Shown here one piece after another: positions 1-51,247 of a stretch of DNA of 51,247 nt. The notes under the pieces are model-generated. The model saw only the letters and a list, made by a program, of their open reading frames with translations. It made no database searches and was not told the origin of the DNA. This stretch comes from Pelistega sp. (GTDB lineage: Bacteria; Pseudomonadota; Gammaproteobacteria; Burkholderiales; Burkholderiaceae_B), in NCBI GenBank assembly GCA_030538255.1, contig JAUNUI010000003.1:1-51247 (forward strand), given 5' to 3'. The translations under genes were made by a program, and so were the position numbers. How positions within the stretch are numbered: the first letter of the stretch is position 1; each line of letters begins with the position of its first letter.

Positions 1-84
1 TATTACGCAGGTATGTATTACGCGGGTATTAAAATAGGCGCGCAACTTACTAGAATGCGTCTCACGCTTAGCTCACAGTCCAAA

Positions 85-876
85 CTATTTCTTTAACTTT
101 AAAATCTTAGTGCACACCCCACGCATCATATCCACTTCTTCTTGCGTCATATGACAACGATTAAAGAGATAGCGCATGCGTGGCATGAGTTTCTTGGGCC
201 GTGCAGGGTTGAGGAAATCTAAGTGAATCATGGCTTCTTGCCAATGCTCGATAAAAGCCCCCACTTGGGCTTGTGGGGCTAAGGCTTGATTGATGGAGAG
301 TGCCCCTTCTTCCTGAGCAAGTTGCGTCATCACCTGAGCGGGGTCCCAAGGTTGCGCCGCTCCAGCCGAACCATACGCATAACGCAACTCCCAGGCCGCC
401 AATTGCAGAGCCTGCGCCACATTCAGTGAGCTATATTCAGGATTGGCAGGGATATGGCAGATACGATGGCAACGACTAATTTCCTCATTATCCAAGCCAA
501 TCCGCTCAGGTCCTAGAATAATCGCCACCTCCGCCTGTTGATCCGAAACCAAGTGCGATTGTGCTTCCACCGCCGCATGGCGGACATCCAAGACAGGTGG
601 GCCCATATCACGGTTGCGCGCGGTGAGGGCAAAAGACAAGGTCACAGGCGCCAAGGCCTCGCTTAAGGAATCACAAATCGTTGCTTGCTCTAAGACATCG
701 GCCGCACCACTGGCCAAGGCAATCGCTTCAGGGTGTTGTAAAAAGCCCTTATCCTTAGGGGCGGCCAGAACTAATTGAGTAAACCCCATGGTTTTGAGCG
801 CACGAGCCGCTGAGCCCACATTGCCTGGATGGCTGGTACCCAGCATAATAAAACGAGTGCGAGCAAAAATATCCAC
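85..876 (-). CDS. trmJ: tRNA (cytidine/uridine-32-2'-O)-methyltransferase TrmJ
   Basis: SPOUT-class RNA methyltransferase that methylates the ribose of nucleotide 32 in the anticodon loop of several tRNAs in the cytosol, using S-adenosylmethionine. The 263-residue protein opens with the family N-terminus, including GNVGSAARALKTMG (about residues 18-31). It has the C-terminal knot motifs ILGPERIGLDNEE and NPEYSSLNVAQALQL, which form the trefoil-knot AdoMet pocket. Length is normal for the family. The ATG at 876 is kept because the conserved ARTRFIMLGTSHPGNVGSAAR segment follows directly. It is transcribed away from suhB, across about 320 bp. TrmH/SpoU-type relatives are the alternative, but the NPEYSSLN motif favours TrmJ. 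Confidence 0.93.
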   Translation of the reverse strand: MDIFARTRFIMLGTSHPGNVGSAARALKTMGFTQLVLAAPKDKGFLQHPEAIALASGAADVLEQATICDSLSEALAPVTLSFALTARNRDMGPPVLDVRHAAVEAQSHLVSDQQAEVAIILGPERIGLDNEEISRCHRICHIPANPEYSSLNVAQALQLAAWELRYAYGSAGAAQPWDPAQVMTQLAQEEGALSINQALAPQAQVGAFIEHWQEAMIHLDFLNPARPKKLMPRMRYLFNRCHMTQEEVDMMRGVCTKILKLKK

Positions 877-914
877 GATCTTTTTCCTAAAAATGCGCTA
901 AACAATTAACAACA

Positions 915-1018
915 ATCAATAATAAAACAAGCTCTACAAGCGAAACAATGGCTATCAAGCAAGCAGGCCAAGTAAGCTAAACAGGCTAAGCAAGTGAAAC
1001 TATCAATAATAAAACAAG
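915..1018. repeat. Imperfect direct repeat in trmJ–suhB intergenic region
   Basis: The 321 bp between trmJ and the suhB start holds no gene I can support. It is A-rich on the plus strand. ATCAATAATAAAACAAG occurs at 915-931 and again at 1002-1018, separated by repeated AAGCAAG/AGGCTAAG/CAAGTGAAAC words. A promoter for trmJ (minus) and one for suhB (plus) must lie here, but I see no convincing -35/-10 pair. Confidence 0.5.
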
Positions 1019-1197
1019 AAAACTTAAAAAATCACTCAGTAAAGCTAAACCTCGTGACAAAACCCACTAAAAACCGCTGAAACTTGCGGCCGATAAATTT
1101 CCTAACAAAAATTATCCAACAAAGCAGGGTTTTAGCTAGTATATGGGCGCATAGTCCTTTAAAATGTCAGTTTTACAGATCCTTTAGCAGAATTAAC

Positions 1198-1983
1198 ATG
1201 CATCCCATGCTCTCTATGGCCATTAAGGCCGCAAGACGCGCTGGCGCCATTATTAACCGTGCCAGTTTAGAATTAGAAAAAGTTCAAGTCGCCCGCAAAG
1301 GCCCGAGCGACTATGTAACGGACATTGACCGTGCAGCCGAAGTTGCCATTATAGACATCCTGAAAGACGCCTACCCCGATCATAGCTTTCTCGGTGAAGA
1401 AACAGGTATGACTAAGGGCAATAAGGAAGAGCCAGAATACCAATGGATTATTGATCCTCTTGATGGTACCAAGAACTTTGTACATGGCTTTCCGGAGTAT
1501 GCGATTTCTATCGCCTTATTCCATAAGGGCCAATGTCAGCACGCGCTGGTGTTCGACCCGAACCGTAATGAGATGTTCACGGCGAGCCGTGGCGGTGGTG
1601 CCTTTTTAAATGATCGCCGTATTCGCGTCAGTAACCGTATTCGCTTAAGCGAAGCCTTGATTTCAGGTCGCTTCCCATCAGTCGCTGGCCATACCCGTGC
1701 AGGTAGCACACGCTTTCATAACCTGGTTGACCAAAGCAGTGGTTTCCGTCGTTTAGGCTCTACTGTGCTAGAGCTCACTTGGGTGGCTTGTGGTCGCCTT
1801 GATGGTTACTGCGGTGTGAACCTACAAGCCTGGGACTTAGCGGCAGGTACCTTATTGGTGCTTGAAGCAGGTGGCTTAATTGGTGACTTCGAAGGTGAGC
1901 AAGGCTGGATGCGTACAGGTAACGTCCTCGCTGCCGCACCGAAACTCTTCCCACAACTTGTGGCCGCTATTCAAGAAGATTAA
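1198..1983 (+). CDS. suhB: Inositol-1-monophosphatase family protein SuhB
   Basis: Mg2+-dependent phosphatase of the IMPase/FIG superfamily. It hydrolyses inositol phosphates in vitro and in E. coli acts as a Nus-factor partner in rRNA antitermination. The 261 residues show the three metal-site motifs: GEET, the WIIDPLDGTKNFVHG block (Asp-Pro-x-Asp-Gly-Thr), and WDLAAGTLLVLEAGG near the C-terminus. The frame stays open upstream to a TTG at 1084, but the ATG at 1198 gives the normal family N-terminus (MHPMLSMAIKAARRAG) and length. The 38 extra upstream residues look non-conserved. A paralogous phosphatase such as CysQ is less likely, because the sequence follows the betaproteobacterial SuhB pattern. 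Confidence 0.92.
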   Translation: MHPMLSMAIKAARRAGAIINRASLELEKVQVARKGPSDYVTDIDRAAEVAIIDILKDAYPDHSFLGEETGMTKGNKEEPEYQWIIDPLDGTKNFVHGFPEYAISIALFHKGQCQHALVFDPNRNEMFTASRGGGAFLNDRRIRVSNRIRLSEALISGRFPSVAGHTRAGSTRFHNLVDQSSGFRRLGSTVLELTWVACGRLDGYCGVNLQAWDLAAGTLLVLEAGGLIGDFEGEQGWMRTGNVLAAAPKLFPQLVAAIQED

Positions 1984-2122
1984 GTAAGCATCAAGTCAAC
2001 TATGGCTCATCAGCTTTGGTGTCATGACGCTGAGTTGAAGTAATAAGACTGAGTCAAAGTAGTTGAACTGATGATTCTCATTCGCCTGAACATACTCAGG
2101 TTCACCACTGAGCAAGAATTAC

Positions 2123-2974
2123 ATGGAACAATTTTGGTTTTTAATTAAAGCAGCTTTCCTTGGTTTAGTCGAAGGCTTAACCGAGTTTTTGCCGATTTCA
2201 AGTACCGCCCACCTTTTGATCATTGGGGATTGGATTAATTTCGATACAGGTCAATACAAGGTTTATGAGATTGTCATCCAACTGGGCTCTATCTTAGCCG
2301 TGATGTGGATCTTCCGTGAGCGCTTAATCCAATTAATTAAGGGCTTCTTCACGGGTGACCGCACCGAGATGCTGTTTGTGCGGAATCTCTTGCTCGCCTT
2401 CTTGCCGGCGGCGATTATTGGCTTGCTCCTAATTAATTTTATTAGTAGCTTACTTGACGGCAAGTTTATGGTGTATGCCTTCACCTTGGTGATTGGTGGT
2501 CTGATTATGCTGTGGGTAGAGCGTCGTCCAGATATGGCCAAGCATGGCGCGATGAATGAAGCCGAGCTTGAGCATAAGACAGTACGCTTAGAGGATATTA
2601 CCTGGAAGCAAGCCTTGATTGTGGGCTTTGCTCAGTGCTTAGCGATGATTCCTGGTACCTCACGTTCAGGCGCAACGATTATTGCGGGTATGTTTGCAGG
2701 TCTACATCGTAAGACCGCAACAGAGTTCTCTTTCTTCTTAGCCATGCCGACCATGATTGCGGCAACTGCTTTAAGCTTGTATAAGTACGGTGGTCAGTTG
2801 TCTGAAGATAATATCTGGGCGGTGGTGATTGGCTTTATCGTGGCTTTTATCAGTGCCTTATTCTTAGTACGCGCCTTGTTACGCTTTATCTCACAATACT
2901 CATATCGTCCATTCGCCTGGTACCGAATTGCCTTTGGTTTAGTGGTGGGCCTATGGGCGTATGGTTTATTGTAA
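2123..2974 (+). CDS. uppP: Undecaprenyl-diphosphatase UppP (BacA)
   Basis: Integral membrane enzyme that removes a phosphate from undecaprenyl diphosphate. This recycles the C55 lipid carrier used for peptidoglycan and for the glycans made further right in this window. The 283 residues show the two diagnostic motifs: EGLTEFLPISSTAH near the N-terminus and GTSRSGATI in the second half. The rest consists of hydrophobic helices. Length is standard for the family. It follows suhB by about 140 bp on the same strand and is followed by a strong intrinsic terminator at 3137-3189. Confidence 0.95.
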   Translation: MEQFWFLIKAAFLGLVEGLTEFLPISSTAHLLIIGDWINFDTGQYKVYEIVIQLGSILAVMWIFRERLIQLIKGFFTGDRTEMLFVRNLLLAFLPAAIIGLLLINFISSLLDGKFMVYAFTLVIGGLIMLWVERRPDMAKHGAMNEAELEHKTVRLEDITWKQALIVGFAQCLAMIPGTSRSGATIIAGMFAGLHRKTATEFSFFLAMPTMIAATALSLYKYGGQLSEDNIWAVVIGFIVAFISALFLVRALLRFISQYSYRPFAWYRIAFGLVVGLWAYGLL

Positions 2975-3121
2975 ACCTGAGTTTTGAGCTGTTTTTAAGC
3001 TGAATTCTAAGGATGAAATTGCAAGCTGAGTTTGTAGTAGATCTCGCGAGTCGATTGAATGACTTGAGCGTAAGCGTGTAAGAAGATGGACTCGCTAACT
3101 CATTATTGATTCGGCTAGGCA

Positions 3122-4171
3122 TTAAAGACTTAAATAAATCGGTGTTATTGTGTCGTTCTCCCACGGCAGTAATGACACCGATTTTTTTTCTATTTTTAAA
3201 AAGCCAGCGCGTGGCTGTTGTGGGACGTGGTCTAGGTCCCAGTCGGGAAGGACAATACGGGGTATACCTAGAGTTGGCAGTCGATGTAAAGCAGGCTTAT
3301 GGGTATGGCCATGAATCATTAGCGCAGGTAATTCACCGAGCTTGGCTTGCACCGCACGTAAAGCCTGTTCAATCGCGGGCTCATTCACATCGTAATAGAG
3401 ATTGGTGATATCGTCACTTATGTCGCCCTGCCGATGAGCGGCCTTATTTACGTCATCATTAACATCGTCTACTGGTGTAGTGGATTGCAAATCCGTCTGG
3501 AGATGGCGGCTGTCAGCTTCAGTCATGTCTTGCTTATTTGCTACTAAGTCTTGAGCGTGTGAACGAGTACTACCTTGTGCTATTTTAGCTCCCTGGTTTT
3601 GCTTAGCGGCAGCCACCTTGCGTTGCGAGCGCTGGCTCATAGAGCGAGCATAGCGAGCGATGGCTTGGCGTACAGTACGTGGCAAGCTAAGGAAGAGGGC
3701 TTGAATACGCGGGTTGCGTAATTTACGGCGTAAGGCCATATAGCGTACATCATCGATGCAGAATTCATCGCCATGGCAGATATACAGTAGCCCCGCATCG
3801 CTTCTAATCAATGTTTCGGCTGGCAGTAGTTGTACGCCTAGATATTGGCAGAGCTGCTGGCCGATTAAGAAATCACGATTACCGTGGATAAAGTGGACAG
3901 GAATCTTCTTGGCGCAAGCTCGGAAAGCCTCTAAAGCTTCGGCCAACCAAGGCTGTGGATTACGTAAGGCGACATCATCCCCAAACCAGACGTTGAATAT
4001 ATCACCAGGCAGGATCAAGGCATCGGCCTTGGCTTCAGCTTCTTTAAGAAAACGATAGAAGGCCTGATTAGTGCGCATAATACTTGGCCCCAGATGAATA
4101 TCTGAGGCCAAGTAGAGAGTGCCTGTGAGTGTTAATGGCTGCATAGATAGTTGCATCAAGCGAGTCGTCAT
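3122..4171 (-). CDS. lpxH: UDP-2,3-diacylglucosamine diphosphatase LpxH, with insertion
   Basis: Peripheral membrane calcineurin-type phosphoesterase of lipid A synthesis. It cleaves UDP-2,3-diacylglucosamine to lipid X and UMP. Metal-ligand motifs are all present: SDIHLGP (about residues 23-29), GDIFNVWFGDD (56-66), HGNRD (96-100), HGDEF (133-137) and HGHTHKP (287-293). At 349 residues it is about 100 longer than typical LpxH. The excess lies between about residues 185 and 262, replacing the usual short helix, and is hydrophilic with repeated DDVN/DVN words. A C-terminal tail read across the uppP terminator adds a little more. The start at 4171 is plausible, with in-frame ATGs at codons 6 and 10 as alternatives. 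The enzyme is probably active, since the core motifs are untouched. Confidence 0.9.
   Translation of the reverse strand: MTTRLMQLSMQPLTLTGTLYLASDIHLGPSIMRTNQAFYRFLKEAEAKADALILPGDIFNVWFGDDVALRNPQPWLAEALEAFRACAKKIPVHFIHGNRDFLIGQQLCQYLGVQLLPAETLIRSDAGLLYICHGDEFCIDDVRYMALRRKLRNPRIQALFLSLPRTVRQAIARYARSMSQRSQRKVAAAKQNQGAKIAQGSTRSHAQDLVANKQDMTEADSRHLQTDLQSTTPVDDVNDDVNKAAHRQGDISDDITNLYYDVNEPAIEQALRAVQAKLGELPALMIHGHTHKPALHRLPTLGIPRIVLPDWDLDHVPQQPRAGFLKIEKKSVSLLPWENDTITPIYLSL
3137..3189 (+). terminator. Intrinsic terminator downstream of uppP, inside lpxH 3' end
   Basis: A 9-bp perfect stem (AATCGGTGT at 3137-3145 with ACACCGATT at 3175-3183), extended by further pairing inward, is followed by a run of eight T on the plus strand. 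It fits termination of the uppP transcript. It lies wholly inside the last codons of the convergent lpxH gene, so the lpxH C-terminal tail is encoded by terminator sequence. Confidence 0.75.
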
Positions 4172-4203
4172 TAATAACAGGAAGGTGTGAGAAACTGAAA
4201 GCG

Positions 4204-4293
4204 GCCCGTTAAGTTAAAGCCCATTAAGTTAAAGCCCGGTAAGTTAAAAACCGGTAAGCTAAAGTCCCTTAAACTAAAGCCCATCTAGCTAAA
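4204..4293. repeat. Six tandem 15-bp degenerate repeats upstream of lpxH
   Basis: Six consecutive 15-bp units fill exactly 90 bp. The first three are GCCCGTTAAGTTAAA, GCCCATTAAGTTAAA and GCCCGGTAAGTTAAA. The next three drift but keep the phase and the final TAA/TAAA. They lie between the lpxH start and the cyclophilin 3' end, so they fall in the lpxH leader or promoter. The length is a multiple of three, but no gene spans it. Confidence 0.85.
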
Positions 4294-4365
4294 TAGTCAC
4301 TTCTAATCTTAGTCATATAGACTGGCAAGATTAGACGAGCCATATGCTTTCAGCATCACAACAAC

Positions 4366-4977
4366 TTACTCAGCAACAGTCGCTTTAGTGATCACAACGT
4401 CTTCACGTGGCACGTCTTGGTGGAAGCCTTTGTTACCTGTAGCTACACCTTCAATCGCGTCAACCACTTCAGTGCCTTCAACTACTTTACCGAATACCGC
4501 ATAACCCCAACCTTGTGCAGTTGGTGCTGTGTGGTTGAGGAAGTCGTTGTTATTGCTATTGATGAAGAACTGGGCGCTAGCAGAGTGTGGATCGCTAGTA
4601 CGAGCCATGGCAATGGTGTATTTATCATTGGCTAGACCGTTATTCGCTTCGTTCTGAATAGGGGCTTTCGTGGCTTTTTCTTTCATGCCAGGCTCAAAAC
4701 CGCCGCCTTGAATCATAAAGCGCTTAATCACGCGGTGAAAAATCACGCCATCATAGTGACCGTCTTTCACATAGCTGATGAAGTTAGCTGTGGTGGCAGG
4801 GGCTTTCTCAGCGTTCAATTCTAAGACGATATTACCGTGATTGGTTTCTAATGTAACGCGTGGATTTGCACTCATTGTACTGGTTTCCTTAGTAGTGTTA
4901 GTGGTTTGTGCATGCGCAGGACTTAAGGCGACTGCCGTGAGAACTGCTGCACCGAGAAGTTGTTTAATGAATAACAT
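4366..4977 (-). CDS. Exported cyclophilin-type peptidyl-prolyl cis-trans isomerase
   Basis: Catalyses cis-trans isomerisation of X-Pro bonds, here probably in the periplasm. The N-terminus [19 protein letters not shown], ending at AHAQ, is a typical Sec signal peptide. The cyclophilin domain starts around [15 protein letters not shown]. It contains the active-site block [13 protein letters not shown], the QFFIN segment and the C-terminal [11 protein letters not shown]. The frame continues upstream, but the ATG at 4977 directly precedes the signal peptide. ATGs at 4992 and 5004 overlap the upstream TPR gene and are alternatives. The mature part resembles cytosolic PpiB more than PpiA, so I give no symbol. 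It sits 4 bp after the TPR gene and is probably co-transcribed with it. Confidence 0.9.
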
Positions 4978-4981
4978 AGCT

Positions 4982-5806
4982 TTAACGTCCATGTAAAATG
5001 TCATTGGTTTTTCTAGCGGGTTCAGCCGCCGCAGAGACACCTTGACGGCGTGCTTGGCTAAATGACTGATTAGCTAGCTGGGTATAGATAAGTCCAATAT
5101 TGTGATTTGCAATAGCATAATTTGGGCGAATGGCTAAAGCCATCTTCACTGACTCCAGCGCTTGCTCAGGTAGACCCGCTTGCATCTGCAGTGCGGCCAT
5201 ATTATTCCATGGTTCAGCTAACTCAGGATATTTATAGGCCATATCGCGGTAGATCTCTAGGGCCTTAGCACGATCACCCTTGCCCGCATAAGCACGCGCT
5301 TCTAAGAAAATCAATTGAACATCCGTCGTTGGGTTGGCAATATTGCCGGCAGGTCGCTTTAATTTTGCGATTTCAATCAGAGCACTATCGAAGTGTCCAG
5401 AATTAATGAGGCGATTAATGCGAGAGGCCGCTGCGGTGGGGGATTCAGGAATTCTGGTATCCACACTTGGCTCTAGCTTTTTCATAAAATTGGCCACGGT
5501 TTGAGAGCCGCCTTCGGGAGGGGGCTCAAAGCCAGTGATATGCTGTGTATTCGGCGTAATAGTACCGATTGACACGGGTTCAGCTAGCACATTATCCGTC
5601 GTAAGTTGACGTAACTCCGCTTCACTCGCCGTCTCGCCAAGCCCACCTTCCACGGGTGGAATATTAACAGGCACAGCGTTCTCAGGTACAGAAGGCAGGT
5701 CAAACTCCGGCACAAACTGTGCATGTGCGACAGGCGCGAGGACGGCGAGGGGTGTTGCTACCATAAGGCTGGTCGCCAAGATGAGACGTGAAAAATAATG
5801 ACTCAC
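4982..5806 (-). CDS. Secreted tetratricopeptide-repeat protein
   Basis: A 274-residue protein with a clear signal peptide (hydrophobic core [18 protein letters not shown], cleavage after AHA about residue 29). A proline/glutamate-rich stretch of about 90 residues follows. From about residue 125 there are helical repeats with TPR spacing, the clearest being [20 protein letters not shown] and the [17 protein letters not shown] segment. TPR domains mediate protein-protein contacts. The export signal places it in the periplasm. No catalytic motif is visible and I do not recognise a named family. It lies 4 bp upstream of the exported cyclophilin, suggesting a joint role in envelope protein handling (inference). 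Confidence 0.85.
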
Positions 5807-5988
5807 GACAACTCCAGAAAAAATTTCTCGCTACAATGATGCAACGAACAAATTGGATTGTTATACTTAATACCTTGCTATTTTAGCCTTAGATTGAGGA
5901 TTGCAGATACAATCTAAGGATATCCTTCTGTAAATATTTTTATCTGTAGCCTAGACTTGGTCGCTGTGGCGATATTTGGCTGTGCTAA

Positions 5989-6024
5989 ATAGCTATCAGT
6001 ATAGCCATCAGCATAGCCATCAAG
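5989..6024. repeat. Three tandem 12-bp repeats upstream of cysS
   Basis: ATAGCTATCAGT, ATAGCCATCAGC and ATAGCCATCAAG follow each other without a gap, in the divergent region between the TPR gene and cysS. The rest of 5807-6100 (294 bp) is A+T-rich and must hold promoters in both directions. I see no gene in it. Confidence 0.7.
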
Positions 6025-6100
6025 ATCGCTTTTTCCTTAAATTAGCCCTTGATGCCTTACCGCTGATTGATGACCGAATGCTTGGCTTAACTTTTTTACT

Positions 6101-7546
6101 ATGCAAATCTATAATTCACTCACACGCCAGAAAGACCCCTTAAAACCTGTTGAGCCCAATAAAATTCGGATGTATGTCTGCGGCATGACGGTGTATGACT
6201 TCTGTCACTTGGGCCATGCGCGTATGTTGGTGAGTTTTGATGTGGTGCAGCGTTGGTTACGGAACCGTGGCTATGAAGTCACCTATGTACGCAATGTCAC
6301 CGATATTGATGACAAAATTATTCGCCGAGCCGTAGCCACCAATAAGCGCCTGCATGAGGTAACGAGCTTTTTCACTGAAGCGATGCATGCCGATGAGCGT
6401 GCTTTAGGGGTACAGGCGCCTGACCATGAACCACGTGCCACTATGCACGTGCCAGGTATGCTACAAATTATTAATGATCTTGAGAAAAAAGGCCTCGCCT
6501 ACCAAGCCGACGACGGCGATGTGAACTTTGCTGTGCGTAAGTTTGAAGGTTACGGTAAATTATCCGGTCGCTCCTTAGATGATTTACGTGCCGGTGAGCG
6601 CGTGGCAATCTCTGATAGTAAGAAAGACCCCTTAGATTTTGTGCTCTGGAAAGCCGCTAAAGTCGATGAGCCTGAGGATTCGAAGTGGGACTCGATGTAT
6701 GGTGTAGGGCGCCCAGGTTGGCATATTGAATGTTCGGCCATGAGTAAGGAATTGCTTGGTCTACCTCTCGATATTCATGGTGGTGGCCCTGACTTAAAAT
6801 TCCCCCACCATGAGAATGAGATCGCCCAGACTGAAGGCGCTTATGGTGGTTCGCTAGCGAATACTTGGATGCATTGTGGTCCTTTAATGGTGGACAATGA
6901 CAAGATGAGTAAGTCGCTCGGCAATTTCCGTACCATCCGCCAGACCATTGGTGCGGGCGAGGTGGATGCAGAGCAGGCAGAGTATCCATTCAACCTGCGT
7001 GAAGCCGAGATGTTGCGCTTTTTTATTGTGCGTAATCATTATCGTAGCGCGCAGAATTTTACACCAGACAATCTGTATGATGCGCAAGCCGCCGTCGACC
7101 GCCTATACCAGACCCTTCATAATGTCGGCGTGGAAGAGGCGGAGATTGATTGGGAACAAGACTATGCTAAGTCCTTCGCCCAGGCGATGGATGATGATTT
7201 TAATTCAGCCTTGGCGGTGAGCGTCCTCTTTGAGATGAATACTGAGGTGAATCGCACGAAATCGGCAGCGCTAGCGGGGCAGATGCGTGCCTTAGGTGGT
7301 TTATTAGGATTGTTACAGCAAGAGCCTGCACAGTATTTACGCTCAGTGACGCGTTATACTCGTAGTGGTGTCAGTAGCAGTGAAGCAATCGATGAGGTGC
7401 GTATCCAAGCCTTAATTGATGAGCGCACACAAGCAAAACAAGATAAGAATTTTGCCCGTGCCGATGAAATCCGTGCCGAACTGAAGGCCGCTGGTGTTGA
7501 GTTAGAAGATAAGCCAGGTGGGCTAACACAGTGGCGCCGAGTGTAA
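6101..7546 (+). CDS. cysS: Cysteinyl-tRNA synthetase
   Basis: Class I aminoacyl-tRNA synthetase that charges tRNA-Cys in the cytosol. The 481 residues begin [16 protein letters not shown] and show the zinc ligand Cys in [10 protein letters not shown], the HIGH-type motif as HLGH, the second zinc block [10 protein letters not shown], the zinc ligands in [10 protein letters not shown], and the KMSKS motif as KMSKSLGN. The C-terminal helical domain ends normally with the conserved PGGLTQWRR-type tail. Length fits the family, and the ATG at 6101 gives the standard N-terminus. An AlkA-type glycosylase gene follows at 37 bp, so the two may share a transcript. Confidence 0.97.
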
Positions 7547-7583
7547 TATAAGAAACATCGAATAATCTATCGAGTAAATTCGT

Positions 7584-8228
7584 ATGATAAGTGAGAGTGG
7601 TGTCAAGCCTGACTATTGGGAGCAGGCCGTAGAGACGTTGATCGCGCAAGATCGTGTGATGCGTAAATTAATTCCCCTACATCAAGAAGTCTGTTTAAAT
7701 GCAAAGCAAGGGGCATTTGTCGTCTTGGCGCGTGCCTTGATTGTGCAAAGAATGTCGGCGCTTAAGTCACAGCAAGTGTGGACGCAGTTTAAGAAGCTCT
7801 GTGGCAATAGCATGAACCCAGCAGGTGTTTTAAGCTTGGACGTAAAGCAGTTAAATGCAGCGGGTGTGACTAAGTTGAAGGCTGAGTGCTTATTAGACTT
7901 GGCCGATAGCTTTGCCAATAAGAAAGTGCAGCCGACACGTTGGTCGAAGATGGCCGATGAAGAAATTATCGCCGAATTAACCACGATTCGCGGGATTGGT
8001 ATCTGGACTGCGCAGATGTTCTTGATTTTTAATTTGCATCGTCCTGATGTACTGCCGTATGAAGATCCACGCCTGGTACAGGCGATTTCTACGCAATACT
8101 TTAGCGGTGAGCCCGTCTCACGCTATGAAATTAAGGAATTGGCGGAGAATTGGGCCCCTTGGCGTACGGTCGCTACTTGGTACTTATGGTGCAGTTTAAA
8201 TGCACACTCAACTAACAGTAAGCTATAA
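7584..8228 (+). CDS. DNA-3-methyladenine glycosylase II-type (HhH-GPD) protein
   Basis: Base-excision-repair glycosylase of the helix-hairpin-helix GPD superfamily, which removes alkylated bases from DNA. The hairpin is seen in TTIRGIGIWTAQMFLIF. The catalytic Asp lies in the following DVLPYEDPRLVQAI segment, aligning with the AlkA aspartate. The WAPWRTVATWYLW block is the conserved C-terminal helix pair. At 214 residues it lacks the N-terminal domain of E. coli AlkA and matches the short form common in Burkholderiales. It lies between cysS and accA on the same strand, 37 and 33 bp away. Confidence 0.9.
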   Translation: MISESGVKPDYWEQAVETLIAQDRVMRKLIPLHQEVCLNAKQGAFVVLARALIVQRMSALKSQQVWTQFKKLCGNSMNPAGVLSLDVKQLNAAGVTKLKAECLLDLADSFANKKVQPTRWSKMADEEIIAELTTIRGIGIWTAQMFLIFNLHRPDVLPYEDPRLVQAISTQYFSGEPVSRYEIKELAENWAPWRTVATWYLWCSLNAHSTNSKL

Positions 8229-8261
8229 TATTCAGTTACGAAATTAGGTAACATCACTACC

Positions 8262-9221
8262 ATGAAAAATATTTTTTTAGAATTCGAAAAACCAATCGAA
8301 GAGCTAGAGCAGAAGATTGAACAACTGCGCAATGTCTCTTCTGATTCAGCGGTAGATATTTCAGATGAAATCACGCGCTTACAGCAAAAGAGTGAAGCGC
8401 AAACGACAGCAGTCTATGCCAAGCTAAGCCCTTGGCAGACAGCGCTCGTGGCTCGTCATCCGCAACGTCCGTATACCATGGACTATATCAATGAAATCTT
8501 TACCGATTTCCATGAGCTACATGGTGACCGTATGTTTGCTGATGACCTCTCCATTATTGGCGGTCTTGCTCGCTTTAATGGTGAGGCCTGCATGGTGATT
8601 GGTCACCAGAAGGGGCGCGACACCAAAGAGCGCGCTAAGCGTAACTTCGGTATGCCGAAACCTGAAGGTTACCGTAAAGCCTTACGCATGATGCGCTTGG
8701 CCGAGAAATTCAACCTACCGATTTTCACCTTTATCGATACCCCAGGGGCCTATCCAGGTGTGGGTGCGGAAGAGCGTGGTCAATCGGAAGCGATTGGTCA
8801 TAATCTGTATGCTATGGCCGAGTTGAAAGTGCCGATTATCTCCACCATTATTGGTGAAGGCGGTTCAGGTGGCGCTCTAGCGATTGCTGTGGGTGATATG
8901 GTGCATATGTTGCAATACTCAACCTATGCTGTAATTTCCCCTGAAGGCTGTGCATCAATTTTATGGCGTAGTGCGGATAAGGCCTCATTAGCGGCGGAAG
9001 CCCTCGCGATTACCGCACCACGCTTATTAGAGTTGGAATTAATTGATAAGGTTGTGCCAGAGCCAATTGGTGGGGCACACCGTGATGTATCGGCCATGTG
9101 CAAGACCTTACGCCGTGTGCTCACCGAGTCACTACGTCAAGTGGAAGATTTAGATACGGCAGAGTTATTGGATCGACGTCTAGAGCGCTTAATGTCTTAT
9201 GGGCGTGTTCAAGAGAAATAA
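8262..9221 (+). CDS. accA: Acetyl-CoA carboxylase carboxyltransferase subunit alpha
   Basis: Alpha half of the carboxyltransferase that moves CO2 from biotin carboxyl carrier protein to acetyl-CoA, giving malonyl-CoA for fatty acid synthesis. It partners with AccD, which is not in this window. The 319 residues show the typical N-terminus [15 protein letters not shown], the [10 protein letters not shown] motif, and the CoA/oxyanion regions [19 protein letters not shown] and [12 protein letters not shown]. Start and length are standard. A good intrinsic terminator follows at 9402-9429, inside the frame that continues into tilS. Confidence 0.97.
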
Positions 9222-9401
9222 GTCTCAGACCGCTGCTGAGCATCCCCAGCAAGGTGGCTGCTTAGCGGGGTCTGAATTGCGAGCTGAGCTTGGCGACAAA
9301 GTCGATAGTAGAGTGGATCCTAGATTACAGATTGAGCATGCTGAGCAAGCTGCCCATACATCTCAGACTCAGCGATACAAACAAACTACTCAATCACCAT
9401 T

Positions 9402-9429
9402 AGCGTCTTTTCAGGAAGACGCTTTTTTA
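9402..9429 (+). terminator. Intrinsic terminator after accA
   Basis: Perfect 8-bp stem AGCGTCTT (9402-9409) / AAGACGCT (9416-9423), 6-base loop TTCAGG, then TTTTTT. It is a textbook rho-independent terminator 180 bp after accA. It lies within the long open frame upstream of the tilS core and therefore argues against the most upstream tilS starts. Confidence 0.8.
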
Positions 9430-9447
9430 TCGCGTGCGTTGGAGCGG

Positions 9448-10569
9448 GTGCTGGGGGAGTTGGCGCAGGGTGCATTAATAGGTGGCGCTTCGGACCGAGC
9501 TCAGTGTGAGACGCATGAGATGAGCGGGAGCGTACAGTTGAGCCAACTTGATGAGAGTTTAGAGCGCCAGGCTGAGATTCCGCACGTTGGTATGCAGAAA
9601 GAGCGACTAGATGAACAGGCTGATAAGGGGTGTGATAAGCGCGTTATTGTGGGTTTGAGTGGCGGGGCTGATTCAGCGATGTTGCTGGTGTATGCAAGTC
9701 TATTAGCACCTAAATACCATCTTAAAATTACTGCTCTGCATATTCATCACGGCTTGCAGCAACCTGCTGATGCCTGGGCGGCACACAGTCAAGCGCTTTG
9801 CGAGATGCTCGGTGTGGAATTTATCTTTAAGCGCGTAGCGGTTAATGAGACCAGCGGCCTAGGGATGGAAGCCTCAGCCCGTCAAGCACGTTATCAAGCC
9901 TATCAAGAAGTGGCGCATGAACTAGATTGCCATGATTACCTTTTAGCTCATCACCAGAACGATCAAGCGGAGACTGTCTTGCTGCGCCTATTGCGTGGCA
10001 CTGGTGCGCAAGGTATGGGAGCCATGAACGCACAGAGTGAGTATGAGGGCGTACGTTATCATAGACCCTGGTTAGATGTACCACGCGCACGTATCTTAGC
10101 TGCTGCCAAGCAGTGGGGTGAACTCACAGGCTGGCATCCCGTACAAGATCCAACTAATCACGATACCGCTTATACCCGAGCCGCCGTACGTGAATTACTT
10201 GTGCCTAGCCTAGATGCACGATGGCCAAGTTGGCAGAGTAATGTGATCCGCCATGCCCAGTTAATGCAAGAGAATAGCTTATTACTCAGCGACTTAGCAG
10301 AGATTGATCTTGCGAATCTAGAGTTGAGTGAAGATAAGCGAAACTTTAGTCTACTGGCATGGCGTGAATTGCCAGAACATAGACAGGCGAATGCCTTGCG
10401 CTATTGGCTAGGGTTACAAGATGTGCTTATGCCAAGTCAAGCGCGTATGCAAGAATGGATGCGTCAGTTGCGCAGCGTACATCAGATGGGTACGGATAGG
10501 AAGGTGGAGTTTAAGCACCAAGGAGCAGTAATTCGCTTGCTGCGGGGTAGGGTGGTGTTAGAGAGATAG
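9448..10569 (+). CDS. tilS: tRNA(Ile)-lysidine synthetase TilS
   Basis: Converts cytidine 34 of the AUA-reading tRNA-Ile to lysidine, using ATP and lysine. The N-type ATP-pyrophosphatase P-loop VGLSGGADSAML is clear, followed by LHIHHGLQ and LLAHHQNDQAETVLLRLLRGTG, all diagnostic. The C-terminal region is shorter than in E. coli. The open frame extends back to an ATG at 9199, overlapping accA by 23 bp. That extension is low in conserved residues and is crossed by the accA terminator. I chose the GTG at 9448 because GGAG lies just upstream and the helix it opens (LGELAQGA) resembles TilS N-termini. An ATG at 9592, about 20 residues before the P-loop, is equally possible. Confidence 0.88.
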   Translation: MLGELAQGALIGGASDRAQCETHEMSGSVQLSQLDESLERQAEIPHVGMQKERLDEQADKGCDKRVIVGLSGGADSAMLLVYASLLAPKYHLKITALHIHHGLQQPADAWAAHSQALCEMLGVEFIFKRVAVNETSGLGMEASARQARYQAYQEVAHELDCHDYLLAHHQNDQAETVLLRLLRGTGAQGMGAMNAQSEYEGVRYHRPWLDVPRARILAAAKQWGELTGWHPVQDPTNHDTAYTRAAVRELLVPSLDARWPSWQSNVIRHAQLMQENSLLLSDLAEIDLANLELSEDKRNFSLLAWRELPEHRQANALRYWLGLQDVLMPSQARMQEWMRQLRSVHQMGTDRKVEFKHQGAVIRLLRGRVVLER

Positions 10570-10648
10570 ACGTAATGGAGATTGAGAAATCTAGCAGTGA
10601 TAAATAAGTTGGTAATTATTTAAGCTAAAAAATTGAGCCAGAATGAAA

Positions 10649-10682
10649 AAGCCTCATTACTCGATAAAAGTAATGAGGCTTT
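10649..10682 (-). terminator. Hairpin terminator between tilS and tRNA genes
   Basis: AAGCCTCATTAC (10649-10660) pairs with GTAATGAGGCTT (10671-10682) around a 10-base loop. On the minus strand the stem is followed by TTTTT, fitting termination of the tRNA transcript. On the plus strand it is followed by a weak TTT and may also stop tilS transcription. Confidence 0.8.
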
Positions 10683-10688
10683 AGAATG

Positions 10689-10766
10689 TGGCGCGCCCGG
10701 CAGGATTTGAACCCACGACCCCTTGGTTCGTAGCCAAGTACTCTAATCCAACTGAGCTACGGGCGC
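10689..10766 (-). tRNA. tRNA-Arg (anticodon ACG), copy 1
   Basis: Read on the minus strand, the cloverleaf closes fully. The acceptor stem is GCGCCCG / CGGGCGC and the anticodon stem CTTGG/CCAAG. The 7-base loop CTACGAA places anticodon ACG (read as ICG, Arg CGU/CGC/CGA). The T-arm carries GGGTTCAAATCC. The discriminator is G and the 3' CCA is encoded (10689-10691). The transcript probably starts upstream of copy 2 and ends at the terminator at 10649-10682. Confidence 0.95.
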
Positions 10767-10822
10767 GTATTGTAATGAAACCAATAACAGAAACACTACA
10801 GGTACAACGATACAGCAAATAA

Positions 10823-10900
10823 TGGCGCGCCCGGCAGGATTTGAACCCACGACCCCTTGGTTCGTAGCCAAGTACTCTAATCCAACTGAGCTACGGGCGC
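10823..10900 (-). tRNA. tRNA-Arg (anticodon ACG), copy 2
   Basis: Identical over all 78 bases, including the encoded CCA, to the copy at 10689-10766 and in the same orientation, 56 bp apart. Being upstream on the minus strand, it is the promoter-proximal member of a two-tRNA operon. The glycan locus begins just beyond it. No integrase or duplicated tRNA 3' end marks it as an integration site. Confidence 0.95.
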
Positions 10901-11474
10901 GTTAAGAAAATAATTATGCATGTTTTGAAGGAATTTGGCAAGAGATTGGTTGGGTGATTGCCGGATTTAGTTTGTTTAACCTATGTTTTATAGGTTTTGT
11001 GTTGTTAATATTCTACAGTTGTGGTCTGAAAGAGTCTTCAATTGTAGTCGCCCGTGATTTTAGTGTCTATGGCTGTTTATGTGAGAGCAGGTTAACATTT
11101 GTCGACTAGTATGCTACAAATGTTGACTAGTAGGGCTTATTACTGTATTAGCTGACAACAATCTAATGGCATATATTAATGGATTGGTATGATAACTTGA
11201 TAGAATATCTGTCATATTAAGCACAACTTGTGCACATATCAGTGTATGTCGTATGAGTCTACTGTATCTCAGGGATTAATTATTAAATCATCATTAAAGC
11301 ACGTCATTCATGTGATGAATAGCATAAAATAGTGGAAATCTCGAGAAATCGCTTTGCTGTGATTTTTTTATGTTTACACTCATGCATGACTTAGCTTAAG
11401 TAAATATGACTTTAAGCTATGGTTGAGTATGCAATGAGTATGTCAAAAAAATAAAAAGCCTCTTATTTACCTAT
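10901..11474. other. Intergenic region with two inverted repeats before the glycan locus
   Basis: These 574 bp contain no gene I can support. AACATTTGT (11094-11102) and ACAAATGTT (11116-11124) form a 9-bp inverted repeat. Each arm is followed by GACTAGTA, so a direct repeat is nested in it. A second inverted repeat is TAGCTTAA (11392-11399) / TTAAGCTA (11412-11419), 56 bp before the first glycan gene. These look like operator-type dyads. The region must hold the promoters of the tRNA pair (minus) and of the glycosyltransferase at 11475 (plus). Confidence 0.55.
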
Positions 11475-12311
11475 ATGATCCCCTGTTTTGTTATTAATTT
11501 AGCGCATGCTGTGGAGCGGCGAGCGCATATGGAAGAGCAACTGCAAGCCCAAGGCATTCAGGCAGAATTCATTGATGCTGTCAATGGTCGCCAGATGAGC
11601 GAAGCTGAGCGGCAATCTCATCTTAATAGTGAGAAGATGAGAGAAATCGGTTGGAAGCTTTCGCCAGCTGAGATTGGTTGCGCCTTAAGCCATCTGAAAG
11701 TTTATGAGTTAATGGTGGAGCGCCAGTTACCCTATGCCATTATTTTAGAAGATGATATTGAGTTGACCATTGATTTCGCAGCGCTATTTCAAGACGATGC
11801 TTTCAAGCAAATAGAGCAGGGCATCCCCGCTAATGAGTCGCATGTGGTCCAACTGAATTATGTGCGTAGGGCATACCGTTATGGGTTTACTGATATTGTA
11901 GGTACTCGTTATATGCGTGTGCGATCATATTCAGCAACATGGTCAACAGCTGCGTATATCATCACTCTGTCAGCGGCTAAGAAGCTCTTAGAAGAACGCT
12001 ATCCTATCTGGGCGCCAGCAGATGATTGGAACTATAGCGCAAGTAAGCTAGGATGGTTTACCATGCACGCCATAAGTCCAAATCCCGTGTGGGAGTCTAA
12101 GCAGTCAACGGATTCGGCTATAGGAGATGAGCGTAGTGATAATCCTCATCCTAAGCGCAAGGGCTTATGGGGCTTAATTCAGAGGTTATTTATCGAGGGC
12201 GTTGTTAAAACAATGTTTGTAGAGCCACTGCCTAGACAAGAAAATAATACAATTATTGATGCGAATAGCATTACTTCTAATGCGAGAAAGACGCATAAGC
12301 GCTTAATTTAG
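11475..12311 (+). CDS. Glycosyltransferase family 25 (LPS/LOS type)
   Basis: GT25 enzymes such as Neisseria LgtB/LgtE and Haemophilus Lex2B add galactose or glucose to lipooligosaccharide in the cytoplasm. The 278-residue protein starts with the family signature CFVINLAHAVERRAHMEEQL. It continues with FIDAVNG, SPAEIGCALSHLKVYE and the metal-binding IILEDDIEL, which holds the DxD-like acidic pair. A WAPADDWNY segment lies in the C-terminal half. The C-terminus is poorly conserved and polar. An O-antigen ligase-type gene follows after 15 bp, so the two are probably co-transcribed. Donor and acceptor cannot be told from sequence. Confidence 0.88.
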   Translation: MIPCFVINLAHAVERRAHMEEQLQAQGIQAEFIDAVNGRQMSEAERQSHLNSEKMREIGWKLSPAEIGCALSHLKVYELMVERQLPYAIILEDDIELTIDFAALFQDDAFKQIEQGIPANESHVVQLNYVRRAYRYGFTDIVGTRYMRVRSYSATWSTAAYIITLSAAKKLLEERYPIWAPADDWNYSASKLGWFTMHAISPNPVWESKQSTDSAIGDERSDNPHPKRKGLWGLIQRLFIEGVVKTMFVEPLPRQENNTIIDANSITSNARKTHKRLI

Positions 12312-12326
12312 GATTTACCTCAAATA

Positions 12327-13616
12327 ATGAATTCACGTGCACAAACTATTTTGGATTATTCCATCGTATCGATGATCGCAGGCATGATTCTATCTACTGT
12401 GAGTAGTCAGAAAATCCCTAGTCTCTTGTTCTATATTTTAATTGCTGCTAGTTGTTTAAATTGGTATGTGCATTATAGGAAGGGAACTTCAACTGAAGGG
12501 ATTGAGCTTAAACAACATAAGACCTTATTTATCTTATGTTCGGTAAGCTTAGTGGCTGTGCTACTGTCTAAAGCGGTGCACTTGAATATGTCAGGAACTG
12601 AGATTGAGAAGGCTGTAAGATTCTCTATTGGATTGCCATTGCTTTATGCGGGGTTAAGGTTTATTCCATACAATAGAATGAAGTATGTATTTTGGGGAGT
12701 TTATTTAGGTATTTTATTTATGTTCTGTTATGTTGTCTACTTGACTGATTCCGAGTTTAATAGACCGAACACAGATGCTATTCATAATGCAGTTAGTTAT
12801 GCTGTTATAGGTTTGCTTTTGACGGGGCTTGCTCTTTTTTCATTTGGAATCCGTTTAACAAATAAGAAAATATTCGAATTCATTTGCAAGACTGTTACTG
12901 TATCTCTTGGCATTATAACTTTTGTTTTGTTACAGACTAGGACGGGAATTTTGGCTATACCAATTTTAGTTTTTTTGATGACAATAGTGTTTTTTTATCG
13001 TGAGTCAATTTTAAAGAGATTGATTGTTTTATTAATTGTTTTAGGCGTTTCTTTAGGTGGGTTGCTTTCAATTCCCACTATGCAAAAAAGAGTAGAGCTT
13101 GCAATTAATGAATATAACACTTGTGTTGCTAGTGATTTGACTTTAAATACCTCAATCTGTGTTCGCATGCAGCTAAGTCGTGCAGCTTGGAGGATATGGC
13201 TTGATCAACCATGGTTTGGAACTGGTGACAATAGCGCCTTTCAAAGCATTATGAAAAATGAGTTGTTGCCACTTAAGGCTGTTTCTCAGTATACAGTTAA
13301 TATCTTTGGCGAGCCCCATAATGACTATTTACAAAATTTAAGTAGTTTTGGGGTATTTGGATTGATTGGTCTCATTTTGTGGTATTTTGCCCCTGGATTG
13401 TTCTTTTTGAAGGCTGCCATGTTAAGTAAGACCTTGTCTCAGAGATGTGTAGCTGCTATGGGGGCAAGCATATGCTTAAGTTTTTCTTTATTCAGCTTAA
13501 CTGAGCTTATGTTTCGAAATATGAGGACAATATCTTTCTATGTTGTAGTGGTTGCAGTGATTATGGCTATGCTGTGTGTATTGAGACAGGAAAATATTAT
13601 ATCTAAAGATACATAA
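12327..13616 (+). CDS. O-antigen ligase/polymerase-type membrane protein (WaaL/Wzy family)
   Basis: A 429-residue polytopic membrane protein with about ten to twelve hydrophobic segments and a large periplasmic loop of roughly 100 residues (around KRVELAINEY to GEPHNDYLQNLSSFG). The loop carries an ARG-rich stretch and the PHNDYLQ motif typical of the Wzy_C/WaaL family. Such proteins transfer polyprenyl-linked glycans to lipid A-core, or to pilin, at the outer face of the inner membrane. It follows the GT25 gene by 15 bp. A second, shorter Wzy-like protein lies at 21987, so this one is more likely the ligase and the other the polymerase (inference). Confidence 0.82.
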   Translation: MNSRAQTILDYSIVSMIAGMILSTVSSQKIPSLLFYILIAASCLNWYVHYRKGTSTEGIELKQHKTLFILCSVSLVAVLLSKAVHLNMSGTEIEKAVRFSIGLPLLYAGLRFIPYNRMKYVFWGVYLGILFMFCYVVYLTDSEFNRPNTDAIHNAVSYAVIGLLLTGLALFSFGIRLTNKKIFEFICKTVTVSLGIITFVLLQTRTGILAIPILVFLMTIVFFYRESILKRLIVLLIVLGVSLGGLLSIPTMQKRVELAINEYNTCVASDLTLNTSICVRMQLSRAAWRIWLDQPWFGTGDNSAFQSIMKNELLPLKAVSQYTVNIFGEPHNDYLQNLSSFGVFGLIGLILWYFAPGLFFLKAAMLSKTLSQRCVAAMGASICLSFSLFSLTELMFRNMRTISFYVVVVAVIMAMLCVLRQENIISKDT

Positions 13617-13948
13617 ATTTTTTAGAAGGTAATTAAGAAAAAGGTCAATTTTATATATTGTCCAGTATGAATAATTTATCAAGCAATGAAAAATTTTTTG
13701 CTTTTATATATTCCTAATATTCATGTTGGATTTATTGAGCTCTCTTGAGTACAATAAGCACAAATACAAAGATACTGTGTGTATTTGAATTCTAGAAGTT
13801 CATACAATCTATGAGTTTAAGTAGCCTATATGAGTTCAAAATAGAATAATATTTTGAAGTATTATAAAATGCCAAAATGTATGGATCAGATTTGTTCTTA
13901 GTAACATAAAGTTGTGCATAAAAGACAACAATAATTTCAGAGGTGAAA
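13617..13948. other. A+T-rich intergenic region before the pse operon
   Basis: About 330 bp without a supportable gene. It is strongly A+T-rich and probably holds the promoter of the long pseB-to-galU transcription unit. AGAGG just before the pseB ATG (13939-13943) is the ribosome binding site. I see no JUMPstart/ops element and no clear terminator for the upstream gene. Confidence 0.5.
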
Positions 13949-14947
13949 ATGCTAGAAGGCTCAGTAATATTAGTAACAGGTGGTACAGGTTCATTTGGTA
14001 ATACTTTTGTGCCTATGACTCTTCAAAAATATAATCCCAAAAAAATCATCATTTTTTCACGTGATGAAATGAAGCAATGGGAAATGGCGAAGAACTATAA
14101 GGATGATCATCGTGTACGCTTCTTTATTGGTGATGTACGCGATAAAGAACGTCTCTATCGTGCTTTAGACGGTGTTGACTATGTAGTGCATGCTGCTGCT
14201 ACGAAGATTGTGCCAACAGCAGAATATAATCCATTTGAGTGTATTAAAACCAATATTAATGGCGCAATGAATCTGATTGATGCCTGTATTGATAAGAATG
14301 TAAAGGGAGTCGTTGCTTTATCAACTGATAAGGCAAGTAGCCCAATTAATTTATATGGTGCTACAAAATTAGCCTCAGATAAGTTATTCGTAGCGGGCAA
14401 TGCATACTCAGGAGAACATGGCACGAGGTTCTCGGTTGTTCGTTATGGTAATGTGATGGGGTCACGTGGCTCAGTAATCCCGTTCTTTATGTCTATTAAA
14501 GATAAGGGCGTTTTGCCAATTACCGATGATCGTATGACGCGATTCATGATTTCTTTAGAACAAGGCGTAGAACTTGTTTGGCACGCTTTCGAAGATATGG
14601 TTGGCGGTGAAATTTATGTTAAGAAAATACCTTCAATGAAAGTAACTGATTTGGCCAGTGTTGTTGCACCTGAGGCAAAGCAAGAAATTGTTGGTATTAG
14701 GCCTGGTGAGAAACTGCATGAACAGATGATCAGTGTTGAAGACTCATACTATACATATGAGTATCCAGAACATTACAAAATTCTTCCTGTTATTAATGAC
14801 TGGTCAGAGTCTAAGGAGCGTATTAAAGATGGTAAGCGTGTTCCTGAGGGGTTCCACTATTCTAGTGATAATAACTCTGAATGGATGTCTGAGGCAGACC
14901 TTAAGCAGTGGATTGACGATAACGCAGAGAAAATAGGAAAAATTTAA
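13949..14947 (+). CDS. pseB: UDP-N-acetylglucosamine 4,6-dehydratase (inverting) PseB
   Basis: First enzyme of CMP-pseudaminic acid synthesis. It dehydrates UDP-GlcNAc at C4/C6 and inverts C5, giving the 4-keto-L-arabino sugar. It is a short-chain dehydrogenase/reductase with the NAD(P) motif GGTGSFG near the N-terminus. The family blocks SRDEMKQWEM, the VDYVVHAAATKIVP region, STDKASSPINLYGATKL (catalytic Tyr and Lys) and VRYGNVMGSRGSV are all present. The 332-residue length fits. The GTG at 13943 is in frame, but the ATG at 13949 has AGAGG at good spacing. It heads the contiguous block pseB-C-F-G-H-I. Confidence 0.96.
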   Translation: MLEGSVILVTGGTGSFGNTFVPMTLQKYNPKKIIIFSRDEMKQWEMAKNYKDDHRVRFFIGDVRDKERLYRALDGVDYVVHAAATKIVPTAEYNPFECIKTNINGAMNLIDACIDKNVKGVVALSTDKASSPINLYGATKLASDKLFVAGNAYSGEHGTRFSVVRYGNVMGSRGSVIPFFMSIKDKGVLPITDDRMTRFMISLEQGVELVWHAFEDMVGGEIYVKKIPSMKVTDLASVVAPEAKQEIVGIRPGEKLHEQMISVEDSYYTYEYPEHYKILPVINDWSESKERIKDGKRVPEGFHYSSDNNSEWMSEADLKQWIDDNAEKIGKI

Positions 14948-14948
14948 T

Positions 14949-16109
14949 ATGTATATCCCATATGGCAAGCAAAATATCTCTGAGGAAGATATCAATTTGG
15001 TTGTGGAAGTCTTAAAGTCAGATTTTTTAACACAGGGACCTAAGGTGCCCTTATTTGAAAAAACTGTGGCTGACTTTGTTGGCGTGAAACATGCATTAGC
15101 GGTTAATAGCGCAACGTCTGCATTACATATTGCTTGTTTAGCCTTGGGTTTAACGAAAGGGGATGTTTTATGGACAACCCCAATTACTTTTGTTGCATCT
15201 TCAAATTGTGCTCTGTATTGTGGTGCAAGAGTTGATTTTGTTGATATAGATCCACATACATACAATATGTCTGTTGATGCCTTACAAGAAAAATTAAGGC
15301 AAGCAAAGTTAGATAATAGTCTTCCTAAAATAGTTATACCTGTTCATTTGTGTGGACAGCCATGCGATATGGAAAGAATTCATGAGCTTTCTAAAGAGTA
15401 TGGTTTTAAAATAATTGAAGATGCCTCCCATGCAATAGGTGGTAAATACCATTCAGAATATATTGGTTCATGCCAGTATTCGGATATATCTATTTTTAGC
15501 TTTCATCCAGTTAAGATAATAACCACTGCTGAAGGTGGTATGGCGCTGACTAATAATAGTGAGCTTGCTAAGAATATGGATCTATATAGAAGTCATGGTA
15601 TTACTCGGAATCCTGAGCTGATGACTAAAGATTCGGATGGTCCCTGGTATTACCAGCAAATTGAGCTTGGATTTAACTATCGAATGACAGAACTTCAAGC
15701 TGCTTTGGGTGTGTCCCAAATGACTAGGTTGACTCAATTTGTTGAAAAGCGTCATCAAATAGCAAAAAAATACAATAAACTTCTACAAGACTTGCCAGTG
15801 CTTCTTCCTTATCAGTTAGAGGACACTTATTCTGGTCTCCATTTATACGTAATTCGCTTAAAACTATCTGAAATTTCTAAATCACATAAACAGGTATTTG
15901 AGGCATTAAGAGCTAAAAATATTGGCGTTAATGTTCATTATATTCCTGTTCATACTCAACCTTATTATGAGGATTTAGGCTTTAAGAGGGGTGATTATCC
16001 TGAAGCGGAGTCTTATTATGCTTCTGCTATAAGCTTGCCGATGTATCCTGACCTTAGTGAGGAGCAAATTATGTATGTCTATGAATCCTTAAAAGAGGTA
16101 TTAGTATAA
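14949..16109 (+). CDS. pseC: UDP-4-amino-4,6-dideoxy-N-acetyl-β-L-altrosamine transaminase PseC
   Basis: Second pseudaminic acid enzyme. It is a PLP-dependent DegT/DnrJ/EryC1/StrS-fold aminotransferase that puts an amino group on C4 of the PseB product, using glutamate. Family features are the N-terminal YIPYGKQNISEEDI, the DFLTQGPKVPLFE substrate region, EDASHAIGG, the PLP-lysine segment SFHPVKIITTAEGG, and the C-terminal LGFNYRMTELQAALG. The 386-residue length is normal. It starts one base after the pseB stop codon, so the two are translationally coupled. Confidence 0.96.
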   Translation: MYIPYGKQNISEEDINLVVEVLKSDFLTQGPKVPLFEKTVADFVGVKHALAVNSATSALHIACLALGLTKGDVLWTTPITFVASSNCALYCGARVDFVDIDPHTYNMSVDALQEKLRQAKLDNSLPKIVIPVHLCGQPCDMERIHELSKEYGFKIIEDASHAIGGKYHSEYIGSCQYSDISIFSFHPVKIITTAEGGMALTNNSELAKNMDLYRSHGITRNPELMTKDSDGPWYYQQIELGFNYRMTELQAALGVSQMTRLTQFVEKRHQIAKKYNKLLQDLPVLLPYQLEDTYSGLHLYVIRLKLSEISKSHKQVFEALRAKNIGVNVHYIPVHTQPYYEDLGFKRGDYPEAESYYASAISLPMYPDLSEEQIMYVYESLKEVLV

Positions 16110-16808
16110 ATGCAACTTGCGGTCATTCCTGCACGGGGTGGAAGTAAAAGAATTCCGCGTAAAAACATCAGAAACTTTCATGGAAAACCCATGATTGCTT
16201 GGTCAATTGAAGCTGCATTAAACAGTGGTTGTTTTAATGAGGTATGGGTTTCAACTGATGATGATGAAATTGCAGAAATTGCACAAAAGTATGGTGCTAA
16301 AGTTCCTTTTATGAGACCTGCTAATCTTGCAGATGATTTTGCGACAACTGCTGATGTTATGGAGCATGCAGTTAGGTTTTATGAGGGGCTTTACAACTCA
16401 TCTCCTGAGTATATTTGCTGCATATATGCTACAGCACCTTTTGTCTCTAAGAATGACTTGCTCTTAGGACTAGAAAAGTTGCAACAAAATGACACGTTAA
16501 ACTATGTTTTCAGTGCTACAACTTTCCCGTTCCCAATTCAGCGAGCTATTAAGTTGAATGTACTAAACAGAGTGGAAATGTTTTCGCCAGAGTACGAGAC
16601 GACTCGTTCCCAGGATTTGGAGGAGGCTTGGCATGATGCAGGTCAATTTTATTGGGGAACTGCAGAAGCATGGAAAAATAAAATTAAAGTTTTTTCGCTA
16701 TACGCTTCTATAGTACATGTGCCTAGAACTAGAGTTCAAGATATTGATTCTATTGAAGATTGGGAAAAAGCTGAATTGATGGCAAATCTATTGTTGGATG
16801 ATCAGTAG
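16110..16808 (+). CDS. pseF: Pseudaminic acid cytidylyltransferase PseF
   Basis: Last step of the pathway: activates pseudaminic acid with CTP, giving CMP-Pse, the donor for transferases. The 232-residue protein has the nucleotide-binding N-terminus VIPARGGSKRIPRKNIR, the STDDDEIAEIA block, the IYATAPFV segment and a C-terminal VQDIDSIEDWEKAE region, all shared with CMP-sialate synthetases. Placement inside the pse block and the PseF-like length favour pseudaminate over sialate. It abuts pseC directly, with no intergenic base, and pseG follows in the same manner. Confidence 0.95.
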   Translation: MQLAVIPARGGSKRIPRKNIRNFHGKPMIAWSIEAALNSGCFNEVWVSTDDDEIAEIAQKYGAKVPFMRPANLADDFATTADVMEHAVRFYEGLYNSSPEYICCIYATAPFVSKNDLLLGLEKLQQNDTLNYVFSATTFPFPIQRAIKLNVLNRVEMFSPEYETTRSQDLEEAWHDAGQFYWGTAEAWKNKIKVFSLYASIVHVPRTRVQDIDSIEDWEKAELMANLLLDDQ

Positions 16809-17888
16809 ATGCGAATAGGCTTTCGTGTTGACGCTGCTATTCATATTGGAATGGGACATTTGCAGAGATGTTTGACCTTGGCTAATTACTTAACTAGCGT
16901 AGGTCATAGCTGTATATTTTTCTGTCGCAATTATGGTGATGATTTTTACAGTGATGTAGTTAGATGTGGGCACCAATTAATTATTATAGGAAACAGCAAT
17001 TATGTTAAAAACATTTATAAGAATAATTGGTTGTCAGTATCTTTGCGTACAGATTTGAATGATTTTATAGCCCAAATTAAAAATACCCCCATTGATGCTT
17101 GTGTTATTGACCACTATGGTATTGATGAGCAATGGGAAAAAGAAGTACAAAAACACTTTAAAAAAATAATTGTAATTGATGATTTGGCAGATAGGAAACA
17201 TAGTTGTGATATTTTAATTGATCAAAATTTTTTACCAAATTATGCGGAACGATATAATAAATTAGTTCCAAGATATACGAAAAAGCTTCTGGGTCCTCAA
17301 TTTGTTCTATTACGCCCTGAGTTTAAAATGCTTCGCCTAGATAAAGCTACTAAAAATGACTCTAGTGATTTACCTAAGATACTAATTAACTTTGGTGGGG
17401 CAGGGAGATTTGAGTTGTTATCTAAGGTAGTTAAAGCGGTAAACTTAAACCATAAATTTACTTTTACTATCATCACAGGTAAATTGCATAAGCATGAGTT
17501 TCAGCAACTCCTGCATTTAGCCAATGGACGCAATGTAGAAATACATGAATTTACTCAGAACATGGCTAGATTGATGCACGAAAGTGATTTTGCCGTAGGA
17601 GCATGTGGTTCAACAGTATGGGAAAGGTTTTGTTTGGGGCTGAATTCTGCATTGGTGATATTAGCTGATAACCAGACAGCAGTTTTAAATTTTTTGCACT
17701 CTAAGAATTTAATTGATAGTTTAGGGTGGTATCACAACTTAACCTTAGATGCTTTATCAGATTTTTTTAATAATCTGATCACAGACGACGATAAATATAT
17801 ATCTCGTAAGTTAAGCATTATGAAATTAATAGATGGAGAAGGTACTCGTCGAGTGGGTGAGTTTATCTTGGGGGAATTAAATGATTAA
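16809..17888 (+). CDS. pseG: UDP-2,4-diacetamido-2,4,6-trideoxy-β-L-altropyranose hydrolase PseG
   Basis: Removes UDP from the diacetamido sugar to free the hexose for condensation by PseI. The fold is GT-B-like. The 359 residues start MRIGFRVDAAIHIGMGHLQRCL, with the PseG catalytic-loop motif GMGHLQRCLTLA. The middle has IDACVIDHYGID and VIDDLADRKHSCDILIDQN. The C-terminal UDP site is seen around GACGSTVWERFCLGLNS. All are typical. The last 8 bp overlap pseH, indicating coupled translation. Confidence 0.95.
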   Translation: MRIGFRVDAAIHIGMGHLQRCLTLANYLTSVGHSCIFFCRNYGDDFYSDVVRCGHQLIIIGNSNYVKNIYKNNWLSVSLRTDLNDFIAQIKNTPIDACVIDHYGIDEQWEKEVQKHFKKIIVIDDLADRKHSCDILIDQNFLPNYAERYNKLVPRYTKKLLGPQFVLLRPEFKMLRLDKATKNDSSDLPKILINFGGAGRFELLSKVVKAVNLNHKFTFTIITGKLHKHEFQQLLHLANGRNVEIHEFTQNMARLMHESDFAVGACGSTVWERFCLGLNSALVILADNQTAVLNFLHSKNLIDSLGWYHNLTLDALSDFFNNLITDDDKYISRKLSIMKLIDGEGTRRVGEFILGELND

Positions 17889-18744
17889 AGGCAATATTAG
17901 ACCAGTTAATCTATCAGATGCAGAAATGATTCTGGAATGGAGGAATCAGGATTCTGTTCGTCTGAACATGTATAACCATGAAACAATTAGTTTGGAAGAT
18001 CATCTATCGTGGTTTAAATCCATGTTAGAAAATAAAAGTTGTAGGTATTTTATCTACGAGCATGGTGGTGTTCCTTTAGGAGTTTTGTCTTTCTCTGAAA
18101 TTGATACAAAGAATAAAAAAGCCTCTTGGGCTTTCTACTCTGGCGACACAAGTATTAGAGGTATTGGATCAGAGATGGAGCAATTGGCATTATCATATGC
18201 ATTTAATGAACTTGAACTGCATAAATTGTGTTGTGAAGTTTTGGAGTTTAACACATCAGTTATTAGCTTTCACCGAAAGTTCGGATTTAAAATTGAGGGA
18301 GTTAAGAAGCAGGATTACCACAGAGGTGGAAAATATTATGACATTTATATGTTAGCTCTATTTAAAGAAGATTACCTTGAAACAATTAACAATAAGCCTC
18401 TAATAGAGAGGTCTTTTAGTTGGGATTTTGTTCTCACAGATCGCAAGATTAATGAACTTGTGAGTATCAAACATGAAATTGATAAAAAGTCTGTACTTAC
18501 ATCTTTAGTGATTGCTGAAATCTCACGTGTTTCTATAATGAAATACCCAGCGAAGAATGCAGAATGTTTATCTCAAAAAATAGTATATAACTCTCCTATT
18601 ACCTCAGATGTAGAATTTACTGGTAAAGCTAGTTTAAAAACACAAATAGGAAAATTTGCAATTATTGATTATAGTATTTTTCAAAATAACGAGCTTATAG
18701 TTAATTGTGAATCTGAGTTTATCTTACATGATGGATTTAATTAA
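17881..18744 (+). CDS. pseH: PseH N-acetyltransferase with an extra C-terminal domain
   Basis: N-terminal GNAT domain (about residues 1-165) that should acylate the 4-amino group of the PseC product using acetyl-CoA. EWRNQDSVRLNMYNH, the pyrophosphate-loop region RGIGSEMEQLALSYAF and the FHRKFGFKIEG strand are typical PseH. PseH proteins usually stop near 165-200 residues; this one has 287. The added 120 residues (about 166-287) have alternating strands, an opening SWDFVLTDRKINELV helix-like segment and a late VEFTGKASLKTQIGKFAI / ELIVNCESEFIL strand pair. This recalls a HotDog fold of the MaoC/thioesterase type. That assignment is inference and no catalytic residue is evident. There is no frameshift, so the fusion looks genuine. 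Confidence 0.85.
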   Translation: MIKGNIRPVNLSDAEMILEWRNQDSVRLNMYNHETISLEDHLSWFKSMLENKSCRYFIYEHGGVPLGVLSFSEIDTKNKKASWAFYSGDTSIRGIGSEMEQLALSYAFNELELHKLCCEVLEFNTSVISFHRKFGFKIEGVKKQDYHRGGKYYDIYMLALFKEDYLETINNKPLIERSFSWDFVLTDRKINELVSIKHEIDKKSVLTSLVIAEISRVSIMKYPAKNAECLSQKIVYNSPITSDVEFTGKASLKTQIGKFAIIDYSIFQNNELIVNCESEFILHDGFN

Positions 18745-19782
18745 ATGAAAATTAACAATAGAAAAATTGGACAAGAATGTTCTCCATATATTATTGCTGA
18801 ATTATCAGCTAATCATAATGGCAGTTTAGACACAGCGCTTAAAATAATTGAACAAGCAAAAATTTGTGGTGCTGATGCTGTAAAACTCCAAACATACAAG
18901 GCCGATACCATAACATTAAACAGCCAAAATGAAGATTTTATGATTCGTGGCGGCTTGTGGGATGGCCAATCATTATATGAGTTGTATGAGAAAGCTCATA
19001 TGCCTTGGGATTGGCATAAGCCCTTATTTGATTTTGCCCGTACATTAGATATCACAATTTTTAGCTCACCATTTGATCGTACAGCAGTAGACTTATTAGA
19101 GGATCTAAATGCACCTGCATATAAGATTGCTTCATTTGAAGCAGTGGATTTACCTCTGATTAAATATGTTGCCTCAACTGGTAAACCAATGATTATCTCT
19201 ACGGGAATGGCAGACAAGGAAGAAATCTCCGAAGCTATCCAAGCTGCATACGATGGTGGTTGTAAAGAACTAGCAGTTTTGCACTGTGTAAGTGGTTATC
19301 CGGCACCTGCTGAGGATTATAACTTATTGACAATCAGAGATATGATTGATAGTTTTAAAATTCCAGTAGGATTATCAGATCATACGTTAGATAACACTAC
19401 AGCGATCGCTTCGGTTGTGCTTGGAGCTTCAATAATTGAGAAACACTTTACATTGGATCGCAATGGTGGTGGGCCAGATGATAGTTTCTCTCTAGAGCCA
19501 GCTGACCTAAAGCAATTATGTGATGGTGCTAAGACGGCTTGGTCGGCTTTAGGAAACGTAGATTATGGCAGGAAATCAAGTGAACAGGGAAATGCACAAT
19601 TTAGAAGGTCTTTGTATTTTGTTAAAGACATGAAAGCGGGTGATGTTATTGATGAAACCTGTATTCGTAGTGTGAGACCTGGATATGGTTTGGCACCTAA
19701 ATATTTTGAACAATTAGTAGGTAAACGCGTTAAAACAAATATTAAACGCAATACTCCAACAAATTCGCAGCTTATTGAGTAA
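18745..19782 (+). CDS. pseI: Pseudaminic acid synthase PseI
   Basis: Condenses the PseG product with phosphoenolpyruvate to form pseudaminic acid. The NeuB-type TIM barrel begins with the conserved YIIAELSANHNGSLDTAL and has ADAVKLQTYKADT, the FDRTAVDLLEDL stretch and IIEKHFTLDRNGGGPDDSFS. An antifreeze-like SAF domain follows, about residues 285-345 (RRSLYFVKDMKAGDVI, RPGYGLAPKYFEQLVG). The 345-residue length is standard. The stop codon overlaps the start of the flippase gene by one base. Confidence 0.96.
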   Translation: MKINNRKIGQECSPYIIAELSANHNGSLDTALKIIEQAKICGADAVKLQTYKADTITLNSQNEDFMIRGGLWDGQSLYELYEKAHMPWDWHKPLFDFARTLDITIFSSPFDRTAVDLLEDLNAPAYKIASFEAVDLPLIKYVASTGKPMIISTGMADKEEISEAIQAAYDGGCKELAVLHCVSGYPAPAEDYNLLTIRDMIDSFKIPVGLSDHTLDNTTAIASVVLGASIIEKHFTLDRNGGGPDDSFSLEPADLKQLCDGAKTAWSALGNVDYGRKSSEQGNAQFRRSLYFVKDMKAGDVIDETCIRSVRPGYGLAPKYFEQLVGKRVKTNIKRNTPTNSQLIE

Positions 19783-20978
19783 TGCGTATTTTAAAGGATA
19801 GTTTTATTTATATGTTTGGGGAGCTTTTGTCAAAAAGCCTCCCTTTCCTTATGTTGCCCTATTTGACAAGGAAGTTGGGACCAGAAGGTTTTGGTGAGCT
19901 ATCATTGTATTTAGTGTGGCTGTCTTTACTTGGTATCTTAATTGGGTTAAGTCAAGAAGGAGCAATTAGTCGTTATTACTATTTTTATGGTAAGAGATTT
20001 TTGAAAGGAGTGTATTTATCAGGATATTTATATAGTAGTGTAGTTTCTAGTGTGTTATTGGTGATTAGTTGGATCTGTAATTCAGAAATAATGGCATACC
20101 TTATAATCACTTCAATGTTTGCATCGATGTTAAATGTACAGCTTTCATTGCGCCAATGCCAAAAGGAAGCAAAAAAATATGTAAGTATCCAGCTACTCTA
20201 TTCTTTTTTTACAGTAGTCTTCACTGTTATTGTCCTTGAATATATAGCGTATGATCTTGTAGAGGGAAGAGTAGTTTCTATACTTTTTGCAAATTTAGTA
20301 GCATTTTCACTTAGCTATGCTTTAGCTGCGAAAAGTAGTTTGCAGATACAAGGTATTGGGCTGACTCCATTAAAACTAAAATTAAGTTTGACTTATGTTT
20401 TAAGTTTTGGAATGCCTCTAGTTTTTCATCACTTGAGTATTTTTGCAAAAGGGCAATTAGATAGATTATTTATTTATGATGTCTATAGCGCTTCAGAACT
20501 AGGGGTTTATTCTGCTGCGGTACAAATAGCAGCTGTAGTTCCAGTTGTTTTAATGGCTTTGAATAAAGCTGTTGTGCCTTATTATTACGAGAGTCTTAAG
20601 AATAATAAAATTACTTTAGCTAAAATAAAAAAAATCACATTGCTATCATTGCCTTTAGTTTTTATTCCAGTGATAGTTGCTTATTTACTCCCTCAAGCTT
20701 TGTATACATTGATATTGGGGTCAGGCTATGAGGAAGCAAAATATTTTACAGTGCTATATGTCCTTGGATTTATGTTAAATCTACCATATTTTATTATTGT
20801 TAATTATTATTTCTATATAGGAAAGACCGCCCAAATATCAAAAAATAATATAATATCTGCAGTGATTTATATTATTATTTTATATGTGACTCTTGGTTTT
20901 GGTATTGAGTATGTTCCGTTTGCTTTAATATTTAGTAATCTATTTCTGATATTGATATTAGTGAAAGTGGCAAGATAA
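19782..20978 (+). CDS. wzx: Wzx-type polysaccharide flippase
   Basis: Integral membrane exporter of the MOP superfamily that moves undecaprenyl-diphosphate-linked repeat units across the inner membrane. The 398 residues form about twelve hydrophobic helices. The N-terminal MFGELLSKSLPFLMLPYLTRKLGPEGFGEL is the most recognisable Wzx signature. The middle FAKGQLDRLFIYDVYSASELGVYSAAVQIA is also typical (a charged patch, then a helix). The gene overlaps pseI and the next transferase by one base each. Specificity for a Pse-containing unit is inferred from context. Confidence 0.88.
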   Translation: MRILKDSFIYMFGELLSKSLPFLMLPYLTRKLGPEGFGELSLYLVWLSLLGILIGLSQEGAISRYYYFYGKRFLKGVYLSGYLYSSVVSSVLLVISWICNSEIMAYLIITSMFASMLNVQLSLRQCQKEAKKYVSIQLLYSFFTVVFTVIVLEYIAYDLVEGRVVSILFANLVAFSLSYALAAKSSLQIQGIGLTPLKLKLSLTYVLSFGMPLVFHHLSIFAKGQLDRLFIYDVYSASELGVYSAAVQIAAVVPVVLMALNKAVVPYYYESLKNNKITLAKIKKITLLSLPLVFIPVIVAYLLPQALYTLILGSGYEEAKYFTVLYVLGFMLNLPYFIIVNYYFYIGKTAQISKNNIISAVIYIIILYVTLGFGIEYVPFALIFSNLFLILILVKVAR

Positions 20979-21919
20979 TGACGCAGAATAATAATTTATT
21001 TATTTGTTTTACCCCCCTACAGATTTTGATTGCAAGAAAAATTATTGAACAAGATCGATGTGATAATGTTAGTTTCATTGTGTTTTATTATTTAAAAACC
21101 AAGAAATTCGATCATTATATAAATTTGTTGAGAAAGGATTATCCAGTAAAAGACTTTCAAATCAAATCAACCACTAAACTACAAAGATTTGCAGATTTAT
21201 TATCATGGAAGAAATATTTACAAGAACATGATTTTCATGTGGATTCCATATATTTGGCGAGCATAGATAATCCGTTTGTTTTGATATCTCTATCCAATAT
21301 TCAGTTTAATAAGTTGTATACATTTGACGATGGTCTAGCGAATTTAAATTATAAAGGAGTTTATTATATTTATAGGGAAAATTCATTTCAAAAATTGATG
21401 AAAATATTGTTGGGGATACGTTGGGATATTAAAAAAATAAAGAATAATTTATTAAGCCACTATACGATATACCCAGATCAAAGGAACATAAGTAATCGCA
21501 TTATGAATTTATTTTTGCAACGTGTTGTCTCCTCTGATAGCAAGCTTCCCAAATTGAAAGTTTTTGTTGGTCAACCTTTAGGACCCATAGATAAATATTT
21601 TTCAGTTTATTATCTTAATGAAGTCTTGAGGAAATTAGACGTTGATTATTATATTCCTCATCCTAGAGAAGAATATAACTTATACAAAACTAAATATCTT
21701 GATTCGGACTTAATTATCGAGGATCTATATCTTGAACTATCAAAGAAATATAATGTGGTATTCTATACTTTTTTTAGTACGGCTTTAATAAATATAAAAA
21801 TGATGGATTCAAACTGTACTATGTACTTTGTTTATGATGATTATTTAATGAATAAGTATAGTGAATTATATGCCATTTTTAAGCGTGCAAATATAAAAGG
21901 TCATTTATTACATAGTTAG
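20978..21919 (+). CDS. GT52-family glycosyltransferase, candidate pseudaminyltransferase
   Basis: GT52 includes the Neisseria Lst lipooligosaccharide α-2,3-sialyltransferase and related enzymes that use CMP-nonulosonates. This 313-residue protein shows the family's N-terminal FICFTPLQILIARKI, the YTFDDGLANL motif (DDG at 117-119) and YYIPHPREEY (HPRE at 228-231), which together are characteristic. The C-terminal part is A+T-rich and divergent. Since all CMP-Pse enzymes are encoded immediately upstream and the neighbouring transferases are GT14 and GT2, this is the best candidate to transfer pseudaminic acid in the cytoplasm. Sialic acid synthesis genes are absent from the window. Donor assignment is inference. 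Confidence 0.75.
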   Translation: MTQNNNLFICFTPLQILIARKIIEQDRCDNVSFIVFYYLKTKKFDHYINLLRKDYPVKDFQIKSTTKLQRFADLLSWKKYLQEHDFHVDSIYLASIDNPFVLISLSNIQFNKLYTFDDGLANLNYKGVYYIYRENSFQKLMKILLGIRWDIKKIKNNLLSHYTIYPDQRNISNRIMNLFLQRVVSSDSKLPKLKVFVGQPLGPIDKYFSVYYLNEVLRKLDVDYYIPHPREEYNLYKTKYLDSDLIIEDLYLELSKKYNVVFYTFFSTALINIKMMDSNCTMYFVYDDYLMNKYSELYAIFKRANIKGHLLHS

Positions 21920-21986
21920 TGCTAGCCTAATAATTAGATTTTGATTTGGTGGCAAAAAATTGTGTACTTTCTGAGTGTGGACAAAA

Positions 21987-23093
21987 ATGCTAAAAGTTAA
22001 TGTAATAGTTCAATTAACTATTATTTTGCAGTGTATATTTTATTTTCTATATGTGGTATATGGTACTCATGCTTATCTTATAGCTTGTTTTCTTTGTATG
22101 CCAATCATTTTTTTACTTACATGTTACCAGCATAAACTGCGGCAAACTGAAATAGCCTATATCATTTCTGTATTTTTTCTCTTCGCAATTACTAGTCTGC
22201 TATCAAAAACTTATCCATATTTTATATCTCAATATAATTTAATTTATGCAGCTGTTGCCTTAGGAACTGCTTTCGCATTATATAAAATAAAAGATATAAA
22301 AAATCTAACGAAATCCTTATTTTTCTTGTATTCGATGTTTTTGATGTTTGTTTTTTGGGATTTGGGAATTGCAGCTGATGAGGCATATAACGAGGTATTT
22401 TATCAGTCCAGCCGAAATTATTTAAGTGGGATAATAATATTTTTATCTATTGGAGTAGGGGTAGCATATATAAAAAATAATGATGAACAACCTATTTTAA
22501 TTTACGCAATTAGTTTTCTATTTTGTGTGCTTTTGTACGGGCGTACTGGCATATTGCTGTCATTCACTTTACTTGCATTTTCTATCTTTCAAAAGAATAA
22601 GTTTGCATCTGTATTTTTGATGCTGGTAGGGCTAGTTGTTTTTTTTGTGGCAGATGGTTGGAGTTATCTGGTTGAGGTATTTACTACTAAAACTAATTTT
22701 TCTAGGGGTTTTGAGTCTACTAGAACAGTAATGCTGGATGAGTACATGACAAGTATGAACAGTCTTGAGAATATTTTGTGGGGGAGTAATTTTAATGAAT
22801 GTTGTAAGACTATTGTTAATTTTGATATGAACCCCCACAACTCATTTATTATGGGACATACGCGATATGGATTATTACATACGATTATGTCCTTAGGCAT
22901 ATTGCTTTATATTTTCTCAACAAAAAGATTAGAATATATTGTTCTCTCATCTGTAATATATGCACGTTATGCTCTTGATATCATGGGTTTATTTACCTTT
23001 TATGATATCTATATTTTTTTAATGGTATTTTTGGCATATAAATATAAGAAGTCTTTAAAATGCAGTTACCCTAAAGAAAGACAATATATATAA
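21987..23093 (+). CDS. wzy: Wzy-type repeat-unit polymerase (putative)
   Basis: A 368-residue polytopic membrane protein with about ten hydrophobic segments and a periplasmic loop around GWSYLVEVFTTKTNFSRGFESTRTVMLDEYM. It also has MNPHNSFIMGHTRYGLLHTI, which resembles the HN-containing loop of Wzy proteins. Wzy polymerases are poorly conserved, so the call rests on topology, the loop motif and position between wzx and transferase genes. The frame opens at a GTG (21975), but the ATG at 21987 directly precedes the first membrane helix and is preferred. The gene is strongly A+T-rich. Confidence 0.75.
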   Translation: MLKVNVIVQLTIILQCIFYFLYVVYGTHAYLIACFLCMPIIFLLTCYQHKLRQTEIAYIISVFFLFAITSLLSKTYPYFISQYNLIYAAVALGTAFALYKIKDIKNLTKSLFFLYSMFLMFVFWDLGIAADEAYNEVFYQSSRNYLSGIIIFLSIGVGVAYIKNNDEQPILIYAISFLFCVLLYGRTGILLSFTLLAFSIFQKNKFASVFLMLVGLVVFFVADGWSYLVEVFTTKTNFSRGFESTRTVMLDEYMTSMNSLENILWGSNFNECCKTIVNFDMNPHNSFIMGHTRYGLLHTIMSLGILLYIFSTKRLEYIVLSSVIYARYALDIMGLFTFYDIYIFLMVFLAYKYKKSLKCSYPKERQYI

Positions 23094-23214
23094 TATTATA
23101 ACCTCTTTACGAAGGTCTAAAGTTTATTGAAGTGTATTTGAACGAAGCACTTATTTATCCAAATTACAATAAAATATTTATAGCGTAGATGTAGCTTAAG
23201 AAATTGCCCTTGCC

Positions 23215-24027
23215 ATGAAAATATGTTTTTTAGTTCTTACACACAAACCAATAGAGTATATACTTAAGCTAGCATCTGATAATCCAGAGTTTAAGTTCTA
23301 TGTTCATTACGATCAAAAAAGTGATATCAATAAAATCTCTGTAAGAGCCATAAATAATGTCTCTTTTATTGAACAAAGAGAAGACGTAAAGTGGGCTGGA
23401 TTCAGTATGGTTCGCGCTACACTGAACTTGATAAAGTTTGCTTTGGCAGACTCTAAGGAAAATGAGTTCTTTCATTTATTGAGCGGCGATGATGTTCTTC
23501 TTACGAAACAACTTAGTTGGAACGATCATACTATTTTTATGGAATGTATTGATTCACTTCGACATAACTATCGAACCAGATTTTTCGCACCACATGCTGA
23601 TACTAAATATACGCGAAGTTTTTTAGGGAAGGTGTTAACTCAGATCTATAAATTAATAGATAAAACTTTTCCTCAAAAAGGAAAAGCTTATAAATTTGGT
23701 AGCCAATGGTTTTCGATTAGAAGGGGGGAATTAGAACTAATGATGAACTCCATTACACAAGAAGATATTGATTTTTTCCGTAAAAAATTATGTCCAGATG
23801 AACATTTTTTCCAGTATTTAATTATGAAAAATAATTTACTAAGCAAAATATCGAGTGAAGGGAATAAACGTAATATTGTTTTCGACCAAAATTTTCAACG
23901 TGGATCGAGCCCTATATTTTTAAGTAAAACTCAATTAGTAGATGCCAAAAAATCTGGTTTTTGGTTTAGTAGAAAAGTAAAGCCTGAAGTTATGGATGAG
24001 TTTTATCAATATCTCAAAGATGAATAA
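23215..24027 (+). CDS. GT14-family β-1,6-N-acetylglucosaminyltransferase-like protein
   Basis: Resembles bacterial members of the core-2/I-branching enzyme family, inverting transferases that do not need a metal ion. The 270 residues begin MKICFLVLTHKP with HYDQKSD. They have the VKWAGFSMVRATLNLIKFAL helix, the HLLSGDDVLL motif, the acceptor-side GSQWFSIRRGELELMM and the CPDEHFFQYLI block with the presumed catalytic acidic residue. About 120 bp of A+T-rich sequence with no visible terminator separate it from wzy. The 3' end overlaps the next transferase by 8 bp. It probably adds one sugar to the capsule or O-antigen repeat. Confidence 0.82.
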   Translation: MKICFLVLTHKPIEYILKLASDNPEFKFYVHYDQKSDINKISVRAINNVSFIEQREDVKWAGFSMVRATLNLIKFALADSKENEFFHLLSGDDVLLTKQLSWNDHTIFMECIDSLRHNYRTRFFAPHADTKYTRSFLGKVLTQIYKLIDKTFPQKGKAYKFGSQWFSIRRGELELMMNSITQEDIDFFRKKLCPDEHFFQYLIMKNNLLSKISSEGNKRNIVFDQNFQRGSSPIFLSKTQLVDAKKSGFWFSRKVKPEVMDEFYQYLKDE

Positions 24028-24853
24028 CATGAATTTTTCGGTATTAATGTCCTTATATTATAAGGAAGATAAAGATTTTCTGAATGACTGTTTTGACAGT
24101 ATTTGGATAAGACAATCGGTTAAACCAACCGAAATTGTTTTAGTTCTTGATGGTCCTATTGGGGTAGAGTTAGAAAGCTGTATTGAGAGATGGAAAGAAA
24201 CAATTGGAGAGCAATTAAAAATTATTCCACTCGAAAAGAATGTAGGCTTAGGCAATGCTTTAAATGAGGGTTTAAAGCATTGTTTGTATGAATGGGTTTT
24301 CCGTATGGATACCGATGATGTATGTGTACCTAATCGATTTGAGCAACAGATAAGTTTTATAAAGAATAATTCTGAAGTAGTGTTGTTTGGCGGGCAGATT
24401 ATTGAGTTTAATTTACATCCAGAGGATGGGGACAAGCTTAAGCCTGTTCCTATAACAAATGCAGAGATTGTGGATTTTTCAAAAAAAAGGAATCCGTTTA
24501 ATCACATGACAGTTGCTTATCGACGAGATTTGATTTTGAGCTTAGGAGGATATCAACATCATTTATTTATGGAGGATTACAATTTGTGGTTACGAGTGAT
24601 TTCTACCGGATATAAGGTAGCTAATATTGTCAATGTTTTAGTTTATGCTAGGGTTGGTAATGGGATGCATGCTAGACGAAGAGGTCTAACGTATATTAGG
24701 AGTGAGAAACAGTTATTAGATTTGAAACGCAGTCTTGAACTGCAGTCAATGCCTTCAGCTTATATGGTTTTTATTCTAAGGTCAGTTGTTCGCTTTGTAC
24801 CTAGTAATCTCTTGTCATTTATCTATAATAAGCTCTTAAGAAAAAACAGTTAA
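24020..24853 (+). CDS. GT2-family glycosyltransferase
   Basis: GT-A fold inverting transferase. The 277-residue protein starts NFSVLMSLYYKEDKDFL. It has VLVLDGPIG, LEKNVGLGNALNEGL and the metal-binding FRMDTDDVCVPNRFE with DTDD as the DxD motif, then a YRRDLILSLGGYQHHLFMEDYNLWLR block typical of repeat-unit transferases. The frame extends back to 23996, but the ATG at 24020 overlaps the GT14 stop by 8 bp in the usual coupled way. A hydrophobic C-terminal stretch suggests membrane association. Sugar specificity is unknown. Confidence 0.87.
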   Translation: MNNMNFSVLMSLYYKEDKDFLNDCFDSIWIRQSVKPTEIVLVLDGPIGVELESCIERWKETIGEQLKIIPLEKNVGLGNALNEGLKHCLYEWVFRMDTDDVCVPNRFEQQISFIKNNSEVVLFGGQIIEFNLHPEDGDKLKPVPITNAEIVDFSKKRNPFNHMTVAYRRDLILSLGGYQHHLFMEDYNLWLRVISTGYKVANIVNVLVYARVGNGMHARRRGLTYIRSEKQLLDLKRSLELQSMPSAYMVFILRSVVRFVPSNLLSFIYNKLLRKNS

Positions 24854-24946
24854 ACCGTTAGAAAGTGACCGTTTGGGTTAAACAAGCATATCATATATGA
24901 TAGAAGGATTGTCTTGCATCAGTTTACTAAAATTGGATTTATTAAT

Positions 24947-25828
24947 ATGATTAAAAAAGCTATTCTACCAGTAGCTGGCTTAGGTACACGCTTTTTACCG
25001 GCCAGCAAATCCATTCCTAAGGAAATGGTTACTGTTGTTGACCGGCCGGCTATTGAGTACGTAGTTAAAGAAGCTATTGCTGCAGGTATTGAGCAGATTA
25101 TTTTTGTAACGCACTCTTCTAAGAGTTCCATCGAGAATTATTTCGATCGTAATTTTGAGCTAGAAACAACTTTAACCCAAAAGAATAAACCTGATTTGCT
25201 GAAAGAAATCACTGATATTATTCCTTCGCATGTGAGTGTGGTAAGTGTACGTCAACCCCAACCATTGGGTTTGGGGCATGCTGTACTATGTGCTAAGTCA
25301 GTGGTGGGCAATGAGCCTTTCGCTGTCTTGTTACCTGATGTATTAGTTAAGTCAGAAGTGACAGAGCGAAATGATCTTGCCCTAATGAATCAGCGATTTC
25401 TTGAAACGAAAGCTGCTCAAATTATGGTAGAAGCAGTTCCAGATCATATGGTGGATCAATACGGTATCGTTGATGTTGCTCATGTCCCAGGTGAGGGTCA
25501 AAGCATTGTCATGCAAGGTATAGTTGAAAAACCAGTTATTGGATCAGCACCATCGAATTTATCAGTGGTTGGTCGCTATGTACTACCAGCAAGAGTTATG
25601 GAGTTATTAGAAGTTACTCCTAAAGGTGCGGGTAATGAAATCCAGCTAACTGATGCGATTGCCATGTTGCAGAAAGAAGAAGCGGTCGAAGCTTATCGCA
25701 TGAAGGGGCAAACCTTTGACTGTGGTAGTAAGCTAGGTTATTTAAAAGCTATTTTACATTATGGCATTGACCACCCGCATTTAGGGCAGGAATTTAAGTT
25801 GTTGATTCAAGAGTTAAACAGATCGTAG
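24947..25828 (+). CDS. galU: UTP–glucose-1-phosphate uridylyltransferase
   Basis: Makes UDP-glucose from UTP and glucose-1-phosphate, the precursor for UDP-galactose (GalE below) and UDP-glucuronate. The nucleotide-binding N-terminus KKAILPVAGLGTRFLPASKS is intact, as are PKEMVTVVDRPAIEYVVKEA, the VRQPQPLGLGHAVLCA segment and the GNEIQLTDAI block. The 293-residue length is standard. The open frame starts at a TTG (24914), but the ATG at 24947 gives the family N-terminus. It begins the sugar-supply module galU-ugd-pgi. The ugd-like gene follows 7 bp downstream. Confidence 0.95.
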   Translation: MIKKAILPVAGLGTRFLPASKSIPKEMVTVVDRPAIEYVVKEAIAAGIEQIIFVTHSSKSSIENYFDRNFELETTLTQKNKPDLLKEITDIIPSHVSVVSVRQPQPLGLGHAVLCAKSVVGNEPFAVLLPDVLVKSEVTERNDLALMNQRFLETKAAQIMVEAVPDHMVDQYGIVDVAHVPGEGQSIVMQGIVEKPVIGSAPSNLSVVGRYVLPARVMELLEVTPKGAGNEIQLTDAIAMLQKEEAVEAYRMKGQTFDCGSKLGYLKAILHYGIDHPHLGQEFKLLIQELNRS

Positions 25829-25835
25829 GTTCGTG

Positions 25836-27104
25836 ATGAATGTTGCAATTTTTGGTAGAACCTTATATGCGGGGGTGATGTCTGCGCTGTTGGCTGAGTG
25901 CGGTCATAAGGTATTTTGGTGTGATGTATTTGATAATGATATTAAAACCTTGCCGTCAGATGGTGAGCTATTTCAAGAAACCTCACTTTCTCAATTATTA
26001 GCTAAAGTGCAGACTAATGGTTTTTTGCAGTACAGTGAGTTATCTACTTTGCCACTAGATATTGATGCTTATCTTTTTAGTCTTAACCAAACTGAAGAAG
26101 CTGTAGGACACACAGTTTTAGAACAACTCAGACAGCATGTAGGAATTAGCTCTAAGTTAATGATTAATGCATCAACGCTAGGATTAAATGGCACCGAGCG
26201 TTTAAAGCAAAACTTGCCTAATGCTGATTGGGTGTATTTACCTGATATGGTTCAAGAAGGCAATGCCATACATAGCATTACACAAGCAAAGCACCTTATA
26301 GTTGGTTGCGATGAGTTAAGCGCACAAATACAAATTCAAGAGTTGCTTAGGCCATTATATCCCCGCGCTCAACAATATATTTTTATGCCTGTTCTTGATG
26401 CTGAGTTCACTAAGCTCAGTATTTCAGGAATGTTAGCAACACGTATTAGTTACATTAATGATTTAGCTGTTGTGGCTGAGAAGTTAGGTATTGATATTGA
26501 GCTAGTACGACAGGGGATGGCTTCTGATAGTCGCATTGGATCGTCTTATATGTTTCCTGGTGCTGGCTTTGGCGGAGAGAACTTCACCCATGATATCTTA
26601 ACTTTAGCTAACACTGTTTCTAATACAGGGGTTAAGAGCCAACTATTGGCCCAAGTATGGGATATTAATGAACAGCAAAAAGAACTGCTATTTAGGAAAT
26701 TATGGAATTATTTCTCAGGTGATCTAAGCGGTAAGACGGTAGCAATATGGGGGGCGGCCTTTAAAGAAAATACATTCCGCACCAAGCAATCACCAGTTCA
26801 TATAATGTTAGCTGCCTTATGGGCTCAGGGTGTGATTGTGAAATTACATGACCCTCAAGCTTTAACAGAAATTGCACATGAATATGGACCTCGTGATGAT
26901 TTGATTCTTTGTGAGGATCAATATGAAGCATGCAAGGATGCTTCTGCACTTTGCTTATTAACTGCTTGGAAACAATATTGGAGTTTAGACTATTCAACCT
27001 TAATGAAAGAAATGGAGCATCCGCTTATTTTAGATGGCCGCAATATTTATAACCCAGAATATGTAAGAGCACAGGGTTTTAACTATATAGGAGTTGGTCG
27101 CTAA
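25836..27104 (+). CDS. UDP-glucose/GDP-mannose dehydrogenase family protein lacking the catalytic Cys
   Basis: By position and overall similarity this is a UDP-glucose 6-dehydrogenase homologue (422 residues): NAD-binding start, central dimer helix [34 protein letters not shown], and C-terminal [16 protein letters not shown]. The catalytic motif should read G-G-x-C-F/L-P-K-D. Here it is G-G-E-N-F-T-H-D, so the Cys is Asn249 (codon AAC at 26580-26582, two changes from a Cys codon) and the Pro-Lys pair is Thr-His. The N-terminal dinucleotide motif is also unusual (FGRTLYAG instead of GxGYVG). Four-electron oxidation to UDP-glucuronate by the known mechanism should be impossible. It may be a pseudoenzyme or have changed chemistry. 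The ATG at 25836 follows TAGG at good spacing. Confidence 0.8.
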
Positions 27105-28768
27105 TGAGTCAAGTCTCTCAATCACTGCTAAGCCAAGCCACTTTGCCTGAGCTGTATACCTTGGGTAAACTAAAAGAGAAAATTAAAGATACGCATCTTA
27201 ATGATTTGTTTGCCTTTGATGCAACACGATTCGAACATTTTTCGGTTTCGTTTGAACAATTACTCTTTGATTTTAGTAAGCACCGAATAGATAAGGATGT
27301 CCTTCAAAGCCTGCTTAATTTGCTTGGTTCTCGTGGCTTATCCGAGCATATTAAACAGCTTTTTTCAAAAGAACTTTTAAACTATACAGAACAACGTGCT
27401 GTTATGCATTGGGCTTTGCGTCTCCCCAAAAATACTCAAGAATATCCTGATTTAGCGGTTTTAGTACACGAGCAATTAAATCGCATGTATAAATTAGTGG
27501 ATAAAATTCATGCAGGGCAGTATCGTGGCGCAACAGGTGAAGTTATCCAAGATGTTGTGAATATTGGTGTTGGTGGGTCGGATTTGGGCCCTTTAATGGC
27601 TACTCATGCATTATCTGACTATAAGGTAGCAACAGCTAAACCATTATATATACATTTTGTATCAACAATGGATGGGAGTCAATTATCTGAACTTTTACAT
27701 AAATTGCGTCCTGAGACGACCTTATTTATCATCTCTTCTAAGTCATTTGGAACGATTGATACCTTGACTAATGCGCAGACAGTTCGATTGTGGTTAGAAA
27801 AGGCATTAGGTACGCATGCTCAGATTTTAAAACATCACTTTATTGGTGTATCAACAAAACCTGATAAGATGACTGCTTGGGGAATTGCACCTGAAAATCA
27901 GTTCTTACTTTGGGATTGGGTTGGGGGACGTTATTCGCTTTGGTCGTGTATTGGTTTGCCGATTGCTTTAACGATTGGTGTAGAAGGATTTAAACAGTTT
28001 TTAGCAGGGGCGCATGCAGTAGATCAGCACTTTAGAACAGCTGATTTTTCTAAGAATATCCCTGTTTTAATGGGCTTGTTAGGTGTATGGAATAATAATT
28101 TTCTTGATATCCAGACGCATGCGATCTTACCTTATGATGGGAGATTAAAATATTTTGCTTCATATCTCCAACAATTAGAGATGGAGTCTAATGGTAAGTC
28201 TGTACAGAGAAATGGAGAGAAAGTCGAGTTTGATACTTGCCCTATTGTTTGGGGTGAAGTAGGGCCTAATGCTCAGCATGCATTCTACCAATTGTTGCAC
28301 CAAGGAACACACTCTGTGAGTTGTGATTTTATTGCTCCTGCTAAGCGCTATAATGCGAAACAATTCACCTATGTGGAAAATGCGGAAGCCTTAACTGAGC
28401 AACATCACCTCGCACTTTCAAATTGTTTGGCTCAGTCTCGTCTCTTGGCTTTTGGTAATAATGCTTTAAGTACTGAAGAGTTGGAAGGGCTTCCAGCGTA
28501 TAAACAATACGCAGGTAATCAACCAAGTTCCACAATTTTATTGCATGAATTAAATCCATACAATCTCGGCATGTTAATCGCTTTGTATGAGCATAAGGTT
28601 TTTGTGCAATCAGTTATGTGGAATATCAACTCTTTTGACCAATGGGGTGTAGAAAAAGGTAAGGATATTGCGAGTCAATTATTGCCGATTTTAAATGGAT
28701 CGCAAAGTGATGTGTCTGGCTTGGATGCATCGACACGCGGTCTAATTAAAGTCTTGTTAGAGAAATAA
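27104..28768 (+). CDS. pgi: Glucose-6-phosphate isomerase
   Basis: Interconverts glucose-6-phosphate and fructose-6-phosphate in the cytosol. Here it connects central metabolism with UDP-GlcNAc and UDP-glucose supply for the glycan. The 554 residues have the [19 protein letters not shown] phosphate-binding block, [39 protein letters not shown] and the catalytic-Lys C-terminal region [14 protein letters not shown], all typical. It shares one base with the stop codon of the ugd-like gene. A pgi copy within a surface-sugar locus is also seen in Acinetobacter K loci. Confidence 0.96.
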
Positions 28769-28857
28769 TCAGATTGGCAAATATTAATTAGATTGAATAT
28801 GACTAAGAGAATGATAATTAACAACTCCCTTAGTTTTTAGCCTGATTTTAATTGAGC

Positions 28858-30228
28858 TTATGATTGAATTAATTGTGTTAATTCTTCTACGTAAACGTTC
28901 ATAGGTTTAGAATTCAAATCACTACGGCTTTCAATATTAAGGCGAAGTAGGGGTTCTGTATTGGATGCTCGGACATTAAATCGCCAAGCACCAAAGTCTA
29001 AACTGATGCCGTCGGTACGATCTATGTTTGGACTTTGTGGTGAATAGTGTTCTAAGATCCTCTCAATAGTTTTTGCAGAATCAGCAACTTTAAAATTGAT
29101 TTCTCCACTGCATGGGAATTTTGCCTGCATTGTCTCGACTAATGCGGATAACGACGTCTTAGTTTCAGAGAGAACATTCAGAGTAAGTAGCCAAGGGATC
29201 ATACCACTATCACAATAGGCAAAATCGCGAAAGTAATGGTGTGCGCTCATTTCTCCACCATATACGGCATTCTGTTCACGCATAACATCTTTAATAAAAG
29301 CATGGCCTGATTTTGACTGTACAGCAACACCTTGATATTTTTGAACGATATCATAGGTATTCCATACGAGGCGTGGATCATGAACAATTTTTTCACCAGC
29401 TTGCTTCATTAAAAATGCTTGTGCAAGTAAGCCGACAATATAGTAACCTTCAATAAATTGGCCTTTCTCATCAAAGAGGAAGCAACGGTCAAAATCTCCA
29501 TCCCAGGCAATTCCCATATCTGCATTATGCTCTAACACGGCTTGGCTAGTACTACTGCGATTCTCTTCTAACATTGGGTTCGGAATGCCATTAGGGAAAT
29601 TGCCATCTGCTTCATGGTGAATTTTAATAAACTCTACAGGAATCCCTAATTCTTTAAACCTAGTTTCTAAGGCATCAATGACATGCCCTGCCGCACCATT
29701 GCCCGCATTAACGACGAGTTTAGTTGCTTGAATTTTATCGGTGTTTAGATAGGTGATCAGATGGTTAATATACTCAGGCAGTATGTTATAGGATTTGTTG
29801 GTGCCTTTTTGAGTAACAGATTTGAACTCCCCAGACTCAGCGAGGGCCTGAATTTCTTTAAGGCCAGTGTCTGCACTGATAGGGCGAGCATTCTCACGCA
29901 CCAGTTTCATACCGTTATAGTTGATTGGGTTATGACTCGCCGTTATTTCAATACCGCCTTGAACATCAAGGTCGAAAGCTGCAAAATACACTTCTTCAGT
30001 TCCAGTCATACCAAGATCAAGTGTATTTACGCCTGAGTCATTTAAACCCTTAATAGTGGCTTGCTTGAGTGCTTCGCTAGTGAGACGAATATCGCAGCCA
30101 ATGGCAACCGTTTTAGGCTGATAAATTTGTCCATAAGCGCGTCCTATTCTATAGGCGATATCTTCATTAAGTTCTGTGCCAAGTTTGCCGCGGATGTCGT
30201 AGGCTTTGAAGCAGGTAAGTGCAGTCAT
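28858..30228 (-). CDS. Phosphomannomutase/phosphoglucomutase
   Basis: Phosphohexomutase of the ManB/CpsG/AlgC type that interconverts hexose 6- and 1-phosphates. In this locus it probably supplies glucose-1-phosphate to GalU, or mannose-1-phosphate. The 456 residues show [17 protein letters not shown] at the N-terminus, the phosphoserine loop [15 protein letters not shown], the metal loop [12 protein letters not shown], the sugar loop [10 protein letters not shown] and the phosphate-binding [13 protein letters not shown]. All four functional loops are intact. It lies 116 bp downstream of the initiating transferase on the minus strand and converges with pgi across 89 bp, in which I see no strong terminator. 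manB, algC and pgm are all possible names. Confidence 0.92.
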
Positions 30229-30344
30229 AGTGAATTTAATTAAACCTAAAATATGGATTTCGTATTTGCTAGAGACTTTGGGCTTTGCTTGAAAGTTAGC
30301 AAAACAATCTTAGTTCGGAGCTATATCATGGCAAAAACAGTATT

Positions 30345-31625
30345 CTATCGCGCCCCAAAGCCAGTTAACATAGTTTTAATGGTTTTAAATACAATAAGAA
30401 TATCTAACCAAAGTGAGAAATGCTTAATATAGTAGAAATCATGTTCGACTTTAATCTGTGTATCATCAACATCAGCCGCATATCCTTGCATGACTTGTGC
30501 CCAACCCGAGATACCAGGACGTACAATATGGCGATAGTTATAGAAAGGAATTTGTTCTTCAAATTGATCGACGAAGACTTTCTGCTCAGGTCGCGGACCA
30601 ATGAGACTCATATCGCCCTTGAGTACATTAAAGAATTGAGGTAGTTCATCAATACGAGTTTTGCGAATAAATTTACCCACTCGAGTGATGCGCATATCAC
30701 CTGTAGAGGCAAATTGAGCACCATCCTTCTCAGAGTCTTTAGTCATACTACGGAATTTATAGATTCTAAACTCTTTACCACCTCGCCCTACTCGATTTTG
30801 AATAAAGAGTGCACCGCCTTTACTTTCTAACACGACTATAATTGCAGTTATAAGCATAATAGGTAGTACTATAGGCATAACGGCAAGTACAGCGAGAATA
30901 TCGGCAATTCGCTTTACTAGAGAATAGACTGGGGATGGGAGTAGTGAACCTAACTGGTTTTCATACATATGTCGAATACGCACACGTCCAGTTAAAGATT
31001 CTTCAACCTGCCGAGCATTAAGAACAGGCATGTCTGCTAGTACACACTTAGCAATAAACTTTTGCCATTCTGGCGTTAAGGCTTCAGAGTGCAGATCTGT
31101 AACCATCATATCGAATCGACGATTATCCTTAATTTTGGGTTCATCAAGAATAAACCATGTGGCATTAGATATTTTATCTAGATTTGCTGCTCTTCCGAAT
31201 GGGATAAGTGCAATTTTCGGTGTGCTCCAGCGACGTCCAAAGAAATAACCCAGAAATCCGTAGGCAAGGCTAATTGTTAAGCTACACAATAGAAAATATA
31301 CGGAATAATCTAGTCTAAGTATGAATAGTGCAATAAATAATATCGCGTAATACGAAAGTACCGTGGAAATAATAAAGCTACTTGAGCGATTTCCTGGGAA
31401 TTTTAATAAGGTTCGCAGGGTAAGTAGAATACAAACATTACACACAATAACTCCCCAAAAGGAGTTAAGTTGAGTGTCTAAAGGACGATTAAAAAACTGT
31501 TGTCCCCATAATAACCAAGCGGGCAAGAGAGCACAGAGAAGTGTTGTTATTAAAATTTGTGTAGTTGTGCTGAAGAATAATCTCTCATACCACTTAGAAT
31601 GTCGCTTATTAGGGCTGGAATTCAT
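30345..31625 (-). CDS. Initiating undecaprenyl-phosphate sugar-1-phosphate transferase (WbaP/WcaJ type)
   Basis: Polyprenol-phosphate phosphoglycosyltransferase that starts the repeat unit by moving a sugar-1-phosphate from UDP-sugar to undecaprenyl phosphate at the inner membrane. The 426 residues have four N-terminal membrane segments (about 25-140), a degenerate CoA-binding-like middle part, a fifth hydrophobic segment (about 235-265) and the catalytic domain. The domain has the motifs KRIADILAV, IQNRVGRGGKEFRIYKFRSM, RKTRIDELPQFFNVLKGDMSLIGPRPE (with the Asp-Glu dyad) and RPGISGWAQV. The frame opens at a TTG at 31631; the ATG at 31625 is preferred. It precedes the phosphomutase on the same strand. 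The sugar could be Glc, Gal or a diamino sugar. Confidence 0.92.
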   Translation of the reverse strand: MNSSPNKRHSKWYERLFFSTTTQILITTLLCALLPAWLLWGQQFFNRPLDTQLNSFWGVIVCNVCILLTLRTLLKFPGNRSSSFIISTVLSYYAILFIALFILRLDYSVYFLLCSLTISLAYGFLGYFFGRRWSTPKIALIPFGRAANLDKISNATWFILDEPKIKDNRRFDMMVTDLHSEALTPEWQKFIAKCVLADMPVLNARQVEESLTGRVRIRHMYENQLGSLLPSPVYSLVKRIADILAVLAVMPIVLPIMLITAIIVVLESKGGALFIQNRVGRGGKEFRIYKFRSMTKDSEKDGAQFASTGDMRITRVGKFIRKTRIDELPQFFNVLKGDMSLIGPRPEQKVFVDQFEEQIPFYNYRHIVRPGISGWAQVMQGYAADVDDTQIKVEHDFYYIKHFSLWLDILIVFKTIKTMLTGFGAR

Positions 31626-31743
31626 TCGCAATGCCTTTTGAAAGTATTTAACCGGAGTTTTTAGCGGTTTTTGTGAATTATTTTTTACTAGAGGGTATTA
31701 TAAGTGAATTATCGCATGAAACAACTTAGGAAAGGTTTAACAA

Positions 31744-32760
31744 ATGTTTATTCTCATCACTGGTGGAGCAGGTTATATCGGATCCCATGCTGTAGTGGAG
31801 TTGGTCCAAGCAGGTCATCAAGTCCTTGTACTAGACAACTTCTCTAATAGTTCCCCTCTAGTTCTTTCTCGTTTAGAGCAAATCACAGGTCAACAAGTGC
31901 CATATATTGAGGGAGATATTCGTGATGAGAAACTTTTGAAAAGTATTTTTAATAAATACTCTATTGATGCTGTAATGCATTTTGCTGGACTGAAAGCCGT
32001 CGGTGAAAGCGTGCAGAAACCGCTAGAATATTATGATAATAATGTGACTGGTAGCTTAAACTTATTTAAGGCAATGAGAGCTGCTGGCGTATATCGACTT
32101 GTGTTCAGCTCTTCGGCTACGGTATATGGAGATCCTCAAGAGATTCCTATTTCTGAATCCTGTCCATTGGGTGATACTACGAATCCATATGGCACGTCAA
32201 AAAGTATGGTAGAAAAAATATTACAAGATGCTGCTATTTCCGATGAGCAATGGTCTATTGCCTTATTGCGCTATTTCAATCCTGTGGGGGCACATCCCAG
32301 TGGCTTAATTGGCGAGAATCCTAATGGCATTCCGAATAACTTACTTCCTTATGTGACGCAAGTAGCCGTGGGTAAGTTGAAGAAGTTATCTATCTTTGGT
32401 GGTGACTACCCTACAGTTGATGGAACTGGGGTACGTGATTATATTCATGTGGTTGATCTAGTTAAAGGTCACTTAGCTGCATTGAACTATTTGGAGAGTC
32501 ATTCTGGTTGTCATATTTGGAATCTTGGGACAGGTAGCGGATATTCAGTGCTGCAAATTGTTCAGGCTTTCGAACAGGCGACTGGTTTACAAGTACCTTA
32601 TGAAATTGTGGAGCGAAGAGCGGGTGATATTGCCGAGTGCTGGTCTAAACCGCAGAAGGCCTTATCAGAATTAGGCTGGCAAGCTGAATATTCATTAGAA
32701 GAGATGATGAGGCATAGCTGGAATTGGCAGAGCAAGAATCCGAATGGGTTTGAGGGGTAG
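31744..32760 (+). CDS. galE: UDP-glucose 4-epimerase
   Basis: Interconverts UDP-glucose and UDP-galactose (and possibly the N-acetyl forms) in the cytosol. This 338-residue extended SDR starts [19 protein letters not shown] (NAD motif GGAGYIG). It has the [14 protein letters not shown] block, the SSSATVYG serine and the YGTSKSMVE catalytic Tyr/Lys, and [12 protein letters not shown]. Length and start are standard. It is divergent from the initiating transferase, with a 118-bp shared promoter region between them, and is followed by an intrinsic terminator at 32796-32830. Gne-type epimerases share these motifs, so the exact substrate is not fixed. Confidence 0.94.
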
Positions 32761-32795
32761 CTTTGCAAGTTGTGTGTGGCTGAATTTGTTGTGAG

Positions 32796-32830
32796 AAGCC
32801 AGAAGCTTTTATAGAGTCTCTGGCTTTTTA
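32796..32830 (+). terminator. Intrinsic terminator after galE
   Basis: AAGCCAGA (32796-32803) pairs perfectly with TCTGGCTT (32819-32826) around a 15-base loop, followed by more T. It sits 36 bp after the galE stop and is oriented for the plus strand. Confidence 0.75.
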
Positions 32831-32860
32831 ATGGGGGTTGTAGATGTTATTGGGGGTGTT

Positions 32861-33979
32861 TCAACGCCCCAACCAGCGGTTTAATGTTTGCGTGAGGTTA
32901 TTTGTCACCGCTTCAGCCGTAAATTTGTTTTGACTTAAGACCCATTCACGACCTGCTTGACCCATGCTTTGGCAGAGCGCTTTATCTTGGCTTAAGGTTT
33001 GAATGGCTTGGCTTAATGCTTGTTTATCGCCTAGGGGAATGAGTAAGCCACCTACGCCATCGGCAAACATCTCGGGTACGCCACCAGTGGCTGTGCCGAT
33101 CACAGGTTTTTCAGCCAATTGTGCTTCCACATACACCATGCCTGCGGCTTCTAACTCGGTCGCAAGGACAAAGAAGTCTGATCCTGCTAAGAGGTTCGGC
33201 ACGTCTTTACGATAACCAAGCAGATGCACTTGCTGGTTTAATTGATGTTCTTGGACAAACGCTTCTACACGTTCAAACACGGGTGAACCTGAACCTGCAA
33301 TGACGAGATGCAGGTTCTCTTGTGCCTTAAATAAGGGTAGCATCGCTTCCAGGAGCGGCAGGTGCCCTTTTTTCTCACGCATTACCGCCACACAGATGGC
33401 AATACTGGCGGTGTCATCTAAGCCAAGCTCTTGGCGTAAGGTCGAATGTTGCGCTGGCGCTAGGTTCTGCTCCAGGGTGTAGATGGTCGCAACCTTATCG
33501 GGAGATACGCCTTTGTCCAGGACCATCTGTCGCACATAATCGCTGACGGCGATCACGCAATGTGGTAAGCCTGTATAGGAGAGCAAGGAGCCGATTGGGC
33601 TGGCAAGATGCCGGGTGCGGACGATCAGTGGTGTGCCTGCTAAGCGACCTGCTAATGCGGCAATGATGGTGTCTTTGCGGCTATTGCACATGAGGACATC
33701 GTATTGACCGCGCTTAAGAAGTTTACGAATAAAGTTGGTCGCTTTAAAAAACTGTGCGAAACCCCCCATCTGCACCGTATGAACCTCAATCCCTTGTTCC
33801 TGTAGGAGTGTCACCAAGCGTGCTTGGGGACGGCAGACCATGGCCACATGATGACCCGCATCACGCATTGCCAACATCTCTTTGTAAATTCTATGCTCTT
33901 GTCCGCCGAAACCTGTGGCGGCTTCGGAGTAGAGGATGTTGAGAGGGAGTTGATGGGTGGGATTGGCTGGGGTAGTCAT
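32861..33979 (-). CDS. GT4-family glycosyltransferase
   Basis: Retaining GT-B transferase of 372 residues. The N-terminal domain starts LNILYSEAATGFGGQEHRIYKEML (acceptor side with the glycine-rich loop). The C-terminal domain has AICVAVMREKKGHLPLLEAM, LVIAGSGSPVFERVEAFV and ATELEAAGMVYVEAQLAEKPVIGTATGG, a variant of the E-x7-E nucleotide-sugar motif. It ends with GGLLIPLGDKQALSQAI. Unlike the A+T-rich pse region, this gene looks as G+C-rich as the housekeeping genes at the left end. That suggests it belongs to the ancestral flank of the locus, perhaps an LPS-core gene. Sugar specificity is unknown. Confidence 0.88.
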   Translation of the reverse strand: MTTPANPTHQLPLNILYSEAATGFGGQEHRIYKEMLAMRDAGHHVAMVCRPQARLVTLLQEQGIEVHTVQMGGFAQFFKATNFIRKLLKRGQYDVLMCNSRKDTIIAALAGRLAGTPLIVRTRHLASPIGSLLSYTGLPHCVIAVSDYVRQMVLDKGVSPDKVATIYTLEQNLAPAQHSTLRQELGLDDTASIAICVAVMREKKGHLPLLEAMLPLFKAQENLHLVIAGSGSPVFERVEAFVQEHQLNQQVHLLGYRKDVPNLLAGSDFFVLATELEAAGMVYVEAQLAEKPVIGTATGGVPEMFADGVGGLLIPLGDKQALSQAIQTLSQDKALCQSMGQAGREWVLSQNKFTAEAVTNNLTQTLNRWLGR

Positions 33980-34251
33980 GGTGGTGGTTATTGCTTGTTT
34001 AGAGGGTTAGGTTATTGTTGGTTTTTAGAGGGTGTTGTTGGGGGCAGGGGTTTAGTAAGAGTTTAGCATTTTTGGGGGGAAGGAGGGAGGGCTTTTGGGT
34101 GTTGAAAGGGGGAGGTGAATTTGTGGCGGACTAGAAATAGATAGCCCCCTAACTTGTTGGATCCCGGCAATTGGGCAAGAAAGGGTGGGATTGCTAGGAG
34201 GGGTATTTTATAGGTGAAGGGGGTGGGCAAGGGTGGTTGGAAAAGAGTGCT
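33980..34251. other. G-tract-rich intergenic region with a G-quadruplex motif
   Basis: The 272 bp upstream of the GT4 gene hold no gene I can support. The plus strand is unusually rich in G runs of three to six. The stretch 34074-34099 (six G, AAGGA, GGG, A, GGG, CTTTT, GGG) meets the standard G3+N1-7 four-tract rule for a G-quadruplex. The tracts lie on the strand opposite to both flanking minus-strand genes, so they are in the template strand. Confidence 0.6.
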
Positions 34252-34863
34252 TTAGATAGTTTGCACGTTATTAAGTTTTGATGGATTTACAGCTATTTCA
34301 TATTCTGGACTGCTACCAACATAGTATACGTCTGCGCGATCGATATCAGCTTTTAAGATTATCCTATTCTGCTGGTTGAACCATTGCTGTGGCTGATAGT
34401 GCTGATAGGCAAATGCATATGCAATCATTTTCTTGGTCGTCCATGACTGACCATATTGCTTATTGTTATACTCTGAAATATCACAGCCACGATAGATAGT
34501 AATGTTGTTGGTTAATGTATTTATTTTACATGGATTAAGTTGACTGTTTAGAATGACTTTTGGGTACCAACACTCTCTCTCTTGGGAGACCCATAGCCCT
34601 TCAAGCCCATCTTTATGGAACATTACAAATGCATGTCGTAAGGAGTCTAGGGTCTGATCGTCTGGTGTGTTTTGGGGTAGCTTTGCGATGGCTTGTTCAA
34701 ATGCAGGCAATGGGTTATGACAGTCTCTCAGCAAGATGATTGACTCCTCAATGAAGGTTTTGTAAATATCTACATGTGGCTTTTGTCTAATTGACTGCTC
34801 AAGGTGAGAGCAATCAATGCACATGATATTTTGTAGGAAGTTATGGGTGTTAGTATTTAACAT
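34252..34863 (-). CDS. Hypothetical protein with ADP-ribosyltransferase-like R-S-E motifs
   Basis: I do not recognise a named family. The 203-residue protein has a mostly helical N-terminal half (about 1-115). Its C-terminal half shows, in order, YRGCD (Arg125), GQSWTTKKMIAYAFAY (Ser140, then W-T-T, then a helix) and SSPEYEIAV (Glu187-x-Glu189). This order of Arg, Ser-x-T-type strand and E-x-E is the R-S-E signature of arginine-type ADP-ribosyltransferases. No signal peptide or partner antitoxin is visible, and the gene stands alone between the glycan locus and the IS element. It could be an intracellular toxin, a phage-derived modifier or a defence effector. All functional statements here are inference. 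Confidence 0.6.
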   Translation of the reverse strand: MLNTNTHNFLQNIMCIDCSHLEQSIRQKPHVDIYKTFIEESIILLRDCHNPLPAFEQAIAKLPQNTPDDQTLDSLRHAFVMFHKDGLEGLWVSQERECWYPKVILNSQLNPCKINTLTNNITIYRGCDISEYNNKQYGQSWTTKKMIAYAFAYQHYQPQQWFNQQNRIILKADIDRADVYYVGSSPEYEIAVNPSKLNNVQTI

Positions 34864-35078
34864 ACGATGTCCTTATTAATAATCGTTGATTGACTTTTTC
34901 AGAGGCTTATCAATAATGGCTAGTGTTATCGCCTTGCAGTTTCTAGATAAGCGAGTAGGTTTTAAGCTACAAGGCTATTTTATAGGAAATAAAAAAGAAC
35001 AGAATTCTATATAGAGAGCTTGTTGAGGCTAAGCAGAATGGGGTTTGAAGTGTTAGTTGGTCGAGAGCTTGCTTGGCG
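34864..35078. other. Intergenic region left of the IS element
   Basis: About 215 bp, A+T-rich, with the presumed promoter of the ART-like gene on the minus strand. Near the right edge, an ATG at 35038-35040 preceded by TTGAGG opens a short plus-strand frame (MGFEVLVGRELAW) that runs straight into the left IS end. It could be the 5' end of the small gene whose 3' part lies right of the IS. This is weak evidence. Confidence 0.3.
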
Positions 35079-35147
35079 TGATCCTAGTCAAAAAATTGGA
35101 CATTCACCCCCTCTAAAGCGTATGCTTATTTCACAGGAGAAATTAAC

Positions 35148-35614
35148 ATGCCAAACGCTTTAGGCCAGAATTTAAACAGCAAGCTGTAAGCTATGTCTTA
35201 GCCAATAGCGATCAATCGATAGCGGCCTTAGCGAAACAGTTAGGGATAGGCGAATCCACCTGGGACCGTTGGGTGCGTCAACAGCATGGCGGTACCAGTA
35301 AGCGCCCCTTATTGACAGAACAAGAGAGAATTAGCCTCTTAGAGAAAGAAGTATTGGCGCTCAAACAGGCCAATGAAATCTTAAAAAAGGCGCACGTGTA
35401 CTTTATCAAAAATCCAAGTCCTAAGGTACACGTTTATTATGGAGAACTTGGAACATTATCCGCTAGCACTGTTGCTAAGCGTCTTGTTCGTAAGCCGCTC
35501 GTGTTTTTACGCCTGGCGTCAACGTGCCGTGAGATCCTCAGCTTTACAACAAGCGGTACGTCAGGAATTTATGAAACATCGCTCACGTGCAGGTGCGCCT
35601 ACGATTGTTCATGA
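35148..35614 (+). pseudogene. IS3-family transposase OrfA, frameshifted
   Basis: Encodes the DNA-binding helix-turn-helix subunit: FKQQAVSYVLANSDQS, LAKQLGIGESTWDRWVRQQ and a leucine-zipper helix LLEKEVLALKQANEILKKAH. The ATG at 35148, with AGGAG upstream, reads into a stop after 13 codons. The conserved start M-P-K-R-F-R-P-E-F requires one more base in the A-run just after the start codon (CCAAACGC instead of CCAAAACGC). So OrfA is broken by a one-base deletion at about 35153, unless this is a sequencing error. The AAAAAAG slippery heptamer typical of IS3 elements is present at 35383-35389. Confidence 0.75.
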
Positions 35615-36290
35615 TGTTCAAGCGCAAGGGTTTAAGGTCTCTGAACGTACCGTAGGACGTTGCTTACAGCGACAAAATTTACGCTGTAAGATTGCACGTA
35701 AGTTCAAGGTGACCACCGATTCAGATCATCGCTTACCCGTTGTTCCTAATCATCTAAACCGTCAATTTACGGTGAGCCAACCGAATAAAGTATGGGTGAC
35801 TGACATTACGTATATTTATACGCAAGAAGGTTGGCTCTATCTCTGCGTGATGTTAGATCTATTTAGTCGCCGTATTGTTGGCTGGTCAACCAGCACACGA
35901 ATTGATCGCCATTTAGTCTGCAATAGTTTACGTACCGCTATGCTCGTGCAGGGCAATCCCAAAGGTGTGTTGATTCACTCAGACCGAGGGAGTCAGTACT
36001 GCAGCGCAGATTTTAGAGGTTTAGTGCTGCGTTATGGAGCAACACAAAGCATGAGTCGTCGTGGCAATTGCTGGGATAATGCGGTGGCAGAAAGCTTTTT
36101 CCATACATTAAAAGGACACATTATTCACGGAGAGAAATATCGCACAAGAGAGCAACTTCAGCACACACTATTTGAATACCTTGAGGTTTACTACAACCGA
36201 ATCCGACGTCACTCAGCCAATGGCTGGCTCAGTCCGATTCAATTTGAACACCATTATTATGTTGCTTTAGAGGAACAGACTGTCTGTTAA
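35439..36290 (+). CDS. IS3-family transposase OrfB (DDE integrase)
   Basis: Catalytic subunit of 283 residues with the rve-type RNase H fold. The HTH_21 segment spans about residues 35-90 (HRSRAGAPTIVHDVQAQGF). The DDE triad is seen in WVTDITYIYT, LIHSDRGSQY and NCWDNAVAESFFHTLK, and the C-terminal YYNRIRRHSANGWLSPIQFE is typical. All catalytic residues are intact. It lies in the +1 frame relative to OrfA, whereas programmed -1 slippage would be expected for an OrfAB fusion. A second indel in the overlap is therefore likely, or OrfB starts at its own ATG. Confidence 0.9.
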   Translation: MENLEHYPLALLLSVLFVSRSCFYAWRQRAVRSSALQQAVRQEFMKHRSRAGAPTIVHDVQAQGFKVSERTVGRCLQRQNLRCKIARKFKVTTDSDHRLPVVPNHLNRQFTVSQPNKVWVTDITYIYTQEGWLYLCVMLDLFSRRIVGWSTSTRIDRHLVCNSLRTAMLVQGNPKGVLIHSDRGSQYCSADFRGLVLRYGATQSMSRRGNCWDNAVAESFFHTLKGHIIHGEKYRTREQLQHTLFEYLEVYYNRIRRHSANGWLSPIQFEHHYYVALEEQTVC

Positions 36291-36304
36291 TTTGGCTAGG
36301 ATCA

Positions 36305-36474
36305 ACGTTCCCGTTTTTGATGAGGATGCAGGGTATTGGTACTTTAAAAAGGATGATTTTTCTTTCCGTTTTCCACAAACTGATGAAATACAGGAGACAG
36401 AAAGAGTAGATTCATGTCTTTATCATGTTGTCGAAGGGCATAAATGGTATTTAAACGCACCATATGGTGTTTAG
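36305..36474 (+). pseudogene. 3' fragment of a small gene truncated by the IS
   Basis: An open frame enters from the IS end and continues as NVPVFDEDAGYWYFKKDDFS, then EIQETERVDSCLYHVVEGHKW, and stops at 36474. The composition looks coding, with aromatic and acidic residues, but no start codon lies outside the IS. I do not recognise the family. The 5' end may be the short frame just left of the IS (35038-35078). Confidence 0.5.
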
Positions 36475-36515
36475 GGTAGTTTTTTTGAGTCAATTAGCTA
36501 TGCTGCAATTGTCTA

Positions 36516-36544
36516 GTCGATAAATAGAGCGAATAGTTTATAAT
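36516..36544 (+). promoter_or_regulatory. Putative promoter of the ATPase–nuclease operon
   Basis: A perfect -10 hexamer TATAAT lies at 36539-36544, 29 bp before the ATG at 36574. The -35 at 17-bp spacing (GTCGAT, 36516-36521) is weak. This leaves a short leader of about 22 bases and a promoter separate from the IS and the truncated gene. Confidence 0.55.
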
Positions 36545-36573
36545 ACTTGCAAGCGAAAATTGGAATCTTTACC

Positions 36574-37851
36574 ATGAAATTAATCCTTAAAAATATCGGC
36601 ATGCTCAAAGAGGCAGAAGTCTCTTTGGATCCACTGTGCTTGATTGCAGGGGTGAACGATAATGGTAAAAGCACCATTGGTAAGGTTGTTTTTTGTATTA
36701 TTAAGGCAATCAATCGATATAAAGAAGATTTGAAAGTTTCTAAAGATCATGAAATCAAGAAACTCATTGCCGATGCATATTTCGAGTTGCGCCCATTAAC
36801 TGAGGATAGGGATACTTCTTTTTCATGGTTTGACTTTCGCATAATATTGATGAACGATAATGAGCTTAAAGACTCAGTACCTATTTTTCGTCAATTTCTA
36901 CTAAAGTTAAAAGAGATTCCTGCTTTAGATAAGTCGGTACTTAATATCATTCAGGATATTGAATCGCGCTTAAAACTTTTGCTAGAACAGCCTGAAGATA
37001 CCAAGCGCTTTATTGAGAATGCCTTTACGCGTGTATTTGCTGCTGAGTTTGATTCTCAAGTCCTTTTATCAGGCGCTCAAGGTGGGTTTATTCAAGTTTG
37101 GGAGAATGATCTTCAACTAATTAATTTGAATATCGATAGGAATAATAAAGTCACGTTGAATGGAGAAATTGAACCTATCGTTATACGTGATGCCACTTTC
37201 ATTGAAACTCCGTTAATACTCAATTTCCACGATTTATTAATAAGTAGTCAGACTCAGTTAGAGTTGCATAATGTTCGTGCGCTCGGTATACCCTATACAA
37301 CCTTACATACTAAAGACTTATTCGATAAGCTAAGAGTTCCTGTTTTACCAAGTGAATCTCGTAATGAAGAGTTGCTTAGCCAGATTAGAACTATTGTGGA
37401 TGGTGATCTTCAGTACGATAAGTCGCAAAGCAACTTTGTGTTCAAGCGTGCTAGTGAAAATATCTCTATTAAGAACACGGCAAGTGGTATCAAGGTTTTT
37501 GGCTTATTACAGATTTTATTAGCGAATGAATTTATTACTAAAAATACGCTAGTAGTTTTCGATGAGCCTGAGAATCATCTGCATCCTAAGTGGCAGTTAA
37601 AGCTTGCAGAGGTGTTGGTTGAGTTGGTCAGCCAGGGCGTCTACATTATTGTGTCCTCACATAGTCCGTACATGATTGAGGCCTTAGAACGTTACTCTGC
37701 TCTTAAGGGGCTTGAGGGCTCATGTTCTTTTTATCTTGCAGAAAACAATAAAGTAGAAAATAAGAGTCAGCTACCTGAGATTTTTGCGTTGCTCTCAGAA
37801 CCATTTGATGAGTTTCGTCAATTAGATGCTAAGGTTTTGCACGATGAATAA
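36574..37851 (+). CDS. AAA/ABC-type ATPase, first gene of a candidate two-gene defence system
   Basis: A 425-residue ATP-binding protein of the AAA_15/AAA_21 (OLD/RecF-like) group. The N-terminus MKLILKNIGMLKEAEVSLDP is the typical first strands, followed by the Walker A motif GVNDNGKST (26-34). A long insertion (about 50-290) replaces the coiled-coil region. The signature-like NTASGIK, Walker B LVVFDEPENHLHP (Asp330-Glu331) and H-loop SSHSPYMIE (His363) follow. There is no C-terminal TOPRIM domain as in OLD or GajA. The frame opens at 36547 but the ATG at 36574 is the family start. The 3' end overlaps the nuclease-like gene by 8 bp, a strong sign of a functional pair. Similar ATPases drive PARIS, Septu, AbiL and Gabija. 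Confidence 0.85.
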   Translation: MKLILKNIGMLKEAEVSLDPLCLIAGVNDNGKSTIGKVVFCIIKAINRYKEDLKVSKDHEIKKLIADAYFELRPLTEDRDTSFSWFDFRIILMNDNELKDSVPIFRQFLLKLKEIPALDKSVLNIIQDIESRLKLLLEQPEDTKRFIENAFTRVFAAEFDSQVLLSGAQGGFIQVWENDLQLINLNIDRNNKVTLNGEIEPIVIRDATFIETPLILNFHDLLISSQTQLELHNVRALGIPYTTLHTKDLFDKLRVPVLPSESRNEELLSQIRTIVDGDLQYDKSQSNFVFKRASENISIKNTASGIKVFGLLQILLANEFITKNTLVVFDEPENHLHPKWQLKLAEVLVELVSQGVYIIVSSHSPYMIEALERYSALKGLEGSCSFYLAENNKVENKSQLPEIFALLSEPFDEFRQLDAKVLHDE

Positions 37852-38374
37852 ACATCGTCTAGATAACTTTTTGGCACGGGAGTTGAGTGCGTACCAATCA
37901 ACTTTTAAAGACACCAGTTTTGATAGTGTTAATAAAGTATATGTCTGTACCGATGTTCAGGTAAAACAAGTTTACGATTTTGATGCCTATATTCAAGCGA
38001 AGTTTGGTAAAAATGCGATTATGCCAGCTTCACCTGATGCGATATATGTGGGAGCTAAGCGTTTGTATTTTGTTGAGTTCAAAAATCAAATTTGGTCTAA
38101 AGTTGATAAGCAGCAAATTGCGCAAAAGTTTCGTGATGGTACGAGTGCTCTCAAATCCTTATTAGCTGACTTTACACCTAGGGATTGTAAGTTTGTCTTT
38201 TGCGTTGTGCATAAAAAGGAAACATCAAGTAGAGCTTATTGGCGTGGTGTTGAGGCAGGAGCAGAACGCTTTAACTTTGATGCGCTTAATAAAGAATTAG
38301 ATGAGTTTTATGACGATATCATTGTTCGAGATGTAGATTTTTATCGGCAAAATTTTAATGAGTTATCGTGTTGA
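37844..38374 (+). CDS. Putative PD-(D/E)xK nuclease-like partner of the ATPase
   Basis: A 176-residue cytosolic protein that starts inside the last codons of the ATPase gene (ATG at 37844, 8-bp overlap). The core SPDAIYVGAKRLYFVEFKNQ has Asp65 in an S-P-D strand, then a hairpin and Glu78-Phe-Lys80, which is the PD-(D/E)xK nuclease pattern. The following helix VDKQQIAQKFRDGTSALKSL fits the alpha helix after the active-site strand in this fold. I know no named family with exactly this protein. The overlap with an ATPase suggests an ATP-gated DNA or RNA nuclease effector. It could instead be an inactive regulatory or substrate-binding domain. Confidence 0.68.
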   Translation: MNKHRLDNFLARELSAYQSTFKDTSFDSVNKVYVCTDVQVKQVYDFDAYIQAKFGKNAIMPASPDAIYVGAKRLYFVEFKNQIWSKVDKQQIAQKFRDGTSALKSLLADFTPRDCKFVFCVVHKKETSSRAYWRGVEAGAERFNFDALNKELDEFYDDIIVRDVDFYRQNFNELSC

Positions 38375-38410
38375 TTTTTAATTGGTTCTCGTAATTATTT
38401 GCGTGATGAC

Positions 38411-38463
38411 CATGTTCCGAGGGCTTAAATTTATCAAGCCTCTGGTTGTTATGATAGAACATG
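38411..38463. repeat. Nested inverted repeat between nuclease and DUF6933 genes
   Basis: An outer pair CATGTTC (38411-38417) / GAACATG (38457-38463) encloses an inner hairpin GAGGGCTT (38419-38426) / AAGCCTC (38436-38442). No T-run follows, so it is not a standard terminator. It lies in the 168 bp between the two genes, which are on the same strand. Confidence 0.5.
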
Positions 38464-38542
38464 TCACCAGTTCATAAAGTTCGAGTCGCTCCTTGACCCC
38501 AGTGATTTGTATCAGAAACGGAAGCGTTTTTAAATCAATATT

Positions 38543-39136
38543 ATGATCAATCTTCACGCAACCCAGAAATTATACGAATGCTTACCCATTGACGAGAGTG
38601 GTTTATTACCTGTGACGCCGAGTACGCAAGGTTTATATGAGGCGCCAGAGTTAGGGATGAATCCTCTGGATAATTGGTGTGGACATATCGTTACGCTTCA
38701 ACGCCGTAAGCTTATCTTTTTTGTGCATGAACCAACGCGATTTCCCTTGCTGCTAATCGGTGTACAAAAAGCTGATTTTGCTGAGTTAAATTATTTGTTT
38801 GTGGATGCCTTAATGAATACGCTGATTAAGTGTGATGCAAATGAGCAGCAACTGGCGGCAGCGCATTCGCTGTTAAGGCCTTTGCGCTTTGATAGACAGA
38901 CGAATCGTTCGGCGCAAGGTGCGCTGAATATTATGAAAAGGGATTTTGAGTCTATGCTTTATTATGATAGGGTCAAAGTGATGGATCTCAGTCCTAGTCG
39001 TGCCGCAGCTTGGTTGGCGGATAGGCCATGCTCTGCTAAGGGTAGGGGCTATATTTTTCCCGTTAGAGAAATGCTCGCTTTACTCTCGAAAGTAAGTGTA
39101 GCAAGTTGTGATCCTGGGCATATCAGCTTGCAGTAG
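38543..39136 (+). CDS. DUF6933 family protein
   Basis: A 197-residue protein matching the uncharacterised DUF6933 family as I recall it. The features are a short basic N-terminus (LHATQKLYECLPIDESGLLP), NPLDNWCGHIVTLQRRKLIFFVHEPTRFPL, an aromatic/acidic DFAELNYLFVDALMNTLIKC, RFDRQTNRSAQGALNIMKRD and WLADRPCS near the C-terminus. No catalytic motif is known. Such proteins are found next to mobile elements and defence genes. The stop codon shares a base with the GTG of the next, frameshifted gene, so they may be translationally coupled. The name rests on recognition without a search. Confidence 0.65.
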   Translation: MINLHATQKLYECLPIDESGLLPVTPSTQGLYEAPELGMNPLDNWCGHIVTLQRRKLIFFVHEPTRFPLLLIGVQKADFAELNYLFVDALMNTLIKCDANEQQLAAAHSLLRPLRFDRQTNRSAQGALNIMKRDFESMLYYDRVKVMDLSPSRAAAWLADRPCSAKGRGYIFPVREMLALLSKVSVASCDPGHISLQ

Positions 39137-39659
39137 TGTTTGCGTTTGCCAATGTGACTTGCAAGGATTGGCAAGGGTGCATTGTTGTGGAGGGGCGCCA
39201 AATCCTCTGCTGGTTAAGAGGGGTCCCTCATGTAGGGTCATGCCACGGACATGTTCCCAGCGATCAGCCCGGTAGTCATCCTACAATAAAGAATGCACGT
39301 GGTAAAGGAGGGGCAAATGTGCTAAATATGGCACTTAGACATTTGCGCAATGCTCAATATGATCAGGTTGTTCTTCTTTTGATACTGATGTGCAGTGGGG
39401 ACAGGAAGAAAGAAAAGTGGCACAGGGTCATCAGATGGCTGTCGTCGAAAATACGCCATGTTTTGAGGCTTTATTATTGGATATTATTGGTGTTCAAGCA
39501 AATGGTCCATCTAGAGCTTTAAAAAAACGCTTTATTAAAGAGTGTGGTGCGGAAGCGCATAAGCCTGAAGTTATTAAACAATATTTCTCTAAAAATATCT
39601 TAGAGCGTGCAAAGCGACGTGTTGAAAACTTGCAAAAACTAATCAATATTTTAAGCTAA
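39136..39659 (+). pseudogene. Frameshifted gene, possible RloB/DUF4276-like protein
   Basis: Two overlapping frames look like one gene. Frame 1 (39136-39522) reads WQGCIVVEGRQ, then KGGANVLNMALRHLRNAQYD and QVVLL. Frame 2 takes over at about 39380 as DTDVQWGQEERK, then VVENTPCFEALLLDIIG and a basic helical C-terminus ending at 39659. One extra base in the CTTCTTTT run (39371-39378) would join them as VVLLFDTDVQW. A V-E-G strand, a D-T-D motif and N-x-PCFE-x-LLL are the order seen in TOPRIM-like RloB/DUF4276 proteins, some of which are defence effectors. The frameshift means it is probably not functional. The assignment is tentative. Confidence 0.5.
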
Positions 39660-39700
39660 TTGTTTACTTGCCATTTTGGTTTGTTAATCTGTCTGCTTTG

Positions 39701-39850
39701 TTGTTCCTTGTACGCACAGAGATAAACCGCCGTCAGTCTCTTTATTTAAGTCGGACATAGCATGTTCCCTGTATCCACAGGGATAAACCGTTCTGAAATT
39801 GCACCAGTACCTACGCCAGCAGATGCTCACTGTTTGGCAGGGATTATCCA
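39701..39850 (+). CRISPR. Orphan degenerate CRISPR repeats at the 3' end of cas3
   Basis: Two repeats match the 29-bp repeat of the array at 51036. Copy 1 (39701-39729) has four mismatches and copy 2 (39762-39790) has one, with a 32-base spacer. A third, much more degenerate copy starts at exactly the next 61-bp step (39823-39850): TGCTCACTG..., then CAGGGAT, with one base missing. It overlaps the cas3 stop codon. Repeat orientation is plus, opposite to cas3. No leader-like A+T-rich stretch with an IHF site is evident. It looks like the relic of a second array. Confidence 0.8.
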
Positions 39851-42582
39851 CACTTATAAACACCCTTAGTCGCATCATAACCGTATGGCTGGTTTTCCCG
39901 AACAAGCCAGGGACGAACAAATTTGAGGTGTTTGTATTGTTGTTGGATTTTCTCCCACACAGGATTCAAATGCGCAGGCAACTCGTAGAGCTCTGCCACT
40001 TCTTTACGCTCTGGCATTTTCAGTATACTCAGTTGTGGGTTGTCACTCTCACGTGAATACCAGAAACTTAAATCATCTTCACTATTATTTTTGAGCAAAA
40101 TTACTTGTGAATATCTGATTTCACTGAGCCGCGTACTGATTTCCACATCATCCTCATACCAACTTGTATTACTACGATAGCTATAGGCATAGTTTTTCCA
40201 GTCCAATGCACTACTTTGCGCTACAGCCTCAGCAGCAACAACTTGACCCGTATACTCAAGCTCTTTATGCTTAAAGCTCTCAGGGATATTTGATAATGCT
40301 GACTCGCTATACACCGATTCGATCAAAAGCCTTGCATGATCAGGCAGACGCACAACCCCCAACTCGCGTAAGACCTTTTGCCCAAGCCACAAGCGAGCTG
40401 GGCTTTTATATACCAACTCTGTATTTCTATGCTTTGCGATTAACCAATCGGGTGAGGGTTCATCTGACCATCTCGGTGCGTAAACCCAGAGTTGAGCCAG
40501 ACCGCGCTCATCTTCCACTAAATCTCTGCAATAAACGCCTGCTTTATTTCGCACGTGACGATGCAGGCGACCAGCTCGCTGAATTAAGTCATCAATTGGG
40601 CAAAGGTCAGAAATCATGACATCCACGTCAACATCCAAGCTCTCTTGAAAAACTTGAGTGGCAATCACTACCGTATTTTTTCTGTTATCAGAGCTACATT
40701 TACCCAAACGTTCAAGAACCTGAGCCTCAATCATTTGTCTGTCTTTTAATACAAAGCGACTATGAAATAAGATTATCTTCAAGTCTTTGTAATGCATTAA
40801 CGCTAAAGCAAGTTGCTCATATGCGAATACGGCGTCATCAACCGAGTTTCTAACCCAAACAACACTTTTACCTTCCTGGACTGAGTCAACTATTTTGTGA
40901 ATAATTTGCTCTTCATCATGTAAGAAATTGACCTCGAATTGCTTCTGGGAGCGAGCACTAATTGGAGTTTCGTCTACAAGAGGCAAATAGGAGCCATCAG
41001 AAACATTGGACGACTTAACAGCAACTTTTGTTGCCAACGGAAATGAATAGTTTTCGACAAACACTGGAGATTTTTGGATGGATTTAAGCCATGAATTTAT
41101 TAAGCGTTGCCTTTGATGAATTGCCAAAGTTGCTGTTAACAAAACAACTGATCCACCTGCGTGAAAATGCAGCTGTAGCAGGCTGTCCAATAGCTCAAAC
41201 ATATATGCATCGGCCGCGTGAACCTCATCTATCACAAGCACCTTACCTAATAAACCAAATAGTCGAACTGATTGATGTCTTCTAGGAAGTACCGCTAGCA
41301 ATGCCTGATCAATAGTACCCACTCCAACAGGCGCTAGTAGGGCCTTTCTGTTACTATCCGCTAACCATGCATTGCATTGTGCTGAGGCCGTAGTATCTTG
41401 TCTTTCATAATCACTATCAATATATGAGGAGTTTAGAATAGCCTCTTTAAATTTATCACTTAATTGTTTTGCGCTATGCGCTAAAACAATACTTGGCTTC
41501 CTTAAAGAAGTAGTATTAAGAATTTTTAAATAATGCTCTGAAACTCTTGTGAACATTGCATTTGACGTTGCCATAGTCGGCAAGCCAAAGTAAAACCCTT
41601 GTGCAGCCCCCGCTTGCATTAAGCGATGTACTAAAGTCAGTGCTGCCTCAGTTTTTCCTGCTCCTGTTAGATCTTCGAGAATAAACATCTGAGGACTGTT
41701 ATCTATAACTACGCTTTCAGCCCATTTTTGTAAAGGTGTGGGTTCAAAACCAAAAGTTTGCAGTACTCCCTCGAATGGCACTACCTCAAACTCATTGACG
41801 AAATCTCGTTCCGTCAAGATGCGTAAAGCCACGCCTTGTGAACGACGCCAATACTCCTGCAATGGCATTATGGTGGTTTTATATTTGAAGAAAGAAGCGT
41901 CTGAGCCTAGCCAATCCATCACCACAGCCCAACCTGCAATATACCAACTAGCTTGCTTAGCGCGCTGCTTAGCCTCTGCTCTTAGCAAGTACTCAAATGA
42001 TAGCTGTGGAGCAAATAAGTCAAATAAATCATCTATAAATGCATCAACGGCTTGCTCATCTGCATCGGTTAAATAATCTTTAAGATAATCAACACTCTCC
42101 GTATTGATTGGTTTACCGTGATGACCGAAGACAGCCTCTGCGATTAGCCCTAATATATCGCTAGCTTTGGCAAGGTCTCGGCTTTTTACCTCTGCAATAT
42201 TAATACCGCAAATTTTTGCTGTAATCTTTCTTTTTTGCTTTTGCCAAAAATAGAACCCTAATCTATCATGGCGAAACTCTTGAGCGTTATAGCTTTTTCT
42301 TGATTCTTCTTGGTACGTGAAAACACCAATAAGTCGTTGAAAAGCATTAGTAAACTTACCTAGATCATGTAGGATTAGGAAAAAAACCAATAACTTAATT
42401 GCTGCTTCTTCATCTATCTCAAGCAAAACTGACAAATCAGTTAAAAAACCTGGGCGCTTACGTAAATAAAGCTCTCCTACCGCACCAACATCCAAGCAGT
42501 GGTAAACTAGCAAATGAAAGTCTGACTCCCCAGGATTTGCATTGGGAGTTTTCCCCCAGTATTGATAATAGCTTTTAGTCAT
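39844..42582 (-). CDS. cas3: CRISPR-associated helicase/nuclease Cas3 (type I-E)
   Basis: Recruited by Cascade to target DNA, it nicks and then degrades it in 3'-5' direction. The 912 residues hold an N-terminal HD nuclease (HCLDVG, then HDLGKF with His72-Asp73, then FGHHGKP) and an SF2 helicase with Walker A LTGAGKTEAAL (306-311), DEVH box VLVIDEVHAADAY (Asp452) and motif VI DDLIQRAGRLHRH. All key residues are present and there is no frameshift, so it appears intact. It is unusual in being inverted relative to the Cascade operon and separated from it by a fic gene. A decayed copy of its 3' end remains upstream of cse1 (44560-44757). Degenerate CRISPR repeats touch its 3' end. Confidence 0.95.
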   Translation of the reverse strand: MTKSYYQYWGKTPNANPGESDFHLLVYHCLDVGAVGELYLRKRPGFLTDLSVLLEIDEEAAIKLLVFFLILHDLGKFTNAFQRLIGVFTYQEESRKSYNAQEFRHDRLGFYFWQKQKRKITAKICGINIAEVKSRDLAKASDILGLIAEAVFGHHGKPINTESVDYLKDYLTDADEQAVDAFIDDLFDLFAPQLSFEYLLRAEAKQRAKQASWYIAGWAVVMDWLGSDASFFKYKTTIMPLQEYWRRSQGVALRILTERDFVNEFEVVPFEGVLQTFGFEPTPLQKWAESVVIDNSPQMFILEDLTGAGKTEAALTLVHRLMQAGAAQGFYFGLPTMATSNAMFTRVSEHYLKILNTTSLRKPSIVLAHSAKQLSDKFKEAILNSSYIDSDYERQDTTASAQCNAWLADSNRKALLAPVGVGTIDQALLAVLPRRHQSVRLFGLLGKVLVIDEVHAADAYMFELLDSLLQLHFHAGGSVVLLTATLAIHQRQRLINSWLKSIQKSPVFVENYSFPLATKVAVKSSNVSDGSYLPLVDETPISARSQKQFEVNFLHDEEQIIHKIVDSVQEGKSVVWVRNSVDDAVFAYEQLALALMHYKDLKIILFHSRFVLKDRQMIEAQVLERLGKCSSDNRKNTVVIATQVFQESLDVDVDVMISDLCPIDDLIQRAGRLHRHVRNKAGVYCRDLVEDERGLAQLWVYAPRWSDEPSPDWLIAKHRNTELVYKSPARLWLGQKVLRELGVVRLPDHARLLIESVYSESALSNIPESFKHKELEYTGQVVAAEAVAQSSALDWKNYAYSYRSNTSWYEDDVEISTRLSEIRYSQVILLKNNSEDDLSFWYSRESDNPQLSILKMPERKEVAELYELPAHLNPVWEKIQQQYKHLKFVRPWLVRENQPYGYDATKGVYKCG

Positions 42583-42607
42583 ATATCACTCATTCATCTA
42601 TCGTTAA

Positions 42608-42631
42608 CATAGACTATAAAACATGTCTATG
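42608..42631. promoter_or_regulatory. Inverted repeat in the cas3 promoter region
   Basis: CATAGAC (42608-42614) and GTCTATG (42625-42631) form a perfect 7-bp dyad with a 10-base spacer, 26 bp before the cas3 start. On the minus strand the spacer contains TTTATA/TATAGT, a possible -10 element, so a repressor bound here could block cas3. This is inference from position. Confidence 0.4.
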
Positions 42632-42671
42632 ACATTGACTATACTATCCTATTAAACCTAGACGTTTTTTG

Positions 42672-42761
42672 TTATCGCGAACTCGACAGCGGCAACAACA
42701 GGTACACCCAATCCCCATCTACACTATTTATGGTGATGAGGCGGAGGTAGTTCGGCAGGGC
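42672..42761 (-). other. In-frame coding-like stretch after the fic stop codon
   Basis: Directly after the fic stop (42762-42764) the same frame stays open for 29 codons. It reads NYLRLITINSVDGDW, then VYLLLPLSSSR, to a second stop at 42672-42674. The peptide looks protein-like, not random. It may be the fossil 3' end of another gene, or a former C-terminus of Fic cut off by a nonsense change. I cannot assign it. Confidence 0.3.
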
Positions 42762-44372
42762 TTACTTCACTGGACGGGCGGGGTCATAACGACTCAACAC
42801 ATTCAAGTCTATAGGCTCAACACCATCGAAAGCTGACTTTACCGCCTCAACAATCTCTGTCCATACACCAGTTTTGGAAAGAATGGGCATCTCTTTGGCT
42901 AATACATTACTCAGCTCACCACGATTTTGCTCGATAGAGCGCAAGACACGATCCGCTTGATGATCAGGCATCTCAACGATTTCTTTTAGTGCTTGACGTG
43001 CGCGGCTATGATTGCGCAAATAGCGAGACTGCTGGCTCATTTCCTCGCTCAAGGTTCGTTGAGTAATAGTTGAAAGATAAATAACATGCGCATCTAAATT
43101 TGGATAACGCCATACAGGACGTGCTTGCTCCTCTCCATTAAATACAAAATTTGAAACCACACCATCAGCGTACTTCGTCTGAGTAGACTCAAATGCTATA
43201 TGTTCGCGCACGCTCTGCATCAAGGGTTTTGAGATCTTATCTAAGACACGATCATAACTTCGCCTCTCTGCACTATCACTTGTAATAAGCGCCGATATTG
43301 GCAAAATAATTGGCTCGGGAATACATCCATCCCTACGCAAAATATCATTAATTAAAAAACGATGAATACGCCCATTACCATCAGCCATTGGGTGAATATA
43401 AACAAAGCCAAAGGCAACCACTGCACTTCGCATGAGGGAGGATTGCCCTTCAGTCCGCTCCAAGAAAACACGCAAGCCTTCAAGCATGCTCGAAACATCA
43501 CTGGCAGGTGGCGCAACATAATGCACAATATCTTGGTAATGTAATATTTCTCCCACAAAAACAGGGGATTGGCGTATGCCAAAGTGAGTAATTGTCGTGT
43601 TTTCTCCTAGAATTTCTCTTTGCAATTGTGCGAGCGAAGCATTGCTTAATGGAACATCATCGTTACCCGTACGCCTTGCCATCACATCAGCAAAGCGCTC
43701 TATTCGACTAGTGCGCTCAGACTCACCCTCAATAGCAAAACTAGCTTTACTTTCACGCAAAGTCATCCAGACCGCAGCACGCTGCAGTAACTCCTCACCA
43801 AACTCTTCAGTTAAACTTAAAAATAGAGCGGGGATATCTAAGTCCATGGCTTGCGAAACTTGCTCAGACTTAAAGATCATAGGACAAAAATCAGGATTGC
43901 CTGGTAAGTTATCATTGATGTGCCATCGAGATATTTTTACGACATGATTTACTGAAGCAGCGACTAATTTGCGACTATCTATTGCATCAATGTAGCGACC
44001 ACTTAAGCGAGCGGGCACATCAAGAACATCACCAGTTAACCATTCGTACAAGAAAGCAGCCTTACGAGCATACTGACCTGCGGGCGCGGAATTAACCCAC
44101 TCTTGAATAAAAGAAGATCCTGTTTTAGCAAAAAGACGAACAAGAAACTCGAAGTGTGGCACCTCATGACGCAAATGAAACTGTAAATGCGCAGAAGGCT
44201 CATTCGCTGGCCTCATTGATTCAGGATAACTTTCGATTCTCTTACTATCAAGAATTTGACTTACCCTACGAGCGCCGATCTGACTTAGCACAGGAAAATC
44301 AGCAAGCGGAAAAACCTGAAACGTAGCTGCTAGCCAAGCTGCGCCAATCGGATCAACGGGAAGTTCACTCAT
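42762..44372 (-). CDS. Fic-domain protein AMP-transferase, self-inhibited class
   Basis: Fic enzymes transfer AMP, and sometimes other nucleotide parts, to hydroxyl side chains of target proteins. The active loop HPMADGNGRIHR (327-338) matches H-x-F-x-D/E-G-N-G-R-x-x-R except Met for Phe. It keeps the catalytic His, the acidic metal ligand and both Arg. An inhibitory motif S/T-x-x-x-E-G is seen N-terminal to it as SFAIEG (211-216), placing it in the class that blocks its own ATP site with Glu215. At 536 residues it has extra N- and C-terminal helical parts; the C-terminal part may bind DNA. No antitoxin gene is adjacent. It sits between cas3 and the cas3 relic, so it arrived with, or after, the rearrangement. 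Confidence 0.88.
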   Translation of the reverse strand: MSELPVDPIGAAWLAATFQVFPLADFPVLSQIGARRVSQILDSKRIESYPESMRPANEPSAHLQFHLRHEVPHFEFLVRLFAKTGSSFIQEWVNSAPAGQYARKAAFLYEWLTGDVLDVPARLSGRYIDAIDSRKLVAASVNHVVKISRWHINDNLPGNPDFCPMIFKSEQVSQAMDLDIPALFLSLTEEFGEELLQRAAVWMTLRESKASFAIEGESERTSRIERFADVMARRTGNDDVPLSNASLAQLQREILGENTTITHFGIRQSPVFVGEILHYQDIVHYVAPPASDVSSMLEGLRVFLERTEGQSSLMRSAVVAFGFVYIHPMADGNGRIHRFLINDILRRDGCIPEPIILPISALITSDSAERRSYDRVLDKISKPLMQSVREHIAFESTQTKYADGVVSNFVFNGEEQARPVWRYPNLDAHVIYLSTITQRTLSEEMSQQSRYLRNHSRARQALKEIVEMPDHQADRVLRSIEQNRGELSNVLAKEMPILSKTGVWTEIVEAVKSAFDGVEPIDLNVLSRYDPARPVK

Positions 44373-44433
44373 GAAACACCTCTAACTTGCAGGCAAACCA
44401 CTTGCACAAAAACAATAAAAATATACCCAATAT

Positions 44434-44497
44434 GTATAAAAATGATTATAACCGTATAAAAACGATAAAAAAAACATAAAATTATACAAAAACGTTA
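44434..44497. promoter_or_regulatory. Three phased A-tract repeats upstream of fic
   Basis: GTATAAAAATGAT (44434-44446) and GTATAAAAACGAT (44454-44466) lie exactly 20 bp apart. A third, related copy ending ACAAAAACGTT has its CG step 30 bp further on (44493-44494). Spacing in whole helical turns puts them on one face of the DNA. They lie 60-125 bp upstream of the fic start and could be binding sites of a regulator, or curved DNA. Confidence 0.45.
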
Positions 44498-44559
44498 AAT
44501 AAGCTATGTTTTTATCAAATTTTGATTAAGGTGAGATGCTTGATGATGTACAGGCCCTT

Positions 44560-44757
44560 AACTGAGTATACTGAAAATGCCATAGCGTAAGGAAGTGGCA
44601 GAACTCTATGAGTTGCCTGCGCATTTGAATCTTGTGCGGGAAAACATTCAACAAAAATACAAACCCCTCAAATTTGTTCGTCCTTGGCTTGTTCGGGAGA
44701 ATCAGCCATACGGTTACTATGCAATTAAGGGTGTTTATAAGTGTGGATAATCCCTGC
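44560..44757 (+). pseudogene. Fossil 3' end of cas3 in the ancestral position
   Basis: About 198 bp closely match the last 60-odd codons of the intact cas3 at 39844-42582, in opposite orientation. They read RKEVAELYELPAHLN, then KFVRPWLVRENQPYGY and KGVYKCG and a stop at 44748-44750. An in-frame TAG at 44585-44587 and several replacements show decay. Similarity runs from AACTGAGTATACTG through the stop into TCCCTGC. The fragment points toward cse1, as cas3 does in standard type I-E loci, so this marks where cas3 originally ended. Confidence 0.9.
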
Positions 44758-44772
44758 TAAAGCAGGGAACGG
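44744..44772 (-). repeat. CRISPR-repeat-like hairpin at the end of the cas3 relic
   Basis: The minus strand of 44744-44772 aligns without gaps to the 29-bp CRISPR repeat of this locus at 19 positions. Both stem arms (GTTCCCTG and CAGGGAT) are conserved and only the loop and ends differ. The plus-strand stem is CCCTGC / GCAGGG around TAAA. It includes the cas3-relic stop codon. The intact cas3 has a related repeat-like stretch at the same place relative to its stop. With no T-run it is not a plain terminator. Confidence 0.6.
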
Positions 44773-44963
44773 CTCTTCGTTAAAGATAACTAAGGAGTAT
44801 CTCCTTCAGTTAGGAGAACATATTGAAGAATAAATATTGTATTACTAATTTTCTAACAAGATAAGGATAATAAATGAAAACTATTATTAGATAACAAAAA
44901 TATAAAATACTTTTAATCGAAGTCATTGATTGTTTGTTTGTCGTTTTTGTAAAAGACAACTAC

Positions 44964-44991
44964 TTTACTTTTTTATTTTTTTGTGTAAAAT
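44964..44991 (+). promoter_or_regulatory. Putative Cascade operon promoter
   Basis: -35 TTTACT (44964-44969), 16-bp spacer of T-rich DNA, -10 TAAAAT (44986-44991), 39 bp before the cse1 ATG. Just upstream, TTGTC...GACAA (about 44938-44959) with complementary T/A tracts forms an imperfect dyad that could be an operator. The 260 bp from 44773 to 45030 hold no gene and are extremely A+T-rich, as expected for an H-NS-type silenced promoter (inference). Confidence 0.55.
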
Positions 44992-45030
44992 GGTTCATAA
45001 GGTGATTGGTTTTGCAATAGGGTGAACACA

Positions 45031-46614
45031 ATGAATTTATTAGTAGACGACTTCTTTTTCTTCAGAAAAAAAGACGGTAGCTTTTTTAAAGGTAATTTTT
45101 TAGAAATCCTTAACCCAGAAGTTGTAGACTTTGCGATGCCACGCGAGGACTTTCAGGTTTCAGCATATGTCTTCACTATTGCTGTTTTGCAAACTGTTTT
45201 TGCACCTGAAGATCAGTATGAGTGGCAAGAGCGTTATGAGTTACAAGCTGATTCACTCGATCAGCTTACCCAGGAACTGTCAGCTGCGCTTCAACTAATA
45301 CAGCATGCTTTTAATGTGATTGGAGATGGCCCCTTATTTATGCAGGACTTTGACTTGTTGGAGCAGGCTAATGAGCAGAGTGTCTCGGCTCTATTGATTG
45401 AGTCGCCAGGGGAAAATACGATTAAAAATAATACCGACCACTTTGTTAAGCGTGGTACAGCTGAGTGTATTAGTATTGAACTGTTAATTTGGGCGTTATT
45501 TACGATGCAAAGTATGGCCCCTAGCGGAGGGGCGGGGCATCGAGTAAGCCTTAGGGGTGGTGGCCCATTAACGACAATTATTAAAACAGGCAATGAAGAC
45601 TCAACGTTATGGCAACAAGTCTGGCTTAACGTTATAAATCGAGAGCACTGGCAGTACCCAAAGCCTGACTTACAAAGCATATCGGTTTTTCCCTGGTTAG
45701 GACCAACCCTTGAAAGTAAAACGTCTAAGGTGGTATATGCCAAAGATGTCCACCCTCTGCATATGTATTGGGCGATGCCTAGACGCATCCGTTTGAATGA
45801 AAATCTAACGAAAGGTATATGCCAGGTTTCTGGCTATGAGTCGGAACATATTATTACGAGCTATCGAACACAAAATTATGGATATAACTATGGAGGAACC
45901 TGGTCTTTCCCTCTGACACCGTATAGGTGGAACCCTAAAAAACCTGACGAGGATAAGTTTTCTATTAAGGGTCAACTCGATGTGCACTATAACCAATGGC
46001 ATATGTTAAGTCATACGGATAGCGAAGAGGGTTACCAATGCGCTACAAATATTAGCCATTACTATAAATTACTTGAGAACTACGAAGAGCTAGTAAGGCG
46101 CCCAAGAATTTGGGCCTCTGGCTATTCGCTGGATAATATGAAGGCTAAGGGATGGTCTTCTGTATATCTCCCTTTGATGAAAATCTCAATGACTAAGCAA
46201 GACGACTATTTCGCCTCGATCACAGAAATGCATCGAGTAGCAAAAAATATAGTTTATTTGTGCCGTTCACATATTAAAGCTGCCTTAATTTCTGAACGTT
46301 CAAACATCAAGGGTGGTTTTGAATATGTAGATACGGTTTTTTGGCAACGAAGTCAAGGGACGTTTTTTGAATTAGCAACTCTTCTTCAGCATCAAGATAA
46401 TTATACGTTGACCAATGAACTTGCGTCGACTTGGTTTAATTATTTGAGGGCACTTGCCTTAGATCTTTATGACGAATACGCCTTCTCGGGTGATGTTGAA
46501 ACATCTCTTGTACTTCTTGAAAGCCGTTCAAAGGAGCGGCAAAAGCTTCAACGGGCTATTTATTCAAAAAATAAGCATTTTTTAATTGATTACAAACTTC
46601 TTGATAAGGCTTAA
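45031..46614 (+). CDS. casA: Cascade large subunit Cse1 (CasA/Cas8e)
   Basis: Large subunit of the type I-E surveillance complex. It reads the PAM and positions Cas3. The 527 residues start NLLVDDFFFFRKKDGSF and have the QDFDLL and GGAGHRVSLRGGGPLTTII segments, plus a C-terminal helical bundle, as in E. coli CasA. I prefer the ATG at 45031 because AGGGTG lies 7 bp upstream; a GTG at 45022 is in frame. First gene of the operon cse1-cse2-cas7e-cas5e-cas6e-cas1-cas2. The stop is 4 bp before cse2. Confidence 0.95.
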   Translation: MNLLVDDFFFFRKKDGSFFKGNFLEILNPEVVDFAMPREDFQVSAYVFTIAVLQTVFAPEDQYEWQERYELQADSLDQLTQELSAALQLIQHAFNVIGDGPLFMQDFDLLEQANEQSVSALLIESPGENTIKNNTDHFVKRGTAECISIELLIWALFTMQSMAPSGGAGHRVSLRGGGPLTTIIKTGNEDSTLWQQVWLNVINREHWQYPKPDLQSISVFPWLGPTLESKTSKVVYAKDVHPLHMYWAMPRRIRLNENLTKGICQVSGYESEHIITSYRTQNYGYNYGGTWSFPLTPYRWNPKKPDEDKFSIKGQLDVHYNQWHMLSHTDSEEGYQCATNISHYYKLLENYEELVRRPRIWASGYSLDNMKAKGWSSVYLPLMKISMTKQDDYFASITEMHRVAKNIVYLCRSHIKAALISERSNIKGGFEYVDTVFWQRSQGTFFELATLLQHQDNYTLTNELASTWFNYLRALALDLYDEYAFSGDVETSLVLLESRSKERQKLQRAIYSKNKHFLIDYKLLDKA

Positions 46615-46618
46615 TACT

Positions 46619-47194
46619 ATGTCGGTACAACAGAAAGAACAAGATTTGAAGGTGGTCTCAATTATTGAGCGTTGGTGGAAAAGTATGTTCTTATCGACCA
46701 TCGAGCTAGAAAAATTGAATATTTATCCTGCGCCAACTGTATTTAAAGCGCAATTAAGGCGATCCTCTACGTTGGAGGCTATTGTCATGACGGATGGGTT
46801 TAGATCGCTATGGTTTCAGTTGCCTCAGGAATGGAGAGAGCAATATGGTGAGACGCGTTTTGAACAAATTGCTCTACTTGCAGGTGCTTTAGTTTATATA
46901 AAACAAGATGTAGAGCAAGCAGTGGCAGAATTGGCTGGCCAAAAAGAAGCAGGTAAAGATAAATCTCCCGTAAGTCCTATGAGATTTAGCCAACTACTCG
47001 AAAGCCAAGACAATACAGAGTTCTTGAGGCGACTCAGAAGAGTGCTTGCCTTACTAGATGGAAAGGCTAATGTTCATCGATTAGTAAGTGATTTAAATAA
47101 GTGGTTTTTACAAAAAAACGTATTTAAAGATACACCATCGTCTAAACGCGTTGTAGTGAGGTGGGCGATGGATTATTACAAATTCTCAAATTAA
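46619..47194 (+). CDS. casB: Cascade small subunit Cse2 (CasB/Cas11e)
   Basis: Small helical subunit, two copies per Cascade, that stabilises the displaced DNA strand. The 191-residue protein has the family features: an early WWKSMF segment, a central LRRSSTLEAIVMTDGFRSLW, the MRFSQLLESQDNTEFLRRLRR motif and the C-terminal VVRWAMDYYKF. The frame opens upstream inside cse1, but the ATG at 46619, four bases after the cse1 stop, gives the normal length. Confidence 0.93.
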   Translation: MSVQQKEQDLKVVSIIERWWKSMFLSTIELEKLNIYPAPTVFKAQLRRSSTLEAIVMTDGFRSLWFQLPQEWREQYGETRFEQIALLAGALVYIKQDVEQAVAELAGQKEAGKDKSPVSPMRFSQLLESQDNTEFLRRLRRVLALLDGKANVHRLVSDLNKWFLQKNVFKDTPSSKRVVVRWAMDYYKFSN

Positions 47195-47219
47195 TTTTTA
47201 AAAATCAAAGGATATGAAA

Positions 47220-48260
47220 ATGACTAAATTTATTCAATTACATCTTTTAACCTCATACCCACCTTCAAACTTAAATCGCGATGACTTAGGTCGCCCTAAA
47301 ACAGCAAGATTCGGTGGTTTTGAGCGACTTCGAGTAAGTTCTCAAAGCTTAAAGCGCAGTTGGAGAACTTCTGACCTTTTTTTAGAAGCTTTAGATGGTG
47401 AGAAGAATGGGATTCGTACCAAGCGCTTTGGTGAAGAAATATATAAGTATCTAATTGAAGCGGGAGTTACAGAGAAAAAAGCACTTGAGTGGGCTATTCA
47501 GATTGCAGGTGTGTTTGGTAAGGTGTCCAAAGAGCATAAGTATCTACTAGAACAATTGGTACATATTAGCCAACATGAGCAAGAGTTAGCGTTTAACTTG
47601 GCTAAGAAGCTAATTGAGACTGGCAAAGGCCCGAGTGATGATGATCTTAAACTCCTTTCTAAAGAGCGAATGGATGTTGATATGGCATTATTTGGTCGAA
47701 TGCTAGCTTCAAGCCCTGCGCATAATATTGACGCTGCTTGTCAGGTTGCACATGCATTGAGTGTCGGCAGTGTAGTCATCGAAGATGATTACTTTACTGC
47801 TGTTGATGATTTGAATGATGGGACTGTAGACACAGGTTCAGCACACATTGGTGAGTTTGGTTTTGCCTCAGCTATTTTTTACTTATATATATGTATAGAT
47901 AAAGAGTTATTAGTCCAGAACTTGGGCGGTAATGAGGATTTAGTGGGTAAGGCTGTTGCTGCCATTATTGAAGCAGCGGCGAAAGTTGCACCAAGTGGCA
48001 AACAAAATAGTTTTGCTAGTAGAGCTTATGCAAGCTACGTAATGGTAGAAAAGGGAAGGCAACAACCGAGGACTTTGTCTTCAGCATTCCTAACGCCAAT
48101 TCAAGATAAAGACATGATGGGGAAAGCTATTTCAGCGTTAGAAGAGCAAATGGCTTCTTTTGATAAGGTCTATGGGTCTTGTGCAGACAGTCGTATATGC
48201 TTTGATGTGACAAAAGAAAAGGGATCTTTAAAAGAAGTTCTTAACTTTGTTAAGGAATAG
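47220..48260 (+). CDS. casC: Cascade backbone subunit Cas7e (CasC/Cse4)
   Basis: RAMP-fold protein, six copies of which coat the crRNA spacer. The 346 residues begin FIQLHLLTSYPPSNLNRDDLGRPKTARFGG and RLRVSSQSLKRSWR, strongly diagnostic. They also contain VDMALFGRMLASSP, DTGSAHIGEFGFASAIFY and a C-terminal region with ASYVMVEKGRQQPRTLSSAF. The ATG at 47220 has AAAGGA at normal spacing; the ATG at 47214 is too close to it. Nothing unusual is seen. Confidence 0.95.
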   Translation: MTKFIQLHLLTSYPPSNLNRDDLGRPKTARFGGFERLRVSSQSLKRSWRTSDLFLEALDGEKNGIRTKRFGEEIYKYLIEAGVTEKKALEWAIQIAGVFGKVSKEHKYLLEQLVHISQHEQELAFNLAKKLIETGKGPSDDDLKLLSKERMDVDMALFGRMLASSPAHNIDAACQVAHALSVGSVVIEDDYFTAVDDLNDGTVDTGSAHIGEFGFASAIFYLYICIDKELLVQNLGGNEDLVGKAVAAIIEAAAKVAPSGKQNSFASRAYASYVMVEKGRQQPRTLSSAFLTPIQDKDMMGKAISALEEQMASFDKVYGSCADSRICFDVTKEKGSLKEVLNFVKE

Positions 48261-48268
48261 GTGCATTT

Positions 48269-49000
48269 ATGCAAGACTATTTGGTTTTTAGGCTATATGG
48301 CGCATTAGCGAGTTGGGGGGTAGAGGCTGTTGGTGAATACAGAGCGACAGCCGCGTGTCCTACTCGTTCTGCTTTACTAGGGTTCTTAGCTGCTGCTTTA
48401 GGGATTGACCGTAATGACTTGAGAGCACAAGAACAGTTGTCGGATAGTGTGTTTTTTGGAATTAAACAATTAAATGAGACGCAACTTATCAGAGACTTTC
48501 ATACGACCCATGCGCCCACAGCAACAGCTAAGGCATTTTTGCCAACGCGACAAGCAGAGTTACGTCATCGGGCTGTAGCGACGATCCTCTCCCAGAGGGA
48601 TTATGTGTGTGAGGGTGTGTGGCATATTGCGGTTTGGAGTCAGAGTGCTACCTGCCCTTATACATTGAAGATGATCAAAAACGCTCTTATTAATCCTAAA
48701 TACACACTGTATTTAGGGCGTAAATCTTGCCCTTTGGGAGTTCCGTTAAGTCCTCAGTTGGTAACTGTTGCGAACTTAAAGGATGCTTTGGATATTGATT
48801 TTCCATCACTTGCTGTAAATGTGCCGAGGAGTTTTTTGTCTTCAGGCAAGTCCAATAAACACCATTATATTTGGGAAGGCGAGAAGGCAATTTTAGGAGT
48901 TGATGAAACTTTGATTATTACGCAACGGTCTAGGCATCAGCCCAATCCCTTGGTGGCTAGGCAGTTTATAGAAAATTTTACGTTTAGTTTCCGTTCTTAA
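48269..49000 (+). CDS. casD: Cascade subunit Cas5e (CasD)
   Basis: Binds the 5' handle of crRNA and caps the Cas7 backbone. The 243 residues show the Cas5 N-terminal RAMP strand YLVFRLYGALASWG, then EYRATAACPTRSALLGFLAAALGI, the HTTHAPTATAKAFLPTRQAEL stretch, and YTLYLGRKSCPLGVPLSP, typical of type I-E. It starts 8 bp after cas7e and is preceded by GGAATAGG. No defect is visible. Confidence 0.94.
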   Translation: MQDYLVFRLYGALASWGVEAVGEYRATAACPTRSALLGFLAAALGIDRNDLRAQEQLSDSVFFGIKQLNETQLIRDFHTTHAPTATAKAFLPTRQAELRHRAVATILSQRDYVCEGVWHIAVWSQSATCPYTLKMIKNALINPKYTLYLGRKSCPLGVPLSPQLVTVANLKDALDIDFPSLAVNVPRSFLSSGKSNKHHYIWEGEKAILGVDETLIITQRSRHQPNPLVARQFIENFTFSFRS

Positions 49001-49016
49001 CTATAGGAGATGGAAA

Positions 49017-49691
49017 ATGTACTTTTCAAAGATTCGTTTACCGTTTGACTTATCCTCAACGTACCATCGATATAAGTTGGAAAAAGATGGGTTTTATGCG
49101 GTTCATCAGCTATTGTGGCGCTTATTTGAAGGGAATGAAAATAGGCAGTTTCTTTTTCGTCAAGAGGAGATGGATGGTGGGATAGTTTTTTACTGTTTGT
49201 CCAAAGATATGCCACAGAACAAGACAGAAAATAAACTTCATTTGCAAACAAAGCTATTTTGCCCAAAATTAAACAAAGGTCAGAAACTATATTTTAATCT
49301 TCGAGCAAATCCCACTGTTTATATAACAAATGCGGATGGGAGAGGGCAGCGTCATGATGTTCTGATGCATGCAAAGTATAAAGCAAAGGAGCACTCAACT
49401 AACTCAGCGGAAATTGCAATGAATATGGAGCAAGCTGCCATAGCTTGGCTAAGTGATAAAAAACGTCTGCAACGTTGGGGAATTAGTTTAATAAATACCC
49501 CTGTGGTTTCTGCTTATAGACAGCAATCTAGTTTGAAAAAGAAATCCAAGCAACAGATCCGCTTCTCCTCAGTAGACTATGAAGGGATATTAGAAATTAA
49601 TGACCCGGAAATTTTTTTAGAGCAGTATTTTCAAGGATTTGGTGCAGCCAAGTCTTTTGGTTGCGGTTTGATGTTGTTGAAGGCAGCGTAA
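49017..49691 (+). CDS. casE: crRNA endoribonuclease Cas6e (CasE/Cse3)
   Basis: Cuts the pre-crRNA at the 3' base of each repeat hairpin and stays bound to it. The 224 residues start MYFSKIRLPFDLSSTYHRYK. The catalytic His lies in FYAVHQLLWRLF (His30, aligning with E. coli His20). The RLRANP-like strand reads YFNLRANPTVYI. The C-terminal glycine-rich loop GFGAAKSFGCGLMLL is intact. The hairpin in the locus's own repeats is a suitable substrate. The stop overlaps the cas1 start by one base. Confidence 0.94.
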   Translation: MYFSKIRLPFDLSSTYHRYKLEKDGFYAVHQLLWRLFEGNENRQFLFRQEEMDGGIVFYCLSKDMPQNKTENKLHLQTKLFCPKLNKGQKLYFNLRANPTVYITNADGRGQRHDVLMHAKYKAKEHSTNSAEIAMNMEQAAIAWLSDKKRLQRWGISLINTPVVSAYRQQSSLKKKSKQQIRFSSVDYEGILEINDPEIFLEQYFQGFGAAKSFGCGLMLLKAA

Positions 49692-50611
49692 TGGCTTTTA
49701 TACCTCTTAAACCCATTCCTATTAAAGATCGCAATTCAATGATTTTTATTGGAATGGGGCGGATAGATGTTCGTGATGGTGCTTTTGTTGTTATTGATGA
49801 AGTAAATGGTGAGCGCACGCATATTCCAGTAGGATCTGTTGTCTGTCTTATGCTAGAACCAGGAACAAGAGTGAGTCATGCAGCCGTGAAATTGGCTGCT
49901 CAAACAGGAACGTTATTAATATAGGTAGGAGAGGCTGGTGTGCGTTTGTATTCAGCTGGACAGCCAGGTGGCGCTCGCTCAGACAAATTGCTCTATCAAG
50001 CAAAGTTAGTACTGGACCCAGAAGCACGACTTAAAGTTGTCAGAAAAATGTTTTCTTTGCGCTTCAAGCAAGAAGCGCCAACTCGTAGAAGTATTGAGCA
50101 GTTGCGAGGTATAGAGGGTGCAAGAGTACGGGCTCAATATAAGGTACTAGCACAAAAAAATGGTTTGGATTGGCATGGTAGGCGTTATGATCCAAAAGAT
50201 TGGGAGGCTGGGGATCTTCTAAATCAGTGCATAAGTGCGGCGAATGCTTGCCTTTATGGTGTTACCGAAGCTGCCGTGTTAGCAGCAGGTTATGCACCTG
50301 CATTAGGCTTTTTATATTCTGGTAAGCCCTTGTCATTTGTTTATGATATTGCCGATATTTTAAAGTTTGATACTGTTATTCCAGTGGCATTTAGAATTGC
50401 AAAAGAGAGACCAAATCAGCCAGACCGACAGGTAAGAATTGCGTGCCGAGAGGTGTTTAGACAAAATCGATTGTTAAGGCGTTTAATCCCTTTAATGGAG
50501 GAGGTGCTGTCAGCAGGAGAGCTGGAATTACCTAAGATGCCAGATGATTCACAACCTATTGCTATTTCTGAACCTTTAAGCCTTGGAGATGATGGACATA
50601 GGTCTAAATGA
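49691..50611 (+). pseudogene. cas1: Cas1 integrase gene with in-frame amber codon and lost metal-ligand His
   Basis: Cas1 with Cas2 inserts new spacers. The full frame, 305 residues plus the interrupting codon, aligns end to end with E. coli Cas1 (IPIKDRNSMIFIG, HIPVGSVVCLMLEPGTRVSHAA, GRRYDPKDWEAGD, FVYDIADILKFD). Codon 78, a conserved Trp (TGG) in LLxWVGEAG, is TAG (49922-49924). The frame is otherwise continuous. A GTG at 49940 has AGGAGAGG at 49927-49934, so a C-terminal piece of 223 residues might be made separately; the break lies near the boundary of the N-terminal beta domain and the catalytic helical domain. In addition the metal-binding His (GFVHTGK in E. coli, His208) is Tyr here (TAT at 50315-50317). 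The active-site Glu and both Asp remain. Adaptation is probably lost. Confidence 0.9.
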
Positions 50612-50635
50612 AACTTAAGTGCTATTCCTAAATAA

Positions 50636-50947
<312 letters not shown>

Positions 50948-51035
50948 TTGCTTTTTTGGCTCTTTAACAACTAGGAATATTGGTGAAGTTTTATGCTATT
51001 GGTTTTTGCATTAAAATCAATGGTTTATATTTAGT
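50948..51035 (+). promoter_or_regulatory. CRISPR leader with IHF-type site
   Basis: 88 bp, A+T-rich, between cas2 and the first repeat. AATCAATGGTTTA at 51015-51027 matches the IHF consensus WATCAANNNNTTR at every position and ends 8 bp before the first repeat. This is the place where IHF bends the E. coli leader for spacer integration. Transcription of the array should also start in or near this leader. Confidence 0.7.
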
Positions 51036-51247
51036 ATGTTCCCTGTATGCACAGGGATAAACCGCCGATGATGGATGTCGAAATAGTACGAATTGGATGT
51101 TCCCTGTATGCACAGGGATAAACCGTAAGATGGGTGGTTTTGGCTGTAGTCTGGCCAATGTTCCCTGTATGCACAGGGATAAACCGTATTTGATAAGCAA
51201 GTTCTTGTTTAATTCGTCATGTTCCCTGTATGCACAGGGATAAACCG
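51036..51247 (+). CRISPR. Type I-E CRISPR array (start; continues beyond the window)
   Basis: Four identical 29-bp repeats at 51036-51064, 51097-51125, 51158-51186 and 51219-51247, with three 32-bp spacers at a strict 61-bp period. The repeat begins ATGTTCCCTG and ends CAGGGATAAACCG, so it shares the GATAAACCG end of E. coli type I-E repeats. Its stem is CCCTG/CAGGG. Orientation is plus: the leader lies left and crRNA is read left to right. The window ends exactly at a repeat end, so total length is unknown. The spacers differ from one another, and I could not search for their sources. Confidence 0.97.

Follow-up and report, generated by a model that had tools for sequence, protein, structure and literature searches.

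The type I-E CRISPR system of Escherichia coli has a characteristic repeat length, a leader that adjoins cas2 and an IHF-type site within that leader. The 51,247-nucleotide stretch of Pelistega sp. DNA analysed here (the window) ends in a locus that has these features and the gene set in common with the E. coli system. It differs from that system in that cas3 is inverted, a Fic-domain ORF lies between cas3 and cse1, and Cas1 carries a TAG at position 77 and a tyrosine at position 208 of the E. coli enzyme (PDB 3nkd, 4p6i and 5ds5). In PMC4046053, alanine at E141, H208, D218 or D221 of E. coli Cas1 abolished nuclease activity. The same active-site position is lost in Pelistega, but through a natural tyrosine accompanied by a stop rather than an engineered alanine. 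A defective cas gene is also described for Salmonella in PMC7712790, where cas3 is degenerate and carries a premature stop. The Salmonella case likewise has one cas gene stopped early in an otherwise recognizable locus, whereas in Pelistega two lesions fall in the acquisition gene, beside open interference genes and a long, uniform array. Loss of acquisition is a known kind of decay. We consider it likely that inactivation of the sole cas1e has recently deprived the otherwise complete type I-E locus of Pelistega, which was probably acquired horizontally, of spacer acquisition.

At the end of the window, the locus is arranged in the order inverted cas3, Fic-domain ORF, cse1, cse2, cas7, cas5e, cas6e, cas1, cas2e, leader and array (Table 1). 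Every Cas protein but Cas1 is a single open frame that matches the expected family, in agreement with an initial annotation of this DNA that had described the interference genes as intact. The I-E set of cse1, cse2, cas7, cas5e, cas6e, cas3 and cas2e is all present, with cas3 recognized through its domain models; its full-length equivalog model scores below the cut-off (457 vs 569 bits). Adjoining the CRISPR locus at 35439-38374, we also observe an ORF for an integrase-core (rve) transposase and, after it, one for an AAA ATPase that weakly matches PtuA-like and other defence ATPases. Gene order and the composition of the family point to an Alcaligenaceae-like betaproteobacterium as the probable host, whereas DNA searches were uninformative in this respect.

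Table 1. Features of the Pelistega type I-E locus and of the two further CRISPR systems in the genome. Coordinates are window positions unless preceded by an L number.
Feature	Position	Strand	Remarks
Remnant mini-array	39701..39790	+	Two degenerate I-E repeats at the opposite side of the locus, next to the 3' end of cas3
cas3	39844..42582	-	Open frame in the orientation opposite to the operon; above cut-off for the HD and helicase domain models
Fic-domain ORF	42762-44372	-	536 aa; between inverted cas3 and cse1
cse1, cse2, cas7, cas5e, cas6e	45022..49691	+	Open frames, all above curated cut-offs
cas1e, whole frame	49691..50611	+	ATG overlaps the cas6e stop as TAATG
cas1e, N-terminal piece	49691..49924	+	Ends after 77 codons at the TAG, 49922-49924 (position 77 in E. 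coli)
Possible reinitiation site	49927..49942	+	SD-like AGGAGAGG at 49927-49934, GTG at 49940-49942
cas1e, C-terminal piece	49940..50611	+	223 aa; predicted helical C-domain fold
TAT (Tyr) codon	50315..50317	+	In place of the metal-binding His (H208 in E. coli)
cas2e	50651..50947	+	Open frame; 115 bits, cut-off 33
Leader	50948..51035	+	IHF-type site plus TTGGTgA and TTTAG motifs as in the leaders of relatives
First four I-E repeats	51036..51247	+	Array resumes past a 100-N gap; about 105 repeats in total
I-F system	L096 10501-18820 and L158 1040-7062		About 100 nearly identical repeats
III-B system	L097 7884-18513		On another contig; own Cas1, cmr1, cmr2, Csm6-type ring nuclease ORF

Both pieces of the cas1 frame match the Cas1e model TIGR03638, the N-terminal piece with 74 bits and the C-terminal piece with 259 bits (cut-off 216), and in the PDB alignments the two combined span nearly all of E. 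coli Cas1. It is by alignment to this enzyme that the TAG and the Tyr codon are assigned to positions 77 and 208. The single continuous reading frame of a functional Cas1e is broken by the TAG, and of the active-site residues E141, D218 and D221 are retained while H208 alone is replaced, by Tyr. With its frame disrupted and a catalytic residue lost where relatives are intact, cas1 has the marks of a pseudogene. Each of the lesions is explicable by a single-base change; the TAG and Tyr aside, the frame has no frameshift, a point that weighs against lost acquisition. A search of the genome for a second cas1e found none. The initial annotation was right to describe two independent lesions, and the positions it gave for the TAG, the TAT, AGGAGAGG and the GTG at 49940 are exact.

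To place these lesions among relatives, we used an alignment set of 84 sequences, composed of the best 80 of 338 relatives from a genome scan together with the top 4 of 8 matches from further genomes. The cas1 frame is uninterrupted in all 84. At the column of the TAG, 83 relatives have Trp and one distant relative has Ala, which bears out the claim of a stop at a conserved Trp77. At the column of the Tyr, all 84 have His, as do 16 of 16 further family loci (two from one genome), and the reported change of a metal-ligand His to Tyr is equally sound. Among 399 sampled genomes of the order, cas1e occurs at 37 places in 36 genomes (E up to 1e-20), and only the Pelistega gene has an internal stop; a cas1e match was sought in six other genomes of the genus and found in none of them. 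The literature matches listed contain nothing that points to the present locus or to a natural split Cas1e, nor any H208Y in a CRISPR context. Our view that acquisition has probably been lost draws on the stop at the Trp position, the Tyr at the His position and the lack of a second cas1e, that is, from the cas1 gene and not from the array.

The leader adjoins cas2 and contains AATCAATGGTTTA at 51015-51027, which we take to be its IHF-type site, and the array consists of 29-nt repeats and 32-nt spacers. A scaffold gap of 100 N (L095 649-748) lies inside the array, directly after 51247. The contig beyond the gap starts within spacer 3, with its final 26 bases, followed by a repeat, which makes an exact overlap of 55 bases, and a search for the 26-mer of spacer 3 elsewhere in the genome found no further copy. 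An overlap of this kind suggests that a short-read assembler broke the sequence at its k-mer length, and the gap may be empty or may conceal a variant of the array present in the culture. Merged across the gap, the array comprises 105 repeats and 104 spacers. Counted from the leader, 102 identical repeats are followed by two variants, one exact repeat and a degenerate palindromic end. The array repeats had been called identical; the window holds just the first 4 of about 105, and the first 102 are indeed identical. The end of the array, at 57598-57623 (L095 6999-7024), is a palindrome that combines a repeat half with its own inverted copy. One spacer is present twice among the 101 compared.

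The initial annotation had further taken the identical repeats as a mark of a frozen locus, an argument that we reject on the grounds that the arrays of relatives are often as uniform. At least 4 repeats are present at 78 of the 82 loci searched and at least 20 at 53 of them, with arrays reaching up to 158 repeats. Variants were counted over a 22-nt repeat core with three repeats at either end set aside, some arrays being cut by the end of the locus. On this count, 32 of the 53 long arrays, which lie beside an intact cas1, have no internal variant core, and internal variants make up 59 of 2719 repeats overall. Uniform long arrays are therefore common beside intact cas1 genes, and the identity of the repeats is no sign of freezing. 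Together with the leader motifs, the uniform repeats argue instead that acquisition was active until recently and that any loss is recent, and to this extent the earlier proposal of recent decay stands. The absence of any change in 99 repeats of 29 nt sets a neutral upper bound of about 0.1% per site, provided that the repeats have not been homogenised. A working system would, however, also show a fresh-looking array.

The 2.95-Mb genome has two more cas1 genes, one in a I-F and one in a III-B system. The I-F system, in which we see cas1, cas3f, csy1, csy2 and csy3, shares a contig with the I-E locus and lies 55 kb away from it. Its Cas1 is intact and 98 of its 100 repeat cores are identical, so that the host itself provides a uniform array next to an intact Cas1. 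In the III-B array, all 26 of 26 repeat cores are identical. Judged by eye on the translations, the Cas1 proteins of both systems retain the His.

The spacers revealed little about their targets. Searches of viral_contigs with 24-mers from the three leader-proximal spacers gave no match. The array past the gap gave 7 phage records (best E 0.04), which we did not take as significant, and 2 plasmid records in scattered pieces at 66-67% identity. The collections searched contain no convincing protospacer, except that one spacer resembles mltG of a sister species. This spacer, the 10th from the leader (51769-51800; L095 1170-1201), agrees with the mltG (YceG-like) gene of a species of the same genus in 28 of 32 positions, AGG lying to the 5' side, whereas the host's own mltG matches it at only 22 of 32 positions of the same site. 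It looks like a piece taken from the chromosome of a relative, and at up to 3 mismatches it has no further match in the host's own genome, on which ground self-targeting by this spacer is rejected. The other spacers were compared with stretches of the host's own genome and with eight related genomes. No relative was confirmed among viral contigs. One viral contig (IMG/VR; L120 5960-6286), whose ORF list and array end we examined, bears an array with an identical repeat sequence.

If one or both of the cas1 codons reflected an error of sequencing or assembly, or a mixed culture, cas1 would truly be intact in most cells. The leader, cas2 and the array all look active, as they would in such a case, and either lesion could be a matter of one base. 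The assembly is a draft, with its scaffold gap about 930 bases past the Tyr codon and contigs that share exactly 55 bases. Two separate errors in one gene are nevertheless hard to expect while the neighbouring cas frames are open, and both codons lie outside the repetitive array. We regard this explanation as unlikely.

A second alternative is that Cas1 is made in two pieces, in which case the N domain (77 residues) would end at the TAG, translation would restart at the GTG, and the C domain (223 residues) would join the N domain and Cas2 to form an integrase that tolerates the Tyr and works fully or in part. The putative signals are well positioned, with the SD-like AGGAGAGG 5 nt ahead of the GTG and the GTG 15 nt past the TAG, and the initial annotation had cited them as grounds for such a protein. 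Intact relatives, however, have an SD-like 5-mer at the same place in 27 of 84 cases, a GTG in 30 and both in 8. Since the conserved V-G-E-A-G-V codons yield an SD-like 5-mer and a GTG anyway, the signal is available by chance. It lends no clear support to an evolved start, as intact relatives have such a signal too.

The position of the break fits a two-piece protein. In a predicted model of the C-terminal piece (mean pLDDT 83.1), residues 1-11 are of low confidence and the chain is helical from residue 14, and the model superposes with a TMt of 0.97 on 3nke, the C domain of the E. coli protein crystallised by itself. As the piece is predicted to fold from residue 14, the break would fall in the linker, and the suggestion of a split near the domain boundary is upheld by the model. 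The cell could make the N piece as well as a C piece that folds by itself, which counts against lost acquisition, and the fresh array and the strong conservation of the N piece (0 of 37 near-invariant columns changed) would suit a two-piece enzyme as well. On the other hand, the stop is found in no relative, so no evolved arrangement is visible, and the missing metal-binding His is left unexplained. We find a two-piece integrase very unlikely. A natural two-chain Cas1 that arises by stop-restart translation with Tyr in place of His, and that either still builds or recently built the array of 100 spacers or regulates through non-catalytic binding of Cas2, is a highly doubtful proposition.

The two halves of Cas1 have diverged unevenly. 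For counts of near-invariant columns, we left out the distant relatives L008 and L009, so that 82 relatives remain; with both kept, 9 of 157 Cas1 columns are changed, stop included, and only those two exceed this number. In the C half, 121 columns are near-invariant and 8 of them are changed, including the Tyr, the highest count of 83 sequences, and the description of the rest of Cas1 as highly conserved accordingly holds for the unchanged N half but less well for the C half. Changes are also seen in Cse1 (6 of 37 columns, rank 4 of 64) and Cas2 (3 of 52, rank 3 of 82), while cas3, cse2, cas7, cas5 and cas6 each have 0 or 1 (cas3 1 of 82). The mean distance to relatives, divided by the relatives' own, is 1.39 for the C half (rank 2), 1.30 for Cas2 and 0.89 for the N half, compared with 0.95-1.08 for the interference proteins. 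In trees, the C half has a terminal branch 6.0 times as long as the median; the corresponding factors are 3.6 for Cas2 (rank 2 of 82), 3.5 for Cas7, 2.5 for Cas3 and 1.5 for the N half. Because several Cas branches are long, part of the divergence of the C half belongs to a long branch of the whole locus. Four-fold sites appear saturated in both halves, from which we conclude that the N half was kept by selection; recent recombination as the cause of its conservation is rejected for the same reason.

Such a pattern could also be produced by long-standing relaxed selection on the adaptation genes, with slow decay of the Cas1 C domain and Cas2. The changed columns of the C half and the long branches of the C half and Cas2 are in its favour, yet the branches of Cas7 and Cas3 are long as well, and the N half is unchanged, although the difference between the halves in changed columns is not significant (Fisher p 0.20). 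An open frame says little here: 83% of simulated neutral genes have at most one stop, and 2-26%, depending on the indel rate assumed, have at most one stop and no indel, so the absence of further stops or indels alone cannot reject neutral drift. Purely neutral drift to 8 changed C-half columns needs about 2.8% per site and predicts about 80 changes in 99 repeats, where none is seen, if the repeats have not been homogenised. The drift of the C half exceeds this clock, and most of its oddities should hence be older than the last acquisitions and compatible with function. On the array clock, the stop, and perhaps the Tyr too, are the latest of the Cas1 changes. Slow decay of this kind appears highly improbable to us.

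Leaky read-through or amber suppression, by which some full-length Cas1 would be made, is barely credible. The frame past the TAG is otherwise open and matches Cas1e, but among 45 ORFs treated as genes, a few of which lack a family identification, 10 terminate at TAG in the ordinary way, cas7 of the same operon among them. No CUA anticodon was found in 35 tRNA loci (a catalogue that is incomplete, with several expected tRNAs and the 16S missing from the assembly), and a full-length product would still be without the His. On this stop usage and the incomplete set of tRNAs, we reject genetic recoding.

In the reading that we prefer, lost acquisition through inactivation of cas1e, translation would halt after the N-terminal domain of Cas1, and, with an active site that lacks its metal-binding His, Cas1-Cas2 should integrate no new spacers. 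Either lesion would probably be sufficient, and the second could then have drifted in freely. The open genes suggest that crRNA processing by Cas6e and interference by Cascade-Cas3 should go on from about 104 spacers, although the changed columns of Cse1 make full interference itself uncertain. The summary of the initial annotation, that the locus can interfere and cannot adapt, is in this respect supported by the open interference genes and the doubly hit cas1, but loses the identical repeats as an argument for freezing. The separate I-F and III-B systems, which may still learn, would then be the only route by which the genome gains new spacers.

The Pelistega locus provides a clean natural example of a type I-E system that has kept about 104 memories and its interference genes while the enzyme that writes new ones bears two lesions, and it does so beside two CRISPR systems with Cas1 proteins of their own in one 2.95-Mb genome. 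It opens the question of whether loss of acquisition is selected when arrays are very long or when other systems still learn, and of how long a frozen array remains useful to its host.
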